This document shows positions 1 through 64,000 of a stretch of 64,000 bases of DNA, piece after piece; the first letter of the stretch is position 1; each line of letters opens with the position of its first letter. The position numbers and the translations under genes were made by a program. Source of the DNA: an uncultured Coriobacteriaceae bacterium (GTDB lineage Bacteria; Actinomycetota; Coriobacteriia; Coriobacteriales; Eggerthellaceae); contig CASFII010000006.1 in the NCBI GenBank assembly GCA_949294735.1, forward strand, positions 434,001 through 498,000, written 5' to 3'. The notes below the pieces were generated by a model. That model was not told the origin of the DNA. It did no database searches and worked only from the letters and a program-made list of their open reading frames with translations.

Positions 1-174
1 AAGCGTTGCTTCTGCCTGGACTGCATTTTCGGCAGTATTCTGATTATCTTCAGCTGGAGCTGAACAGCCCGTAACTACCAGCGTGCTTGCCAGTGCAAGC
101 GAAAACATCATGGCAGCAAAACCACTAAACAGCTTTGACTTAGATACGGATACAAGGGAAAACATAGATTTCAT
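1..174 (-). CDS. Lipoprotein N-terminus, probably a substrate-binding protein (partial)
   Basis: Only the first 58 codons are inside the window; the gene runs off the left edge. The start is an ATG at 174 preceded by a strong ribosome site (GGAGGTC on the minus strand, 178-184). The visible peptide has a basic start, a hydrophobic stretch and a lipobox reading VVTGC followed by a Ser/Pro/Glu/Asn-rich linker. It is therefore exported and lipid-anchored. A cobalamin riboswitch lies directly upstream, so I infer a corrinoid-binding or B12-linked ABC transporter component such as a BtuF-like protein. The mature domain is not visible, so the product class is a guess from context. Confidence 0.75.
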   Translation of the reverse strand, partial: MKSMFSLVSVSKSKLFSGFAAMMFSLALASTLVVTGCSAPAEDNQNTAENAVQAEATL

Positions 175-196
175 AACGACCTCCAGGGCTCAAATT

Positions 197-345
197 GATG
201 AAGAGGTAGTCCGACTTTGCTTCATCCAGCTGGTCTGCGTGCCCGTAGACTTATCCAGCTGTCAGCGTTTACGGTTACTGGTATAGCGCAGGATTTTCAC
301 CCGCATTCCCCTAAACAGCACCCATCTTAATGTGCTGTTCGTGTT
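197..345 (-). promoter_or_regulatory. Cobalamin (B12) riboswitch
   Basis: Read on the minus strand, the leader carries the cobalamin aptamer core: a GGGGAATGCGGGTGAAAATC segment (about 293-312), then CCAGTAACCGTAAACG (about 266-281), and a B12 box of the form AAGTCGGACTACCTC (about 204-218) within a stem that pairs GATGAAG with CTTCATC (197-226). This is the order found in the Rfam cobalamin family. The aptamer ends about 25 bases before the start codon at 174, so it probably controls translation initiation or an overlapping anti-terminator. Boundaries are approximate. Confidence 0.85.
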
Positions 346-379
346 GCGCCCAACACCATTCATCGTGCCAACGCGAAGT

Positions 380-412
380 AGTATAGCGAAAAGAGTAAAG
401 AAAACCTCTGAG
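380..412 (-). promoter_or_regulatory. Promoter of the B12-riboswitch transcript
   Basis: On the minus strand a TATACT -10 hexamer lies at 380-385, about 35 bases upstream of the riboswitch core. The -35 region is T-rich and does not match the consensus well, so only the -10 element is supported. Confidence 0.45.
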
Positions 413-429
413 AATTTACCTTCAAACCT

Positions 430-2085
430 TTACTCGAGATAGGTAGCCGCAAGTGCTTCAGCTACGCGCAACCCGTCGGTTGCAGCACTCATAATACCGC
501 CCGCATAGCCTGCGCCTTCACCACAGGGATACACCCCACAGCCTTGCTCTGGCGAAGTGAAATAGGATTGCATATCTGCATTACGAAGAAGACGAACCGG
601 GCTTGAGCTCCGCGTTTCTACGCCAGTCATAACAGCTTCAGGATGAGCGAACCCGTGCAACTTTTTATCAAGGAGCGGAAATGCTTCGGTAAGTGATTCG
701 TGCACAAACAGGGGCAGAACTTCACGAAGATTGCAGTACACCACCCCACGCGGATAGGTTGGCTGCACCATTTGAGAAGGGCCTCCAACGCGTACTGAGA
801 GGAAGTCCCCAACTGTCTGTGCAGGAGCAGTATAGGCTTTCCCGCCTTGCTCCTTCGCCACCCCAAATGCACGATGTTCTAAGTCTCGTTGAAATCGAAC
901 ACCCTCCAGCACGTCGGTTCCAGGTAAGTCCCCCGGACGAACGTCTACCAAAAGCGCAGAATTCGCATTTTTGCCTTCTCGGGCATAGTTGCTCATTCCG
1001 TTGACTACAACGCCGCCTTCTTCACTGGCCGCTGCTACGACACTCCCACCAGGACACATACAGAAGGTGTAAACGCCGCGACCATCAGATAGATGAACAG
1101 CAAGTTTATAATCCGCTGCCCCCAGCGCAGGATGTTGGGCGGCTGAACCATATTGTGCAACATTGATGAAATCCTGGGGATGTTCGATGCGCACGCCTAC
1201 TGAAAACGGCTTGCGCTCCATGGCAAGCCCCGCTTGCTGAACCAGGGAAAATACATCGCGCGCCGAATGACCACAAGCCAATATCAGCTGAGTAACCGTT
1301 ACTTCTTCAGTTTGCTTTGTAAGCGTGTTCTGAAGAGAAATGGAACGCAATTGCCCTTCAGAAAAACTGAGTTCCACCAGCTTCGTATGGAATTGAACTT
1401 CACCACCAGCTGCAAGAATACGTTTGCGAAGGTTCTGAACCACCTGCACCAGCTTGTCGGTTCCTACGTGTGGTTTTGCCTGCCACAGAATTTCCTCAGG
1501 AGCACCCGCTTGGACGAAAGCCTCAAGCACCTGACGAATATGGGGGCTTTTGGTGCCAGTGGTGAGCTTTCCGTCCGAAAACGTCCCTGCTCCACCTTCT
1601 CCGAATTGAATATTGCACTCAGGATCGAGAGTGCCACCCTCATTGAAAGCTTGCGTTGCCCGCAAGCGCTCCTCTGCCGTTCCCCCTCGCTCTATAAGCA
1701 GCGGTTTGAGACCCGCTTCCGCCAAATAGAGTGCGGCGAACAACCCTGCAGGACCAGCTCCTACCACTACAGGACGAAGTTTGCCTTTTGTGCAGTCAGA
1801 GGAAATGTGTGGGATGATTAAGGGAATTTGCGACGCTTTTCCGCACGCAAGCCCTTGTTCTACAAGCGACTTTTCAAGCTCGGGATCGAACAGGCTCACC
1901 TCGCATGTTGCCACAAAATGAACGTTGGTCTTTTTTCTAGCGTCGACACTTCGTTTAACCACCGAAACTGACTTCAGGGCGCTCTCTTGTATCCTAAGCG
2001 CGCGGGCAGCATACTGGCGAAGCATCTTTTCGCCGTCAGGAAGACCAGCATCCAATGGTAATGACACGTTTGAAACTGTAATCAC
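430..2085 (-). CDS. FAD-dependent dehydrogenase, COG2509 type
   Basis: A 551-residue flavoprotein of the uncharacterised COG2509 family. Near residue 103 a dinucleotide-binding motif reads VVGAGPAGLFAALYLAEAG, followed by an acidic residue that would bind FAD ribose. Further conserved blocks include FGEGGAGTFSDGKL and, at the C-terminus, a second FAD-contacting segment GCGVYPCGEGAGYAGG. I chose the GTG at 2085 as start because TGAGGA lies just upstream and the stop of the preceding gene (2094) falls between; a longer reading begins at 2175 but would overlap that gene by 82 bases. Substrate is unknown. It sits 8 bases behind another flavoprotein, suggesting one transcript with the alanine symporter gene. 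Confidence 0.85.
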   Translation of the reverse strand: MITVSNVSLPLDAGLPDGEKMLRQYAARALRIQESALKSVSVVKRSVDARKKTNVHFVATCEVSLFDPELEKSLVEQGLACGKASQIPLIIPHISSDCTKGKLRPVVVGAGPAGLFAALYLAEAGLKPLLIERGGTAEERLRATQAFNEGGTLDPECNIQFGEGGAGTFSDGKLTTGTKSPHIRQVLEAFVQAGAPEEILWQAKPHVGTDKLVQVVQNLRKRILAAGGEVQFHTKLVELSFSEGQLRSISLQNTLTKQTEEVTVTQLILACGHSARDVFSLVQQAGLAMERKPFSVGVRIEHPQDFINVAQYGSAAQHPALGAADYKLAVHLSDGRGVYTFCMCPGGSVVAAASEEGGVVVNGMSNYAREGKNANSALLVDVRPGDLPGTDVLEGVRFQRDLEHRAFGVAKEQGGKAYTAPAQTVGDFLSVRVGGPSQMVQPTYPRGVVYCNLREVLPLFVHESLTEAFPLLDKKLHGFAHPEAVMTGVETRSSSPVRLLRNADMQSYFTSPEQGCGVYPCGEGAGYAGGIMSAATDGLRVAEALAATYLE

Positions 2086-2093
2086 GAAATTCC

Positions 2094-3314
2094 TCAAGCG
2101 TTCAAAGCAGCAGCGGCTGCTTTGCCTGCCAAAATGCCGCTTGCCCAAGCCCAGTGCAAATTGTAGCCCCCACAAGGAGCATCCACATCTAGCGCTTCCC
2201 CAACCACGAACAAATTCGGCTGGTCGTACGCCTCCATCGTGGCGGGATTGAAGTGTGAAACAGCAAATCCACCACGCGCTACCTGAGCATTGCGCGCATC
2301 CCCCATGCCTTCAACGTCAAAACGAAGCGATTTAAGACAATGAGCAAGCGTCCTTAAAACCGCTTCGCTACAAGCGCTCTCTTCAGCAAGACTGGCACGC
2401 TTAAGCACCAAGCGCATAACGACGGGAAGTAGCATGCCACGCAACACCTCTCCGCAGGTCTGCGCAAGTCCAAGGTTCCGCAAATCAGCGGAACGCGTAA
2501 TCAAAAACTCCGAAAGGCTCTCAACACTATGGTTTGGAAAGAGATCTAAAGAAAGTACATCGCCCTTTTGAGCAAAGCGAGAAAGATTAAACACCGCAAT
2601 CCCCGAAATGCCATATTTGCGAAACAATACTTCCCCATGTTCTTGTGCCACCAGTTCATTCTGTCTGCCGCGAAGCAAACTCACCGAACAACGAAGACGT
2701 ACCCCGTCGAGCGCTTTCGCATCACGGACATCCGCCTTAAGCGCACCGAGTACGGGTTGGGGTGGCTGCCAAGAAAAGTTCGCAGGAAGCAGCGAGGCAT
2801 GAACTCCGCCGCATGCCAAAATTACTGCGTCTGCCCGCTCAAAAGCCCCATCGTCCATACGCAAGGTAAACTTCTTGCCTGGCTCTGCTGGTGGTTCAAC
2901 AGCAACAACGCCATGACCGCATACTTCACGAACACCGCAAGCTGCCACCGAAGCACGCAAAACATCAAGAACCGTTGAAGCCTTGTTGGTGAGAGGATAC
3001 AGACGTCCCTCGGCTTCTTCGTGCCAAAGAAGCCCGTGTTGCGAAAAGAATTGCAGCACGCTTTGAGGCTGAATTCCCAGCGCATCAAAAGCAGCCTTCA
3101 CAAATTCAGAATTGCGGTAGACCTGCGCGTCTATATGGGCGTTCGAAAAATTACAGCGCCCATTTCCCGTGGCAAGAATTTTGCGCCCAACGCGTTCGTC
3201 TGCCTCAAAAATAACCACTTCAGCAGCTGCGCCCGCCGCCTCACCACAGGCAGTGGCAGCGGCTAACCCTGCCGCACCTCCGCCAATAATTGCAACGCGA
3301 GCGCTCATAGGCAT
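2094..3314 (-). CDS. BaiN/HI0933-family NAD(P)/FAD-dependent oxidoreductase
   Basis: A 406-residue flavoprotein with the N-terminal Rossmann motif VAIIGGGAAGLAAATACGEA, the block GRKILATGNGRCNFSN that marks the HI0933/BaiN family, and the C-terminal FAD-binding segment GEALDVDAPCGGYNLHWAWA. Family members have been linked to reduction of bile-acid intermediates (BaiN) or called aminoacetone oxidase-like, but most have no proven substrate. The gene starts 3 bases after the symporter stop; ATG at 3308 is an equally possible start. Being paired with a second flavoprotein downstream, it may act on a related substrate, which is inference. Confidence 0.88.
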   Translation of the reverse strand: MPMSARVAIIGGGAAGLAAATACGEAAGAAAEVVIFEADERVGRKILATGNGRCNFSNAHIDAQVYRNSEFVKAAFDALGIQPQSVLQFFSQHGLLWHEEAEGRLYPLTNKASTVLDVLRASVAACGVREVCGHGVVAVEPPAEPGKKFTLRMDDGAFERADAVILACGGVHASLLPANFSWQPPQPVLGALKADVRDAKALDGVRLRCSVSLLRGRQNELVAQEHGEVLFRKYGISGIAVFNLSRFAQKGDVLSLDLFPNHSVESLSEFLITRSADLRNLGLAQTCGEVLRGMLLPVVMRLVLKRASLAEESACSEAVLRTLAHCLKSLRFDVEGMGDARNAQVARGGFAVSHFNPATMEAYDQPNLFVVGEALDVDAPCGGYNLHWAWASGILAGKAAAAALNA

Positions 3315-3317
3315 GAC

Positions 3318-4748
3318 CTACTTTGATTCAACAGTCGGAATAGGTGTTTCATCCTTTTCATCGATGTTGCCATCATACACATAATGCTTTGTTTCGCGAG
3401 CAATTAAACCAGAAATCAAAAGCACCACAATGATATTGGGAACCGCCATAAGCGCATTGCCGATGTCGGAAATAGTCCACACAATGTCGCCTACACCCAA
3501 AGCGCCCAAAAACGCCATGAGAACATAAATCACGCGATAAGGCTTGATGGCACGTTTGCCAAAGAGATAAGCAGCGCAGCGGTCGCCATAGTATGACCAA
3601 CCAAGGGCCGTGGAATAGGCGAAAGAAAGCATACCGATAACCAGCACGGGCGTGCCAACATAAGGAATATCAGCAAATACGGCACTTGCCAATTCAGTAC
3701 CCGTATAGATGGAAGGGTTTTCCATGATGGCAGCTTGAATGTCGGGATGCGTAATCATGGTGCTTACCAGAACAATACCCGTAAGAGCACAGATAACAAC
3801 GGTTGACCAGAACGTACCCGTCATAGCAATGAGAGCCTGCTCTGAAGGATTTTTCGTCTTAGCTGCCGCAGCAACAATAGGAGCAGAACCTAAACCAGAT
3901 TCGTTTGAGAAAAGTCCTCGAGCGCAACCGAACTGCAAAGCCACCATAATGCCAGAACCAACTGCACCACCAAAAGCAGCCTTTGCGGTAAATGCGCATT
4001 CAAAAATGAGCTGAATGGTTTCACCCAGCACAGGCGCATTGATAGCCAGAATAATCAAACAGCCACCCGCATACAGAACCGCCATGATAGGTACGAGCTT
4101 TTCACACACGCTCGAAATAGTTTTTACGCCACCGAACACCACGATGGCAATAAGAATTGCAATGATGAGCGAAACGACCAAAGTTGAGGTTCCAGGGAAA
4201 TTCGACGTAATAATGCCCGTCATTGCAGCAGACTGTACGGCAGCACCGGTACCAAGCGTTGCAATAATTGCAAAAATAGCAAAGGCACCTGCACCGAGTT
4301 TAGCCCACCAAGGGATGCTTCCGTCCTTCTTTACAAAAGCGCGTTCCCAGACATACATGGCACCACCCAGCATGCCGCCTGCGTGGTCACGTACGCGGTA
4401 CTTTACCGCAGCAAACACTTCGGCATATTTCGTAGCAATACCAAAAATACCCGTAAGCCACATCCAAAATACTGCCCCTGGACCACCTGAAAGAACGGCG
4501 GTCGCTACACCTACAATGGATCCTGTACCGATGGTGGCGGCAAGTGCTGTTGAAAGAGCGCCAAAGTTAGAAATATCGCCGTGCCCATCACCATCCTGCT
4601 TCCAAGACATGCGAATAGCTTGCGGCAACTTGCGCTGAATAAAACCTGTGCGAAACGTTAAAAACAAATGAGAGCCCAGCAAAAGAACAATCATTGGTGG
4701 ACCCCAAACAAAAGCATCTACATCGGTAATAAACTGGACAATGTCCAT
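3318..4748 (-). CDS. Sodium:alanine symporter family (AGCS) transporter
   Basis: A 476-residue polytopic membrane protein of the AlsT/DagA/AgcS family, which imports small neutral amino acids such as alanine or glycine with sodium. Recognisable blocks are FGALSTALAATIGTGSIVGV near residue 62, which contributes to the sodium and substrate site, and the segment ARGLFSNESGLGSAPIVAAA near residue 273. About ten to eleven hydrophobic helices are seen, with a charged cytoplasmic tail. Length fits the family. It is the first gene of a minus-strand trio with the two flavoproteins. The ribosome site (GAGAG) is weak. Confidence 0.92.
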   Translation of the reverse strand: MDIVQFITDVDAFVWGPPMIVLLLGSHLFLTFRTGFIQRKLPQAIRMSWKQDGDGHGDISNFGALSTALAATIGTGSIVGVATAVLSGGPGAVFWMWLTGIFGIATKYAEVFAAVKYRVRDHAGGMLGGAMYVWERAFVKKDGSIPWWAKLGAGAFAIFAIIATLGTGAAVQSAAMTGIITSNFPGTSTLVVSLIIAILIAIVVFGGVKTISSVCEKLVPIMAVLYAGGCLIILAINAPVLGETIQLIFECAFTAKAAFGGAVGSGIMVALQFGCARGLFSNESGLGSAPIVAAAAKTKNPSEQALIAMTGTFWSTVVICALTGIVLVSTMITHPDIQAAIMENPSIYTGTELASAVFADIPYVGTPVLVIGMLSFAYSTALGWSYYGDRCAAYLFGKRAIKPYRVIYVLMAFLGALGVGDIVWTISDIGNALMAVPNIIVVLLISGLIARETKHYVYDGNIDEKDETPIPTVESK

Positions 4749-5031
4749 ACAACTCTCAACTCTCTAATTAATGGTATTTCCCCTTTAAAGAACAACTTTC
4801 CGAATTATAGCCACATGCAGCCAATTCGTCAGTTTTTACAGGGAAAAACCTCGTTAACGGCAACGATTTGCTGCAATGCAAGGGTTCTAGGCAAGATAAG
4901 TCACGCTGTTTTGTATGAAGCAACGGTTCAACAACGGCTGCACACTACAGCTCTTTTCCCCTGCAAAAGGTGCTAGCATGAACCTGGTGTTCAGAAAACT
5001 GAGCCCGAACGTTCAATTGAAAGGAACTCAT

Positions 5032-5415
5032 ATGAATAAGGCAACCTTTTATCGTTGTGCCACCTGCGGAAACATTGTAGTAAAGCTTGTGGAAGCACGT
5101 CCGCCTATTGTATGTTGCGGCAAGCCTATGGAAGAGCTCACTGCCAACACAGCCGATGCAGCTACCGAAAAGCACGTTCCAGCAGTTACGGTTGAGGGCA
5201 ACACGGTTACGGTACAAGTTGGCAGCGTTGAACATCCTATGACCGAAGAGCATTACATTACCTGGGTATACCTTGTCACCGAACAAGGTGTCCAAATTCA
5301 TGAATTCAAACCTGGTGACACCCCAAAGGCTACTTTTGTACTGTCAGAAGGCGACAAAGCTCTGGAAGCATATGAATACTGCACCCTGCACGGCTTATGG
5401 AAGGCAGAAATCTAA
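5032..5415 (+). CDS. dfx: Class I desulfoferrodoxin (superoxide reductase)
   Basis: A 127-residue protein with two iron domains. The N-terminal desulforedoxin domain has Cys9, Cys12 and adjacent Cys28-Cys29 to bind a rubredoxin-like iron. The neelaredoxin domain has the catalytic centre ligands His48, His68, His74, Cys117 and His120, plus Glu46 in the position that covers the vacant sixth site. It reduces superoxide to hydrogen peroxide without making oxygen, a defence typical of strict anaerobes. The start is the ATG at 5032 with AAAGGAAC upstream; an in-frame extension to 4915 has no ribosome site and is rejected. It is transcribed alone, divergent from the alanine symporter. Confidence 0.95.
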   Translation: MNKATFYRCATCGNIVVKLVEARPPIVCCGKPMEELTANTADAATEKHVPAVTVEGNTVTVQVGSVEHPMTEEHYITWVYLVTEQGVQIHEFKPGDTPKATFVLSEGDKALEAYEYCTLHGLWKAEI

Positions 5416-5502
5416 CGGCCATGCAAGCTTGAAAAGGTGCAGTCTGCATACCGTTTTGGAATTTACCTACCAAGCTTGCGTATTCTTACGCCTTTAGTGT
5501 GC

Positions 5503-5508
5503 TAGAAT
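5503..5508 (+). promoter_or_regulatory. -10 element of the FMN riboswitch transcript
   Basis: A TAGAAT hexamer, 12 bases before the first paired base of the FMN aptamer, is the best -10 candidate. No good -35 match is seen at the usual spacing. Confidence 0.4.
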
Positions 5509-5519
5509 GCGCCTCAGAT

Positions 5520-5732
5520 GAATTCTGTTTCAGGGCAAGGTGAAAATCCTTACTGGCGGTAATTGGAAATACTTGCATGTCGCCGAAACTGATAACTTGC
5601 AAGTATTACCAAAAGTCCGCGACCCTGAGCAGACAAAGCTTGACTTACTTAGCTCAAGCCTTGTCTGCTCGGGCTGATGTGGTGAAAGTCCACAACCAAC
5701 GGTTATAGTCCGGATGGAAGAGGCAGATATTC
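5520..5732 (+). promoter_or_regulatory. FMN riboswitch (RFN element)
   Basis: The leader shows the RFN consensus in order: TTTCAGGGCAAGGTGAAAA, ACTGGCGGTAA, CCGCGACCC, GATGTGGTGAAAGTCCACAAC, and AGTCCGGATGGAAGAGGCAG. The closing P1 stem pairs GAATTCTG (5520-5527) with CAGATATTC (5724-5732). The P3-like arm is extended by a perfect ACTTGCA / TGCAAGT stem. It binds FMN and is followed by an intrinsic terminator, so riboflavin surplus should stop transcription of the transporter operon downstream. Confidence 0.96.
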
Positions 5733-5764
5733 GCTCTCGCCTTAAGGTGTTGCTTTAGCGAATC

Positions 5765-5803
5765 ACAAGCCCGTATGAACGAATTCATGCGGGCTTGTTT
5801 TTT
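5765..5803 (+). terminator. Riboswitch-controlled terminator
   Basis: A stem ACAAGCCCGTATGAA / TTCATGCGGGCTTGT with a CGAA loop ends in a run of T. It sits between the FMN aptamer and ribU and is the probable expression platform of the riboswitch. Confidence 0.85.
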
Positions 5804-5941
5804 GTCTGCACCGTTGCTGTTTGCGTTACAAACCTGAGCCTCTTTTCCGCTCACACGAAGGCACGCGCTTAGCACCACGCAACGGAAACGAACATCAAAC
5901 TCCCCCGCTTAGCACTTGTTAGCTCAACGAAAGGACACACG

Positions 5942-6484
5942 ATGGAAAACACAAACAAGTGGGAAACAAAACAGCTGGTTACGATGGCTTTGATGTGCGC
6001 ATTAGGAGTTCTGCTTTCGTTTATTGAACTTCCCCTTTTTCCTGCAGCACCTTTTCTTAAGTACGACCCCTCTTTCGTTCCCGCCCTCATTGTTGGACTT
6101 GCCTATGGTGGCGGTGCAGGGGTAGCTGTTGGCGTGGTAGGTATTGTGATTCACGGCATCATGCTGGCAGACTTAGCCGGATCTATCATGAATATCCTGG
6201 TAGTGATTGGCTTCATCCTACCTGCTTCCCTTTTGTATAAGAAAAACCCCACTTTGAAATCGGCAGCAATTGGGCTGGTCATCAGTACCATTATTGCGAC
6301 CATTCTGGCAATTCTGGGCAACCTTGTTATCACGCCTTTATACATGGGCGCTCCCTTGGAATCCGTTATTGCCATGATTCTTCCCATTTTGTTGCCCTTC
6401 AATCTTATTAAGGCGGTGCTGAATTCTCTTATTACCCTTGTGGTATATCGCTCTATCATGAAACTTATTGAAACGAAGAAGTAA
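5942..6484 (+). CDS. ribU: ECF transporter S component, riboflavin-specific
   Basis: A 180-residue integral membrane protein with about five to six hydrophobic helices and a Lys-rich C-terminus, fitting ECF substrate-binding (S) components. The N-terminal block with ALMCALGVLLSFIELPL and the segment YDPSFVPALIVGLAYG match the RibU group, which captures riboflavin at the cell surface. The upstream FMN riboswitch makes riboflavin the likely ligand. The start ATG follows AAAGGACACACG. The ATPase and T genes that power it follow on the same strand, but a 104-base gap with a strong hairpin separates them, so the core module may be made at a different level and may also serve other S components. 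Confidence 0.92.
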   Translation: MENTNKWETKQLVTMALMCALGVLLSFIELPLFPAAPFLKYDPSFVPALIVGLAYGGGAGVAVGVVGIVIHGIMLADLAGSIMNILVVIGFILPASLLYKKNPTLKSAAIGLVISTIIATILAILGNLVITPLYMGAPLESVIAMILPILLPFNLIKAVLNSLITLVVYRSIMKLIETKK

Positions 6485-6507
6485 AGCGAAGGCATACTTG
6501 TTGAAAG

Positions 6508-6550
6508 CACTGCGCAACGCTAGCGCCAACAGACAAAGCGTCGCGCAGTG
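6508..6550 (+). promoter_or_regulatory. Intercistronic hairpin between ribU and ecfA1
   Basis: The stem pairs CACTGCGC-ACGCT (6508-6521) with AGCGT-GCGCAGTG (6537-6550), about 13 base pairs with one interruption. There is no T run, so it looks like an mRNA processing or stability element rather than a terminator. Confidence 0.55.
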
Positions 6551-6588
6551 TCAATGCTATCAAGAAGGCAGACGCGAGCAGGAAAACT

Positions 6589-7419
6589 ATGACGACAGCA
6601 GTTGAATTCACCGATGCAGGGTTTAGCTACGACGGAACACGGTTTGTGTTTCGTAACCTAAACCTCACCATTGAAAAAGGGCAATTTGTGTGCCTTTTGG
6701 GAGGCAATGGTTCAGGAAAGTCTACTCTGGCCAAGCATATCAATGCGCTTTTAACCCCTGATGAGGGCACTGTTTCTACCTTAGGAAACAATACCAAAGA
6801 TCCCAAACTCACCTATCTTATTCGCAGTAAGGCGGGATTGGTCTTTCAAAATCCCGATGATCAGCTGGTAGCAAGTTTGGTTGAAAACGATGTTGCCTTC
6901 GGTCCAGAAAATTTAGGAATTCCGAACCCCGAACTAGAAAATCGCGTCCTGCAAGCTTTGGCAGGTGTAGGCCTCCAAAAATACGGCAAGCATGAAACCA
7001 GTGCGCTTTCTGGAGGACAGAAGCAGCGCGTTGCTATCGCTGGCGTGCTTGCTATGGAGCCTGAGCTTCTTATTCTGGATGAAGCTTCTGCCATGCTTGA
7101 CCCGCGCGGACGTCGTGGACTGTTGCGTGTATGCCACCAGCTTCACCAAGAAGGTCTGACGGTCATTATGATTACGCACTTCATGGAAGAAGCTGCTGAT
7201 GCAGATCGGGTGATTGCTCTTCAAGAAGGCGAAGTATGCTTAGACGGAACCCCTGATGAAGTTCTGAGTCAGGCGGCACGTTTGGAGGAATTGAACCTGG
7301 AAATTCCCTTCGCCTGCCGCCTTTCGCTCACACTGCAAAGGAAAGGCGTGCCTGTATCTACCTGTATTACCGAAAGCGCGTTGAAGGAGGAGTTATGTCA
7401 CTTGTTTTTGACCAAGTAA
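6589..7419 (+). CDS. ecfA1: Energy-coupling factor transporter ATPase 1
   Basis: A 276-residue ABC ATPase that, with EcfA2, hydrolyses ATP on the cytoplasmic face to drive vitamin uptake by the ECF complex. Walker A is GGNGSGKST near residue 38, the Q-loop lies in GLVFQNPDDQL, the signature is LSGGQKQR, Walker B is LLILDEASAMLDP and the switch histidine is in MITHFMEEA. The FQNPDDQ Q-loop is characteristic of ECF ATPases. The gene overlaps ecfA2 by 25 bases, indicating translational coupling. Confidence 0.94.
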   Translation: MTTAVEFTDAGFSYDGTRFVFRNLNLTIEKGQFVCLLGGNGSGKSTLAKHINALLTPDEGTVSTLGNNTKDPKLTYLIRSKAGLVFQNPDDQLVASLVENDVAFGPENLGIPNPELENRVLQALAGVGLQKYGKHETSALSGGQKQRVAIAGVLAMEPELLILDEASAMLDPRGRRGLLRVCHQLHQEGLTVIMITHFMEEAADADRVIALQEGEVCLDGTPDEVLSQAARLEELNLEIPFACRLSLTLQRKGVPVSTCITESALKEELCHLFLTK

Positions 7420-8276
7420 GCTTCACCTACGCTGATGCAAAACAGGTAAAACGCGCTTTGAAGCGCCATACAGAGTCCAACCTCCCATGGGCATTACAAA
7501 ACATTAGCTTTACCCTTGAACCTGGTGAGTTCTTTGGCATTGCAGGGCATACTGGCAGTGGCAAAAGTACGCTCATCCAGCACATGAATGCACTTCTTCA
7601 TCCCACCACGGGGCACGTGCTGTTAGATGGGCAAGACCTTTCCGACAAAACTAACGCGCGTAGTGCGCGAAGTCGTATTGGTGTGGTATTTCAATACCCC
7701 GAATATCAGCTTTTTGCCGCTACGGTATATGACGATGTGGCTTTTGGTTGCCGCAATATGGGACTTACTCCCGAAGAGACTGATATTCGCGTACGCAAGG
7801 CTATGGACGCTGTCCAGTTGGATTTTGAACGGGTTGCTCAAAAGAGCCCTTTTGAACTTTCAGGCGGGCAGCAACGCCGCGTAGCCTTCGCGGGCGTTCT
7901 TTCTATGGAACCCGAAGTTTTGGTACTGGACGAACCCGTTGCAGGGCTTGATCCAAAGGCACGCGCCGATTTTTTGGGACTTATTAAAGATTTACACCAA
8001 AGCGGTATTACCGTTGTGATGGTTTCGCACAATATGGATGACCTTGCAAGCCTTTGCAATCGCATTTTAGTACTCAATGAAGGCAAGCAGTTTACCTTAG
8101 GTGTTCCTGAAGAAGTATTTGCACAACCTGAAGCGCTACGAGCTGTTGGACTAGGGGTGCCTGGTGCACAGCGTCTAGCAAACTCGCTACGTGCAGAGGG
8201 TCTTCAACTACCCGAAAAGCTCTACAACGAAAACTCTTTAGCTGAAGCATTGGCACAGGTTTATCATGCGCGATAA
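7395..8276 (+). CDS. ecfA2: Energy-coupling factor transporter ATPase 2
   Basis: A 293-residue ABC ATPase pairing with EcfA1. It shows Walker A GHTGSGKST, the ECF-type Q-loop GVVFQYPEYQLFA, signature LSGGQQRR, Walker B VLVLDEPVAGLDP and a switch histidine in VSHNMDD. A loop of about 15 extra residues after strand 2, with KQVKRALKRHTESN, is slightly longer than in many relatives. The ATG at 7395 has an excellent ribosome site, GAAGGAGGAG, inside the end of ecfA1. Its own end overlaps ecfT by 11 bases. Confidence 0.94.
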   Translation: MSLVFDQVSFTYADAKQVKRALKRHTESNLPWALQNISFTLEPGEFFGIAGHTGSGKSTLIQHMNALLHPTTGHVLLDGQDLSDKTNARSARSRIGVVFQYPEYQLFAATVYDDVAFGCRNMGLTPEETDIRVRKAMDAVQLDFERVAQKSPFELSGGQQRRVAFAGVLSMEPEVLVLDEPVAGLDPKARADFLGLIKDLHQSGITVVMVSHNMDDLASLCNRILVLNEGKQFTLGVPEEVFAQPEALRAVGLGVPGAQRLANSLRAEGLQLPEKLYNENSLAEALAQVYHAR

Positions 8277-9063
8277 ATTTACCTTCGGTTCATACTGGCC
8301 AGGTGAAAGCGTTATTCACCGCCTGGACGCGCGCGCTAAGATGCTTCTGTGTTTGGCGCTGGTGGTAATTATCTTCTGCGCAGGCACCTGGGCAGGGCTT
8401 GCGCTTTGTGCTTTATTCATTTTAGGACTATATGGTTTTGCCCACATTCCCCCACACAAAGCTTTGCGCGCTGTGGCGCCACTGCTGTTTATTGTGGTAG
8501 TAACGGTACTGCTGAATCTTTTCTTTATTCAGGGCGGAGAAGTACTGTTCAACTGGGCTTTTATCACTATTAGCGAAAAGGGTGTCTGGCAGGCTGCTTT
8601 TATGGGTGTGCGTCTGGCACTTCTTTTGTTTGCCGTAAGCCTGCTTACGCTAACTACCACTACTATTGACATCACGGATGCCTTCGAAAAATTACTTTCT
8701 CCCTTTGCTAAACGCGGGTTTCCTGCGCACGAACTGGCTATGATGATGGGAATAGCGCTCAGATTTTTACCGCAGTTTGCCTTTGAGTGGCAGAGTATTT
8801 ATCGCGCACAAATCAGCAGAGGCGCTAGATTTAGCAATAACCCCTTCAAAGGTGGGGCGCAAGCTGCAAGCGCACTGGTAATTCCTCTTTTTGCAAGTGT
8901 GTTTCGCCATGCCGAAACACTGGCAAACGCCATGGATGCGCGCTGCTATCACGGAAGCAACCGAACCAAACTTAAACCTCTTCGCTACACCAAAAACGAT
9001 GCTTTTGCAGCCATTGTTCTGGTAGTTCTTCTCGCAGCCGTAGTTACCCTCAACTTCATCTAA
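8266..9063 (+). CDS. ecfT: Energy-coupling factor transporter transmembrane protein
   Basis: A 265-residue membrane protein that links the two ATPases to the S component. It has four to six hydrophobic helices and the two cytoplasmic coupling helices with the family Ala-Arg-Gly type signatures, here in ISRGARF near residue 183 and MDARCYHG near residue 223. The N-terminal SVIHRLDARAKML is also typical. It ends the riboflavin operon; a large inverted-repeat element starts at the stop codon. Confidence 0.93.
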   Translation: MRDKFTFGSYWPGESVIHRLDARAKMLLCLALVVIIFCAGTWAGLALCALFILGLYGFAHIPPHKALRAVAPLLFIVVVTVLLNLFFIQGGEVLFNWAFITISEKGVWQAAFMGVRLALLLFAVSLLTLTTTTIDITDAFEKLLSPFAKRGFPAHELAMMMGIALRFLPQFAFEWQSIYRAQISRGARFSNNPFKGGAQAASALVIPLFASVFRHAETLANAMDARCYHGSNRTKLKPLRYTKNDAFAAIVLVVLLAAVVTLNFI

Positions 9064-9370
9064 CCCAAAGTTATCCCAAAGGGGACGTTTTTTTTGGGTG
9101 TTTGCGCAAGTGTAGGCAGCTGAGTTGAAGGACACTCTGAGCTAGAAACTTTATTGTTAATAAAGTTAAGTGTTAAATAAGCCAGTGGCTTATTTAAAAG
9201 AAACTATGCGCCCGAGCGGACGCAGTCCTGCCCGCTTGTTGGGCAGGACGATTTATGCGCATAGGTGAGCGAAGCGAACGGTAGCTTTGCGGGTGTCCGG
9301 AAACTCAGCTGCCTACACTTGCATCAATATAGAACCCAAAAGACACGTCCCTTTTGGGTTCTTTTGGGTT
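9064..9370. repeat. Modular nested inverted-repeat element, copy A
   Basis: This copy fills the space between convergent ecfT and the DUF1292 gene. The outer arms are CCCAAAGGGGACG..GGGTG (9075-9100) and AACCCAAAAGACACGTCCC..GGGTT (9333-9360). Inside lies a perfect 19-base inverted repeat, AAGTGTAGGCAGCTGAGTT (9108-9126) with its complement (9302-9320). Nested further are GGACAC/GTGTCC, a small AACTTTATT hairpin, an AAATAAGCC/GGCTTATTT hairpin, and CTATGCGC/GCGCATAG enclosing GTCCTGCCC/GGGCAGGAC. The right outer arm can itself form an AACCCAAAAG/CTTTTGGGTT hairpin and may terminate the minus-strand transcript. Four related copies occur in the window. Confidence 0.85.
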
Positions 9371-9378
9371 CTTTGGAT

Positions 9379-9714
9379 TTATTCGAAGCGATATAAGTCT
9401 TTGGTTGCCTGCATGAAGTCAGCATATACTTCTTCGGCGATTTTCTCATCTTCCACCAGCTCGAATTCAGAAGGTTGTCCTTCTTCATCAAGCTCAAGTA
9501 CTTCCAAGATAACCACCGCACCCGAAGAACCCACAGGCGCTTCCTCGGTTACTGGGAAGAAAAACCCGTAGCGACGTTCGTTGTGAATGATAAGCCCCAA
9601 GAATTCTAGCGTAATAGATTCACCAGTTTCATCCTGAAGCGTCAGCGTAATACCTTCTTCAGTAGGCGGGCAAAAATTAGGAGCACTACCTTCGCGAATT
9701 TCGTTTTCAGCCAT
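9379..9714 (-). CDS. DUF1292 domain protein
   Basis: An acidic 111-residue protein of the DUF1292 (YrzB-like) family. The core of the family, ITLTLQDETGESITLEFLG followed by ERRYGFFFPV and VVILEVLELD, is seen from about residue 22 to 75. The function of the family is not known. The ATG has AGGGAAGAAT upstream and lies 12 bases after the secDF stop, so it is probably co-transcribed with secDF. No membrane segment or signal peptide is visible, so it should be cytoplasmic. Confidence 0.85.
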   Translation of the reverse strand: MAENEIREGSAPNFCPPTEEGITLTLQDETGESITLEFLGLIIHNERRYGFFFPVTEEAPVGSSGAVVILEVLELDEEGQPSEFELVEDEKIAEEVYADFMQATKDLYRFE

Positions 9715-9726
9715 ATTCTTCCCTAT

Positions 9727-12426
9727 CTACTTATGAGCCTTGACCTGCTTCGCCTTAAAGGATTGATCCTTTTCGGTGGTTTTAGGCGCAGCCATAAACG
9801 GACCAGATTTTGCAAACTCAAAAAGCTGTACCGCGTTGCCATATTTTTTCGCCAGTTTCGCATTCTTTGGTTCGAGCGTCTTCCACATGGAATACAGCGG
9901 ACTTGCTACCGCAATAGAAGAATAAGAGCCTAGCGCCAAGCCGATAGCCATAGCAAAGGCGAAGTCTTTCAGCGTATCGCCACCGAAGAAGAGCATAGCA
10001 ACTACGGGAATCAGAGAAGAAAGCGTGGTGTTAATTGAGCGAATAAGCACCTGGTTGATGGAATGGTTTGCCATCGACATAAACGAGCACTTTACACCTT
10101 CGCTCTTCATGTTGTCATTGATACGATGGAAAACAACAACGGTGTCATACAGAGAATAGCCCAGAATAGTCAACAATGCTGCAATGGTATTCGGGGTGAC
10201 CTCGCGTCCAACCAGCGCATACACACCTGCAACAATAATCATGACGTGCAGCAACGAAACGATTGCCATCACGCCCATCTTCCAGTCGCGGAAGCGAATA
10301 CTGATATACAGAATGATAAGCACAATAGAAACCAGGAACGCAATCACCGAAGACTGAATGACGCTCGCTCCCCAGTCAGGTCCAATCGTGGAAACTTCGA
10401 AGCTGTCGGTAGAAATCCCCAGTTCACTTGCAACCTGGTTCGCAATTGAGGCGGCTTCTTGTGCATCCGTAGTGGTAATACGGACTAAGAAGCCTTCTTG
10501 CCCGTCGGCAACCGTTGTTTGCACAGTTGCATCGGGAACATCAGCGTTGTCAAACGCTGCACGCATGTCTTCAATAGCAATGCCTTCAGTGCTATGGAAT
10601 GAAATAGACGTACCGCCAACGAATTCGGTACCAAAGTTCATACCCTTAACACCAATGACTGCCAAAGAGGCTACTACCAGAACTGCTGCAATGCTCAAGA
10701 ATACCTTGCGATGTCCAAGGAAGTTGATGTCCTTCTTAATGAAACGACCGTGCAGCTTCTTAACCGCCCTGCCAGCTACGCTATTTTCTGCGCTTGCTGC
10801 TTCTGCCTTTGCCTCAGCCTGCTTAGCTTCAGCAGAAACATCTGCTGTTTCGGCTATCTGTTCTGGCTCATATTCAGCATCCAGATTACCCTGAGCAATA
10901 GCATCACGGTATTTCGCCGCACCCAAGCTGTCCTGGATGCCCCAGAATTTCGGATGTTTCGAAATGGAACGAGGTGCCAGCAGGCGAATGAGCGGGGCCT
11001 TAAAGACCAGCATCATGACGATGTCGCACAAAATACCCAACGCCAGCGTTAAGCCAAAACCTTTCACCGACGCGCTTGCCAGGAAGAACAGCGTCAGAGC
11101 CGAAACAAGCGTTACCAGGTCGGCATCAATAGAGGTCCAGATAGCGTGACTTACACCAGACTGTGAAGCCTTGCGTACGCTTCTACCCATACGAATTTCT
11201 TCACGGAAGCGTTCCATAGTAAGAATGGATGAGTCGGCTGCCATGCCGATGGTAAGAACAATGCCAGCAACGCCGGCCAACGAAAGACTGAAGAGGCCGA
11301 ATGCAGAAAGTCCTGCCAAGATACCCAAGTACAAAACAGCAAACACCAGCATAGCTGCCGCCGAAATCGTACCCAATCCGTGATAGAAGAACAGCAGGTA
11401 CAGAATAACAACCGCAATGCCAATCAAGGCGACCAACACACCACTTGCCAATGCGTCCTGACCAAGCGTAGGCCCTACCACCTGGCTTTGAGCGTACTCG
11501 AAGCTGACAGGCAGCGAACCACTTTCGAGAACCGTTTGTAAGGCATGTGCTTCTTCAATAGAGTAGTTACCCGTAATAGACACATCACCATTTGGGATTT
11601 CATTTTGTACGGATGGTGCTGACTGCACCTCCCCGTCAAGAATAATGACAATCTGACCATGTGTAGGAGCCAGATCCTTGGTGGCCTGGGCAAAAGCTTC
11701 AGTACCCTCAGCGTCTAGCGAAAGGTTTACTGCATATTCGCTGCCCAATTCGTTTGCGGTACCCGTTGTAACACGGGTAATGTTAGAACCAGTAACAATA
11801 GGGGTATAGGTACCTTCTTCAACCTTCAGGTATGAAGTTTTTCCTGTGGCAAACGTGTTACCAAAAGAATCCGTTACTGTCTCTTCAGTAGCGTATTGGC
11901 CTGTTTCAATTTTGTTCACCACGTCTTCGTCAGTGAAGCTGTCCAAACGCGCGAATTCCAATTTACCCGTTTTGCCAATCGTGTTCAGCGCTTCTTCGGT
12001 ATCAGAAAGACCTGGTATCTGGACCAAGATCTGATTCGTTCCTTGCAGCTGTACCACCGCTTCAGAAGCACCCAAGGCATTAACGCGGCTTTCGATGATA
12101 GCGCGGGACTTTTCCATATCTTCAGCCGAAACAGCTGAACCGTCTTCCCCTGTTGCAGTAAGCACAACCGAAAGACCACCCTGAATATCGAGCCCCTGGT
12201 TAATCTTTTCTTGAGGCGGCATAAAAAGTGCTATAGAAACAACCACTAAAAATGCGGTCAGAACTAAAAGCCAACTATTGCGACGTTCTTCAATTCTGTG
12301 CGAACGCCCCAGCTTGGAAGAAGTTTTGTGCTGTACTGCTTTCAGACCCGTTAGGTTTTCGGATTTTTTACCCGTGCTCTGACTGCGACTAGCGCGTGAT
12401 GCTCTTTTCGAAGATTTGCCTACCAT
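9727..12426 (-). CDS. secDF: Fused SecD-SecF protein translocase subunit
   Basis: An 899-residue fusion of SecD and SecF, accessory membrane proteins that use the proton gradient to pull secreted proteins out of the SecYEG channel. The SecD half begins with one helix (WLLVLTAFLVVVSIALFM) and the motif GLDIQGG, then a large outer P1 domain and a five-helix block ending near residue 480. An Ala/Glu-rich linker leads to the SecF half, which starts near LGHRKVFLSIAAVLVV and contains GMNFGTEFVGGTSI. The start at 12426 (MVGKSSKR) follows AAGGAAG; an upstream extension lacks a ribosome site. SecDF fusion is common in some bacteria; SecD and SecF are separate in others. Confidence 0.94.
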   Translation of the reverse strand: MVGKSSKRASRASRSQSTGKKSENLTGLKAVQHKTSSKLGRSHRIEERRNSWLLVLTAFLVVVSIALFMPPQEKINQGLDIQGGLSVVLTATGEDGSAVSAEDMEKSRAIIESRVNALGASEAVVQLQGTNQILVQIPGLSDTEEALNTIGKTGKLEFARLDSFTDEDVVNKIETGQYATEETVTDSFGNTFATGKTSYLKVEEGTYTPIVTGSNITRVTTGTANELGSEYAVNLSLDAEGTEAFAQATKDLAPTHGQIVIILDGEVQSAPSVQNEIPNGDVSITGNYSIEEAHALQTVLESGSLPVSFEYAQSQVVGPTLGQDALASGVLVALIGIAVVILYLLFFYHGLGTISAAAMLVFAVLYLGILAGLSAFGLFSLSLAGVAGIVLTIGMAADSSILTMERFREEIRMGRSVRKASQSGVSHAIWTSIDADLVTLVSALTLFFLASASVKGFGLTLALGILCDIVMMLVFKAPLIRLLAPRSISKHPKFWGIQDSLGAAKYRDAIAQGNLDAEYEPEQIAETADVSAEAKQAEAKAEAASAENSVAGRAVKKLHGRFIKKDINFLGHRKVFLSIAAVLVVASLAVIGVKGMNFGTEFVGGTSISFHSTEGIAIEDMRAAFDNADVPDATVQTTVADGQEGFLVRITTTDAQEAASIANQVASELGISTDSFEVSTIGPDWGASVIQSSVIAFLVSIVLIILYISIRFRDWKMGVMAIVSLLHVMIIVAGVYALVGREVTPNTIAALLTILGYSLYDTVVVFHRINDNMKSEGVKCSFMSMANHSINQVLIRSINTTLSSLIPVVAMLFFGGDTLKDFAFAMAIGLALGSYSSIAVASPLYSMWKTLEPKNAKLAKKYGNAVQLFEFAKSGPFMAAPKTTEKDQSFKAKQVKAHK

Positions 12427-12569
12427 CTGCGGATACTTCCTTAATTCGTACGTTTTATCGTCACACACAGCAACAAAAAGCACCACTGTGTGCAATCTGT
12501 CCATGAACTTTCTTATTATGCCACAAACGAAATAAGCACGGGACAGCAATGCCCATGCAAATACAAACA

Positions 12570-12610
12570 CCTGGACGAACTAAAATGTTAAAGCCCTTGC
12601 TCCGTCCAGG
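12570..12610 (-). terminator. Hairpin downstream of tgt
   Basis: CCTGGACG (12570-12577) pairs with CGTCCAGG (12603-12610) around a 25-base loop, followed on the minus strand by TGTTTGTATTTG. The T-tract is poor and the loop large, so termination of the tgt transcript is only possible. Confidence 0.4.
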
Positions 12611-12655
12611 CGTTTCACTAAATCTCTTTGCTTGGCAGTTTTAGTTGCAGAATAC

Positions 12656-13804
<1,149 letters not shown>

Positions 13805-14734
13805 CTATTCCTTGTCTTTTCCTAAGAAAGCACCCAATTCTGGAGCTTTTCCCTGATAAAAGTCTTTCGAATCTTCCAAGTTATGTTCTTCGGCTTGCGC
13901 AACTCGATTTGCCCCAAGTGTTTTCATCTTGGTTTCATAGCCAATCACACCAGCATCTACCGACGTAGCGGGAGCTTCACACTCGGGCAGAGATTCTGCC
14001 CAGGCAGCAAATTCTGCCATGGAGCCATGTTTTACTGTGCTCAAGTCAAAGTTTCCAGTAGGGTCAAGCAAGTGGTCAGTCACTAGAAAAGCATCACAAC
14101 CCAGCTGCATAGCAGCCAAATCTTCTACCGTGTTGTTACCCACCATTAAAACATCTTCGCCAGAAAGCCCACATGCTGCCAAGTTTTCTGCGTAGTAATC
14201 AAGTTTAGGCTTAGTGCTGGTAGAATTATCATAGCTGGTCAAACGCTTAAAATAATGCGCACCAACGCCGGCCCACGCCAAACGATGGCATACTGCCTCT
14301 GGCGGAAACATAGGCATGGTGGTTAAAAGTAAGGTATAACCTTTTGCCTCAAGTATATCCAAGGCTTGTTTTACAGCGGGATTTGCCTGGACGTCTTTAC
14401 CAATAGCGGCAAACTCTTGGTTGTAGAACTCCATAAGAAGTTTTTGCCAATCTATTTCGGATTCCCCTATAAGCTCATAGAAAGTATTCCAGTAAGCCTC
14501 TGCATTGGTGATTGTTCCGTCATGCTTCATCATTGCCTTCGTACCAGCTTGCAAGGCTTTCGTGAACGCCTGTGGGTCTAAACCGTGCTTAGCTACAAAA
14601 GCTCCAATGGCCTTAAAATACACCACGAGAAATTCTTCGATCTCCATTGGTAACAGCGTACCGTCCAAATCAAAAAAGACAGCGCGGTACATACCCTTCG
14701 ATTGGTGCTGCGGTTCTGCTTGAGCCTGTTCCAT
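13805..14734 (-). CDS. HAD-superfamily hydrolase
   Basis: A 309-residue HAD phosphatase-like protein. Motif I is FFDLDGTLLP with both Asp residues, motif II is the Thr in LLTTMPMF, motif III the Lys in STKPKLDYY and motif IV the acidic pair in MVGNNTVEDLAAM. A helical cap domain lies between motifs I and II. The C-terminal 60 residues are charged and not conserved. The ATG at 14734 is preferred over 14752 because AAAGGAAG sits correctly before it. Substrate is unknown. It is coupled to tgt, but a role in queuosine metabolism is only a guess from position. Confidence 0.88.
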   Translation of the reverse strand: MEQAQAEPQHQSKGMYRAVFFDLDGTLLPMEIEEFLVVYFKAIGAFVAKHGLDPQAFTKALQAGTKAMMKHDGTITNAEAYWNTFYELIGESEIDWQKLLMEFYNQEFAAIGKDVQANPAVKQALDILEAKGYTLLLTTMPMFPPEAVCHRLAWAGVGAHYFKRLTSYDNSTSTKPKLDYYAENLAACGLSGEDVLMVGNNTVEDLAAMQLGCDAFLVTDHLLDPTGNFDLSTVKHGSMAEFAAWAESLPECEAPATSVDAGVIGYETKMKTLGANRVAQAEEHNLEDSKDFYQGKAPELGAFLGKDKE

Positions 14735-14830
14735 GGTGTTTCTTCCTTTCATGAGGCAGTGGGAATCGTTAGTTCGACGTGATAGTATAAGCCAAGTTAT
14801 TTGCAGTGAAAGAATTCTAAGGAATTCCCA

Positions 14831-15580
14831 ATGAAATTGTTACTTCACGCCTGCTGCGGTCCGTGTTCGTTAGAGCCCGTACGTATTTTGCAACAGGCGG
14901 GGCACGACATAACTATCTTTTACGCCAATTCGAATATTGCACCTGGCGAAGAATACGCACATCGTCTTTTAACGCTCAAAACCTGGACGCAAGGGGTAAA
15001 TCTTCCCGTTATTGAAGGCTCTTACCAACCAGCGCTCTGGGCGGAAAAGGTTGGCTGTTTTGGGTTGGCGCATAACAATCCTTTTCAACGAGAGCAACGC
15101 TGTAGGGCTTGCTACAAGCTACGTTTAGAAGAAACGGCTCTCTACGCAGCACAAAACGGATTTGAAGGAATTGCAACCACACTCAGTGTGAGCCCTTATC
15201 AATATACTTCCATTATTCAGGAAGAACTACAAAAAGCTGCTGGAATCGCTGACGTGACACCCCTGTTTGAGGACTTTCGTCCCTACTATGAGGAAGCAAC
15301 ACGCCGAAGTCGCGCGCTTGGAATGTATCGTCAAAACTATTGCGGTTGCAGCTATTCGTATCAAGAAGCAGAATACGAACGCGCCGAACGCAAAGCTGCA
15401 CGCGCAGCCGAGCGGGCAGCATATGAAGCAGCTCACGCTGAGGAACGAGCCGCCGAAGAGGCAGCTCGGCTGGCACGGCGTACGGAAAGAGAAGCATACG
15501 CACAAAAGCAGGCCCGAAAGCATGCGGTTCTGAAAGCCTTGCGCGAACAGGCAAAAAAGACTTCATCCTCTGACCTATAA
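14831..15580 (+). CDS. queH: Epoxyqueuosine reductase QueH
   Basis: A 249-residue protein of the former DUF208 family, which reduces epoxyqueuosine to queuosine in tRNA and replaces cobalamin-dependent QueG in many anaerobes. Conserved features are the N-terminal HACCGPC motif with paired Cys residues, the CRACYKLRLEETA block near residue 96 and YCGCSYS near residue 174, which together bind an iron-sulfur cluster and a second metal. The last 65 residues form an unusual charged Ala/Glu/Arg helix, predicted coiled coil. It is followed by queA in the same direction. Confidence 0.93.
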   Translation: MKLLLHACCGPCSLEPVRILQQAGHDITIFYANSNIAPGEEYAHRLLTLKTWTQGVNLPVIEGSYQPALWAEKVGCFGLAHNNPFQREQRCRACYKLRLEETALYAAQNGFEGIATTLSVSPYQYTSIIQEELQKAAGIADVTPLFEDFRPYYEEATRRSRALGMYRQNYCGCSYSYQEAEYERAERKAARAAERAAYEAAHAEERAAEEAARLARRTEREAYAQKQARKHAVLKALREQAKKTSSSDL

Positions 15581-15643
15581 CAAACAAGCTTTATTATGGA
15601 GCCCGAAGCAAAACGAACCTCACTCTGCAGTGTAAGGAATCTT

Positions 15644-16732
15644 ATGAAAACCGACGACTTTGACTACGAACTTCCGCCCGAACTGATTGCGCAAGAACCC
15701 GCATCTGTGCGCGATGCCTGCCGCATGTTGGTAATGGACAGAAAAACGGGCGCATTAGAAGACCGTATCTTCCGCGACGTGGTGGACTATTTGCGTCCCG
15801 GAGATTTGCTCGTAGCAAACGAAACGCGCGTTATGCCAGCGCGCCTTTTGGGAGCAAAACGCGGTACGGGCGGAGCAGCCGAAGTGTTCTTACTCCGCCA
15901 GGTTTTCGGGGTTGAACCACCCAAAAATGGCACCGCAACCTGGGAAACTTTGGTCCGCCCAGGAAAGCGCTTAAAACCTGGTGCTGTGGTTGATTTCGCT
16001 AACGCCTCAGGCCAGGTTATCCTTTCAGCAGAGGTGCTTGACTGGGTAGAAAAAGAAGGAGAAAGCGGCAAAGGTGAGCGACTGGTGCGCTTAACAACCC
16101 CGCTTGATTCCCTTGATACGGCACTTCACGAAGTTGGACACACTCCCCTTCCTCCTTACATTAAGGACTATGCAGGAGACGAAGAGCTATACCAGACGGT
16201 ATATTCCACGCGTGAACGATCGGCCGCTGCTCCAACCGCAGGACTCCACTTCACACCCGAACTCATCAGTCGCCTGCGCGAACAGGGCGTTGGCTGGGAA
16301 ACAGTAGAATTGGAAGTTGGTTTAGACACCTTCCGCCTAGTGGACGAAGATGACCCCACCCTACACAAAATTCATACTGAGTTCTATACGGTTCCCAAAC
16401 AAACCGCTCAGGCGGTAGCTGAAACCCGTGCCCGTGGCGGTCGAGTTATTGCAGTAGGAACCACCAGTGTTCGCAGTTTAGAAAGCGCCTGGGACGCTGA
16501 AGCTGGTGTGGTTACACCTCGGAGCCGTGAAGCTACCTCACTCTATATTCTTCCAGGATATGAGTATCACGCAGTAGATGGGCTCATTACCAATTTCCAT
16601 GTTCCGCGTTCAACGCTCATGATGCTAGTAAGCGCCTTTTCAACGCGTGAAAACATCATGCACGCCTACGAACACGCTGTTCAGGAAAGGTATCGTTTCT
16701 TTAGCTTCGGCGATGCCATGCTTATTCTGTAG
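15644..16732 (+). CDS. queA: SAM:tRNA ribosyltransferase-isomerase QueA
   Basis: A 362-residue enzyme that transfers and isomerises the ribosyl group of S-adenosylmethionine onto preQ1-modified tRNA to make epoxyqueuosine. Typical blocks are FDYELPPELIAQEP at the start, SAAAPTAGLHFTPEL near residue 188, GLDTFRLV, and the C-terminal GLITNFHVPRSTLMMLVSAF. The ATG at 15644 is preceded by AAGGAATC; an in-frame extension to 15596 lacks a ribosome site. The product is the substrate of QueH, encoded 63 bases upstream. The sequence after the stop contains decayed repeats of the gene end. Confidence 0.96.
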   Translation: MKTDDFDYELPPELIAQEPASVRDACRMLVMDRKTGALEDRIFRDVVDYLRPGDLLVANETRVMPARLLGAKRGTGGAAEVFLLRQVFGVEPPKNGTATWETLVRPGKRLKPGAVVDFANASGQVILSAEVLDWVEKEGESGKGERLVRLTTPLDSLDTALHEVGHTPLPPYIKDYAGDEELYQTVYSTRERSAAAPTAGLHFTPELISRLREQGVGWETVELEVGLDTFRLVDEDDPTLHKIHTEFYTVPKQTAQAVAETRARGGRVIAVGTTSVRSLESAWDAEAGVVTPRSREATSLYILPGYEYHAVDGLITNFHVPRSTLMMLVSAFSTRENIMHAYEHAVQERYRFFSFGDAMLIL

Positions 16733-16846
16733 CCTCGGTGGCTTTGGCGTGCTTCTTTTGGCAGTACGCTGCTTATTTTGTATATTCGGTGGCTTTGGCG
16801 TGCTTCTGCTTACACTGCAGCTTTGTCGGTTTTAGCGATACCCTGC
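16733..16846 (+). repeat. Imperfect tandem repeats behind queA
   Basis: The 21-base unit beginning CGGTGGCTTTGGCGTGC occurs twice (16737-16757 and 16785-16805). A unit ending TGCTTATTYTG occurs at the queA end and twice after it, near 16769 and 16844. The second copies resemble the last codons of queA (FGDAMLIL), so this looks like decayed tandem duplication of the gene end. No gene is supported here. Confidence 0.6.
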
Positions 16847-17764
16847 TTATTTTGCTGTCTCGTTACCCTTTTTGTTCTTAGGTAAAAAGGCATCAACCAC
16901 CACAAGGGCAACCCCTACCCAAATGCAGAGGAAGCAAATAAGGTGCGCCGAAGTAAACGGTTCACCTAGTACGAACACGCCAATCAGCAGACTCATGGTG
17001 GGGCTCACATATTGAATAAAACCGATGATTGACAGTGGCGCTTTGTTGGCCGCCGAGGCAAATAAAATGAGCGGAATTGCGGTAATTGGGCCGCCAAGAA
17101 TTAACAAACCTGTTGTTCCCCAGCTAGAAAGACTGCTTGGATCTGCCAAGAAGGCATGATTTCCTGTTGCAAACAACACCACAATGATAACCAGCGCAAA
17201 CGGAAGAGCCGCCACGCCCTCTACACCAATAGAAGGAACGGCAGGGTATCCACCGTGCTTTTTGATGGCACTATAGATACCAAATGTGCTTGCTAACCCC
17301 AGAGCCATTAAAGGAAAACTACCATACTGCCAGGTAAAATAGAGAACTCCTGCTGCAGAAAGAACCGTCGCGGCAATTTGCAAAGGCGTAAGACGCTCTT
17401 TGAATACCACAACACCCAACAAAATTGAAACCAACGGATTGACGTAATAACCCAGCGCAGCTTCTACCACATGCCCTGTAACCATAGCAATAATATAGAT
17501 ACTCCAATTGATCATGATAAGGATGCCAGCAGGAATAAGGTGTCTTCTAGCACGGCTGTCGCGCAAAAGAGGCAAAAAGCTCACGTGCAAGAAGAACTTA
17601 CATACGAAAGCAACTATTACGAGCGACCAAACAATACGCTGAGCAATTATTTCCCAGGAGTTAACGTCGGACAAAAGCGCCCAAAACAAGGGGCATAAGC
17701 CCCAGATAAGATAACAGAGAAGTCCTGCCAGAACACCCTGGCGCACCTTTTGTTCGGGTTCCAT
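16847..17764 (-). CDS. rarD: RarD-type EamA/DMT permease
   Basis: A 305-residue membrane protein with about ten hydrophobic helices in the two-fold EamA arrangement. The N-terminal blocks GLLCYLIWGLCPLFWALL and EIIAQRIVWSLV and the segment VEAALGYYVNPL are those of the RarD subgroup of the drug/metabolite transporter superfamily. RarD substrates are not well established; chloramphenicol-sensitive protein is an old annotation. The ATG follows AAAGGATTGT. It is transcribed alone, convergent with queA and divergent from the aminotransferase. Confidence 0.9.
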   Translation of the reverse strand: MEPEQKVRQGVLAGLLCYLIWGLCPLFWALLSDVNSWEIIAQRIVWSLVIVAFVCKFFLHVSFLPLLRDSRARRHLIPAGILIMINWSIYIIAMVTGHVVEAALGYYVNPLVSILLGVVVFKERLTPLQIAATVLSAAGVLYFTWQYGSFPLMALGLASTFGIYSAIKKHGGYPAVPSIGVEGVAALPFALVIIVVLFATGNHAFLADPSSLSSWGTTGLLILGGPITAIPLILFASAANKAPLSIIGFIQYVSPTMSLLIGVFVLGEPFTSAHLICFLCIWVGVALVVVDAFLPKNKKGNETAK

Positions 17765-17936
17765 ACAATCCTTTCTTTCTGCAATTGCATAGACTAACCC
17801 ACTTCACCCAAAATGTGCTAGCCTGTTATCATGAATAGCGAACATTTGACGTCTTAACATTAAGGAGTCACGAAAGAAGTACGCCGTGCGTTTAAGCCAA
17901 CAGCTCCACCCCGCGTACAAACTTTAAGGAGAAGCA

Positions 17937-19115
17937 ATGATTAACCAGCACATGTACGACTTAGGTGCCGAACCCAGTGCAATTCGCGAACTGTTTGCCT
18001 ATGGTTTAGCGCGCAAAGCAGAAATTGGCGAAGATAAAGTATTTGACTTCAGCATTGGCAACCCAAGCATTCCCGCACCTAGCAAGGTAAAAGAAACAGT
18101 GCTGCAGCTAATGGAAGAAGAGCCCTGCGCCCTACATGGCTATACTCCCGCACCGGGAGACATGCGTGCCCGCAAAGCGGTGGCAGACAGTATCGCTCGA
18201 CGCTTCAACATTGATGCCACTCCTGAGCAGGTTTATTTCACGGCAGGCGCTGCGGGCGGAATCGCCATTACACTGGCCGCCATTACCAATCCTGGTGACG
18301 AAGTGTTGGTCATTTCCCCTTATTTCCCTGAGTATCGCGTTTGGATTGAACAAATGGGATGCACCTGCGTAGAAGTGCCCGCCCATCAGCCCGATTTTCA
18401 GATTGACAACAATGCAGTAGCGGCCGCTATCAACGAACATACGAGCGCGCTTATTATCAATTCGCCCAACAACCCTGTAGGCGCTGTATACACACGCGAA
18501 AACCTGGAAGGGTTAGCTGAGGTTCTTCGTTCCAAAGAGGTTGAATTTGGCAGACCGTTGTATTTGATTAGCGATGAACCCTATCGTGAAATCACTTATG
18601 GCAAAGAAGTACCCTATGTTCCGTGCCTTTATGCACGCACTATTGTTTGTTATTCATATTCGAAATCACTTTCTTTACCAGGTGAGCGCATTGGCTACAT
18701 TTATGTGTCTGACTTAGCAGACGATGCCAAAAAGGTCATGACAACCATTGCTGGTGCTGGGCGTGCCTTAGGGGCAGTCTGCGCTCCTGTCCTTTGGCAA
18801 CGAGTTATTGCTGCCTGCGTAGATGAGCCTTCAGATGTTGCTTCCTATGCCGAAAACCGTGCTTTGCTTACGGAAGGCTTAAGTAAACTTGGCTATGAAT
18901 TTGTAGAACCCGACGGAGCTTTTTACCTGTGGGTTCGTGCCCTTGAGCCCGATGCGCAAGCTTTCTCTGAGCGTGCAAAAGCGCACGAGCTTTTGTTGGT
19001 ACCCTCAGATAGCTTTGGGGTAACGGGATGGGTGCGCGTAAGTTATTGTATCGCGAAAAAGACTATCGAAGATGCAATGCCCGCCTTCGAAGCACTCATG
19101 AAGGAATACAAATAA
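17937..19115 (+). CDS. Pyridoxal-phosphate aminotransferase, class I/II
   Basis: A 392-residue fold-type I aminotransferase. The PLP-binding Lys lies in YSYSKSLSLPGERIGY near residue 239, the Asn-Pro pair in INSPNNPVGAVY near residue 178, the Asp/Tyr pair in SDEPYREI and the substrate-carboxylate Arg in VRVSYC near the end. The family handles aspartate, alanine, aromatic or other amino acids; this sequence alone does not settle which. The start ATG has a strong AAGGAGAAGCA site. It is monocistronic; an inverted-repeat element follows. Confidence 0.9.
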   Translation: MINQHMYDLGAEPSAIRELFAYGLARKAEIGEDKVFDFSIGNPSIPAPSKVKETVLQLMEEEPCALHGYTPAPGDMRARKAVADSIARRFNIDATPEQVYFTAGAAGGIAITLAAITNPGDEVLVISPYFPEYRVWIEQMGCTCVEVPAHQPDFQIDNNAVAAAINEHTSALIINSPNNPVGAVYTRENLEGLAEVLRSKEVEFGRPLYLISDEPYREITYGKEVPYVPCLYARTIVCYSYSKSLSLPGERIGYIYVSDLADDAKKVMTTIAGAGRALGAVCAPVLWQRVIAACVDEPSDVASYAENRALLTEGLSKLGYEFVEPDGAFYLWVRALEPDAQAFSERAKAHELLLVPSDSFGVTGWVRVSYCIAKKTIEDAMPAFEALMKEYK

Positions 19116-19149
19116 CCCAGCTAACCCAGCGCAATCCTAACTCAAGGGT

Positions 19150-19520
19150 AACCCAAGGGGACGTGTCTTTTGGGTTTTAATGAGTCTTGTTCGATAAGTG
19201 TAGGCAGCTGGGTTTCCGGACACCCGCAAAGCTACCGTTCGCTTACGCTCACCTATGCGCTTTGCTGCTTCGCTTCGTATTTAAATGAATAAGTTTCTAG
19301 CTCAGAGTGTCCTTCAACCCAGCTACATACACTCATACGAATACCCTGAAGCCCGAAAACAAGTCTGAGCTTCAAACTTTTCTTTTCAAAAGTGAAGCGA
19401 AGCAGCGCGACGCATAGTGGAGCAGCGTTAGCTGCGAAACGCTAGGAGCGCGTCGAAGTTGGAGGGCTTCAGGGTGTTCGCTATATGTAAAGAAATCCAA
19501 AAGACACGTCCCCTTTGGTC
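19150..19520. repeat. Modular nested inverted-repeat element, copy B
   Basis: Outer arms are AACCCAAGGGGACGTGTCTT (19150-19169) and AAAAGACACGTCCCCTTTGG (19499-19518). Two modules lie between. Module 1 has arms AGTGTAGGCAGCTGGGTT (19197-19214) and a complement with two mismatches (19316-19333); its interior is the reverse complement of module 1 in copy D. Module 2 has arms CGAATACCCTGAAGCCC (19338-19354) and GGGCTTCAGGGTGTTCG (19464-19480). The element fills the gap between the convergent aminotransferase and glnQ-like genes. No gene is seen in these 448 bases. Confidence 0.85.
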
Positions 19521-19536
19521 TTTTGGGCTTGCATTA

Positions 19537-19561
19537 AAATCGCCGGTTGAGCCGGCGATTT
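19537..19561 (-). terminator. Terminator of the first amino acid ABC operon
   Basis: AAATCGCCGG pairs with CCGGCGATTT around a five-base loop, 2 bases after the ATPase stop. The minus strand continues TTTTAATG, so the T-tract is short. Confidence 0.65.
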
Positions 19562-19563
19562 CT

Positions 19564-20352
19564 TTACGATATGTGACCAAGAAAGTCTTTTGTGCGGTCT
19601 GATTTCGGATGATCAAACACTTCTGTTGGCGTGCCCTGTTCAACAATGACGCCGCCATCCATAAAGATAACGCGATCCGCTACATCGCGCGCAAATCCCA
19701 TTTCATGCGTAACAACAATCATGGTCATGCCACCTGCAGCAAGCTCTTTCATAACGCCTAGTACATCGCGAACCAATTCAGGGTCTAGTGCGCTAGTGGC
19801 TTCGTCAAAGAGCATTACATGCGGATCCATGGCCAAAGCTCGCGCAATGGCAACACGTTGCTGCTGACCACCAGAAAGCTGACTTGGCTTGTAGTCAACA
19901 CGTTCCGCCAAACCCACCTTCGTCAACTGTTCAATTGCAATGCGTTCGGCTTCTTCTTCAGAGCGACCAAGCACCTTACGCTGCGCCAACATGACGTTTT
20001 TCTTGGCGGTAAGATGCGGGAACAGATTAAAGCTTTGAAATACCATGCCCACCTTGGCACGAATCTTGTTGATATCCACACCCTTGGCGGTGATGTCAGT
20101 ATCCTCGAAAAATACCTGACCAGAAGTTGGCTCTTCCAGTAGGTTAATGCATCGGAGCATGGTGGACTTACCGGAACCAGAGGGTCCTAAGATAACCACT
20201 ACTTCCCCACGGTAAACATCTAAGTCAACGCCACGCAAAACATGTAGGTCGTCAAAGCTTTTATGTAAATTACGAATGCGAACAATTGGTTGTTCTTCAG
20301 CTGCCGAATTTAAGGAATCTTCGGAAGCCAATGCTGTGTTCATTTCAACCAT
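19564..20352 (-). CDS. Polar amino acid ABC transporter ATPase (GlnQ type)
   Basis: A 262-residue ABC ATPase of the polar amino acid family. Walker A is GPSGSGKST, the Q-loop lies in [15 protein letters not shown], the signature is [16 protein letters not shown], Walker B is [13 protein letters not shown] and the switch His is in VTHEMGFA. The N-terminal 23 residues before the fold are extra and variable. It powers import with the permease and binding protein encoded upstream. The ATG follows AGGAAAGG, and the gap to the permease gene is 15 bases. Confidence 0.94.
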
Positions 20353-20367
20353 AACTTCGTACCTTTC

Positions 20368-21792
20368 CTATAAACTCGGTTGTTGTTCTGGAGTTATACC
20401 CTTGTTACCCTGAGCAGGTTGATCCAAGCGTTCGGGAATAACCGTGGAATGAGATTTAGCGCCACGCGTATCCTTGCTCTTACGCTTCTTTTTGCCCGAA
20501 CCGCCATCGGTATCGTCTAAGTGCGTTTCAAGAATGCCAACTACCTTAGCCAACGGCAGCGTAATAATCAGGTAGAAGACGGCTGCAACAATGTAAGGAG
20601 TAATGGAGCCCGTTGCCGCAACGATGGTTTTTGCGTACATAACCACTTCCATAACACCTACTGCTGCCAACAGCGACGTGTCCTTGTAAAGCAAAATGAA
20701 TTCGCTTGTCATGGTAGGAATGACGCGGCGAACCGTCTGCGGAACAATAACAAACAGCATGGTCTGAGCACCGTTCATGCCCAAACTACGCGCTGCCTCA
20801 AACTGCCCCTTACTAATAGACTGAATACCTGCACGGAAGATTTCACACAGATAAGCTCCCGAGTTAAAGAACATAACCATGACGCCCAACGGGAACGACG
20901 GAATAACAATGCCTGCCAAAGGCAACCCAAAGAACGCAATGTAAATTTGCAGGAAGAGCGGCGTACCGCGAACTACATTAACGTAGGTTGAAGCAATGCC
21001 ACGCAGAATTGCGAACTTAGACATGCGCATCAACGCCAGAATAAAGCCCACAGGAATTGCCAGCGGAAATGCGCACGCAACAATTGCCAAGGCCTGCAAA
21101 AAGCCCCAGAACACTACAGGGAAGCTGGTGACCATAATGGTAGGATCTAAGAACAGTTTGCAGAATTTGTTTGAATTCCATGCCTGAACCCAATCCTGCT
21201 GCTTCAGGCTTTGAGAAATCTGCTCAAAGATGGTTACACCCACTACCTCAATAGCAGGAATATCACTAACCTCTGCCACGGTTCCGTCAGACAAACCAAT
21301 GTGTCCAACCAAGCTCATAGAACCACCGTTAGCTGGGAAAAATACGTCGTAGACCGTCACTCGATAGTATGCACCTGCAGTTGCCGGCTCACTCAATTCC
21401 GCCGTAATGGTTTGTCCGTCAACAGACCACGTTGCATCTAGGTCATTTCGGGTCATTAAATCTGCGCCCGTAAGCATAGTTAGCTTGGCATGGTCGGTCG
21501 TGCAGCTAGAGCCTTCAGGTAGTGTCAGAGAAAATGATGTAGGAGTTTCATTTTCTGCCAGCTGCACTTCCCAGGTAATACGGGTTTCCGTAGCACCCAT
21601 GATATCGTTGCCACTTTCAGCGTTCGGCTGCGCAGTACACTTTGCGGTTTCGAGCGCGAACGCCTGAGTTGGCGTAGCAAAAGCAAGAAAAGCTGCCAAC
21701 AGGCAAACAACTGCCGCAAGAAACAACTTGCTGGCAGTAGACGTTTTATCGTTGAGCTTTGCGCTGGGGATAAAATTCTGCATTCGATTCAT
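20368..21792 (-). CDS. Amino acid ABC permease with an extracytoplasmic N-terminal domain
   Basis: A 474-residue protein, about twice the usual size for a GlnP/HisM permease. Residues 22-46 look like a signal peptide or first helix (LFLAAVVCLLAAFLAFATPT). Residues 47-185 form a Cys-containing, beta-rich exported domain with SWSVD-like and LTLPEGSSCTTD segments of no family I recognise. The permease core starts near residue 217 and has the GTPLFLQ motif and an EAA loop at AGIQSISKGQFEAARSLGMN. A charged KKKRKSK tail ends it. The extra domain is not like a standard periplasmic binding protein. ATG at 21783 is an alternative start. Confidence 0.9.
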   Translation of the reverse strand: MNRMQNFIPSAKLNDKTSTASKLFLAAVVCLLAAFLAFATPTQAFALETAKCTAQPNAESGNDIMGATETRITWEVQLAENETPTSFSLTLPEGSSCTTDHAKLTMLTGADLMTRNDLDATWSVDGQTITAELSEPATAGAYYRVTVYDVFFPANGGSMSLVGHIGLSDGTVAEVSDIPAIEVVGVTIFEQISQSLKQQDWVQAWNSNKFCKLFLDPTIMVTSFPVVFWGFLQALAIVACAFPLAIPVGFILALMRMSKFAILRGIASTYVNVVRGTPLFLQIYIAFFGLPLAGIVIPSFPLGVMVMFFNSGAYLCEIFRAGIQSISKGQFEAARSLGMNGAQTMLFVIVPQTVRRVIPTMTSEFILLYKDTSLLAAVGVMEVVMYAKTIVAATGSITPYIVAAVFYLIITLPLAKVVGILETHLDDTDGGSGKKKRKSKDTRGAKSHSTVIPERLDQPAQGNKGITPEQQPSL

Positions 21793-21864
21793 CTTTCTTG
21801 GATCTTCAGTAGTGCCCGGCCTTACAAATTCTTAGGTCAAACCTCAAAGCCAAAAGAGCACTAA

Positions 21865-21910
21865 TGCCCCCTTGTTACGCAAGCCCTCCAACTTGCGCTC
21901 CAAGGGGGCA
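21865..21910 (-). promoter_or_regulatory. Intercistronic hairpin between binding protein and permease genes
   Basis: TGCCCCCTTG (21865-21874) pairs with CAAGGGGGCA (21901-21910), and inside it CGCAAG pairs with CTTGCG. No T run follows, so it probably protects the 3' end of the binding-protein mRNA or partly attenuates read-through. Its loop holds AAGCCCTCCAACTT, a 14-base match to the edge of module 2 of the large repeats. Confidence 0.7.
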
Positions 21911-21925
21911 GAGTCTGGGTAATTC

Positions 21926-22741
21926 TTAGCCGAGGAACTGAGCAGTCAGATCTTCGATGGTGCCGTCTTCAGTCAGAGTAGCGATAGCTTCATTGATAGC
22001 AGCCAACAGTTCTGGGTTATCCTTGGAAACTGCTACGGCATATTCTTCGCCCGTTGCAACTTGCTTAACAACTTCAGCGTCGGTGTAAGCTTCAGCCAGC
22101 ATCTGTTCTACAACAGCCTTGTCCATGCACACTGCGTCAGCTTGACCAGATTGCATTGCTGCGAAGCAGTCAGTTGCATTGCCATAAGCCTGAGCGGTTG
22201 CGTTAGAGTAGTTTTCCTGAGCGTATGCTTCACCAGTAGAACCACTCTGTACAGCGATTACCATACCTTCGGTGTTCAGCAGGTCGTCAACGTTATCAGC
22301 GGTGATTTCGCCACCCTTCATAACGGCAACGCTCTGGTCGGCGATGTAGTACGGATCGGAGAAGTCAACGGTTTCCTGACGATCAGGCGTAATGGTAAGA
22401 CCAGTGATACCAACGTCTACCTGACCACCAGCAGCTACTGCTGCAGGGATGCCGTCGAATTGCAGGGTCTTGAATTCAACTTCCAAGCCGAGTTCTTCAG
22501 CAATTGCCTTGGAAAGCTCAATGTCAAAACCAACATATTCGCCATCTACCAGGTTTTCAAAAGGCGGGAAGTCCGGAGAAACGCCAACCGTAAACTTACC
22601 CTCATTTACCAGCGTGTAGCTAGCTTCAGTTGCTTCGTCGCCGGCTCCTTCTTCAGCCGTGGTGGTTGAGCAACCAAACAGTGCGAGCGATGCGGTTAAA
22701 GCACCTGCAACTGCCAATACACCCCACTTCTTCATCTTCAT
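21926..22741 (-). CDS. Amino acid ABC transporter substrate-binding lipoprotein
   Basis: A 271-residue lipoprotein. Residues 1-24 are a signal peptide ending in the lipobox LFGC, then a short acidic linker and the SBP family 3 fold (GKFTVGVSPDFPPFENLVDG, VGFDIELSKAIAEELG, VDVGITGLTITPDRQETVDF). The aromatic and Arg residues in these blocks bind the amino acid alpha-carboxylate and amino groups. It should sit on the outer face of the membrane and deliver a polar amino acid to the permease encoded downstream. The start follows AAAGGAACGTACG. Confidence 0.94.
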   Translation of the reverse strand: MKMKKWGVLAVAGALTASLALFGCSTTTAEEGAGDEATEASYTLVNEGKFTVGVSPDFPPFENLVDGEYVGFDIELSKAIAEELGLEVEFKTLQFDGIPAAVAAGGQVDVGITGLTITPDRQETVDFSDPYYIADQSVAVMKGGEITADNVDDLLNTEGMVIAVQSGSTGEAYAQENYSNATAQAYGNATDCFAAMQSGQADAVCMDKAVVEQMLAEAYTDAEVVKQVATGEEYAVAVSKDNPELLAAINEAIATLTEDGTIEDLTAQFLG

Positions 22742-22814
22742 CGTACGTTCCTTTCTCCTTGCTTTTGCATATTATTAAAATTTCATTCAACTTTTTTGCA
22801 TTAAGCGCTTGTTC

Positions 22815-22856
22815 AATGCAAGGAGAACTATACCTTATTCCGAAAGGTATGCAAGT
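22815..22856 (-). promoter_or_regulatory. Promoter with embedded operator for the first amino acid ABC operon
   Basis: On the minus strand a TTGCAT -35 and a TATAGT -10 hexamer are separated by 16 bases. The spacer is nearly filled by an inverted repeat, ATACCTT-N7-AAGGTAT (22830-22850), overlapping the ends of both hexamers. A repressor bound there would block the polymerase. An AT-rich stretch (22860-22960) upstream could act as an UP element. Confidence 0.6.
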
Positions 22857-23162
22857 CAGAATTTCAAATTTTTCGCGATTTAGTGAATTATTTTTTGTAA
22901 TTTTCGATATTTATACAAAATCTTTGTATATAGATATGTTTTTATGCATTTAGTGGCGCATTTCTGGAACAGAATGTGTACGATTTGTGAAGAAGCCTGA
23001 ATGCTTCCACGTGCATTCGGGCTTCATTCAAGGTTTTATGTAGTCTTTAGTTTATTAACGTAAGGATGTAAGGCGGACAAAACCCATCCAAAACTTATGC
23101 TCGGGCTGTTGCTTCTTTACTACCGCCAGCATTGAAGCCACAGTCTAACCCGCGATTCAGAG
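22857..23162. other. Intergenic region with one hairpin
   Basis: The gap between the binding protein and the alarmone synthetase genes holds an AT-rich tract (22860-22960) and a stem GAAGCC-GAATGC / GCATTC-GGCTTC at 22992-23025 that could terminate the alarmone synthetase transcript, though no T run follows. I see no gene in it. Confidence 0.5.
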
Positions 23163-23915
23163 TTATGCTCGGGCTGCTTCTTCCTCTTCGCCGTCCACTT
23201 CCAATGCACGCGCCAAAATCTGCATGCGGGCTTCTACGTCTTCAATGATGCGGCTGCAGTCTTTCAACTCATCATAAGAGTCAATGCCCTCAACCACACT
23301 CACCGACTTGTACTTTAAATCGTGCTCCAAGCTTGCCCAAAAGTCCATCGCAATCGTGCGAATCTGCACTTCAACGGGAACGTATTCTTTTTTGTCCAAA
23401 AAGTACACCGGCACCTTCACCAATACGTGCAAGCTGCGATACCCATTGGGCTTAGGGTTGGCAATATAGTCTTTAATTTTGATGATTTCCAAATCATCCT
23501 GCTTCTTTAGAAGTTCGAGCAGATTATAGACATCGCTAATGTAGGAGCAAATGATGCGCAAGCCCGCAATATCCATAACATATTTTTCCATGTTTTCCAG
23601 CGTGGGCTCTTTGCCATAGCGTCCCAGCTTTTCAAAAATGCTTGCAGGAGCTTTCAGACGTGATTCCACATGATGAATAGGATTGCGATGCTTCTTCAAA
23701 CTTAGATCTTGGTCGATAATTTCGAAGCGTACTTCCATTTCGCGCATGGCGGCACGATATTTTTGCAGGATTGAACGAGTGCGCTGATCCATGGCGCGCA
23801 GCTTATCAATACTATCACCTGGTACTTCACTGTCTTCGTTTATATCAAGAAGTTCGTTTAAAGTCTCTTTGAGTTCTTCGTCGAATTGTTGTGTGAGAGG
23901 CTTTTCTTCTACCAT
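23163..23915 (-). CDS. Small alarmone synthetase, RelQ/YjbM type
   Basis: A 250-residue GTP pyrophosphokinase with only the RelA/SpoT synthetase domain. The conserved blocks are DIAGLRIICSYISDVYNL, IKDYIANPKPNGYRSLH with the G-loop Tyr and Arg, and PVEVQIRTIAMDFWASLEH. No hydrolase, TGS or ACT domain is present. It should make ppGpp or pppGpp from ATP and GDP/GTP under stress. The N-terminal 30 residues are acidic. The ATG has AAGGACAACA upstream. The gene stands alone. Confidence 0.93.
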   Translation of the reverse strand: MVEEKPLTQQFDEELKETLNELLDINEDSEVPGDSIDKLRAMDQRTRSILQKYRAAMREMEVRFEIIDQDLSLKKHRNPIHHVESRLKAPASIFEKLGRYGKEPTLENMEKYVMDIAGLRIICSYISDVYNLLELLKKQDDLEIIKIKDYIANPKPNGYRSLHVLVKVPVYFLDKKEYVPVEVQIRTIAMDFWASLEHDLKYKSVSVVEGIDSYDELKDCSRIIEDVEARMQILARALEVDGEEEEAARA

Positions 23916-24067
23916 TGTTGTCCTTAATCTATTAATTCAAAATCGGGTGGATCCACGCCACCTGGCTACCGCCTTATTATTTGCGCAGCGAACATTATAG
24001 AAAGACAAATTGGGCTACTCAGCAGCACCTTCCATGCTTTACTAATCTGTTACTTGCCTTCGAAACC

Positions 24068-25189
24068 TTATTCGAAAAGCTCTTTCGCGCGTTCCAACTG
24101 ATCAATGATGTTGATACTTTGCGGACACATGCTTTCGCAATTTCCGCATGCTATACAATCCGAAGCCTTACCAGGCGTTGCTTGCCACGAGTAAAGCTGC
24201 TTGGTAAAGGTCTGGTTTTCAGTGGTCATAAATAAATTCAGAAGCGAAAGAATGTTAGGAATTGCTACCTGTTGCGGACAATCTTTTACGCAATAGCGGC
24301 AATTCGTACAAGGTACCAGTGGTACCGCGCGCAAGGCTTCGAGCGCCGCGGCCAGCGCTTTTTCCTCCGCTGCGTTCAGAGGTGTAGCGTGCTTGAACTC
24401 TTCCATATTCTGCTGCATTTGCTCAAGCGAAGAAGCACCAGAGAGTACCGTAAGTACGCCTGGTAAATTACAGCAGAAGCGATATGCCCACGAAACAACA
24501 CTTGCCTCAGGATTTGCCGCACGAAGCACCTCTGCCCCACGTTCGGGCAATTCGGCTAAGCGACCACCTCGCGCTGGCTCCATTATGACAACAGGCTTAT
24601 TATGCTTGGCAGCCACCTCCATGCATTTGCGACTCTGCACCACTGGATCTTCCCAGTCCAAATAGTTCACTTGAAGCTGAACAAAATCCACCTCAGGGTG
24701 CTTCGTCAAAAGCTCGTCTAAGGCTTCAGGACCATCATGCATAGAAAAGCCCCAGAAGCGGATAAGACCCTCTTCTTTCTTTTGCTGAGCAAATTCCCAC
24801 ATGCCGTACTCGTCGAATTTCTGAGTACGTTCACCGCCTACGTTGTGCAGCAGATAGAAATCTACGTAGCTAGTTCCCAAACGTTCAAGTGAAGTTTGCA
24901 AGCAACTTTGCGCTGCTTCTTTGCTTTCCATGCTCCATGCGAGACATTTTGTTGCAATGGTAAAGCTGTCTCGCGGATAGCGATCAACCAATGCCTCTTT
25001 CAGGGCAACTTCAGACATGCCCTCATGGTATACATATGCGGTGTCAAAATACGTGCCACCACCAGCAATAAAGGCATCTACCATAGCTTTGAACTGTTCC
25101 CTGTCGATACTTTTTGGATCATTGGGATCAAGCAGCGGCAGGCGCATGCATCCAAAACCTAGCTTCCCAGTGTTCTCTAAACCAATCAT
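24068..25189 (-). CDS. Aldo/keto reductase with C-terminal ferredoxin domain
   Basis: A 373-residue oxidoreductase. The N-terminal TIM barrel has the AKR tetrad: Asp and Tyr in YFDTAYVYHEG, Lys in IATKCLA and His in YLLHNVGG. The C-terminal 90 residues carry two cluster motifs, CTNCRYCVKDCP and CIACGNCESMCP, for two [4Fe-4S] clusters. This YghZ-like/COG1453 layout is common in anaerobes and implies electron transfer from ferredoxin or to it, but the substrate is unknown. The start follows AAAGGGATATAC. It lies 19 bases after the TrmH-type gene and may share its transcript. Confidence 0.92.
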   Translation of the reverse strand: MIGLENTGKLGFGCMRLPLLDPNDPKSIDREQFKAMVDAFIAGGGTYFDTAYVYHEGMSEVALKEALVDRYPRDSFTIATKCLAWSMESKEAAQSCLQTSLERLGTSYVDFYLLHNVGGERTQKFDEYGMWEFAQQKKEEGLIRFWGFSMHDGPEALDELLTKHPEVDFVQLQVNYLDWEDPVVQSRKCMEVAAKHNKPVVIMEPARGGRLAELPERGAEVLRAANPEASVVSWAYRFCCNLPGVLTVLSGASSLEQMQQNMEEFKHATPLNAAEEKALAAALEALRAVPLVPCTNCRYCVKDCPQQVAIPNILSLLNLFMTTENQTFTKQLYSWQATPGKASDCIACGNCESMCPQSINIIDQLERAKELFE

Positions 25190-25208
25190 GTATATCCCTT
25201 TCGAATTC

Positions 25209-26048
25209 TTACCGTACGCGCAATTCCCAAAAAACTACCGCACTTGCTGCCGCCACATTAAGCGAATCAACCTCATGCTGCATGGGAATACGTACCGTGT
25301 AATCACATTGTGAAATGGTGTTTTCCGCCAGGCCATCCCCTTCTGTACCAAACACCAATGCAAGCTTTTCTTCTGCCGCCAACTCAGGCGAACCAAGCGG
25401 AATGGAATCATCTGTAAGCGCTAAGGCTGCTGTTTTAAACCCAAGTTTATGAAGCAGTGCCACTCCCTCATCTGCCCAATTATGGCATTCTTCACTAGTG
25501 CCAATACGCGTCCATGGCACCTGAAACACCGTACCCATAGAAACACGCACTGATTGCCGGTAGAGCGGATCATAGCAGGCTGGCGTCACCAGCACCGCAT
25601 CCACACCCAACGCCGCTGCAGAACGAAAAATGGCACCAACATTCGTGTGATTGGTTATATCCTCAAGTACCGCAACCCGACGCGCATCTTTGAGTAAGTC
25701 TTCCACCTTTGGTAAAGCAGGTCGCTTGAACGCGCCCAAAGCACCGCGCGTAACTTCAAAACCGGTTAGGTGTTGAAGTTCTTCGTGAGGTGCTACAAAC
25801 ACAGGGAAATCTGGGTTTTGTTCGGTGGCAGACTTAATACACTCGCTCATTGGTTCTAGCCACTTTTCTTCCATAAGAAACGAAAGCGGCTGCATGCCTG
25901 CTGCCAATGCGCGCTCAATAACCTTGCCAGACTCAGCAACGAAAATACCTTTTTCGGGTTCAAGCTTATTTCGAAGTTGAACTTCGGTAAGACGCGCGTA
26001 AGCGTCCAAACGAGGATCTTCAATAGTGTCTACCTTGATGACTGGCAT
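25209..26048 (-). CDS. TrmH/SpoU-family RNA 2'-O-methyltransferase
   Basis: A 279-residue RNA ribose methyltransferase with the SPOUT trefoil-knot motifs: NHTNVGAIFRSAAALGVDAV (motif 1), LALVFGTEGDGLAE (motif 2) and RIPMQHEVDSLNVAAASAVV (motif 3). The N-terminal 100 residues form an RNA-binding-type extension, seen in rRNA and tRNA methylases of this family. Exact target nucleotide cannot be told. The start follows AAGGGCAAAC. It lies between an isochorismatase-like gene and the aldo/keto reductase in one direction. Confidence 0.92.
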   Translation of the reverse strand: MPVIKVDTIEDPRLDAYARLTEVQLRNKLEPEKGIFVAESGKVIERALAAGMQPLSFLMEEKWLEPMSECIKSATEQNPDFPVFVAPHEELQHLTGFEVTRGALGAFKRPALPKVEDLLKDARRVAVLEDITNHTNVGAIFRSAAALGVDAVLVTPACYDPLYRQSVRVSMGTVFQVPWTRIGTSEECHNWADEGVALLHKLGFKTAALALTDDSIPLGSPELAAEEKLALVFGTEGDGLAENTISQCDYTVRIPMQHEVDSLNVAAASAVVFWELRVR

Positions 26049-26085
26049 GTTTGCCCTTAAGCCTCTTTCTCAGAACGTGCAGTAT

Positions 26086-26745
26086 CTACGAAGCATTGTG
26101 CGCCGCAGTATACGCCTCAACACTTGCTGAAAAGTCACCCACTACATCTTCCACCTGCGACAGCCCACGAGTGCAGAATTCTTCAGCAGTCATAACGTGA
26201 GCTCCAATAAAGGCCATATCTTCTATGTTTGCTGCCTGCACCTCAGGAGTTCTTGAAGAGGTGGCGTCTTCCACAACTACCACGTTGTAGTTTAACGAAA
26301 GCGCATCATAACACGTTGAGCGAATGCAATTTGGCGTAGTTGTACCAATGAGAACCACCGTGGTAATACAAGCGTCTTGAAGCATTTCATGAAGCGCTGT
26401 TCCAAAAAAAGCGCTAAAACGAGGCTTGTACACCACCTGTTCACCAGAAATAGGAGCTAAACTTTCCGGCGCATCCAGCAGATGAGGGTTATCTCCCGCT
26501 TCGCAGAGCGGACGACCCCCTTCTGCCCATATCTTATACCGAACAGGTTCTACGTTAGAACCGTCTTCAGCATAACGCCGGCGTACATGAAAAATTGCAA
26601 GCCCTTGCGAGCGAGCAGCCTTAAGCACCTGTGCACAGCTCGAAACGCTTGCCTGAGCTCCTGCGATACAGAGCGAAGAAGCATCGGATATAAACCCTTG
26701 CTGCATATCAATCATCAACAATGCTGCTTTACTCGGGTCTATCAT
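26086..26745 (-). CDS. Isochorismatase-family cysteine hydrolase
   Basis: A 219-residue hydrolase with the family catalytic triad: Asp in LLMIDMQQGF, Lys in VVYKPRFSAFFGT and the nucleophile Cys in IGTTTPNCIRST. Relatives act on nicotinamide, carbamoylsarcosine, isochorismate or other amides; the sequence does not settle which. The ATG at 26745 follows AAAGGAACGTT, so a 24-base longer reading is rejected. It is divergent from mazG. Confidence 0.88.
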   Translation of the reverse strand: MIDPSKAALLMIDMQQGFISDASSLCIAGAQASVSSCAQVLKAARSQGLAIFHVRRRYAEDGSNVEPVRYKIWAEGGRPLCEAGDNPHLLDAPESLAPISGEQVVYKPRFSAFFGTALHEMLQDACITTVVLIGTTTPNCIRSTCYDALSLNYNVVVVEDATSSRTPEVQAANIEDMAFIGAHVMTAEEFCTRGLSQVEDVVGDFSASVEAYTAAHNAS

Positions 26746-26902
26746 AACGTTCCTTTCTTGAGCTTTCATTCGAATGCCTATTGTACCAAGCCGCGCTATA
26801 CTAAACTCGCATTAGAGAAGACAACTTAGAAACGTCTTTAGAGTTCAAGTAGTTTGAGTATTGAATAGCTTGAATTCCTGAACGAATGGCGAAGGAGTAG
26901 CT

Positions 26903-27784
26903 ATGACAGACCAAAAACCCTCAGTTGCAGAAATAATTGCAGAACCGAATGCGCACCCAAACTTCGATGCCTTTGTGGCAACGGTTGCCGCGCTGCGCGC
27001 ACCCGACGGCTGCCCCTGGGATAAACAGCAAACGCATACAAGTATTAGTCAGAACATGATTGAAGAAGCATACGAAGCAGTAGATGCTATAGAAGCAAAC
27101 GATATTGCCCATATGCGCGAAGAGCTCGGCGACGTATTACTGCAGGTACTTTTGCATAGCCAAATTGCTGAAGATGCGGGCGAATTTACTATTGATGACG
27201 TCTGCAAAGAAGTAAACGATAAAATCGTGCGCCGCCATCCTCATGTGTTTGGAAATCTGGAAGCGGGCGACGCGAATGAAGTTTTGGCAGTTTGGGATCT
27301 GATTAAGCTACAAGAAAAACAGGAAGCTGAACCCAAAGACATATCCAAGCGTCCCAGCTTGCTCGACGGTGTTCCAAAAAGCTTTCCCGCTTTATTGCAA
27401 GCACAAAAGATTTCCCGCAAGGCAGTTTCTGCTGGATTTGAATGGGATACGCTTGATGATATCTGGGGGCAAGTGAATGAAGAAATAGCCGAACTTAAAG
27501 CCGCTTACGAAAAGGCTCCCAAATCACCGAACGGCAAGATGAAGGGAGAAACCCCTGAACACGCTGCTGCCGAAATGGAGTTCGGAGATGTTTTGTTTGC
27601 GCTTGTGAACGTGGCTCGTCGCATGGGAATTGATGCCGAGGCAGCACTTCGCGCCAGCTGCACCAAATTCCGAAGCCGTTGGGCGCACATGGAACAAGAT
27701 GCTTGGGCAGAGGGTGTTGAAGTTGAAGAGGTAGAGCGCGAACAGCTCGAAGAACTCTGGAGGAAAGCAAAAGCTGCGGAATAA
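26903..27784 (+). CDS. mazG: Nucleoside triphosphate pyrophosphohydrolase MazG
   Basis: A 293-residue protein with two tandem MazG domains. The first has the metal-binding EExxE pattern in MIEEAYEAVDAIE and REELGDVLLQVL; the second has NEEIAELKAAYE and EMEFGDVLFALVNVARR. It cleaves NTPs, including damaged or non-canonical ones, to NMP and pyrophosphate. The invariant N-terminal LRAPDGCPWDKQQTH is present. The ATG follows GAAGGAGTAGCT. It is monocistronic and ends at a large repeat element. Confidence 0.95.
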   Translation: MTDQKPSVAEIIAEPNAHPNFDAFVATVAALRAPDGCPWDKQQTHTSISQNMIEEAYEAVDAIEANDIAHMREELGDVLLQVLLHSQIAEDAGEFTIDDVCKEVNDKIVRRHPHVFGNLEAGDANEVLAVWDLIKLQEKQEAEPKDISKRPSLLDGVPKSFPALLQAQKISRKAVSAGFEWDTLDDIWGQVNEEIAELKAAYEKAPKSPNGKMKGETPEHAAAEMEFGDVLFALVNVARRMGIDAEAALRASCTKFRSRWAHMEQDAWAEGVEVEEVEREQLEELWRKAKAAE

Positions 27785-27789
27785 TCTTC

Positions 27790-28015
27790 TCAAGAGACCA
27801 TCTAGAGACTGGAGAATGAGTCTGAGCTTCAAATATCCTTGTCAAAGGTTAAGCGTTAAATAAGCCAGTGGCTTATTTAAAAGAAATTATGCGCCCGAGC
27901 GGGCGCAGTCCTGCCCGCTTGTCGGGCAGGACGATTTATGCGCATAGTGGAGCAGCGTTAGCTGCGAAACGTTAGGAGCGCGTCGAAATTCGACAGTCTC
28001 TAGGTGGTCTTTTAG
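27790..28015. repeat. Modular nested inverted-repeat element, copy C
   Basis: The outer arm differs from all other copies: AAGAGACCATCTAGAGACTG (27792-27811) pairs with CAGTCTCTAGGTGGTCTTTT (27994-28013), where both deviations are G:U pairs if the plus strand is RNA. The interior joins the GC-rich cassette of copy A (TTAAATAAGCC hairpin, GTCCTGCCC/GGGCAGGAC hairpin, 27855-27947) to the right half of module 2 of copies B and D (27948-27987). The AACCCAAAAGACACG outer arms of the other copies are missing. It separates convergent mazG and pheT. Confidence 0.85.
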
Positions 28016-28035
28016 GAAGTTTTGGGACTATACGC

Positions 28036-28062
28036 AAGATGCCGGCTAAGGCCGGCATCTTT
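28036..28062 (-). terminator. Terminator of pheST
   Basis: AAGATGCCGGC pairs with GCCGGCATCTT around a four-base loop between the pheT stop and repeat copy C. The stem is strong; T runs are short on both strands, so it could work in either direction. Confidence 0.65.
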
Positions 28063-28088
28063 ACTATTCATGAGAAATTGAAGGGAGC

Positions 28089-30584
28089 TTAGCCGCGGAC
28101 TTCAGCACCCGTTGCACCACAAACCTTCTTCACCAAGCGTTCGTGAGTCTTATCCACTTCTTCGCTGGTGAGCGTTCGATCAGCTGCACGATATACCAAA
28201 GCATAAGCCATGGATTTTTTACCCTTACCCAAACGCTCTTCATTGCGGTACACATCAAACAGACGAGCATCTTCTAGTAGCTTGCCACCAGCAGAACTCA
28301 TGCACTGCATCATACGTTCGTGGGTAACTGCTTCATCAACCACAAAGGCAACGTCCATAGTTACGGCCGGGAACGTAGGTACATCAACGTACGGGCGAGC
28401 AGGTTCACTTGACTTCACCAAAGCAGCCAGGTCAAGTTCAAAGGCAACAACTGGCGCATCGGCATCATAGGCCTTTACTGCCAGCGGATGCAGTTCGCCA
28501 ACCCAACCAAGCACGGTACCGCCAGAAAGAATTTCCGCTGCACGTCCGGGCTGCAAATGCGGAGCTTCCTCAGCGGAAAGCGCCTTAAAACGCACCTTCG
28601 GTAACGCAAGTTCACGGGCGAGGTTTTCAATAACACCCTTGCCATCAAAGAAATCGAAAGCAGCAGGTGTCGCATTCCAGGTAGCATCACCCATAGCACC
28701 CGCCAACACGCCTGCTACCTTGCGACGTTCCTTTGGCTTTTTTCTACCCTCAGCTGCAAAGAACACTGTGCCCACTTCGTACAGCTGCACGTTCTTTACG
28801 CCGTGGTTTTGGTTATAGGAAACACTGCGCAAAAGACCAGGAATAATGCTTTGACGCATAACGCTCTGATCAGCATTCAGCGGATTAATCAGTTCGACAG
28901 GCAAGCCCAGACCTTCGGTAGACATGTGAAGCTTTTGCAGGTCGCTTGGCTCAGCGAATGAATACGTCACCGTTTCATTGAGACCACAAGCACGCAGGGT
29001 GTTGTTGATGATGTCCAGTTTGCGTTCTTCATTCGAGCGAACACCTACACGCATGCGACCACCTGGCAATGTGGGCGGAATTTTGTCCATACCCCATAAA
29101 CGCAGTACTTCTTCATACAGGTCAATTTCGCGCTCGAGGTCGGGACGGAAGGTAGGAGCCACTACCGCAAGCGTCTCTTCGTTTTCGCCTTCGGTTACTT
29201 CGCAACCCAGACGAACAAGAATATCAACAATGTTTTCTCGTGGAATGTCTGCACCCATCATGCCGCAGAAACGCGGAATGCGGAATTCGAGGTTATGAAC
29301 GGGAGAAATTTGATCCCATACATCAACAATACCTTGGTCATTAACCGTTGCATAGCTAACCGTACCACCAGAAACTTCAGCAATAAGCGCTGCTGCAGCA
29401 GCGGAACGCAAGTCAATGTCGTGGTCGTCAACGCCACGTTCATAACGCAGAGAGCTTTCAGAAATAAGCCCCAGGTTGCGGCTGGTGCGGCTCGTACGAC
29501 CAGCTTCAAACGTAGCTGCTTCTAGCAGGATATTTGTGGTCTCTTCGGTTACTTCGGTATCAAGACCGCCCATAACACCGGCCAGAGCAATAGCTCCCTT
29601 TTCGGGGGTTGCAATAACAGTCATATCCGAGGTCAGCGTACGGTCTTCGCCGTCCAGCGTAGTAAGCTTTTCGCCCTCTTCTGCTGCACGAACAACAATG
29701 TGTGCATGTCCGTTGGCGTCAGTCAACTTATCAAGGTCGAACGAATGCAGAGGCTGACCCAGCAGGAACAAAATATAATTCGTAACGTCAACAATATTGT
29801 TGATGGGGCGCTGACCAATAGCAGTGAGGCGTTCCGCTAACCAGTCAGGACTCGGAGCAACCTTGCAGCCACGAATAACGCGGGCAGTATAGCGCGGGCA
29901 GCGCACAGGGTCGTCAATGGTAATTTCTACCTGCGTATCAACTGGTTCAGCCTGAGTGTCCAACTCCATTTTTTCAGCCATGGCATACACCGGATGCGTC
30001 CAGTCTTTGCCATACATAGCACCCACTTCGCGTGCGAAACCAGCTACTGAAAGGCAATCAGGACGGTTTGGAGTAATTTCCAAATCTAAAACCGTATCCC
30101 CTGCACCCAGATAATCCGCCAAAGGCATCCCAACGGGTGCATCTTCGGGAAGAATCATAATGCCATCATGGTCGTTGCCTAAGCCCAGCTCACGTGCGGA
30201 GCAATTCATACCCATGCTGACAACGCCACGAAGCTTCGACTTTTTAATCTTGAAATCCCCTGGCAAAGTTGCACCAACCATAGCCGTTACAATGTGATCT
30301 CCCGCATTGAAGTTCTGTGCGCCGCACACAATTTGCAGCGGTTCTGGCTGCCCGTTTTCACCCAGGTTTGCTTCCCCTACATCAACCGTGGTTACCCACA
30401 AATGGTCTGAATCGGGGTGCTGCTCTTTCGTGAGCACCTTCGCAGTCACAATGTGGTCAAACATATCCCCGGTTTTTTCGACGCCTTCAACGCCAGTACC
30501 GGTCAAGTCCAAGCGATCGCAGAACTTTTTAATGTCCTGAGGTACGTCAATATATTCAGAAAGCCATTTGAGAGAAATTTTCAT
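28089..30584 (-). CDS. pheT: Phenylalanyl-tRNA synthetase beta subunit
   Basis: An 831-residue PheT of full length. It opens with MKISLKWLSEYIDVP, then the tRNA-binding OB domain (GDHIVTAMVGATLPG, GVVSMGMNCSARELGL), the B3/B4 editing domain, the B5 domain, the inactive synthetase-like core and a C-terminal anticodon-binding FDX-ACB domain (FPAVTMDVAFVVDEAV). With PheS it forms an alpha2beta2 enzyme that charges and edits Phe-tRNA. It follows pheS by 89 bases. Confidence 0.97.
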   Translation of the reverse strand: MKISLKWLSEYIDVPQDIKKFCDRLDLTGTGVEGVEKTGDMFDHIVTAKVLTKEQHPDSDHLWVTTVDVGEANLGENGQPEPLQIVCGAQNFNAGDHIVTAMVGATLPGDFKIKKSKLRGVVSMGMNCSARELGLGNDHDGIMILPEDAPVGMPLADYLGAGDTVLDLEITPNRPDCLSVAGFAREVGAMYGKDWTHPVYAMAEKMELDTQAEPVDTQVEITIDDPVRCPRYTARVIRGCKVAPSPDWLAERLTAIGQRPINNIVDVTNYILFLLGQPLHSFDLDKLTDANGHAHIVVRAAEEGEKLTTLDGEDRTLTSDMTVIATPEKGAIALAGVMGGLDTEVTEETTNILLEAATFEAGRTSRTSRNLGLISESSLRYERGVDDHDIDLRSAAAAALIAEVSGGTVSYATVNDQGIVDVWDQISPVHNLEFRIPRFCGMMGADIPRENIVDILVRLGCEVTEGENEETLAVVAPTFRPDLEREIDLYEEVLRLWGMDKIPPTLPGGRMRVGVRSNEERKLDIINNTLRACGLNETVTYSFAEPSDLQKLHMSTEGLGLPVELINPLNADQSVMRQSIIPGLLRSVSYNQNHGVKNVQLYEVGTVFFAAEGRKKPKERRKVAGVLAGAMGDATWNATPAAFDFFDGKGVIENLARELALPKVRFKALSAEEAPHLQPGRAAEILSGGTVLGWVGELHPLAVKAYDADAPVVAFELDLAALVKSSEPARPYVDVPTFPAVTMDVAFVVDEAVTHERMMQCMSSAGGKLLEDARLFDVYRNEERLGKGKKSMAYALVYRAADRTLTSEEVDKTHERLVKKVCGATGAEVRG

Positions 30585-30673
30585 TATTCGTCCACTCTCT
30601 TCTTCTTAGTTCGCCCAGGGTCAAAACCCGTCAAGCGTTTAACTGCCTCACCAAACTTTAAGTTCATCCAAAC

Positions 30674-31735
30674 TTAGAACTGCCTTAAGAAGCGCATATC
30701 GCCTTCCAGAAGCATGCGCAGGTCAGGCACGTTATATTTCAAGCAAGCAGCGCGTTCTACGCCCAAGCCAAAGGCAAAACCCGAATACTCTTCAGGGTCG
30801 ATGCCTGACATGCGTAAAACGTTGGGGTCAACCATGCCACAGCCCAAAAGCTCCAGCCAACCAGTGCCTTTGCAGAAACGGCAACCTTCGCCGTGACAAA
30901 TACCGCAGCTCACGTCAACTTCAGCAGAAGGCTCCGTAAAGGGGAAATAGTGCGCACGAAAACGCGTTTTGCGCTCTTCGCCAAAAATCTTTTTGCAGAC
31001 GTAATCAAGCGTGCCCTTTAGGTCACCGAACGTGATGTTTTTATCTACAACCAAACCTTCAATCTGGTTGAACTGCGGAAGATGCGAGGGATCAGCCACG
31101 TCGCGACGATATACCTTGCCAGGAGCAACAATGTAAATAGGAAGTTCTTGATCTTCCATTACATGCACCTGAACACCAGAAGTTTGCGTACGAAGCAATA
31201 CATCCGATTCGCCGCGTACCTTAGAGGCATCGCCCGAAAGGTCGTGTACGTAGAAAGTATCTTGCATGCTGCGGCTTGGATGGTCTGCCGCAGCGTTGAG
31301 TGCTTCGAAGTTGTAGTAGTCGGTTTCGACTTCAGGTCCGTAGGCTACGGTGTAACCTAAACCCAAAAAGACTTCGCAGATTTCATCGGTAATACGATTA
31401 ATAAGGTGGCGTGTACCCATTTGCTGCGCACGTCCTGGCAGAGTTACATCAACCGCAGCTGCAGAAATAGCTGCATCCAGCTCAGCTGCTTCCAATTCCT
31501 TTTTGCGGGAAGCCAAAGCATCTTCCACAACTACACGCGTTGCATTTACGGTTTTACCTACAACGGCGCGCTCTTCGGGAGGAACTTGACCCATAGAACG
31601 CAAGTATGCCGTGAGCGTACCTGCCTTACCCAACACCGCAACGCGTACTTGATCGAGTGCTTCGGTGTTTTCAGCTTTCGCAATATCTGCCAGCGTGCTT
31701 TCTTGCAGCGCTGCCAATTCGTCGGTAATTGCCAT
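30674..31735 (-). CDS. pheS: Phenylalanyl-tRNA synthetase alpha subunit
   Basis: A 353-residue class II synthetase catalytic subunit. A coiled-coil N-terminus is followed by motif 1 (MGTRHLINRITDEICEVFLG), motif 2 (FRAHYFPFTEPSAEVDVSC) and motif 3 (SGFAFGLGVERAACLKY). The Cys-rich stretch CGICHGEGCRFCKGTGW near residue 281 could bind zinc or be a remnant of it; this insertion is found in many bacterial PheS proteins. A -10 TATACT lies 48 bases upstream, so the leader is too short for a T-box. Confidence 0.97.
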   Translation of the reverse strand: MAITDELAALQESTLADIAKAENTEALDQVRVAVLGKAGTLTAYLRSMGQVPPEERAVVGKTVNATRVVVEDALASRKKELEAAELDAAISAAAVDVTLPGRAQQMGTRHLINRITDEICEVFLGLGYTVAYGPEVETDYYNFEALNAAADHPSRSMQDTFYVHDLSGDASKVRGESDVLLRTQTSGVQVHVMEDQELPIYIVAPGKVYRRDVADPSHLPQFNQIEGLVVDKNITFGDLKGTLDYVCKKIFGEERKTRFRAHYFPFTEPSAEVDVSCGICHGEGCRFCKGTGWLELLGCGMVDPNVLRMSGIDPEEYSGFAFGLGVERAACLKYNVPDLRMLLEGDMRFLRQF

Positions 31736-31775
31736 TTTGCCACCTTATATACGTTACTAATAAGCTTTACACACA

Positions 31776-31810
31776 AACTTGTAGTATAGCAGGTTTTTTG
31801 CGTTTCGCCT
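31776..31810 (-). promoter_or_regulatory. Candidate pheS promoter
   Basis: A TATACT -10 element at 31783-31788 (minus strand) lies about 48 bases before the pheS start. The -35 region is A-rich and does not match well. Confidence 0.45.
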
Positions 31811-32060
31811 TATGAGTACGAAAGAGTTGGAATCTATAAAGGCACTTTGTCTTGAATGAGTTTTTATCGAGCGGTCCCAAAGAAATAGAGAGCAAGTTCG
31901 CATGCGAAAACAGAAACCTAGCCCAGAATAAGGGGCGACCCTTGGGAAGCCCCAAGGGTCGGTGGAGAGCCGAGAAAAGTTGTCCTATCGAAAGAATTCG
32001 CTGGCGATTTACGCATCCCTAGCCTACAGAAGTACGTAAACTGTCGCGCTTGAAGTTTCG
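31800..32060. ncRNA. Possible structured RNA between pheS and a small membrane peptide gene
   Basis: No reading frame of note occupies this stretch. It contains a strong hairpin GACCCTTGGG / CCCCAAGGGTC (31938-31961), a TTCGCATGCGAA palindrome near 31899, a TTTACG/CGTAAA pair (about 32009-32040) and two copies of CCTAGCC-type sequence. It lacks hallmarks of tRNA, tmRNA, RNase P, SRP or T-box RNA. Strand and ends are uncertain; it may also be a long untranslated region. Confidence 0.3.
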
Positions 32061-32084
32061 GGTGCTTATAAGGGTTCCTAAGCC

Positions 32085-32177
32085 TTACTCCTTATTGCGC
32101 AGCACAACTGCGCCAATCAAAAGAGCCGCCAAACAACCAAACGTAACCACTGCAAGAACTACAACAGGGAGTGTCAT
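32085..32177 (-). CDS. 30-residue single-helix membrane peptide
   Basis: The reading frame encodes MTLPVVVLAVVTFGCLAALL then IGAVVLRNKE. A single hydrophobic helix of about 22 residues is followed by a charged Arg-Asn-Lys-Glu end, so the peptide should sit in the membrane with the C-terminus inside. The ribosome site AAAGGAG is ideally placed before the ATG at 32177, the strongest argument that it is real. It resembles no family I can name with confidence. No partner gene is adjacent; the lipoprotein upstream ends with its own terminator. Confidence 0.6.
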   Translation of the reverse strand: MTLPVVVLAVVTFGCLAALLIGAVVLRNKE

Positions 32178-32308
32178 ATCTGGCTCCTTTCTTGACGAGT
32201 TCGAATTCTTTCTTGTTTGTATCATGGCGCACAGAAGTAAAAGGCACGTAAAGCACACGTACAATTTAGGTAATAAAGCAACTATGCGAAGGCGAGAACG
32301 CTCGGGAA

Positions 32309-32340
32309 CAAAAAAGACGACCCCTTACGGAGTCGTCTTT
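32309..32340 (-). terminator. Terminator of the lipoprotein gene
   Basis: On the minus strand AAAGACGAC pairs with GTCGTCTTT, followed by TTTTTTG. A textbook intrinsic terminator 74 bases after the stop at 32414. Confidence 0.85.
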
Positions 32341-32413
32341 CGCACAAGTATGACTTTCGTTTTTAAGAGAGTTTATGCCCTCTTTTCGTCTAAGCCAAAT
32401 AGCACATAAAACC

Positions 32414-32980
32414 TTAGAGCGACATAATGGCGTTAGAGAAGCTGGCTTCAGCATTGGCATCTGGCTCCCAAACGTCACCATTCTTTACGAGAGTAAAATC
32501 GAACGGTTCAGTTTCAGCAACGGGAGTTTCTTTTAAGGTGTCAACCATAATCTGACCAGCAGCAGCGTAGGCTTCTTCCATGCTCGAATAGTTTGTCAGA
32601 TCTGCTGCCCAGGTGTTCAATTCTTCCGTGAAGATATCTTGCCATTGGCTAATGCTCTTCATGGTAACCGTCATGCTTACCACGGCCTTGTCGTTACCGT
32701 CCATGGTGACTTCACCGACGTTGTAATCGAAGCCATCAAGGTATGCCGCCAAGAATTCATCAGTGGTAACACCCAATTCGTCCAGAGCACCGCCACTTGC
32801 AGAGTCAAAACCTTCAGCAACTTCCTCCATTGCTGCTGCTTCACCCGTTTTAATGCTTTCGAATTCGGCTTCAACAGCTGCTTTAATCTGCTCTTCAGGA
32901 TTTGAGCAAGCAACCAACGTAAATGCACCCAGGCACATAAACGCCGCAAGCAGCGCAACCAACAATCGCTTCGCTTTCAT
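32414..32980 (-). CDS. Small secreted lipoprotein of unknown function
   Basis: A 188-residue lipoprotein. The signal peptide MKAKRLLVALLAAFMC leads to the lipobox LVAC near residue 25. The mature part is acidic and mixed helix/strand: an EQIKAAVEAEFESIKTG helix, then VGEVTMDGNDKAVVSMTVTM and FDFTLVKNGDVWEPD strands, as in DUF5105-like or NTF2-fold lipoproteins. The family is not certain. The ATG at 32980 follows AAAGGGGAAATC, so the longer reading from 33007 is rejected. It is a single-gene unit. Confidence 0.82.
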   Translation of the reverse strand: MKAKRLLVALLAAFMCLGAFTLVACSNPEEQIKAAVEAEFESIKTGEAAAMEEVAEGFDSASGGALDELGVTTDEFLAAYLDGFDYNVGEVTMDGNDKAVVSMTVTMKSISQWQDIFTEELNTWAADLTNYSSMEEAYAAAGQIMVDTLKETPVAETEPFDFTLVKNGDVWEPDANAEASFSNAIMSL

Positions 32981-33086
32981 GATTTCCCCTTTCATCATGT
33001 TCACCAATTGAACGCTGTACTCATTTTCGCAAGGAAATATACCCCCCGTGCGAAAAAAACATCAAAACAGGAGTGAGAGCAAAAGT

Positions 33087-33959
33087 TTATCGGTGTAAGG
33101 CGCGGAAAATAAGGTAACTATTTAGCTGTTCAGATTTACCGTCAGCTTTAAAAGAAGCAAACACTTCCGCTTGAGGCTTCAACTGCTCTACCAACTGTGC
33201 AATTTCGCCTTCCGAAAAGCTGTGGCAGTAGCGCCAAGCATTGTGCGTTTCTTTCCATCCCAAGAAAAAGTCACCCGTTTCGAGTTGAGAAAAATCCAAG
33301 CCAGGGGTGTTTGATTTGCTCAAAGACGCCTGGGCCTGAGCGTGCGACGCCAACGCTTTCTTAAGCATCCGTTCGTCTTCCGCAAACTGCCAAAGCGAAA
33401 CGACAACCAAGCCACCAGGCTTTACGCACTCCATAAGTTCTTGCAGGAACATAAGACGTAGTTGGGCGGAAGGAACATGGTGTAAAAAACCAAAGGCCAC
33501 TGCTGCCTCTGTCAACGGAAATCCAAGAGAACGTAACGATGTGCCCTGCTGAAGAAGCTGAACTACATCACTGGAAACATATTGCACGTCTGAAGCCGCA
33601 GGGCAATTTGTTGCTCTGTGCGCACAGCTGACGTCCGAGTCCTCTTCTCCCGCCAGCTTGATGACACCAGGTAGCTCAGCGTCTTCAAAGAGTTCATCAC
33701 AAAAATCCGTAGCAAAGAATTCAAAACTCTGATGAGGGAATTTGTTCTGCAAAAACTTCTCGAAACGCAGATTGCCACACCCGATGTCCAGCACACGATA
33801 AGGACCAGGGGTGTTTCTTGCAAAATCAAGTTCAAAGCAATCGGCGACCTTTTCCCAGCCTGGCCACCCATTTTGGCGAGTTGCCGCAAATGAAGCATGC
33901 TGCCCTTCGTAGAACTGCTTGTTGATGGCGCATAATGCTTGTATCGTTTCTGCGTTCAT
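33087..33959 (-). CDS. Class I methyltransferase resembling Trm9/ALKBH8
   Basis: A 290-residue SAM-dependent methyltransferase. SAM motif I is YRVLDIGCGNLRF, the motif II acidic residue lies in FFATDFCDELF, and motif IV/V reads VAFGFLHHVPSAQ followed by VKPGGLVVVSLWQF. The layout, with an early FAATRQNGWPGW segment, a paired His after strand 4, and a late WRYCHSFSEGEIAQL then NSYLIFRAL, resembles eukaryotic Trm9, which methylates cm5U34 in tRNA. It is divergent from elp3, whose product makes cm5U34. The functional link is inference. The ATG at 33959 follows a GGCGGG site. Confidence 0.82.
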   Translation of the reverse strand: MNAETIQALCAINKQFYEGQHASFAATRQNGWPGWEKVADCFELDFARNTPGPYRVLDIGCGNLRFEKFLQNKFPHQSFEFFATDFCDELFEDAELPGVIKLAGEEDSDVSCAHRATNCPAASDVQYVSSDVVQLLQQGTSLRSLGFPLTEAAVAFGFLHHVPSAQLRLMFLQELMECVKPGGLVVVSLWQFAEDERMLKKALASHAQAQASLSKSNTPGLDFSQLETGDFFLGWKETHNAWRYCHSFSEGEIAQLVEQLKPQAEVFASFKADGKSEQLNSYLIFRALHR

Positions 33960-34009
33960 TAACCCGCCTTTTGCCTGGAACTCCTGCACCCATTTTGTAC
34001 AATAGAAGC

Positions 34010-35854
34010 ATGGAAGATTTATTGCTTGACATCATAGCGCAGCTTCGCGCAAACACCGACGCAAACAACGACCCTGCGCGGCTAGAACGTACGCTCCGTC
34101 GCTACAACAAACAGGCGCACGAAAAAGAGCGCCGCTATGCCAAAAAGTATCTTTTTCCCTACTATCTGCGGATCAAAAACGAAGAACCTGCCCACTGGCA
34201 AAGCTGGAATATCACGCCTGAACTGGAAAAACGGCTTATCAAGCTTTTGCAGATTAAGCCTCGGCGTACTGCATCAGGCGTTGCTACCATCACGGTGTTA
34301 ACAAAGCCTTGGAAGTGCGGAAGCAACTGCTTATATTGCCCGAACGACCTCCGCATGCCAAAAAGCTACCTCACCGATGAGCCGGCGTGTCAACGCGCAG
34401 AGCGAAATTTCTTTGACCCGTATTTGCAGGTGGCCTCGCGTCTTCGCACACTTACACAAATGGGTCACACTACCGACAAGGTGGAGCTCATTGTTCTGGG
34501 CGGCACATGGAGCGACTATCCCCAGAGCTATCAAGTATGGTTTGTAACTGAGCTCTTTCGTGCATTGAATGACTTAGGCAGAGAAGATGCTGCCAGCTAT
34601 GTAGAAACCCAAGTTCAAAAACGTGAAGACAGCTATAAGGCGTTTGGGATCCAAAATGAACGCGATGTGCTACGAAGTGCTCTTCAAGAGGTGCAGCAGC
34701 AGGTACTGGAAGGCGCGCTCACTTATAACCAGGCAATGGTTGAATTGTATGAGCGAAACCCCTCATGGCAGCAAGTCTCTGCTACCCAGAAGGCAGCCAT
34801 GGATGACCTGCGCACACAGCACGCCTTAAATGAAAACGGGAAGCATCGTTGCGTGGGTTTGGTTATTGAAACACGTCCTGACTCCATAACCACGGATAAT
34901 CTTTTTCTTATCCGACAACTGGGATGCACCAAAGTCCAAATTGGTATCCAGAGCTTAAACCCTGACATCCTTCGGTTAAATCATCGCGGTATAGAAGTCT
35001 CAACCATCCAGCGTGCCTTTGCACTACTTCGCCTGTTCGGCTTTAAGATTCACATTCACTTTATGGCAAACCTTTTCGGTGCAAACCCCGAAGCGGATAA
35101 GGCCGACTACCGCAAACTCGTCACTGAAAGCACTTATCTACCCGACGAAGTAAAGCTTTACCCCTGTGCCCTGGTAGCGGGAACGGGCCTCTGTGCCCAT
35201 TTTGAAGACGGCAGCTGGAAACCCTATTCAGAAGAAACTCTGGTAGAGGTTCTGGTAGATGACCTGCTGGCAACCCCACCCTATACACGTGTTTCGCGCA
35301 TGATTCGCGATATTTCTTCGCACGATATTTTGGCGGGTAACAAAAAAGTGAACCTCCGCCAGTTGGTGGAAGAACGCGCCCAGAAAGTAGCGCACGAAAC
35401 GAATACCCCTATTCGCGAAATTAGATTCCGAGAAATTGCCACGGGAAGCGCAGAGCGCAGTACTCTCTCTTTGGAGGTTGTTCCCTACGAAACAAGCGTG
35501 TCTCAGGAATATTTCTTGCAGTGGACTACCCCCGAACACAAGATTGCTGGTTTTTTGAGACTCTCGCTGCCCAAGCAAGAGGTGGTTAAACAGTTTGAGA
35601 ATGAGCTGCCTATACACTCCCACGAAGCCATGATTCGTGAAGTGCATGTGTATGGCAAGGTTGCAGGACTCCACGAAGAAGGAAGCAACGCTCAACACAC
35701 GGGCTTAGGAAAACGCCTCATCCAGAAGGCTTGCGAAATGGCGCGTGAAGCAGGTTATGACCGCACAAACGTCATCAGTGCCATAGGTACACGTGAATAC
35801 TATAGAAACTTAGGGTTTGCCGACGCAGGGCTCTATCAACAAAAGTTGCTTTAG
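34010..35854 (+). CDS. elp3: tRNA uridine-34 carboxymethyl synthase Elp3
   Basis: A 614-residue bacterial Elp3. The radical SAM domain has Cys103, Cys107 and Cys110 in KPWKCGSNCLYCPND, and the C-terminal GNAT domain has GLGKRLIQKACEMAREAGY and IGTREYYRNLGF. With acetyl-CoA and SAM it places a carboxymethyl group on C5 of wobble U34 in tRNA. Single-subunit Elp3 works without Elongator partners in some bacteria and archaea. The ATG at 34010 has no ribosome site; a -10-like TACAAT lies 8 bases before it, so the mRNA may be leaderless. A long overlap into the divergent gene is rejected. Confidence 0.95.
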   Translation: MEDLLLDIIAQLRANTDANNDPARLERTLRRYNKQAHEKERRYAKKYLFPYYLRIKNEEPAHWQSWNITPELEKRLIKLLQIKPRRTASGVATITVLTKPWKCGSNCLYCPNDLRMPKSYLTDEPACQRAERNFFDPYLQVASRLRTLTQMGHTTDKVELIVLGGTWSDYPQSYQVWFVTELFRALNDLGREDAASYVETQVQKREDSYKAFGIQNERDVLRSALQEVQQQVLEGALTYNQAMVELYERNPSWQQVSATQKAAMDDLRTQHALNENGKHRCVGLVIETRPDSITTDNLFLIRQLGCTKVQIGIQSLNPDILRLNHRGIEVSTIQRAFALLRLFGFKIHIHFMANLFGANPEADKADYRKLVTESTYLPDEVKLYPCALVAGTGLCAHFEDGSWKPYSEETLVEVLVDDLLATPPYTRVSRMIRDISSHDILAGNKKVNLRQLVEERAQKVAHETNTPIREIRFREIATGSAERSTLSLEVVPYETSVSQEYFLQWTTPEHKIAGFLRLSLPKQEVVKQFENELPIHSHEAMIREVHVYGKVAGLHEEGSNAQHTGLGKRLIQKACEMAREAGYDRTNVISAIGTREYYRNLGFADAGLYQQKLL

Positions 35855-35904
35855 CCCTGGCGCCATAAGGTTAGAGTTATAGCCCTGGCCCCTTAACTCT
35901 AGTC
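35855..35904. repeat. Short repeats between elp3 and the TatD-like gene
   Basis: TAGCCCTGGCGCC and TAGCCCTGGCCCC lie 28 bases apart, and TAGAGTTA pairs with TAACTCTA across them. The sequence may end both convergent transcripts. The CTGGCGCC word also occurs in a spaced array near 62943-63015. Confidence 0.4.
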
Positions 35905-36852
35905 TTATAACCCCAGCAACATCCTACTGGTTTCTGCAATAGCAAAGCCCAGTTCGTTCGGATTCTCTTCACGAATTTCCGCCAACATCTCAAGCGTATT
36001 GCGCAAACGCTGCATGTGTTCATGCAGGTTATAGATGCCTGCCTGTTTCGGAGGAAGATCTGTTTCTAATAAAAGCCGCTTTACAGGAATAACACGCGCA
36101 TACTCGCGACCCTTTTTAGTGGCCATCATGCGGAGGTTGACCGAGAAATAGCATCCCATATCAATGGCGCGTTTAAGCTGGTCGGAACTGCCTGAATACC
36201 AGTGAATGATGCATACGTTTGTGTCGGTGCAGTTGTGCTTTTCCAAAGTGTCAAGCACTTCAGGCACTGACTGTACGGCATGAATCGACATGAGTTTACC
36301 GCCACCGCTCGCACACGATGCTTGCACAATGCGATCGAATGCTTCTTTTTGAAGCTCAATAGATTCCTGGTGATCTTCGGAAAAATCCATGCCAACTTCG
36401 CCGATATAAGACGTTTCAGCAGCCAATTCTTCGAAACGCGCAACGTCATCAAGCGTGGCGCGCCCATCTGCCAGCCACCACGGATGCAGACCTAAACCAT
36501 TACGCACACCCGGGCAACGTCCGAGCACGAACTTGCCCTTCAGGTAATCGGTGGGCGTTACCGTGGTTGAGAAAAAGCCACCCTTCATCTTTGCAATCAT
36601 CGGCAACAAACCCTGCAGATTGTCTGCGAAGTTCAAATGACAGTGCATATCAAACAGCGGAACGTTTTCTGCCTGTTCTGCCACCAAGTCGGCATAAGAT
36701 TTGGCAGTTGCTTGCAGGTCAGACAAAACGGTGTGGTCCGTACCAATAATTTCTTTTGCATCAATGGCGCCATCGGGCGTTAAGAAAGCCCCATAAGCGT
36801 TACCAATGTGGTCGTTAGGGTTCAATTTCTGCAAGTTTGGCTTTTCAGTCAT
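35905..36852 (-). CDS. TatD-family metal-dependent hydrolase
   Basis: A 315-residue TIM-barrel hydrolase. Metal ligands are kept: His-x-His in FDMHCHLNF, His in GLHPWW, Glu in IGEVGMDFSED, His in SIHAVQS and IIHWYSGS, and Asp in LLETDLPP. An N-terminal extension of about 65 residues precedes the barrel and is unusual for TatD. Relatives act as Mg-dependent DNases or peptidases. It overlaps the end of tcdA by 8 bases, so translation is coupled. Confidence 0.88.
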   Translation of the reverse strand: MTEKPNLQKLNPNDHIGNAYGAFLTPDGAIDAKEIIGTDHTVLSDLQATAKSYADLVAEQAENVPLFDMHCHLNFADNLQGLLPMIAKMKGGFFSTTVTPTDYLKGKFVLGRCPGVRNGLGLHPWWLADGRATLDDVARFEELAAETSYIGEVGMDFSEDHQESIELQKEAFDRIVQASCASGGGKLMSIHAVQSVPEVLDTLEKHNCTDTNVCIIHWYSGSSDQLKRAIDMGCYFSVNLRMMATKKGREYARVIPVKRLLLETDLPPKQAGIYNLHEHMQRLRNTLEMLAEIREENPNELGFAIAETSRMLLGL

Positions 36853-37612
36853 GGAGTTCTCCCTTCGCCTTGTCAGCGATATGTCGAATTACGTATCCCG
36901 CGAGCATTTCTCCCATAATGGGCGGCATGAACGAAGCGCTGCCTAATGCTCCACCGGGTACTTCAATTGGTTCCTCATCAGAATACAACACCTGCAAAGA
37001 TTCTACGCCTCGTTTGCGTAAACCTTTGCGAACTACTCGCGAAAGGGGGCAATTTTTTGTTTCGAAAATATCGGCAAATTTTAGATTTTCGGGATGAATT
37101 TTGTTGGCGGCGCCCATGCTGCTTATGAGTGGGAGTGCTTTTTGCTTAGCCAGCTCAGCAATACCCAGTTTGACCGATGTAGTGTCAAGCGCGTCGATAA
37201 TATAGGTAATGCGAGGCGTGTTCTGTTCCTGCGTTTGCGCAGCCGTATCTGCCAGCCACGCATCAACCTTCTGCAAAAGAAACGGCAGGTCAGCTTCTTT
37301 AAGGAATTGATCGATTGCTAATACCTGGGCTTCGGGATTTATTTCAGCAATCATCTCAGACATAACTTCAACTTTTTTGCGCCCCAAGGTACGCTGCCAT
37401 GCGACCGCCTGGCGGTTGATGTTGCTTGGCTGTACGATATCAAAATCGACAAAGGTCAGATAACCCACGCCCCCACGAGCTAAAGCTTCAATACAGTTAG
37501 AGCCGACACCACCAACACCAAGCACTAGCACGCACGAAGCGCGCAGCCGAGCAAGCCCCTCTTCGCCCCAGAGAAGCTTCAATCTGCTATCGAAGGTTTC
37601 TGATTCGCTCAT
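36845..37612 (-). CDS. tcdA: tRNA threonylcarbamoyladenosine dehydratase
   Basis: A 255-residue E1/ThiF-like enzyme. The nucleotide loop is LVLGVGGVGSNCIEALARGG, followed by FVDFDIVQPSNINRQAVAW and the Lys in TLGRKKVEVM. The catalytic-type segment IDALDTTSVKLGIAELA and a late MPPIMGEMLAGYVIRHI match TcdA/CsdL, which dehydrates t6A37 to the cyclic ct6A using ATP. The ATG at 37612 follows GAAAGGCGCAC; a longer reading to 37666 is rejected. The enzymes that make t6A are encoded at 54044-57101. Confidence 0.92.
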   Translation of the reverse strand: MSESETFDSRLKLLWGEEGLARLRASCVLVLGVGGVGSNCIEALARGGVGYLTFVDFDIVQPSNINRQAVAWQRTLGRKKVEVMSEMIAEINPEAQVLAIDQFLKEADLPFLLQKVDAWLADTAAQTQEQNTPRITYIIDALDTTSVKLGIAELAKQKALPLISSMGAANKIHPENLKFADIFETKNCPLSRVVRKGLRKRGVESLQVLYSDEEPIEVPGGALGSASFMPPIMGEMLAGYVIRHIADKAKGELHD

Positions 37613-37664
37613 GTGCGCCTTTCTTTCCCTGCGTATTGTACCCGAAGAACCCAATAGAGAACCC

Positions 37665-38062
37665 AATGGAACCCAATGGGGACGTGTCTTTTGGGTTCAA
37701 AACTGATGCGAGTGTAGACAGCTGGGTTGAAGGACACTCTGAGCTTCAAACTTATTTATTCAAATACGAAGCGAAGCAGCAAAGCGCATATGTGAGCGTA
37801 AGCGAACGGTAGCTTTGCGGGTGTCCGGAAACCCAGCTGTCTACACTTAGCGAATACCCTGAAGCCCGAAAACAAGTCTGAGCTTCAAATTCTGCTGTTT
37901 ATAAGTGAAGCGAAGCAGCGCGACGCATAGTGAAGCAGCGTTAGCTGCGAAACGATAGGAGCGCGTCGAAGTTGGAGGGCTTCAGGGTATTCGCTGTATG
38001 CAAGGATAGAACCCAAAAGACACGTTCCCTTTGGGTTTTGAAGCCCGAAAACAAGTCTGAGT
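37665..38062. repeat. Modular nested inverted-repeat element, copy D
   Basis: This is the most complete copy. Outer arms are AACCCAATGGGGACGTGTCT (37670-37689) and AACCCAAAAGACACGTTCCC (38010-38029). Module 1 has perfect 18-base arms AGTGTAGACAGCTGGGTT (37711-37728) and complement (37830-37847). Module 2 has perfect 19-base arms AGCGAATACCCTGAAGCCC (37849-37867) and complement (37977-37995). A second fragment of the left edge of module 2 lies at 38039-38062. It sits between groEL and tcdA, both on the minus strand. No gene is seen in these 520 bases. Confidence 0.87.
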
Positions 38063-38071
38063 TTTAAAAAT

Positions 38072-38101
38072 AAAAGTGGGGTTCAAATGAACCCCACTTT
38101 T
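38072..38101 (-). terminator. Terminator of groESL
   Basis: AAAAGTGGGGTTC pairs with GAACCCCACTTTT around a short loop, followed on the minus strand by ATTTTTAAAAC. Strong intrinsic terminator 34 bases after the groEL stop. Confidence 0.85.
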
Positions 38102-38134
38102 CAGTTAGCTATAAAGCAGATTGAAGCTTCACGC

Positions 38135-40080
<1,946 letters not shown>

Positions 40081-40154
40081 GAGTTTATTCCTTTCATCCC
40101 TATGACCTGTTATTACCTCATTAATAATCACCGTACAAAAGACGGTGCTGAGTG

Positions 40155-40181
40155 CTAGCACTCGAACCTTTGGAGTGCTAA
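40155..40181 (-). promoter_or_regulatory. CIRCE operator (HrcA site)
   Basis: On the minus strand TTAGCACTC, nine bases, then GAGTGCTAG: one base off the perfect CIRCE inverted repeat. It lies just downstream of the groES promoter, so HrcA should repress groESL when unstressed. The hrcA gene is outside the window. Confidence 0.95.
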
Positions 40182-40193
40182 TCAACAGTAGCC

Positions 40194-40221
40194 ACTATAA
40201 CATCATGGACTTAAAATGCAA
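40194..40221 (-). promoter_or_regulatory. groESL promoter
   Basis: TTGCAT (-35, 40216-40221) and TATAGT (-10, 40194-40199) with 16 bases between, directly before CIRCE. A vegetative sigma factor promoter. The same hexamers and spacing occur before the binding-protein gene at 22741. Confidence 0.8.
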
Positions 40222-40268
40222 GAATTATTGAGGTTATTTAAGTGTCTGTCACTTAGATTTTACGCAAA

Positions 40269-40955
40269 TTACACACTCGCGCTCACAACGCCACCCTCAT
40301 AGGCAGCAACCACAAGCTGTGCGCGGTCGTGCGCATCAAGCTTGTTCATAATGCGCCCTATGTGAGTTTTGACGGTTGCAGGAGAAATAACCAACTCTGC
40401 AGCTATTTCCTCATTATTGAGCCCTCGCGCCACTAGGATAAGAATTTCGCGTTCCCTGTCAGTCAGCTGACGAAGCGCTCGTGTAAGGTTTTCATGTTTC
40501 CCCGCCCGAGGCCGCGAAGCTACAAAATTGCCAACCAGCCTGCGCATAACGGAAGGCTGAATGAGCGCATCACCCTTTGACACTACGCGAATTGCCTCTG
40601 CAATGTCATCTGGTTCGGCGTCTTTGAGCAGAAAGCCGCTCGCCCCTGCAGCCAAAGCGTCGTAAACATATTCGTCGATATCAAAGGTGGTAAGCACTAA
40701 TACATGTACCCCAACCAACCGAGGATCTGCCATTAAAGCACGGGTTGCTTCTATGCCATTTTTCTTCGGCATGCGGATATCCATAAGCACCACATCAGGC
40801 TGCAATTCTTGCGCCAGCGAAACCGCTTCTTCCCCCGTTCGCGCTTCGCCAACTACCACTAAATCATCGTATGAAGAAAGAATCAGCTTATATCCGCTGC
40901 GAACAATGTCCTGGTCATCAGCAATCAATATCTGAATAAGCTTACCGTCAATCAT
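40269..40955 (-). CDS. NarL/FixJ-family response regulator
   Basis: A 228-residue two-component regulator. The receiver has Asp pair in ILIADDQDIVRSG, phospho-acceptor Asp in PDVVLMDIRMPKKNG near residue 56, Thr in VLVLTTFD and Lys in GFLLKDAEP. The C-terminal LuxR-type helix-turn-helix is LTDREREILILVARGLNNEE. It should bind DNA when phosphorylated by the kinase encoded upstream. The start ATG overlaps the kinase stop by 8 bases. No target is evident from the neighbourhood. Confidence 0.94.
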   Translation of the reverse strand: MIDGKLIQILIADDQDIVRSGYKLILSSYDDLVVVGEARTGEEAVSLAQELQPDVVLMDIRMPKKNGIEATRALMADPRLVGVHVLVLTTFDIDEYVYDALAAGASGFLLKDAEPDDIAEAIRVVSKGDALIQPSVMRRLVGNFVASRPRAGKHENLTRALRQLTDREREILILVARGLNNEEIAAELVISPATVKTHIGRIMNKLDAHDRAQLVVAAYEGGVVSASV

Positions 40956-42174
40956 GAGCTTCACCTACTTTTCCCAGCGGAATAGAAACGCTAATACTAA
41001 ACCCGCCTCCTGGTTTGTTTTCAGCCAAAAACGTTCCACCAAGCAGATTCACGCGTTCGGCCATTCCTTGTATGCCGTGACCTTCGCTCTTCTGATTCTG
41101 AGAGATGCCCACACCATTGTCTTCAACAACTAAAGAAACGCTTTGGGGATCTTTAGCCAGACGAATATTTACCTGCGTCGCCTGCGCATGACGAAGTACG
41201 TTAGTAACTGCTTCGCGTGCAACGCTAAAGAGAGCCACATCAATAAAAGTCGGCACATCCTCTTTGGAATAATTGCCCTTGTCAAATTCTGCCCGAATAT
41301 CCACCTTGCGCAAATACTCGCATAAATCAGGAAGGCGCTCGGTTCCAAAGGTGGGGGCATAATCAGGCTTAGCATCTTCGCCGCGAAGAACACCAATCAT
41401 GCTGCGCAGTTCTTCCAGCGCGGACTTCGCTGTGTGTCGGGCGGTAGCAATGGCTTCTTTTGCCGCCTCAGGATTACGGTCGATCATACGTTCGGCAGCG
41501 GCAGCCTGGATGCTTACCGCGGACAGCGAATGAGCGGTAATGTCGTGCACCTCGCGCGCTATGCGTACTCGTTCTTCTTCTACCCTGCGCGCTGCTTCTT
41601 CTTCTTTAGCACGCTCTGCTGCAGCGGCGCGTTGTTCGGTAGCCTGCAGGTATTCACGACGTACTTTATAGGCATAACCAGCCAAAGCTGAAGCAACCAG
41701 CAACACCACGTTTTGAAAGCGCAACAGCAACGCCAAACTTTCTGAGGTTGGGTTATGAACAAGAAGCAACGCCGCAACTGCCGCTACGCTTGCAATAATT
41801 GCCTCTTTTCTGCTGCATTCACTTGCGATAGTAAACAAAGCCACCATACAGCCCACCACCGCCAAAGAATACTCCCGAAAAAATCCCTGGGTTCCCACGT
41901 ATGAAATTAGAACAAACACAAACACGGGCCACGGAAAACGCCGTCTCAAAGCCAACGGCAAGGTAGTAAGCGCTAAAGCAAGAAACGCTGCGGTACCAGG
42001 TACAACCGCTTCAATGCCTAAAATTCTACGCAACATTTCATCGGGCATAAATTCGAACGAAACGGACAGAATCATCTGAACTGCACCGAACGCAAAGGCA
42101 AGGAGAGCAACCGCTACATCAAAAGCCCAGTCCGTAGCGCTCATAGGACGATTATGTACCAGATATTTTTCCAT
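40948..42174 (-). CDS. NarL-type sensor histidine kinase
   Basis: A 408-residue membrane sensor. The first 180 residues hold five or six hydrophobic helices with no large outer loop, so it probably senses the membrane or an intramembrane signal. A charged helix follows, then the HisKA_3 box REVHDITAHSLSAVSIQAAA with the phospho-His, and a HATPase domain with AVTNVLRHAQATQ, VEDNGVGIS and GHGIQGMAERVNLLGG. This is the DesK/NarX group. The start lacks a clear ribosome site and has a TATCAT-like element 12 bases upstream. Confidence 0.93.
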   Translation of the reverse strand: MEKYLVHNRPMSATDWAFDVAVALLAFAFGAVQMILSVSFEFMPDEMLRRILGIEAVVPGTAAFLALALTTLPLALRRRFPWPVFVFVLISYVGTQGFFREYSLAVVGCMVALFTIASECSRKEAIIASVAAVAALLLVHNPTSESLALLLRFQNVVLLVASALAGYAYKVRREYLQATEQRAAAAERAKEEEAARRVEEERVRIAREVHDITAHSLSAVSIQAAAAERMIDRNPEAAKEAIATARHTAKSALEELRSMIGVLRGEDAKPDYAPTFGTERLPDLCEYLRKVDIRAEFDKGNYSKEDVPTFIDVALFSVAREAVTNVLRHAQATQVNIRLAKDPQSVSLVVEDNGVGISQNQKSEGHGIQGMAERVNLLGGTFLAENKPGGGFSISVSIPLGKVGEAHD

Positions 42175-42188
42175 GGCAGTATGATACT

Positions 42189-42204
42189 CAGCCTTCGAAG
42201 GCTG
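42189..42204. promoter_or_regulatory. Perfect 16-base palindrome before the histidine kinase gene
   Basis: CAGCCTTCGAAGGCTG is fully self-complementary and lies 15 bases upstream of the kinase start, next to a TATAGC -10-like hexamer. It is a candidate operator, perhaps for the response regulator itself, or a 5' hairpin. Confidence 0.45.
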
Positions 42205-42255
42205 CGCTATACCACCGCAAGAGTATTACCAAACTATTACGAAACGAAATAAAGA

Positions 42256-43074
42256 CTACGCGTAAAAAGCAACGTCAGGACAAGGCGGTTCCAACTTGCG
42301 TTTGAATTCGCTGGCCTTAACGCGCGCTAAGACTCGTTCAACCGAAGCAGCGCTGAACCCTTGAGCTATCAATTCTTCTGCGTTCATACCTTTTTCCACA
42401 TGAGCAAACAAAATCCGATCGAGCTCAGCATAGGTAATGCCTAAACTTCGTTCGTCTTCTTGACCTGGAGCAAGTTCAGCGCTTGGTGGCTTTATGAGAA
42501 TGTTTTCAGGGATTGGCGGCACCTTACCTTCCGCCACCGCTTCATTGTTGCGCCAGCGCGCAAGCGCAAACACATCCGTCTTGTACAAGCCGCCCAGAGG
42601 AGCAAATGCGCCGCACATGTCGCCGTAAAGCGTTGAGTAACCCATGTACGCTTCGCTTTTGTTGCCAGTGTTCATACACAGCCAATGATGTGCATTTGAA
42701 AGGGCCATTAGGACTATCATGCGGCATCTTGCCTGGGTGTTTTCAGATGCAAGCCCATACCACTTTTCCTTGCAGCTATCAGAAAGGCTTCGCGCGAAAG
42801 CTTCGTATGCCTCATTAATAGACACGGAGAAGGCAGAAATGCCCAAATTAAGAGCTAATTCCTGAGCATCTGCCACTGAAGCTTCACTGGAATAAGGACC
42901 AGGAAGATAGACGCCATGTACCGCTTCTGCCCCCAAAGCGTCAACGCACATTACTGCCACCAGACTGGAATCTATACCGCCCGAAAGACCAATGACCACC
43001 TCAGTAAATCCAGCAGTATGTACGTATTCTGCCAGTGCTTCTGTACAGGCTTTGTATTGTTCGGCAGTTTCCAT
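42256..43074 (-). CDS. nadE: Ammonia-dependent NAD synthetase
   Basis: A 272-residue NadE without a glutaminase domain, so it uses ammonia to convert deamido-NAD to NAD with ATP. The PP-loop is VIGLSGGIDSSLVAVM near residue 28, and later blocks STLYGDMCGAFAPLGGLYKTDVF and PPSAELAPGQEDE match the family. No clear ribosome site precedes the ATG. It follows hypB by 55 bases and may be the last gene of the Tat-Hyp transcript. Confidence 0.94.
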   Translation of the reverse strand: METAEQYKACTEALAEYVHTAGFTEVVIGLSGGIDSSLVAVMCVDALGAEAVHGVYLPGPYSSEASVADAQELALNLGISAFSVSINEAYEAFARSLSDSCKEKWYGLASENTQARCRMIVLMALSNAHHWLCMNTGNKSEAYMGYSTLYGDMCGAFAPLGGLYKTDVFALARWRNNEAVAEGKVPPIPENILIKPPSAELAPGQEDERSLGITYAELDRILFAHVEKGMNAEELIAQGFSAASVERVLARVKASEFKRKLEPPCPDVAFYA

Positions 43075-43129
43075 GATGAGTCACACGTCCACGTAGTACC
43101 TATATGAAATTCCAGGAATCCAGCAGGGG

Positions 43130-43780
43130 CTACGCGTTGCGAATTCGTTCAGCCAACCATTCTGCCCAAGCCTGCACACCTTCTCCATTCGTTGCAGACA
43201 TCGGAAAAATGGGGGCGGTTGGATTCAGCTGCTTAACCGCACTTTCAAAAGCTTCTTTGTCAAAGTTGAACACGGGCATCGTGTCTACCTTGTTAAGAAT
43301 AATTGCCTCTGAAACCTGGAACACGCCAGGATATTTCAGGGGTTTGTCGTCGCCTTCGGGCACCGACAAAATCATTACCTTGGCGTTTTCACCTAAGTCG
43401 AAGTCGGTAGGACACACTAAGTTGCCTACGTTTTCCAAAATAATAAGATCAAGGCGTTCCAAATCTAAAATGTCGATAGCGCGCTTCACCATGGCGCTTT
43501 CCAGGTGGCATGCTCCACCCGTATTAATCTGAACAGCCGCAATGCCCTGAGCCTTAATCTTTTCAGCATCTACGCTGCTGGCAATGTCGCCTTCGATAAC
43601 CGCAATATTGAATTCGTCTCGCAAGGCATCAATGGTTGCCAAGATGGTAGAGGTTTTCCCAGAACCAGGGCTTGCGAGCAAATCTAATACAAATACATGG
43701 TTTTCGGCAAAACGCTTGCGCAATTCTGCTGCCAGCGTGTCATTCTTTTGCAAGATAGGTTGCTTTACATCAATCTGCAT
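43130..43780 (-). CDS. hypB: Hydrogenase nickel-incorporation GTPase HypB
   Basis: A 216-residue SIMIBI GTPase. The P-loop is LLASPGSGKTSTI near residue 34, followed by the switch region EGDIASSVDAEKI and the metal-site block INTGGACHLESAMV with Cys and His. The N-terminal CxxCGC nickel-storage motif of some HypBs is absent. It delivers nickel to NiFe hydrogenase together with HypA. The ATG follows AAGGATGCGCT, 26 bases after hypA. Confidence 0.95.
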   Translation of the reverse strand: MQIDVKQPILQKNDTLAAELRKRFAENHVFVLDLLASPGSGKTSTILATIDALRDEFNIAVIEGDIASSVDAEKIKAQGIAAVQINTGGACHLESAMVKRAIDILDLERLDLIILENVGNLVCPTDFDLGENAKVMILSVPEGDDKPLKYPGVFQVSEAIILNKVDTMPVFNFDKEAFESAVKQLNPTAPIFPMSATNGEGVQAWAEWLAERIRNA

Positions 43781-43806
43781 AGCGCATCCTTAGTCTTAAA
43801 ATCCTG

Positions 43807-44181
43807 TTAAGATTCCTGTTCGTTTGCCTCGTCTGGCAAATCTACTTCAATAGAGTCAATTTGCAATTCGCGCCCAGCAATCAATTCGGTGGCAAAGCTG
43901 CCACATTCTGGGCAGAGCATATGGAAGCGGTCGTGTTCGTATTCAGCTCCGCACTCCAAGCAACGACTGCTCGGACGAATAATCTTGATATCCAGATCGG
44001 CGTCCGCCGTAAACGGATCACCTTCTTTAAGTGCCTCGAATGCAAACACCAGGGCATCTTCAATAGCTTCAGTCATTTCGCCAACTGAAAGACTAATCTT
44101 CAAGAGCTTTTCAGCACCTGCGTTATGAGCAGCTTCAGTGGCCGCCTCCATAACGCCCGTCATAATGCCCAGTTCATGCAT
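43807..44181 (-). CDS. hypA: Hydrogenase nickel metallochaperone HypA
   Basis: A 124-residue HypA. The N-terminal MHEL motif provides the nickel site through His2. The zinc domain has CLECGAEYEHDRFHMLCPEC, the two CxxC pairs. It hands nickel to the hydrogenase large subunit with HypB. It starts 2 bases after the tatC stop, so it lies in one operon with the Tat genes. The last 25 residues are acidic. Confidence 0.95.
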   Translation of the reverse strand: MHELGIMTGVMEAATEAAHNAGAEKLLKISLSVGEMTEAIEDALVFAFEALKEGDPFTADADLDIKIIRPSSRCLECGAEYEHDRFHMLCPECGSFATELIAGRELQIDSIEVDLPDEANEQES

Positions 44182-44183
44182 AG

Positions 44184-44972
44184 TTATGCGCCATCACTTT
44201 CTTCTAGCGCCAGTTCTTCGTTTTGTTGTTTAATGCGTTTGGCGAGTACCACACGCGAAATAAGCAAGCTTACTTCGTACAAGCCAATCAAAGCGGCAAA
44301 CATCAATGCCATGGTTATCGGAGAAGCATCAGGGGTAACCATTGCCGAAAAGATAAGCAGGCCAACATAGATTTCGCGCCACATATTGCGAAGCTTCTTA
44401 TAGGGAATAACGTCGAAAATAACCAGGTAAAACACAACGAGTGGCAGTTCGAACGCTATACCAAAGCCAATTTCAAACTTGATAATGATATCAATGTAGG
44501 TAGATAAGCGTGGCTGGATGGTACCAAGCCCCGTTGCCTGGTCCGTCAACCACTGAAATGCCGGATTCAGAATGATGAGATAGCAAAATACCACGCCAAA
44601 AATGAAGAGCAAAACGCCTACTACGAAGGTCGGCATAAACCACTTGCGTTCTTTTGGCTTTAAAGCAGGCAAGAAAAACGCCAGCAACTGCCACAACACC
44701 ACTGGTGAACAGGCAACCAGCGCCGCCCAAATGGATATTTTGAAGCGCACACTAAAGGCTTCAAACGGGTCCAAAATTACCATGTCGACGGTTCCGTTTG
44801 GACCTTCTTTTAAGAATTCCTGGACGGGATCCAATAGAAACTGACCAATGGTTGGAGTAGCCATATAAAAGACAACAACCCCAATGAACAAACACGCAAC
44901 TATGCGCACTAAGCGCATGCGCAGCTCGCCCAAGTGCTCAAGAAGGGGCATACGCGCCGGACCGATAGGCAT
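44184..44972 (-). CDS. tatC: Twin-arginine translocase subunit TatC
   Basis: A 262-residue membrane protein with six helices. The N-terminal MPLLEHLGELRMRLVRIV is the conserved signal-binding start, and FRISIWAALVACSPVVLWQLLAF-like text and FEIGFGIAFELPL with its Glu are family markers. TatC binds twin-arginine signal peptides of folded cargo. It overlaps no gene and follows tatA by 3 bases. Adjacent hypAB suggests hydrogenase small subunit is a main cargo, which is inference. Confidence 0.96.
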   Translation of the reverse strand: MPIGPARMPLLEHLGELRMRLVRIVACLFIGVVVFYMATPTIGQFLLDPVQEFLKEGPNGTVDMVILDPFEAFSVRFKISIWAALVACSPVVLWQLLAFFLPALKPKERKWFMPTFVVGVLLFIFGVVFCYLIILNPAFQWLTDQATGLGTIQPRLSTYIDIIIKFEIGFGIAFELPLVVFYLVIFDVIPYKKLRNMWREIYVGLLIFSAMVTPDASPITMALMFAALIGLYEVSLLISRVVLAKRIKQQNEELALEESDGA

Positions 44973-44975
44973 AGC

Positions 44976-45755
44976 TTATTCCCCCTTCTCTTCGGTAGTA
45001 GTTTTTGCTTCAGCAGCTTTCGGATCTGCTTTGGAAGTACTTGTAGCCTTTTTGGTGGTAGCGGTTTTTGTGGTCTTTGCAGCTGGCTTTGTACCGTACA
45101 GTTCTGCAGCAGAAGGGGTTTTCTTCGCTGCGGTGGCTTTTGCGGTGCGGGTCTTAGTGGTGCCAGCCTTAGTGGCACCTGCCTTGGTGGTGTTTGTTTT
45201 AGTAGCACCCGTCTTAGCGGTGCTTGCCTTAGAGGTACTCGTTTTGGTAGCGCCCGCCTTAGCCGTGCTCTTCTTGGTGGATGGTTTGGCATCTGAAGCG
45301 TCAGCCGCTTTGTTGGCAACTGGCTTTGCAGCCTTTTCTACGCTTTCTTTCTGCGCAGCGGCAGCCTCCACTTCAGCCTTTTCGGCTGCTTCAGCTTCAG
45401 CAGCCTTCTTTGCAGCACGTTCAGCGTCATAACGAGCCTTGCGTTCGCTAAAAGATTCTGCGCGCTTACGTGCCTCACCCGCTACAGTAGCACCTGCACT
45501 GGCAGCCGTTTGGGCGGTTTCTTTTGTGGTGTTCCCCAAACTCGCCAACGCATCCAAGGGGTTCTTGAACGGATCTCCGCTTTCAGGATCATAAACTTCG
45601 GTCTTAATAACCTTCGACATTTCAGACTGGGCGTCACGAAACTTCGCAATAGCCTGACCTACTGTTTTAGCCATTGCGGGCAGTTTGTCGGGGCCGAAAA
45701 TTAGAAACCCAAACAACAGAATGAGGAATAATTCAAATCCACCAATACCAAACAA
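44976..45755 (-). CDS. tatA: TatA/TatB-type translocase subunit with a long Lys/Thr/Ala tail
   Basis: A 259-residue protein. Residues 1-22 (FGIGGFELFLILLFGFLIFG) are the membrane helix, then PDKLPAMAKTVGQAI is the amphipathic helix of TatA/B. TatB-like GIGGFE at the start and a long body argue for TatB or a dual role. The rest is low-complexity: an Ala/Glu coiled coil (residues 90-140) and a repetitive Thr-Lys-Ala tail (residues 155-240). The start is TTG at 45755 with AAAGGGGAGAGCT. No second TatA is seen in the window. Confidence 0.9.
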   Translation of the reverse strand: MFGIGGFELFLILLFGFLIFGPDKLPAMAKTVGQAIAKFRDAQSEMSKVIKTEVYDPESGDPFKNPLDALASLGNTTKETAQTAASAGATVAGEARKRAESFSERKARYDAERAAKKAAEAEAAEKAEVEAAAAQKESVEKAAKPVANKAADASDAKPSTKKSTAKAGATKTSTSKASTAKTGATKTNTTKAGATKAGTTKTRTAKATAAKKTPSAAELYGTKPAAKTTKTATTKKATSTSKADPKAAEAKTTTEEKGE

Positions 45756-45935
45756 AGCTCTCCCCTTTGTTGTTCATACGTATGAAGAAGTACGCTACAC
45801 CTGCTTTTAACTGCTCAAACGCCAAATGCGGCATACTTTTTTTGCGGGCACAGCAACCGAGATATAGTAGCACAAACCTTCTATGCGGTGGCATTTAAGC
45901 GTTTGCTGCAAGCAGTTTTATGCGGCAGATGGTGA

Positions 45936-46136
45936 TTAAGCCCCCGCGCTAAAGAACGAAAGAGCAACCGTTGGGATGCCTAGAGCCAATACCAAAATGA
46001 CGCATACCACAATGGTGAAGATCTTCTTTAGACGCTCGGAGCGCTCTTTAGCTGCCTGAGCGCGCGCTTCGCGTTCCTGAGCAGCTCTAATACGTTCTTC
46101 GCGTTGCTTTGCACTAATCTTTTGCTTGTTTGCCAT
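45936..46136 (-). CDS. Small tail-helix membrane protein
   Basis: A 66-residue protein. The first 38 residues are a highly charged Arg/Glu/Lys/Ala helix, and residues 40-60 (IFTIVVCVILVLALGIPTVA) are a single membrane helix near the C-terminus. It should lie in the membrane with its charged end in the cytoplasm. I do not recognise the family. The ATG follows AGGAGAAAGA, and it starts 15 bases after the amidohydrolase-like gene, so the two are probably co-transcribed. Confidence 0.75.
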   Translation of the reverse strand: MANKQKISAKQREERIRAAQEREARAQAAKERSERLKKIFTIVVCVILVLALGIPTVALSFFSAGA

Positions 46137-46151
46137 TCTTTCTCCTGAAAG

Positions 46152-47507
46152 TTATTTTCTTAATTTGCTACGAATTTCAATGACATGAGCAATATTTTTT
46201 GCCACTTCAACGTCTACGTTCCATTTATTGGTTTCGTACAAAATTTTGCCGTCAACCATGGTCATAAGCACATCCGAAGCACCGCAGGTGTTGACCACGG
46301 CAGATACTGGGTCACCCGTTGGGTTTTGATGCGAACTGGAAAGGTCAACCGCAATGATGTCTGCGCATTTGCCCACTTCAAGCGTACCAATTTTGTCATC
46401 CAGGTGAAGCGCCTTCGCGCCCCCAATGGTAGCCATTTCCAGCATGCTTGCAGAATCGAGGAATTTACCTGGATTCGTTGCACGCTGAAGCATCATACCA
46501 ATACGCATTTCGCTAAAAATGTCGGTAGAATCTGTTGCCGCTGGTGAACCCGATCCCAAACCCACGTTCAAACCAGAACGCAAAAACTTTGTTACGGGAG
46601 CAACACCCATACCGAGTTGCGCATTACTGCGCGGACAGGCGGCCACTGAAACAGAGTATTCGCGAAGTTTTTTGATGTCTTCGTCATCCACGTGAACGCA
46701 ATGTATAGCCAGTACGTTTTCGCCTTCAAAAGCTCCCCAGTTCAGCGCATAGCGAACGGGCGAAGACCCCGTAGGAAGCCAAGGAGGAATTTCCATAAAC
46801 CCACGGCGCACACCTTCATTATGCAGCGAAAATACCGAAGAGCCATACTTCACAAAGTTGTATTCTTCCCTACTGCCAGCTAAAAAGACTGCCATGGGCA
46901 TCTTTTCACGTTGTGTAATCTGGGAAACCTTGGTGTACAGCGATGGATGGCAGGTATAAATTGCCGAAGGAGCCATGCCGATGGTCACGCGGCTTTCGTC
47001 GACTTCTGCGCGCCAATGCATAATGTCATTTTGCGCAGAATACAACGCATGATCTACGCGACGCTTATCCATGGCGCCCACTTCGCGATAAATAACACTG
47101 CGCAAACCAAGGCGCTGCGTAGCGGTGCACGAAGCACCAGAAACCGTCACGTCACCCACGCAGGTAATACCACAAGAAAGCGCATCTAAACCGCCCAAAA
47201 CAGCAGAAGCGAACCAATCACTTACTTCCATTTTGGTGGCGATATCAGATAGAGCAACCAGCCACGTGGTATACGGAACATCACGCAACATGCCGCGCAT
47301 AACCGAGTTTTCCAGGCTGGTGTACGTGTCTACCAGACCAGGCATCAAAGCGGCAAGCCCGAAATCTTTTACCTCTTCTTCAGGATAGCGCATAAGAAGA
47401 ATTTCAGAAACGCCGATGTCGCGAATCTTGCCATCACGCACAAGAATTGCCCCGCCCGTAATGGGTTCGGAAGTAACCGGCAAAATATATTGAGCGCGTA
47501 GAAGCAT
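46152..47507 (-). CDS. Amidohydrolase-family protein lacking metal ligands (likely non-catalytic)
   Basis: A 451-residue homologue of S-adenosylhomocysteine/methylthioadenosine deaminases. The fold is clear: MPGLVDTYTSLENSVMRG near residue 55, LAIHCVHVDDEDI near residue 267, SNAQLGMGVAPVTKFL and the C-terminal KIGTLEVGKCADIIAVD. But key residues are changed. The usual His-x-His is Tyr62-x-Ser64, the usual His of the HxxE segment is Phe208 with Gly211 for Glu, the SPH-type His is Ser181, and the Asp of TDGAAS is Gly320. Only His269 is kept. Zinc binding and hydrolysis look impossible. The start follows GGAAAGGTAAGAACT. Confidence 0.88.
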   Translation of the reverse strand: MLLRAQYILPVTSEPITGGAILVRDGKIRDIGVSEILLMRYPEEEVKDFGLAALMPGLVDTYTSLENSVMRGMLRDVPYTTWLVALSDIATKMEVSDWFASAVLGGLDALSCGITCVGDVTVSGASCTATQRLGLRSVIYREVGAMDKRRVDHALYSAQNDIMHWRAEVDESRVTIGMAPSAIYTCHPSLYTKVSQITQREKMPMAVFLAGSREEYNFVKYGSSVFSLHNEGVRRGFMEIPPWLPTGSSPVRYALNWGAFEGENVLAIHCVHVDDEDIKKLREYSVSVAACPRSNAQLGMGVAPVTKFLRSGLNVGLGSGSPAATDSTDIFSEMRIGMMLQRATNPGKFLDSASMLEMATIGGAKALHLDDKIGTLEVGKCADIIAVDLSSSHQNPTGDPVSAVVNTCGASDVLMTMVDGKILYETNKWNVDVEVAKNIAHVIEIRSKLRK

Positions 47508-47633
47508 AGTTCTTACCTTTCCATAGATTTTCCTATGATACCACCCTTTGGCACATGAAGACGGTGTACGAGGAAGCCATCAGGGAATCTTCGCGAAATT
47601 ATCTGCGGAAAAATCGGACATATGACGCATGGT

Positions 47634-47652
47634 TATACTATAATTCCCCGCT
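47634..47652 (+). promoter_or_regulatory. Promoter of the B12-binding radical SAM gene
   Basis: Overlapping TATACT (47634-47639) and TATAAT (47639-47644) hexamers with a CGGACA -35-like element at 47615-47620. The expected start of transcription falls within a few bases of the GTG start, so the mRNA may be leaderless. Confidence 0.55.
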
Positions 47653-49938
47653 GTGCAAACCCTCGATATGACATACATTCATGCGCCAGCCACCTATGAC
47701 TTCCGCGAACGTTCCATCATGTATGGTCCCGTTTCGGACATGGTGCCTTCTACCCCTATTTTCGAAATGTATCCTCTGGGGCTTACCACGTTGTGCGAAT
47801 ACCTTGAACGTCACGGTTTGCGTTCACGTATTTATAACCTCGCATCCATGATGCTCCACAAGCGAAACTTTGACGTAGAAAAGAACCTAGCAAAGCTTGA
47901 TTCTTATATGTTCGGCATCGATCTTCACTGGATGCCTCACTGCCACGGTTCAATTGAAGTTGCCAAAATCTTGAAGCGACTTCATCCAAATGTACCTATT
48001 TCATTTGGTGGTCTTTCTTCAAGCATCTTCCACGAAGATCTTATTCGCTACGATTGCATTGATTATGTTTTCCGTGGCGACAGCACCGAAGAACCCATGC
48101 GGATGCTTGTCGAACGCGTTAGCCGCGCAGCACGCACGCATACACCCGTGGGTGATTTGTCTGATATTCCTAATCTAACCTGGAAAGATGCCGAAGGCGG
48201 CATTCATATTAATGCGCTTTCGTGGGTACCTGACGACATGAACGCTATTTCGCTTGACTACGCCTATCCCATGAAGGGTGTTTTGCGCCATCACGACATG
48301 ACTAGCTACCTGCCTATGAAGGGGTGGCTGTCTTATCCGGTGACCGCAAGCCTTACCTGTCGTGGTTGTGCGCGCAACTGCGCCACCTGCGGCGGAAGCG
48401 CTTATGCTTTCAAGAACCACTTCGGTCGCCGTTGCGTAGCATGGCGCGACCCTGCCCTGTTGATTCGCGACATCGAAAACGTACAGAATCATGTTTGGGG
48501 TCCCATTTTTGTTTTGAATGACTTTTTGCAAGCAGGCGAAGATTACACGCATCGTTTTATTACGGGACTAAAAGGCAAGCTGAAAAACCCTATTGGCTTC
48601 GAGTTCTTCGGTCCACCGCCAGGGGGTAATGACTTCTACAACCTGCTGGACAAAAACCTTGAAAGCTGGTCGGTAGAAATTTCCGCCGAAAGTCACGACG
48701 ACGACGTGCGCAAGGCGTTCGGAAAAGGTCACTACACTATGCGCGAACTGGAAGACACCATAGTGGATGCACTTTCGCACAAGAATTGTGACCGCTTCGA
48801 CCTGTATTTCATGACGGGTATCCCCAAACAAACCGCTGACAGCGTACGTGAAACAGGAAAATACGTGCAGCACTTATACGAACGCGTCGGGTACGACCCG
48901 CGCTTGGTGGTTATGATTTCACCCATGGCGCCGTTTTTGGACGTTGGCTCTATTGCGTTCGACAACCCTGAGGCCTACGGCTACAAATTGCGCGCCCGCA
49001 CGTTTGAAGAACATCGTGAACGCATGATTCTGCCTTCTTGGAAGCACATCATGAACTACGAAAGCGTCTACATGAACGCTGACGAAATGGTGGACGCCAC
49101 CTACGATGCTGCGCTGGAAATTAACCGCGTCAAGGGAGCCCACGGCATTTTGGATGCCACCATGGCGGAAAACGTTGATAAGAACATTAAGCAAGCGCGC
49201 GAACAGATGAATCGCTTGGACGATGTGCTACGTAATGGCACCGGGCGCATAGACGCCAGGTTGGCCAGCTTAAAAGAAGAATTCGAACGTCTATCCGAAA
49301 ACACGGTTGCAGAGAAAAGTGAGCTTAACTGGGCATTTAAGATGAAGCCAACCCATGTAGGCCACCTCGCAAAACTTTGGCTCACCAATGAACCGGCGAA
49401 CTTTGCTGCCCATGCTTCAGGAAAATGGCGCGGGGCTGGAAGTGACCTGAAATATTCCGACCAGGTAAACGGTGTTAAAGCACCCGCCTGGAATGAAGAC
49501 GGCACGCCGCGTTGTACCTTTAAGGGCGTCGTAACCGACGGTATGGGCGACGGCCGCGCTTTGGCCGACGAACAGGGTGAACAAGTTGCGGCATATGGCA
49601 GTGTTGTGGCGCCGGGATTTTCGCGCACGAATACGAATACCGCCTTTGATGCGGCTAATCATGATTTGAAGGCCGGTCGCGCTGGTACCGCCATTCATGA
49701 AGGTGAAGCGGCCGCCATTCCTGAAAGCGCCCTGCGAACCGTTGAGCCTGATCCTTTGCTGGAACAGATGATTCGCGAAGAAAAAGAACGCGAAGACGCC
49801 GAGACGTTCGCAAAACGTTTGGGTGTGGCAAGTGTGCATGCGCCTCGCAGTGCAAAAGGATTTAAGGGTGCTGGCGGTACGGCAGGTGCGCGCGACGCTT
49901 TCCGTTTAGACAAACTGCGCAGTCGTAAAAAGAAATAA
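47653..49938 (+). CDS. B12-binding domain radical SAM protein
   Basis: A 761-residue protein. Residues 40-190 form a B12-binding-type Rossmann domain (YPLGLTTLCEYLERHG, VPISFGGLSSSIF, YVFRGDSTEEPM). The radical SAM core follows with CARNCATCGGSAY as the CxxxCxxC cluster motif and FVLNDFLQAGEDY, WSVEISAESHDD and YFMTGIPKQTAD as barrel strands. It resembles the TIGR04190 family. The last 220 residues are a charged, low-complexity tail ending in RSRKKK. Substrate unknown. I take the GTG at 47653; ATG at 47668 is an alternative. Neither has a ribosome site. Confidence 0.88.
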   Translation: MQTLDMTYIHAPATYDFRERSIMYGPVSDMVPSTPIFEMYPLGLTTLCEYLERHGLRSRIYNLASMMLHKRNFDVEKNLAKLDSYMFGIDLHWMPHCHGSIEVAKILKRLHPNVPISFGGLSSSIFHEDLIRYDCIDYVFRGDSTEEPMRMLVERVSRAARTHTPVGDLSDIPNLTWKDAEGGIHINALSWVPDDMNAISLDYAYPMKGVLRHHDMTSYLPMKGWLSYPVTASLTCRGCARNCATCGGSAYAFKNHFGRRCVAWRDPALLIRDIENVQNHVWGPIFVLNDFLQAGEDYTHRFITGLKGKLKNPIGFEFFGPPPGGNDFYNLLDKNLESWSVEISAESHDDDVRKAFGKGHYTMRELEDTIVDALSHKNCDRFDLYFMTGIPKQTADSVRETGKYVQHLYERVGYDPRLVVMISPMAPFLDVGSIAFDNPEAYGYKLRARTFEEHRERMILPSWKHIMNYESVYMNADEMVDATYDAALEINRVKGAHGILDATMAENVDKNIKQAREQMNRLDDVLRNGTGRIDARLASLKEEFERLSENTVAEKSELNWAFKMKPTHVGHLAKLWLTNEPANFAAHASGKWRGAGSDLKYSDQVNGVKAPAWNEDGTPRCTFKGVVTDGMGDGRALADEQGEQVAAYGSVVAPGFSRTNTNTAFDAANHDLKAGRAGTAIHEGEAAAIPESALRTVEPDPLLEQMIREEKEREDAETFAKRLGVASVHAPRSAKGFKGAGGTAGARDAFRLDKLRSRKKK

Positions 49939-49958
49939 GCTTCGCAAGCGCAATGCTT

Positions 49959-50705
49959 TTATTCTGATGGCTTATGGGCTACATGAACTGCGGCAATTCC
50001 ACCCGTATAGTTTTTCCAACTGATGTTTTCGAAACCCGCTTCACGCATCATCTGCGCCAAGTGCTCTTGATCAGGAAATGCCTTAATGGACTTCGAAAGA
50101 TACACGAAGCCGCTTTTGTCACCCGTAATAAGCCCGCCCCAAAATGGAATCAGGTGCTTTAGATAAAAGTTGTACAAGCCGCGCCATACTGCATTAGGCG
50201 GCGTGGAAAATTCCAGGCACACTAGCGCACCACCAGGTTTGAGCACGCGATACATTTCTGCCAGAGCGCGCGGTCTGTCGGGCATGTTACGAATACCATA
50301 CGCCACGGTGACTGCGTCGTAAGAATTGTCTTCATAGGGAATGTTCTGGGCGTCCACCACTTCGAAGGTGACGAGCACACCATCTGCAGCACCTGCCACA
50401 TAGTGAGCCTCTGCCACTTCAAGCATCTCAGGAACCAAATCTGTACATTGAATGTGAGCGGGATGTTTTGCGCGGGCAACCGCAAAAGTTACATCCCCTG
50501 TTCCGCCTGCAATGTCAAGCACGTTGTCCGTTGCCTTAATAGGTGCTTGCTTCATCATGCCGTGAAGCCACGCCTTATAAGCGCCAAAACTAGAGACGGC
50601 ATTGAAGCGTTCGTACTTCTTCGCAATTTGCGAAAAAATACTCTTTACACGTTCGGAAGAAAGTTCAGCAGGAGCTTCTTTGCCTGTTGCAGTGTCAATA
50701 CTCAA
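49959..50705 (-). CDS. menG: Demethylmenaquinone methyltransferase
   Basis: A 248-residue SAM-dependent methyltransferase of the UbiE/MenG family. The signature YGIRNMPDRPRALAEMYRVL and LDIAGGTGDVTFAVA are diagnostic, and the N-terminal IFSQIAKKYERFNAVSSFGAYKAW is the family start. It methylates demethylmenaquinone, the last step of menaquinone synthesis, so the cell has a menaquinone respiratory chain. Start is TTG at 50705 with GAGGTG. The family lacks the ubiquinone-only context here. It is convergent with the radical SAM gene. Confidence 0.95.
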   Translation of the reverse strand: MSIDTATGKEAPAELSSERVKSIFSQIAKKYERFNAVSSFGAYKAWLHGMMKQAPIKATDNVLDIAGGTGDVTFAVARAKHPAHIQCTDLVPEMLEVAEAHYVAGAADGVLVTFEVVDAQNIPYEDNSYDAVTVAYGIRNMPDRPRALAEMYRVLKPGGALVCLEFSTPPNAVWRGLYNFYLKHLIPFWGGLITGDKSGFVYLSKSIKAFPDQEHLAQMMREAGFENISWKNYTGGIAAVHVAHKPSE

Positions 50706-50879
50706 ACCAGCACCTCAAATTAGTCAAACGTATTATTGTTAGCGTCTTTATGCTGTACGAATTATAGGGTAAGTAGAGAAATATTCTTACTCCTATGCTT
50801 TAAGTGGTTCAAATTGTGGTTAAGTCATTTTCTTGGAAGCAAGTAGAGCTTATAAAGAGAGTTCTTCCAAAATAAAACA
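50706..50879. other. Intergenic sequence upstream of menG
   Basis: AT-rich, presumably containing the menG promoter. I see no gene or tRNA in it. Confidence 0.4.
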
Positions 50880-50931
50880 CCCTCCAGAACAAGAAGCCCT
50901 GCCGAATAGCGGGGCTTCTTGTTGGAGGGGT
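50880..50931 (-). terminator. Terminator of the second amino acid ABC operon
   Basis: A long stem CCCTCCA..ACAAGAAGCCC pairs with GGGCTTCTTGT..TGGAGGG, followed on the minus strand by TGTTTTATTTT. It lies 127 bases after the ATPase stop. Confidence 0.8.
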
Positions 50932-51057
50932 GGGTCTTAAGTTTGCAGCTATAATATGCCCTTATTTCAAGGCGTTGTAAAGTGCTTTTATATATTTTTT
51001 TAATTTCTACGCATTTGCGATAAGTAGTTTTTATTTCAAGCAGGTCAGGGGCTATTT

Positions 51058-51825
51058 CTAACCGCTGTAACGCTCCAAAAATGCGCGGGTACGTTCCTGA
51101 GTGGGGTTCACCAAAACCTCTTCGGGCTTACCTTCTTCCACCACAACACCACCGTCCATGAACACTACCCTGTCTGCCACTTCGCGAGCAAACGCCATTT
51201 CGTGCGTTACCACCACGATTGTGATGTCTTCTGCGGCCAGCTGACGAATCACCTTAAGCACTTCCCCCGTAAGTTCAGGATCCAGTGCGCTCGTAGGTTC
51301 GTCAAAATAAAGAATTTCGGGGTTTAAGGCCAACGCCCGCGCAATACTTGCACGCTGCTGCTGTCCGCCAGAAAGCTGACAAGGCACTTTGTATTCGTTT
51401 CCCGTAAGTCCTACTTTTTCAATAAGAGCGCAGGCTTCCTTTTCCACTTCCGCGCGCGGACGCTTTTGCACCTGTACGGGAGCATCCATAACGTTTTGGA
51501 GCAGCGTCATATGGGGGAACAGGTTGTAATTCTGAAACACCAACCCAAAGTGAGACCGCGCTTTAGCCAGAGCGCGCTTGTCAGCGTACACGCCATATCC
51601 TTCGGTCACCACATCGTCTTCGTAGCGCAAAGTGCCATCGTCTAAACGCTCTAGAAGCGTCATGCAGCGCAACAGCGTTGACTTCCCGCCGCCCGAAGGC
51701 CCAATAACAGCCACCGTTTCACCGCGATTGACTTCTAAAGTAACACCCCGCAACACTTCGTTTTCACCAAACGATTTTTTGGCACCCACCAAACTAACAG
51801 CAGGAATGTTGTTTTGTTCGCTCAT
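51058..51825 (-). CDS. Polar amino acid ABC transporter ATPase (second copy)
   Basis: A 255-residue ABC ATPase of the GlnQ type. Walker A is GPSGGGKST, the Q-loop [15 protein letters not shown], the signature [16 protein letters not shown], Walker [15 protein letters not shown] and the switch His VTHEMAFA. An insert of about ten residues after Walker A ([20 protein letters not shown]) is typical of a subgroup of these. The ATG follows AAAAGGGCTTGC. It powers the importer with the two genes upstream and belongs to a different unit from the one at 19564. Confidence 0.94.
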
Positions 51826-51894
51826 GCAAGCCCTTTTCTCTTCATGCGCCTGAGTCAGCGCAGACTCAATCTCAATCAGTTTACGCGTATAAGC

Positions 51895-52548
51895 CTAGTC
51901 GTGATAATACGCCAAACGCTTTTCGCCCCAGTTGATAGCCACTTCCACCACAAAATTGAATACCCAATAAAACACAGCAGAAATGGCAAACGGAACCATA
52001 CTTACCTGGGATGCGACCAATGCTTTTGCGGTAGAGAACATTTCCGCAACGCCAATGGCAAAAGCAAGCGAGGTGTCTTTTACCAGCGTGATAATTTCAT
52101 TGCCCATAGCAGGCAGAATTCTTTTTACGACCTGCGGAAACACGATACGAACGAACGTCTGAGCACGAGTGTAGCCCAACACCTCTGCGGCCTCATACTG
52201 ACCACGAGGAATAGACTGGATACCGCTTCGATAAATTTCAGCAAAATAAGCTGCATAATTAATAATGAACGCAACGATACACGCTTGCCATTTTGAATCG
52301 GTAGTCAGTTCAATTCCAAATACATAATACGGCGCGAAATAGATTGCAAACATTTGAAGCATTAACGGCGTTCCGCGCATGATTGAAATATACGCACGCG
52401 TAATAGTGCGAATAATGCCAATCTTGCTCATACGGCAAAGAGCCACCGGAACCGCCAACGGAATGGATCCGAACAAGGTAAAGAAAAAGATTTGAAGCGT
52501 TACCCCAAACCCTTCAAAGAGCATTCCGGTCATTGTGGTGATATCCAT
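51895..52548 (-). CDS. Amino acid ABC transporter permease (second copy)
   Basis: A 217-residue permease with about five helices, the normal size for GlnP/HisM. The GTPLMLQMF motif and the EAA loop in SGIQSIPRGQYEAAEVLG are present. Unlike the permease at 20368, it has no exported N-terminal domain. It forms the membrane channel of the second importer. The ribosome site is a GGGG stretch before the ATG. Confidence 0.93.
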   Translation of the reverse strand: MDITTMTGMLFEGFGVTLQIFFFTLFGSIPLAVPVALCRMSKIGIIRTITRAYISIMRGTPLMLQMFAIYFAPYYVFGIELTTDSKWQACIVAFIINYAAYFAEIYRSGIQSIPRGQYEAAEVLGYTRAQTFVRIVFPQVVKRILPAMGNEIITLVKDTSLAFAIGVAEMFSTAKALVASQVSMVPFAISAVFYWVFNFVVEVAINWGEKRLAYYHD

Positions 52549-52638
52549 GCCTACCCCGTTTTCGTTATCTTCGTTAACTTCATTATGCGCGTTGCAACAT
52601 GTTATTTGTTGATGTCACTTTTCCCTAAGCGGTCAAAG

Positions 52639-52670
52639 AGGCGCTGCGAACCCCTCCTGTCGCAGCGCCT
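52639..52670 (-). promoter_or_regulatory. Intercistronic hairpin between binding protein and permease genes (second operon)
   Basis: AGGCGCTGCGA (52639-52649) pairs with TCGCAGCGCCT (52660-52670). On the minus strand it is followed by CTTTGACC, so it is not a strong terminator. Position equals that of the hairpin at 21865-21910 in the first operon. Confidence 0.65.
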
Positions 52671-52768
52671 TCGTTTTCCTTGTGGAAATGCTTAGCAAGT
52701 TTGGTGTGATGAGTCGAAGTGTACCTAACCTGCTGCCTACGTAAGCATTCCCAGTTCTGCGGTCTGTA

Positions 52769-53614
52769 TTATTCCAGTACCCAGTTGCTGTAACTCAGAC
52801 CATACTCAGCGTATTTGTTGCAAAGTTCCTCAACCGTGCCGTCTTCGTCCATTTCACGAAGGGTGTCGGTTACCAAGGTAGCCAGTGCTTCACTACCCTG
52901 CTTGAAACCTACTGCATAGTGCTCTTCGGAAAGCGATTCGGAAAGTTGTACATAAACGTCAGGTTTAGCTGACATCTGATAAGCAGCGATGGAAAGGTCG
53001 CATGCTACGGCGTCTACGGCACCTGATTCAAGTTGCATGAATGCCGTGTTATATTCGCCAATAGTTTCAAGTTTTGCGAAGGTGGCAGCCAAATCTGCTT
53101 GGTCGCCTTCGAGTACGTCAAGTGCAGCAGAGTCAACCTGAGTGATAACGGTCTTGCCTGCCAAGTCTTCCAGGGATTCAATACCACTATCGGCCTTAGT
53201 CACAACCACCTGTGCGTTCAACATGTAGGGCTCGGAGAAAGTGTAGTCATCTTCACGACCTTCCATGGTAAAGCCATTCCAGATGCAGTTGATGGCGCCA
53301 GAATCAAGAAGCGTGTCTTTAGCGTCCCAGTCGATAGGCTCATAGGCAACTTCCCAACCATTGCGCTCAGCCACTTCGGCTGCCAAGTCAAGGTCAAAAC
53401 CAGTGAATTCACCATCGTCGCCTACAAAACCGTAGGGAGGATATGCTTGGTCAAACCCAACTGTCAGCGTGGTGATTTCAGCAGAAGTGTCTTCAGATTC
53501 TGCTGGAGCAGCTTCTTCGGCTGGAGTACTGCAGGCAGTCAGTGCGAGTGCGCCAACCAGAGCAAACGTTGCACCGAAAGCTGCTAAGAGGCGAGATTTC
53601 TTGATAGCTTTCAT
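52769..53614 (-). CDS. Amino acid ABC transporter substrate-binding lipoprotein (second copy)
   Basis: A 281-residue lipoprotein. The signal peptide ends in a lipobox LTAC near residue 28, followed by a Glu/Ala/Ser linker. The SBP family 3 fold shows LTVGFDQAYPPYGFVGDDG, FTGFDLDLAAEVAERNGW and INCIWNGFTMEGREDDYTFS. The usual Arg-Ser in the last block is Arg-Glu-Asp, and GFDQAYPPYGF matches cystine or polar amino acid binders. The ATG follows AGGAAGGTACAACT. It starts the second amino acid operon. Confidence 0.94.
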   Translation of the reverse strand: MKAIKKSRLLAAFGATFALVGALALTACSTPAEEAAPAESEDTSAEITTLTVGFDQAYPPYGFVGDDGEFTGFDLDLAAEVAERNGWEVAYEPIDWDAKDTLLDSGAINCIWNGFTMEGREDDYTFSEPYMLNAQVVVTKADSGIESLEDLAGKTVITQVDSAALDVLEGDQADLAATFAKLETIGEYNTAFMQLESGAVDAVACDLSIAAYQMSAKPDVYVQLSESLSEEHYAVGFKQGSEALATLVTDTLREMDEDGTVEELCNKYAEYGLSYSNWVLE

Positions 53615-53807
53615 AGTTGTACCTTCCTAATGCTTTCCATTTTTCTTTTCTTTCCTTAAGAGAAGCAGATGCTCTCTTTCCGATGGCGAGTACTTTATTA
53701 CAGTAGAGTGATAAAGTAAAGAGAAATTTTGAAAAAACTTTATTCCACTAAAGTGGTGGAGTATTTCGACGGTGAACGGTAGAAATCCAATGAACCCGAT
53801 GTGAACC

Positions 53808-54035
53808 AAGGGGACGTGTCTTTTGGGTTTTCCTTACAAACAGCGAATACCCTGAAGCCCTCCAACTTCGACGCGCTCTTATCGTTCGAAGCCAAAGGCT
53901 TCTCACTATGCGTCGCGCTGCTTCGCTTCAATAGTAAATAGTAAAGTTTGAAGCTCAGACTCGTTTTCGGGCTTCAGGGTATTCGCTGAGTGTAGGCAGC
54001 TCTACAATAACCCAAAAGACACGTCCCTTTGGGTT
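53808..54035. repeat. Modular nested inverted-repeat element, copy E
   Basis: Outer arms are AACCAAGGGGACGTGTCTTT (53804-53823) and AACCCAAAAGACACGTCCC (54009-54027). Module 2 has perfect 19-base arms AGCGAATACCCTGAAGCCC (53842-53860) and complement (53969-53987), but its interior is inverted relative to copies B and D. Only AGTGTAGGCAGCT (53989-54001) remains of module 1. It lies between the tsaB-rimI-tsaD fusion and a binding-protein gene, both on the minus strand. The remaining 190 bases before the binding-protein gene are AT-rich leader. Confidence 0.85.
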
Positions 54036-54043
54036 CTTTGGTT

Positions 54044-56551
54044 TTAGTAAGGTTCGTCAAGGTTAGTGTGCGCTAACGAATCCAAGCTTAAATCTTCGAA
54101 CTTACGCTGGTTATAGCGGTCAAGCGCCACAAGCGCAATCATACCCGCGTTGTCGCCACAAGCGCTCATAGGCGGCAACACCAAACGAACACGGCGACGT
54201 CTACATAGATTCTCATAGGCGGAACGCAAGGCTGGATTAGCCGCTACACCCCCACCCAAACAAAACGTAGGAGCTCCTGTTTGCTTCAGAGCCATTTCGG
54301 CTTTCTTTACCTGGACATCCACCACTGCCTGCTGAAAACTGGCAGCAATGTCGGGGATATTCAATTCACGTCCAGCCGCACGTTCTTCATTAATATAGGT
54401 AACCACCGCAGTCTTAAGCCCCGAAAGCGAAAAACGCAAATCACCCGAATGCATCATTGCGCGCGGGAAAGGAATCGCTTCAGGATTACCCTGCGCTGCA
54501 TACTTAGAAATAACTGGTCCACCAGGGTATCCCAAGCCCAGTGCTTTAGCTACCTTATCGAAAGCTTCGCCAACTGCGTCATCGATGGTTGCACCTAAGG
54601 TTTCGTACTGACCCCAGTCTTTCATGTGCACCAACATGGTATTACCACCCGATACCAACGACACAACAGCAGGCGGCGTAAAATCGGGTGCTCCAATTTT
54701 GTTGGCGTACAAATGGCCTTCCAGATGGTTTACCGCAAGTAAGGGAAGATTATGTGCCCAGGCGGCACCCTTTGCGAATGCCACGCCAACTACCAGTGCA
54801 CCCACCAAACCAGGTGCGTAGGTAACCGCAACCGCGTTCAAATCTTCCCAGCTTAGGCGCGTAACGCCCAAATGGACAGCAGCACGTTCCAGGCATTCGT
54901 CGCATACACCACAAATTGCTTCAATATGCTTGCGACTAGCAATTTCAGGAACCACCCCACCAAAGCGAGCGTGGAAGTCTATCTGGGACGCTACCACGTC
55001 CGCAATAAGCGTTCCATTTCCATCCACTATTGCGGCAGCCGTTTCGTCGCAGGAACTTTCAATGGCTAAAATAAGTGGTCTGTGAGCCTTAAGTATCTCC
55101 GTAGCCTGTGCACCCTCGGCAGCAAGCACGCTTGCACACTCCCCTTCTTCAGCATGTGCGGCAGAATTCGTGGCTTCGTCAATCTTGAGCTCCATGCCTG
55201 CAACATCATGAGAAATCAGTGGTAAGGGACCTTGGAAAATGCAGGCATCTTCGTGATCTGAGTAATACCTTGGACGCATTCCAATAAGCTGCAACCCTAA
55301 GGTTTCGTAAAAAGCCTGAGCACCTGTATTGCTGGCACGCACTTCCAGCGAAGCCGTTTGCGCACCTAAATCACGAGCGTCTGAAGCCAAACGTGCAATC
55401 AGTTCTTTTGCAATGCCTTGACGACGATGCTCTGGAGTAACTCCCACCTTTAAAATCTGGAGGTCACCATCGACAATCCAGCCACCTGCATAGCCAATGA
55501 GCGGCAGACTGTCCTGGTCGTGTATCTTGTCCTGCGACATTTCGTCTCCGGCAGCATACGCAGCCCACCAGCTTCTATCTGCCCGCGGCAGCTCGTCGGC
55601 TACCAACGCTTCGTTCCAGGCGTCGCTTCCCATCATGAGCGCCTCAAGCGCAGCCACCGCCTGTGCATGGGCAGCATCAAGAGGCTTGTATACCATGCCG
55701 TGCTCGTCTGCCTGCGCATTCAAAATGGCAGTGTCGTTCATGGTTGCACGCTGGTCTTTGCGAATACCTGCATCCTGCACGCCGGTACGCAAATTCTTCG
55801 GGTCGTTTTTTGAAAGGCGGATACGCTCGTTTTCTTCTGCGTCCGAAAGGCGTGTGTATACCGGCAGCGTAAAACCAGGGTTGTGACGGTTTACGTCAAA
55901 GGGATCTGTTTCACCCGAATGCCATGCCGCTTCAAACGCCAATAGCAAACCCTTCCCCGTGGGAGTCCAAAGATTTTCCTCCACAAATGACCCTAAGGGC
56001 TGCAAAAGCTCGGCGTACTTCAGAAGCGCATCCCCTGTTATCAGCAAATCACCCGCCCAAGCGGCATACAATTCAGGTACCTCAACCGCTTTGATAACCT
56101 TATCTGCTTCCAAGCGCTTTACACCCGAATCGGTTACCTGGTAACGCACGGGATACACTTCTTTTCGCATAGCATCAGCGGCAACCAAAACAGTGCCGCG
56201 AACATCTGCTGCATAGGCACCCCACGCCAGCGCATCAAGGGTGGATACCCCAATAAGCCCTACTCCTAACGAAGAAGCGATGCCTTTCGCTGTTGCCATA
56301 GCAATGCGCACGCCCGTAAACGAACCAGGTCCACGACCGCACACCACACATGCAATATCTTCCCGGGATATATTCAGCGTATTAAGAAGCGTATCTATCT
56401 GAGGCAAAAGCTGCGTATTGGAAGCTCGGCGGGCAGAAATCTCTGTTGCGCCCACGAACTCTACTGACGGGCTCTCTGCCACCCTATGCAGGGCACCTAT
56501 TCCAACCGCAATAACCTCATTAGCAGTATCGAAAGCTAATACATACTTCAT
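54044..56551 (-). CDS. TsaB-RimI-TsaD fusion (t6A synthesis and ribosomal acetyltransferase)
   Basis: An 835-residue three-domain protein. Residues 1-265 are TsaB (GRGPGSFTGVRIAMATAKG near residue 73). Residues 271-445 are a RimI-type GNAT with VTPEHRRQGIAKELI near 372. Residues 490-835 are TsaD with ILAIESSCDETAAA, HLEGHLYAN as the iron His site near 609, and LGGGVAANPALR near 765. Together with TsaE and TsaC, TsaB and TsaD put threonylcarbamoyl on A37 of ANN-decoding tRNA; RimI acetylates ribosomal protein S18. Such fusions tie the genes together in Coriobacteriia, but triple fusion is rare elsewhere. The gene ends at repeat copy E. Confidence 0.95.
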   Translation of the reverse strand: MKYVLAFDTANEVIAVGIGALHRVAESPSVEFVGATEISARRASNTQLLPQIDTLLNTLNISREDIACVVCGRGPGSFTGVRIAMATAKGIASSLGVGLIGVSTLDALAWGAYAADVRGTVLVAADAMRKEVYPVRYQVTDSGVKRLEADKVIKAVEVPELYAAWAGDLLITGDALLKYAELLQPLGSFVEENLWTPTGKGLLLAFEAAWHSGETDPFDVNRHNPGFTLPVYTRLSDAEENERIRLSKNDPKNLRTGVQDAGIRKDQRATMNDTAILNAQADEHGMVYKPLDAAHAQAVAALEALMMGSDAWNEALVADELPRADRSWWAAYAAGDEMSQDKIHDQDSLPLIGYAGGWIVDGDLQILKVGVTPEHRRQGIAKELIARLASDARDLGAQTASLEVRASNTGAQAFYETLGLQLIGMRPRYYSDHEDACIFQGPLPLISHDVAGMELKIDEATNSAAHAEEGECASVLAAEGAQATEILKAHRPLILAIESSCDETAAAIVDGNGTLIADVVASQIDFHARFGGVVPEIASRKHIEAICGVCDECLERAAVHLGVTRLSWEDLNAVAVTYAPGLVGALVVGVAFAKGAAWAHNLPLLAVNHLEGHLYANKIGAPDFTPPAVVSLVSGGNTMLVHMKDWGQYETLGATIDDAVGEAFDKVAKALGLGYPGGPVISKYAAQGNPEAIPFPRAMMHSGDLRFSLSGLKTAVVTYINEERAAGRELNIPDIAASFQQAVVDVQVKKAEMALKQTGAPTFCLGGGVAANPALRSAYENLCRRRRVRLVLPPMSACGDNAGMIALVALDRYNQRKFEDLSLDSLAHTNLDEPY

Positions 56552-56579
56552 TTTTCACCGAATGAATTCGAAAGAATAA

Positions 56580-57101
56580 TTACCAAATCCAGGCATTAAC
56601 GCCCGATTTCATCAAATGTGACTCGGGGTTTTTCGCCCACAGAAACAAAAGCCTGCGCGCTCGCTCACCATAAGAATGCGCCAATATCCTGCGCTTACCT
56701 TCGCTGTCTACCACAAAACGAAGTTCTAGGTAGTCAGTTGGCATCTTTTCGATGAACTTTCTTCCCCATTCGATAAAGCAAACGCCCTCGCCTTCCAAGG
56801 TGTCATAAAAACCAACGTCTTCAAGTTCGTTGGGGTCATCCAGACGATACAGGTCAAAGTGGTAAAGCGGAAGCGTGTCGTTTTCGTATTCAAGCAGAAT
56901 GTTGAACGTGGGGCTGGTAACAGCACCGTGTACGCCCAACGCCGCAGCAACCCCTTGGACAAACTGCGTTTTACCTGCACCAAGGTCGCCATCAAGAATT
57001 ACCACATCCCCGGGACGTAAATAGGAAGCCAGCGAAGCAGCCAGCTTTTTGGTGGCGTCTGAAGAGGTGGTTACTCGTTCATATGTTAGTCCATTTGCCA
57101 T
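56580..57101 (-). CDS. tsaE: tRNA threonylcarbamoyladenosine biosynthesis ATPase TsaE
   Basis: A 173-residue P-loop ATPase. Walker A is LDGDLGAGKTQFVQG near residue 38; VTSPTFNILLEY and LYHFDLYRLDDPNELEDVGF, with FIEWGRK, are TsaE family blocks. It activates the TsaB-TsaD complex encoded next to it by an ATP-driven step. I use ATG 57101; the longer reading to 57131 has no ribosome site, and this one has none either, so translation may be leaderless or coupled. The gene ends 29 bases before the fusion gene. Confidence 0.93.
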   Translation of the reverse strand: MANGLTYERVTTSSDATKKLAASLASYLRPGDVVILDGDLGAGKTQFVQGVAAALGVHGAVTSPTFNILLEYENDTLPLYHFDLYRLDDPNELEDVGFYDTLEGEGVCFIEWGRKFIEKMPTDYLELRFVVDSEGKRRILAHSYGERARRLLFLWAKNPESHLMKSGVNAWIW

Positions 57102-57174
57102 GGCGCATATGATACGCCAAATTGAGCACAATGGGGTACTTCTTACAATTTATTAAGGATGCGTTTAAGTTTCG

Positions 57175-58008
57175 TTACCCGTTCGTGGGCTTTGAAGCCT
57201 TCGTTGCGTGGCAAGCATACATCACAATACCCACCAGTGCTCCACCAACAATATTGCCAAGCGTAGCGGGAACAAGGTTTGCGAATACAAAGTTACCCCA
57301 GGTGAGGACTTCGGTATTAACACCCAAGGCAACAATGGCGTCACTGAACCCAGGAACCATGGAGGCGAAAATTCCCGCAGGAATGTAGTACATATTTGCA
57401 ATGCAGTGTTCAAAGCCTGCGGTTACGAATCCCATAATGGGGAAGAAAATTCCCAGGATGCGTCCTGCCGTGTCTTGAGCCGTGTTGCCCAAATACACCG
57501 CAACGCAAACAAGCAGGTTACAGAAAATTCCGAGTACAAATACGTTCATCCAAGGCATGCTTGATTTGGAAGCTGCTACCTTCGCCGAATAGGCTGCTAC
57601 GGTATTGTCCCCTAAGCCCAGCTGTCCAAAGAACGCCATAAGTGCCGCAACGCCAATGGCGCCTACGAAGTTCCCGAAGTACACCAGCACCCAGTTGCGA
57701 GCTAGCTGTCCCCACGTAATCTTTTTTGCAATGGCGGCAGTTACCATCAGTGCATTGCCCGTGAAGAGTTCGGTTCCCAAAAGAATAACCATAATGAGAC
57801 CAATGGGGAAAATAAGTCCCGAAACCCAACGGGTCATGCCAAAGCCCTCGACCGTGCACGCTGCGGTAGAAGAAGCAACGGCACCCATGCTGATAAGCGC
57901 ACCCGCAGCAATACCCAAGACAAATAAGCGCCATGCAGGAGAAGTTGCTTTACCAATACTGGCCTGTAGATAGTTATCGGTTACTTCTTTGGGAGTAAAA
58001 ATAGCCAT
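57175..58008 (-). CDS. Formate/nitrite transporter family channel
   Basis: A 277-residue FNT membrane channel of FocA/NirC type with six helices. Family blocks are GIAAGALISMGAVASS at the start of helix 1, GTELFTGNALM and WVLVYFGNFVGAI, and the selectivity-filter region VCVAVYLG. The N-terminal region carries Thr residues near the pore. FNT pentamers pass formate, nitrite or hydrosulfide. Its place directly behind folate C1 genes favours formate. It follows folD by 29 bases. Confidence 0.9.
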   Translation of the reverse strand: MAIFTPKEVTDNYLQASIGKATSPAWRLFVLGIAAGALISMGAVASSTAACTVEGFGMTRWVSGLIFPIGLIMVILLGTELFTGNALMVTAAIAKKITWGQLARNWVLVYFGNFVGAIGVAALMAFFGQLGLGDNTVAAYSAKVAASKSSMPWMNVFVLGIFCNLLVCVAVYLGNTAQDTAGRILGIFFPIMGFVTAGFEHCIANMYYIPAGIFASMVPGFSDAIVALGVNTEVLTWGNFVFANLVPATLGNIVGGALVGIVMYACHATKASKPTNG

Positions 58009-58037
58009 GGTTCACTCGATTCTCTTGGGAGCCGATT

Positions 58038-58886
58038 TTACAGCTGACGTTCGGCAGCCCGGACGGTGTGCAGCATTGTGACGCTTGTGGTTACCGATCC
58101 AATGCCGCCTGGTACAGGCGTAATGGCATCCACCACTGCTTCTGCCGCCTCAAAATCTACGTCGCCACACAAGGTGCCCGTTTCGTCGAAATTAATGCCG
58201 ACGTCCAAAACAACCTGGCCTTTATGAAAATACGGCGCACCAAAAGCACGGGCATTTCCTGTTGCAAAGATTAAGATGTCGGCAGTCTGACAAATGTCTT
58301 CCAAATTCTCTGAACGAGAATGACAAATAGTTACGCTTGCGTTGCGCGCTAAAAGCATCATAGCAACAGGCCGCCCAATAACCAGACTTCTACCCACCAC
58401 TACGGCATGTTTACCTGCAACTTCAATGCCATAGCTGTCCAACATTTCCAGGCAAGCCTGCGCGGTACACGGCGGGAAACCACCTTCGTCGTGGGTAAAT
58501 ACCGCCGCTAAAGAAGCGGTAGAAATGCCATCCACGTCTTTTTCGGCTGCCAGTACATCACACATTGCCTTTTCGTCAATGCTTTCTGGCAAAGGACGAA
58601 ACATTAAGCACCCGTGAACCGAAGCATCCGCATTGATAGCGCGTAAAGTGGCTTCCAAATCTGCCTGAGAACAATCTGCGGGGAGCGTATAACTTTTGGT
58701 AGCAATACCCAATTTTTCAGCGCGTTTTGTTGCCGTGCGTTCGTAGCTCATGTCATCTGGACGCTCGCCCACACGAACAAAGGCTAACGTTGGCTGGACG
58801 CCCTTTGCCTGAAGTGCTGCAACCCTGGGCTCAATGTTTGCCGCAATGTTGGCAGTTACTTCGGTACTTTTAAGTAGTTTTGCCAC
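58038..58886 (-). CDS. folD: Methylenetetrahydrofolate dehydrogenase/cyclohydrolase FolD
   Basis: A 282-residue bifunctional enzyme that interconverts methylene-, methenyl- and formyl-tetrahydrofolate. The substrate site has SYERTATKRAEKLGI with the catalytic Lys, PLPESIDEKAMCDVL and KDVDGISTASLA; the NADP site is AVVVGRSLVIGRPVAMMLL; the end is TPVPGGIGSVTTSVTMLH. It works between formate-THF ligase and the methyl branch. Stop and start of its neighbours differ by one base, so the cluster is a tight operon. Confidence 0.96.
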   Translation of the reverse strand: MAKLLKSTEVTANIAANIEPRVAALQAKGVQPTLAFVRVGERPDDMSYERTATKRAEKLGIATKSYTLPADCSQADLEATLRAINADASVHGCLMFRPLPESIDEKAMCDVLAAEKDVDGISTASLAAVFTHDEGGFPPCTAQACLEMLDSYGIEVAGKHAVVVGRSLVIGRPVAMMLLARNASVTICHSRSENLEDICQTADILIFATGNARAFGAPYFHKGQVVLDVGINFDETGTLCGDVDFEAAEAVVDAITPVPGGIGSVTTSVTMLHTVRAAERQL

Positions 58887-58887
58887 C

Positions 58888-59508
58888 CTACCCTCGCAAT
58901 TCTTTTTTTACATATCCGCGAAGAATATCTGCCTTGGCATCTAAGTCAGATAATATTTCTTCAACGCTTGTTTCATATTGTTTTACCTGGTCAACATTGG
59001 ATAACGAATTAAGATTGATATCTACGTTGTAGCTAGCTGCATAAGCCGCAGCACGAGCAAATTCAACCGCAACTGCTACATCTGACAAAGCCAAACGGCT
59101 TCCGTGGTATGCCAGGAAACGACATTCCTGCATCACACCGGCACACGTTGTCATAATCTCAAGGGGAACTTCAATGGCACCAACCACGGCCACCTGCATA
59201 GCAGCTTCGCGGGCTGCCTTTTCTTCGGGTGTTCCCTGAGGCATCCGGTAAACAGCTGCCACTGGTTTGAATGCTTCAGCATCTGCTTCCACAAGTTCCA
59301 AAAGACGCTTACGCAGGACCTCGAGCCTTTCAAGCGTTGCCTGAACTTCATCCTGTACATCGGCGTATTTTTTCTTGCCCAGCGTTAAATTTCCTACCAT
59401 AGAAGCAGCTGCAGCTGCCAAAGCGCCGCCATAAGCAGAAGCCCCGCCCCCACCTGGTGTGGGAGCGGAACTTGCGAGTTCATCCAAAAAACGTGTGTCC
59501 AAATTCAT
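58888..59508 (-). CDS. fchA: Methenyl-THF cyclohydrolase FchA (cyclodeaminase family)
   Basis: A 206-residue, mainly helical protein of the formiminotransferase-cyclodeaminase C-terminal family. It carries the Gly-rich SSAPTPGGGGASAYGGALAA near residue 12 and the helix block VGNLTLGKKKYADVQDEV. In acetogens this enzyme (FchA) hydrolyses methenyl-THF. Cyclohydrolase activity would overlap FolD, a common duplication in Wood-Ljungdahl-type operons. The ATG at 59508 follows AAGG; a longer reading to 59574 would overlap the ligase gene. Confidence 0.85.
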   Translation of the reverse strand: MNLDTRFLDELASSAPTPGGGGASAYGGALAAAAASMVGNLTLGKKKYADVQDEVQATLERLEVLRKRLLELVEADAEAFKPVAAVYRMPQGTPEEKAAREAAMQVAVVGAIEVPLEIMTTCAGVMQECRFLAYHGSRLALSDVAVAVEFARAAAYAASYNVDINLNSLSNVDQVKQYETSVEEILSDLDAKADILRGYVKKELRG

Positions 59509-59533
59509 GCGTAGTGCAACCTTATAACAGCTC

Positions 59534-61222
59534 TTAGAAAAGACCAGAAATCTTACCCGTTTCGTCAACGTCAATACGTTCAGCGGCAGGAACCTTCGGA
59601 AGACCTGGCATGGTCATAATGTCGCCCGTGAGCGCCACCACAAAGCCAGCACCAGCACTTACCTTGACCTTGCGCACCGTAATACGGAAATCGCGCGGAG
59701 CTCCTAGCTTGGTTTGATCATCACTGAACGAATACTGCGTTTTTGCCATGCAGACAGGCATATTGCCAAAACCAAGCTGTTCAAGCTGCTGAATTTCCTT
59801 TACCGCAGCAGGCTCGAAATCTACACCATCAGCACGATAAACGCGTTTGGCAATGGCCTCAATCTTGTCAGCCAACCCACCTTCGTCACCATAGGCAAAT
59901 TCAAAGGTATTCTTATTGCGACCCTCAGCGTCACCTTCGGCACACAGACGAACAACTTCGTCGGCCAACGCTAAGCCACCTTCGCCGCCCTTTGCCCATA
60001 CTTCAGAAAGAGCAACGTTTACGCCCAGCTCACGGCACTTCGCTTCAACCAAATCAAGCTCAGCCTTGGTGTCTGTGGGGAATGCATTAATAGCAACCAC
60101 GCAAGGCAACTTATAAACCTGCGTGATGTTTTCAACGTGCTGTAACAAATTCGGAAGGCCAGCTTCCAGTGCTTCTAAGTTTTCTTCATTCAAGTCAGCT
60201 TTCGGTACGCCACCGTGGTTCTTCAAAGCACGTACCGTCGCAACTACCACAACAGCGTCGGGCTTTAGACCAGCCAGACGACACTTGATGTCCAGGAACT
60301 TTTCTGCACCCAAATCAGCGCCGAAGCCTGCCTCCGTAACACAGTAGTCACCCAGTGCCATAGCCATGCGGGTGGCCATAATAGAATTGCAGCCGTGAGC
60401 AATATTAGCGAAAGGACCGCCATGCACAAACGCAGGGGTTCCTTCCAGCGTTTGGACCAAGTTCGGTTTCAAAGCGTCCTTCAAAAGCGCCGTCATGGCA
60501 CCTTGCGCATTCAGGTCACCTGCGGTAATGGGCTTGTCGTCACGCGTGTAGCCCACCACGATGCGTGCCAAACGTTCTTTCAAATCCGTAATGCTGGTAG
60601 CTAAGCAGAAGATAGCCATGATTTCGGAAGCTACCGTAATGTCAAAGCCGTCTTCGCGAGGAACGCCATGAGCCTTGCCGCCTAAGCCATCAACAACATT
60701 ACGGAGCTGACGGTCATTCATATCAACGCAGCGTTTCCAGGTGATTTTGCGCACATCAAAGCCGAGCGCATTGCCCTGTTGAATGTGATTGTCAATCATG
60801 GCAGCCAGAAGGTTATTTGCTGCGCCAATGGCGTGGAAGTCGCCCGTAAAGTGCAAGTTGATGTCTTCCATGGGGATAACCTGAGCGTAGCCACCGCCTG
60901 CGGCACCACCCTTTACGCCAAACACGGGGCCCAAAGAAGGTTCACGAAGTGCTACCACTACGTTTTTGCCCTGACGGGAAAGTGCATCAGCTAAGCCAAC
61001 CGTTGTGGTAGTTTTACCTTCGCCCGCAGGAGTCGGATTGATAGCGGTTACCAAAATGAGCTTACCGTCTTCATGTTGTTCATTGAGTAGTAGGTTGTAG
61101 TCAACCTTGGCCTTATAGTTGCCATACATTTCCAGGTATTCATCGGCAACACCTGCCTTTGCGGCAATTTCTTTAATGTGTTGCGGTTTAGTAGCCTGGG
61201 CAATTTCGATATCTGTCAGCAC
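59534..61222 (-). CDS. fhs: Formate-tetrahydrofolate ligase
   Basis: A 562-residue enzyme, full length for the monofunctional family. The ATP loop is [21 protein letters not shown] near residue 61; [21 protein letters not shown] and [17 protein letters not shown] are signatures. It makes formyl-THF from formate, THF and ATP, entering C1 metabolism or acetogenesis. The start is GTG at 61222 with AGGAG 13 bases away; the 600-base upstream region holds several palindromes. The operon continues with fchA, folD and an FNT channel. Confidence 0.95.
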
Positions 61223-61502
61223 TTTGGGACCCCATTCTCCTCGGACGTTTTCGGACGCAAAAAACGTTATGCAAAAGGTGTTTCGGACTTGGCTCTAACC
61301 TTCGTTTTGAAACCGACGGGGCGGCCTAGGACGAACCAATACGATCCAAACCTCTTTCGCAGGTTTCTCATTCTATCGACTTGCGAATTGCTCCGCTTGC
61401 GACCCCCGCATTTTGAGCCCCCAAAGGTCAAAACAAGGCGCAAGAGGAATTGTAAATTTTGCCCACAATTTCACAACCAGATACAACAAGAATGAAATAG
61501 AG

Positions 61503-61557
61503 GATACCACAATAAGTTGTGGTATCGGTTAGTCATAAAAAGTACATATTGTGGTTT
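61503..61557. promoter_or_regulatory. Candidate operator upstream of fhs
   Basis: GATACCACAA (61503-61512) pairs perfectly with TTGTGGTATC (61517-61526) over a four-base loop. A third half-site ATTGTGGTTT lies at 61548-61557. A dimeric regulator could bind here; which one is unknown. The minus-strand fhs transcript would start to its left. Confidence 0.5.
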
Positions 61558-61599
61558 AACTAAAAGTTGCTGTTTCCGCTCGCGAATGGCTACGTCTAT

Positions 61600-61654
61600 C
61601 TATCGGCAAAAAAGTTCGGCTTTCTAAATTATTGTTTTCGTTTTTTGCCGATAG
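61600..61654. repeat. 14-base inverted repeat with 27-base spacer
   Basis: CTATCGGCAAAAAA (61600-61613) and its perfect complement TTTTTTGCCGATAG (61641-61654). Either a second operator or a hairpin ending a transcript from the fhs side. Confidence 0.5.
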
Positions 61655-61678
61655 GCTATAGAGAGGTTTAAAGAAAGA

Positions 61679-61706
61679 AAAAGGAGCCGATTTCTCAGCT
61701 CCTTTT
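61679..61706 (-). terminator. Terminator of the DUF5692 gene
   Basis: On the minus strand AAAAGGAGC pairs with GCTCCTTTT, followed by TTTCTTTCTTT, 119 bases after the DUF5692 gene stop. Confidence 0.8.
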
Positions 61707-61824
61707 CCCGAGGGGTTTAGTCTTTATAGGTTCGGTGTTTGTAATCTCCCAGGCTGGCACAGAATTGATGCATCCTGGTTATCACAACACAGCCAACTAG
61801 CTGGCTAACGAACTAACAAACTAA

Positions 61825-62814
61825 CTAAGCAGCAGCCTCTTCTTCGCGGCGAGACATTGCCTTTTCGTAGTCACGCGTACCCACAAACACTTCTTGCTTG
61901 TATGGGTTGCGACCAAGCTTCTTCGCACGATAGAACACATAACCCAGTGCCAACACGTTTGCTACCAGCGCTATGACAGAAACTACCAGGTTTACGTCAG
62001 GGTTGTTTACAGATTGTACTGCAAAGACACTGCTGTCTAAGAACAGCGGGAAGCACTGCGCAAACATGCACCACAAAGCCAGGGTGAAAGCACGGTTCTG
62101 GATCCAGCCGCCCTTGTTCCAGAACATGGCAGCAACGGTAGGAGCCAAAAGCAGAGCCAAACCGCAATACCAAGAATGCGTAGGCAAGCAGTTGTAGGTG
62201 TAGCAGAAGTTCCACAGGTCATAACTGATAATGAATACCCAGGTCATGTCAGGCCACAGCATGTCTTGCTTTTTCTTGGAGACATAAATGCCCCACCAGC
62301 CAGTCATGACGAAAATGTTCAGAATACCAGCAATGCCGTTGAATACGTTATGCCAACCGCCATACAGCAATACGCCTTCAGAGGATACCCAGGTGGTTCC
62401 CCAAGCACGAACAGCACTTTCAAAGTCGCTTACAACAGCAATCAAAATATTGATAGCAACGATTACGAATGGGAAGCACTTGAACCATTCCGATTTGCCC
62501 AGTTTGCCCCACTTATACTTCAGAGCCATGAAACCAATACAACCGATAGTTGCCGCATAAAGCTTCGCGTAGTGGAACCAACTGTTCATATACAGATGGG
62601 TGGGATTTTCCAGTGCCCACTGAGCACCGTTCATTGCGCTTATGGTAATAGCAATGAAGTAGATGGTAAGTCCGGCAGGCAACACGAGGAAACACAGAAT
62701 ACCGCCGAGTTTGCTCCTGCGCGCAAACTCGTTTACCAGGATCAGACAGATGAATACCATCGCCCATCCGGCCCACTGATAAAGGGCGTTTTCGCCATAC
62801 ACTTCAAATAGCAT
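61825..62814 (-). CDS. DUF5692-type multi-pass membrane protein
   Basis: A 329-residue membrane protein with eight to nine hydrophobic helices. It is rich in Trp and Tyr (NGAQWALENPTHLYMNSW, TGWWGIYVSKKKQDMLWPDM, YDLWNFCYTYNCLPTHSWY), as in membrane proteins that bind bulky or aromatic ligands. The C-terminus is charged. I assign it to DUF5692, known mostly from anaerobic gut bacteria; function is unknown. It is a single-gene unit with its own terminator, divergent from a TetR regulator gene. Confidence 0.75.
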   Translation of the reverse strand: MLFEVYGENALYQWAGWAMVFICLILVNEFARRSKLGGILCFLVLPAGLTIYFIAITISAMNGAQWALENPTHLYMNSWFHYAKLYAATIGCIGFMALKYKWGKLGKSEWFKCFPFVIVAINILIAVVSDFESAVRAWGTTWVSSEGVLLYGGWHNVFNGIAGILNIFVMTGWWGIYVSKKKQDMLWPDMTWVFIISYDLWNFCYTYNCLPTHSWYCGLALLLAPTVAAMFWNKGGWIQNRAFTLALWCMFAQCFPLFLDSSVFAVQSVNNPDVNLVVSVIALVANVLALGYVFYRAKKLGRNPYKQEVFVGTRDYEKAMSRREEEAAA

Positions 62815-63270
62815 TATGACCTCCTTGCTCTATTCGACGGTCACGCCGTAGGGTTATATCTTGTTTTACTGAACGAGTTGCTGGCGGCTATTCATAGTTG
62901 CTGCTAGTTGCTGGCTGCTACTGACAACTATCGGTCGTGTAGCTGGCGCCGGTAAACCGTACAGCTGGCACCCAAAAGCTGTGCACTGGCGCCCTTGAGT
63001 CGTGCTACTGGCGCCCTTAAGCCGCCCTTCCCCACGCGTCCAATAAAACTTACATCCGCTGCGTCAAAAAATCGTCTTATGCCATGTCACTATGCTATTT
63101 TTCTTCCGTGTACAGCGCGCAGTGTAACACCCTTTCTGGGGCATTTGTTTCACAAAAATATTCGAAATGTAAATCTTTGACAAATAGTGTTTTGACGTAA
63201 AAAATCGCAGATAATAACGTAGAATATAGGTGAGCCCAGACAGAAGAAACTAACCAGAAAGGGGCTTACT
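62815..63270. promoter_or_regulatory. Divergent control region with a phased CTGGCGCC array
   Basis: Between the DUF5692 gene and the TetR gene. CTGGCGCC or near copies occur at 62943, 62965 (CTGGCACC), 62986 and 63008, that is, 22, 21 and 22 bases apart, about two helical turns. Weaker copies lie at 62881 and 62911. The right end is AT-rich with two TTTGAC words, likely the TetR promoter. No gene is seen here. Confidence 0.5.
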
Positions 63271-63885
63271 ATGTCCGTACGTTCCGCGCACGAAAGCCGC
63301 CGTCTAACAGGACGCGCTGGCGACATTGTCCAGGCAACGCGCAAGCTCTACGAAACCAAGGGCATTGCTAAAACCACCATGAAAAACATTGCCGAAGAAA
63401 CGGGTGTTACCCGCGAACTTCTGTATTACTATTTCTCGAACAAAGAAGCTATCACCAATGCGGTTATAGATGACTATGTTGAAGACATAGTAGAAAGTGT
63501 GTTGGTATGGAACGAAGGCCGTTCCTTTGGGGATGTACGCGGCGCTCTGCGTAGTTGTATCCAAACGTTTCGCAGGGCCTTGTACGACACTAACGGCCAA
63601 CCGCGCGCTATGTTTTTGGTCTTAAACGAACTGGGCATTCGCGAACAGTTCGCCATCCGAGCTATCAAGGAAACCGTTGATTGTATTGATGCCTATGTGG
63701 TTACCGAATACGCCAAGCATCACAAAATAGAGATTGAACTTGTGTACGAAATGTTCTGCACCGTTATTTTCGGACTGGTAGGGTTGCTAAAACTTAAACC
63801 CGACGTGCCCGACGAAACACTTATGAAGATTGTTGCTCAAACGCTTCGGTTAGATTTGAACGGCAATAAGTCGCAGACCTTCTAG
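63271..63885 (+). CDS. TetR/AcrR-family transcriptional regulator
   Basis: A 204-residue regulator. The N-terminal helix-turn-helix is AKTTMKNIAEETGVTRELLYYYFSNKEA (residues 28-60), typical of TetR. The C-terminal ligand domain is helical and not assignable. The ATG follows AAAGGGGCTTACT. It is divergent from the DUF5692 gene, so it may control it, by analogy with other TetR neighbours. Its end overlaps the convergent coaX gene by 36 bases. Confidence 0.9.
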   Translation: MSVRSAHESRRLTGRAGDIVQATRKLYETKGIAKTTMKNIAEETGVTRELLYYYFSNKEAITNAVIDDYVEDIVESVLVWNEGRSFGDVRGALRSCIQTFRRALYDTNGQPRAMFLVLNELGIREQFAIRAIKETVDCIDAYVVTEYAKHHKIEIELVYEMFCTVIFGLVGLLKLKPDVPDETLMKIVAQTLRLDLNGNKSQTF

Positions 63886-64000
63886 GGTAAGTTCAGGATG
63901 AACAGTGTTGGGTGTATGCAGATAATCTGCCATACGTTTTGCCAATCCACCCGTTAGGACCACAGGAACTTCTTCGCCCAGCTGTTCGAAAATTCGGCGC
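63850..64000 (-). CDS. coaX: Type III pantothenate kinase, C-terminal end (partial)
   Basis: Only the last 50 codons are in the window. They read VPVVLTGGLAKRMADYLH and then VHPELTLEGLRLIAV, the conserved end of CoaX, which phosphorylates pantothenate in coenzyme A synthesis and uses a monovalent cation. The stop is at 63850 within the TetR gene, on the opposite strand. The gene continues beyond the right edge. Confidence 0.85.
   Translation of the reverse strand, partial: RRIFEQLGEEVPVVLTGGLAKRMADYLHTPNTVHPELTLEGLRLIAVQI

Follow-up and report, generated by a model that had tools for sequence, protein, structure and literature searches.

The window, a stretch of 64,000 nucleotides, comes from a 1.34-Mb MAG (G000) that is 86% complete, belongs to the Eggerthellaceae as judged by named hits and is the single sampled genome of its genus. 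On its reverse strand lies an amidohydrolase-like gene whose features and neighbors are collected in Table 1. In the original prediction, the gene was said to have an open frame and a good ribosome site, and both were confirmed: the open reading frame encodes 451 amino acids, starts with ATG and is preceded by a Shine-Dalgarno-like motif. The gene order is menG, a divergent radical SAM gene of the TIGR04190 family, the amidohydrolase, a gene for a 66-residue membrane protein, tatB, tatC, hypA, hypB, and nadE. Among the loci with conserved neighbors, the small protein is encoded directly downstream in 102, TatB occurs in 126, TatC in 108, MenG in 87, and the radical SAM protein in 41, the counts for the outer genes being lower bounds since many loci are too short to reach them. 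In environmental relatives, the block additionally comprises Rex, a polyprenyl synthase, RseC, and a membrane TPR protein. The TIGR04190 protein, of a family of unknown function, has a C-terminal extension beyond the model; it is about 78 to 93% identical between the Eggerthellaceae loci having its gene and is absent from most Eggerthellaceae genomes tested.

Table 1. Features of the amidohydrolase locus (window positions; the last row gives positions on two outgroup loci, L200 and L201)
Feature	Position	Strand	Basis or remark
Probable amidohydrolase-fold pseudoenzyme, 451 aa	46152..47507	-	1:1 orthologue across Coriobacteriia; AlphaFold pLDDT 92.2, pTM 0.92
GGAAAGG, Shine-Dalgarno-like, 5' of the amidohydrolase ATG	47516..47522	-	Sequence
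Former HxH metal motif, now Tyr62-Thr63-Ser64 (TAC ACC AGC)	47316..47324	-	Alignment, codons
Ser181 replacing the SPH-type His (TCG)	46965..46967	-	His missing in all gut-order members
Phe208 replacing the HxxE metal His (TTT)	46884..46886	-	Alignment, codon
Gly211 replacing the HxxE Glu (GGC)	46875..46877	-	HLAGS nearly fixed in subfamily; Glu in most outgroups
His269, sole metal ligand retained	46701..46703	-	Alignment, codon
Gly320 replacing the catalytic/metal Asp (GGT)	46548..46550	-	Alignment, codon
66-aa single-membrane-span protein	45936..46136	-	15 bp downstream of amidohydrolase
tatB, next conserved gene	44976..45755	-	Profile match, conserved neighborhood
tatC	44184..44972	-	Conserved neighborhood, genome search
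hypA (43807-44181), hypB (43130-43780)	43130..44181	-	Named from sequence and conserved neighborhood
menG/ubiE-type methyltransferase	49959..50705	-	TIGR01934 above cut-off; near the gene in 87 loci
TIGR04190 B12-binding radical SAM protein, divergent neighbor	47653..49938	+	584 bits, cut-off 500
Full-site amidohydrolases in mqn operons	L200:5312-6619; L201:4733-6001		Gene context

The 66-residue protein is charged and has a membrane helix (KIFTIVVCVILVLALGIPTVALS) that is near-invariant across the 102 Coriobacteriia loci. In sister lineages, its slot is occupied by a membrane TPR protein of 190 to 230 residues; judging by sequence and position, the small protein appears to derive from it by shortening and to have a conserved function of its own. 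Cotranscription with this small gene had been proposed; the shared strand, the short spacing, and the conserved arrangement agree with it, but the tie is weaker than suggested, since the small gene persists in five of the six loci from which the amidohydrolase has been deleted. This rules out the 66-residue protein as an obligatory partner. Co-occurrence is uninformative about a Tat partner, tatC being present in all 38 genomes searched.

The 451-residue protein belongs to the amidohydrolase superfamily (Pfam Amidohydro_1, PF01979, 136.7 bits against a cut-off of 25). Its AlphaFold model, built with 64 aligned homologues, has a single low-pLDDT stretch (residues 229 to 239) and superposes on zinc-dependent MTA/SAH-type deaminases with Z scores of 50 to 52.6 and an rmsd of 1.9 to 2.0 Å over 420 residues. 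The model forms a closed TIM barrel of the TRZ/ATZ type, and the matches at the top of the Foldseek and VIA tables, as listed, are all catalytic amidohydrolases. The fold is thus predicted to be intact, as had been proposed.

The active site is largely gone. Residues were mapped by alignment with 170 homologues and with the canonical deaminase of the same genome (contig 4, L046). Four of the five metal ligands are replaced (H62 by Tyr, H64 by Ser, H208 by Phe, and D320 by Gly), as are the catalytic residues H181 (Ser) and E211 (Gly), so that the deaminase site made up of HxH, HxxE, a further His, and Asp is missing, with H269 as its sole remnant. Every residue named in the original prediction (Tyr62, Ser64, Phe208, Gly211, Ser181, and Gly320) stands in the correct alignment column. 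Two refinements apply: the metal site was called erased although one ligand, H269, is still there and had gone unmentioned, and the six losses, all of them present, do not share one origin, S181 and G211 being older changes not particular to this protein. The losses at H62, H64, H208, and D320, in contrast, fall on or near the window protein's own branch; reaching TAC, AGC, TTT, and GGT from CAY, CAY, CAY, and GAY takes at least six nucleotide changes. A mere shift of the ligands to other positions is ruled out, as no displaced ligand is seen across the 171 aligned sequences. Furthermore, the damage is concentrated at the site, with four of five ligands lost against none of 58 other positions conserved at ≥97% (Fisher P = 8e-6). 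Having lost conserved catalytic residues within a predicted intact fold, the protein is a probable pseudoenzyme.

Orthologues, in syntenic positions, were found in 114 of 138 Eggerthellaceae genomes and in 155 of 298 genomes of the class, and further ones occur in other Actinomycetota, in sister groups of the Coriobacteriia. Our trees were computed with FastTree only, from 171 distinct sequences with six canonical paralogues as the outgroup. Members outside the subfamily, from other actinobacterial families, carry the complete canonical site in the alignment (HxH, H181, HxxE, H269, and D320; L189, L190, L191, L192, L194 to L196, L200, and L201), and by sequence comparison, these site-complete relatives mark the ancestral state. 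The HxxE glutamate is absent from essentially the whole subfamily, where it is nearly always Gly (HLAGS), which fits a loss at the subfamily base or shortly before, the number of changes not being fixed by parsimony. His181 is retained by most sampled non-gut Coriobacteriia and absent from all gut-order members; on the alignment, it was lost at the base of the gut order.

The metal ligands behave differently. Among the 161 subfamily members, all five are complete in 103 and the set is broken in 58. On a tree built without the ligand columns, the intact and broken states change 15 times (13 to 18 in 60 bootstraps), against 50 with random labels, and as read from these trees, the metal ligands appear to have been lost independently about 15 times among relatives of the window protein. 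By a count combining genome and alignment results, a broken site occurs in about half of the 41 Eggerthellaceae genera that have the gene. On the proposed check for clade-wide loss, the loss of E211 is essentially subfamily wide and that of H181 gut-order wide, whereas the metal ligands were lost patchily in many lineages. Orthologues that retain the site, which had been named as evidence against the prediction, do exist, the closest ones being 72 to 73% identical to the window protein with all five metal ligands kept. They do not restore the site in the window protein; the losses are lineage specific and recur in many lineages. Which sequence is the immediate sister of the window sequence is weakly supported (0.59; a wholly intact sister in 73% of bootstraps), so a neighboring lineage may have one of these losses in common with it. 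Elsewhere in the tree, a double His-to-Arg replacement at positions 64 and 208 (HRRHD) has arisen convergently in about three separate lineages (L009, L074, and L078; the L082 group; and L040 and L135).

A kinship with SAH/MTA deaminases had been proposed; the flanking fold matches, but these enzymes are not quite the right parent, as the protein scores far below every NCBIfam deaminase cut-off (PRK09045, the best, 219.5 against 540 bits; PRK07228, 192.4 against 522; PRK15493, 123.7 against 779) and some of its full-site relatives sit in futalosine-menaquinone operons. The score against the aminofutalosine deaminase MqnX is also below its cut-off (PRK08418, 132.6 against 320 bits), and the profile match to MqnX (7lkj) is near full length (E = 1.5e-29). 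Two outgroup genomes have an additional copy with the full site, encoded in an operon together with MqnA, either MqnC or MqnE, and a nucleoside phosphorylase. From their sequence and context, the L200 and L201 copies are a candidate group of aminofutalosine deaminases scoring under the present NCBIfam threshold; among solved structures, the L200 copy has its best relative in the uncharacterized Deinococcus protein DR_0824 (2imr). Since full-site copies sit in mqn operons, and given the similarity, the ancestor was likely an aminofutalosine-deaminase-like enzyme.

The link to quinones in present-day genomes is loose. UbiE/MenG tracks the gene (20 of 22 genomes with it against 6 of 16 without it, P = 0.001). 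The genome containing the window has MenD and yields no PF02621 (MqnA/MqnD) match, so the futalosine pathway was not recovered in this 86% complete assembly. Across genomes, the gene accompanies either the Men route or MqnA/MqnD-type genes (PF02621), or occurs where both are missing, and the loss of ligands does not track the route used, which rules out, by co-occurrence, a strict menaquinone-pathway enzyme.

We favor, with a probability of about two in three, the explanation that the protein is a conserved pseudoenzyme derived by ordered site loss from an aminofutalosine-deaminase-like ancestor, with a selected role that would be noncatalytic and older than the metal losses. The ancestor would have been an amidohydrolase encoded in a quinone gene cluster (Rex, UbiE, polyprenyl synthase, TatB/TatC, and HypA/HypB). 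The proton-shuttling HxxE glutamate would have disappeared first, at or near the subfamily base, followed by the substrate histidine H181 in the gut order and finally by some or most metal ligands in some 15 separate lineages, including that of the window. The selected function would predate the metal losses because otherwise each of about 15 lineages would have had to find a noncatalytic role of its own. Most likely, the closed barrel with its pocket-mouth residues would bind a quinone- or nucleoside-type metabolite, or a partner protein, and the protein might stabilize or regulate its bound partner as pseudo-dihydroorotase does with aspartate transcarbamoylase; it could also be an assembly partner in the menaquinone/Tat/Hyp gene cluster. 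Judging by the secondary structure of the model, E66, D119, and R293 appear to lie where the barrel strands end on their C-terminal side, and they are kept in 97%, 98%, and 84% of the ligand-lost members, respectively. All three, together with E142 and C291, are in place in the window protein. This conservation after ligand loss favors the view that a ligand or partner still engages the pocket, and we infer that ligand binding or regulation, as originally suggested, may be the function of the 451-residue protein.

The same residues bear on the alternative that the protein is a pure assembly partner, which holds no ligand in its pocket and persists solely as a structural subunit within another enzyme. 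The metal-site positions do accept many unrelated residues, depending on the lineage (Y, F, R, W, T, A, P, N, and D), the protein as a whole is very highly conserved (with 19 columns invariant and more than 50 near-invariant), and pseudo-dihydroorotase in the Pseudomonas aspartate transcarbamoylase is a precedent (PMC7053772). A ligand-free pocket, however, does not account for the conserved pocket mouth, and no co-conserved partner gene was found: tatC is universal, and the small membrane gene survives alone. We regard this alternative as possible though improbable.

It is quite unlikely that the protein is still an enzyme, with a metal-free or differently built active site and changed chemistry, possibly relying on E66, E142, R293, and H269/H272. 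The conservation of pocket residues would suit such an enzyme, as would the recurrent His-to-Arg changes at positions 64 and 208 in several lineages, in which Arg possibly stands in for the positive charge of the metal. But the proton-shuttle Glu is gone as well (G211), the window protein has no Arg at either position, the replacements vary between lineages, and the alignment shows no shifted ligands.

Several observations indicate that the gene is maintained by selection. The window protein keeps all 58 nonligand positions that are conserved at ≥97% among intact members, and its differences from the nearest relative fall 99/55/260 at codon positions 1/2/3, synonymous divergence (dS) from the nearest relatives being saturated. 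By pairwise Nei-Gojobori estimates, median dN/dS is 0.03 to 0.22 in genera whose members have all lost ligands, as low as in intact genera (0.02 to 0.22), and no premature stop occurs among the family matches listed. Purifying selection after the loss is hence seen in the ligand-lost genera and, for the window branch, indirectly through the 58 kept sites. These results bear out the earlier view that the gene is not simply decaying. In addition, the canonical deaminase paralogue keeps all its ligands in 21 of 21 genomes, whereas the window-type protein is broken in 12 of the same 21 (P = 5e-5), which makes the ligand loss peculiar to this family rather than to the genomes. A relaxed gene on its way out of a small genome, its function no longer needed, is the least likely explanation, even though 24 of the 138 family genomes give no match, with clean deletions, and most species of one genus (g65) lack the gene and the copies present there are ligand lost. 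Six inspected genomes (L209 to L214) have a clean deletion of the gene next to retained menG and tat genes, tatB among them; such deletions weigh against a vital role, and the gene is dispensable in several lineages. What the data support directly is that the fold is predicted to be intact, that the site is lost, that related genera show purifying selection after their losses, and that all else is conserved.

For the family across the class, we lean toward a course in which, at one syntenic locus, a noncatalytic function arose in a working metalloenzyme whose active site was then dismantled in order, from the proton-shuttle Glu through the substrate His to the metal ligands, these last in about 15 independent events; versions with the site intact, half dismantled, and almost fully erased would all survive today. 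Searching titles and abstracts on amidohydrolase pseudoenzymes, Eggerthella/Coriobacteria amidohydrolases, and futalosine/menaquinone routes, with few subscription journals covered, we found no study of this family. Pseudoenzymes with the amidohydrolase fold have been described before; what appears new is this family and the repeated, ordered dismantling of its site. If named by homology, such proteins would be labeled hydrolases or deaminases and thereby counted wrongly as enzymes in about half of the genera of the Eggerthellaceae, common gut bacteria included. Moreover, members at this one locus range from full-site enzymes to an erased site, a natural series replicated independently about 15 times, and comparing members at each stage lets one test directly whether a second function precedes the loss of catalysis.

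Known systems place the family in context. With the MTA/SAH (5'-deoxyadenosine) deaminases of the TRZ/ATZ type (4f0s, 4gbd, and 3lnp; PRK09045 and PRK07228), the window protein shares the whole fold (Z score, 52.6; rmsd, 1.9 Å over 420 residues) at 25 to 27% identity, but it lacks four of the five metal ligands, the HxxE Glu, and the SPH His and falls below every curated cut-off. MqnX is matched over nearly its full length, and full-site relatives lie beside mqnA/mqnC/mqnE, whereas the window protein scores below the family cut-off in a genome that uses MenD and has no MqnA/MqnD. Among the pseudo-dihydroorotases (Pseudomonas aspartate transcarbamoylase and the fungal ura2 type), the Pseudomonas protein is a zinc-less amidohydrolase needed for aspartate transcarbamoylase activity (PMC7053772). 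The pseudo-dihydroorotases share with our family the amidohydrolase fold, the loss of zinc ligands, and retention for a noncatalytic task, which for our family is probable; the window family differs in belonging to another branch of the superfamily, in having no known partner, and in the recurrence of the loss about 15 times within one family. In the Dis3L2/Ssd1 pseudonucleases, active sites were lost repeatedly and independently after a second function had arisen (PMC8097288). Those proteins are eukaryotic RNases of an unrelated fold with at least four losses, but the evolutionary pattern is the same.
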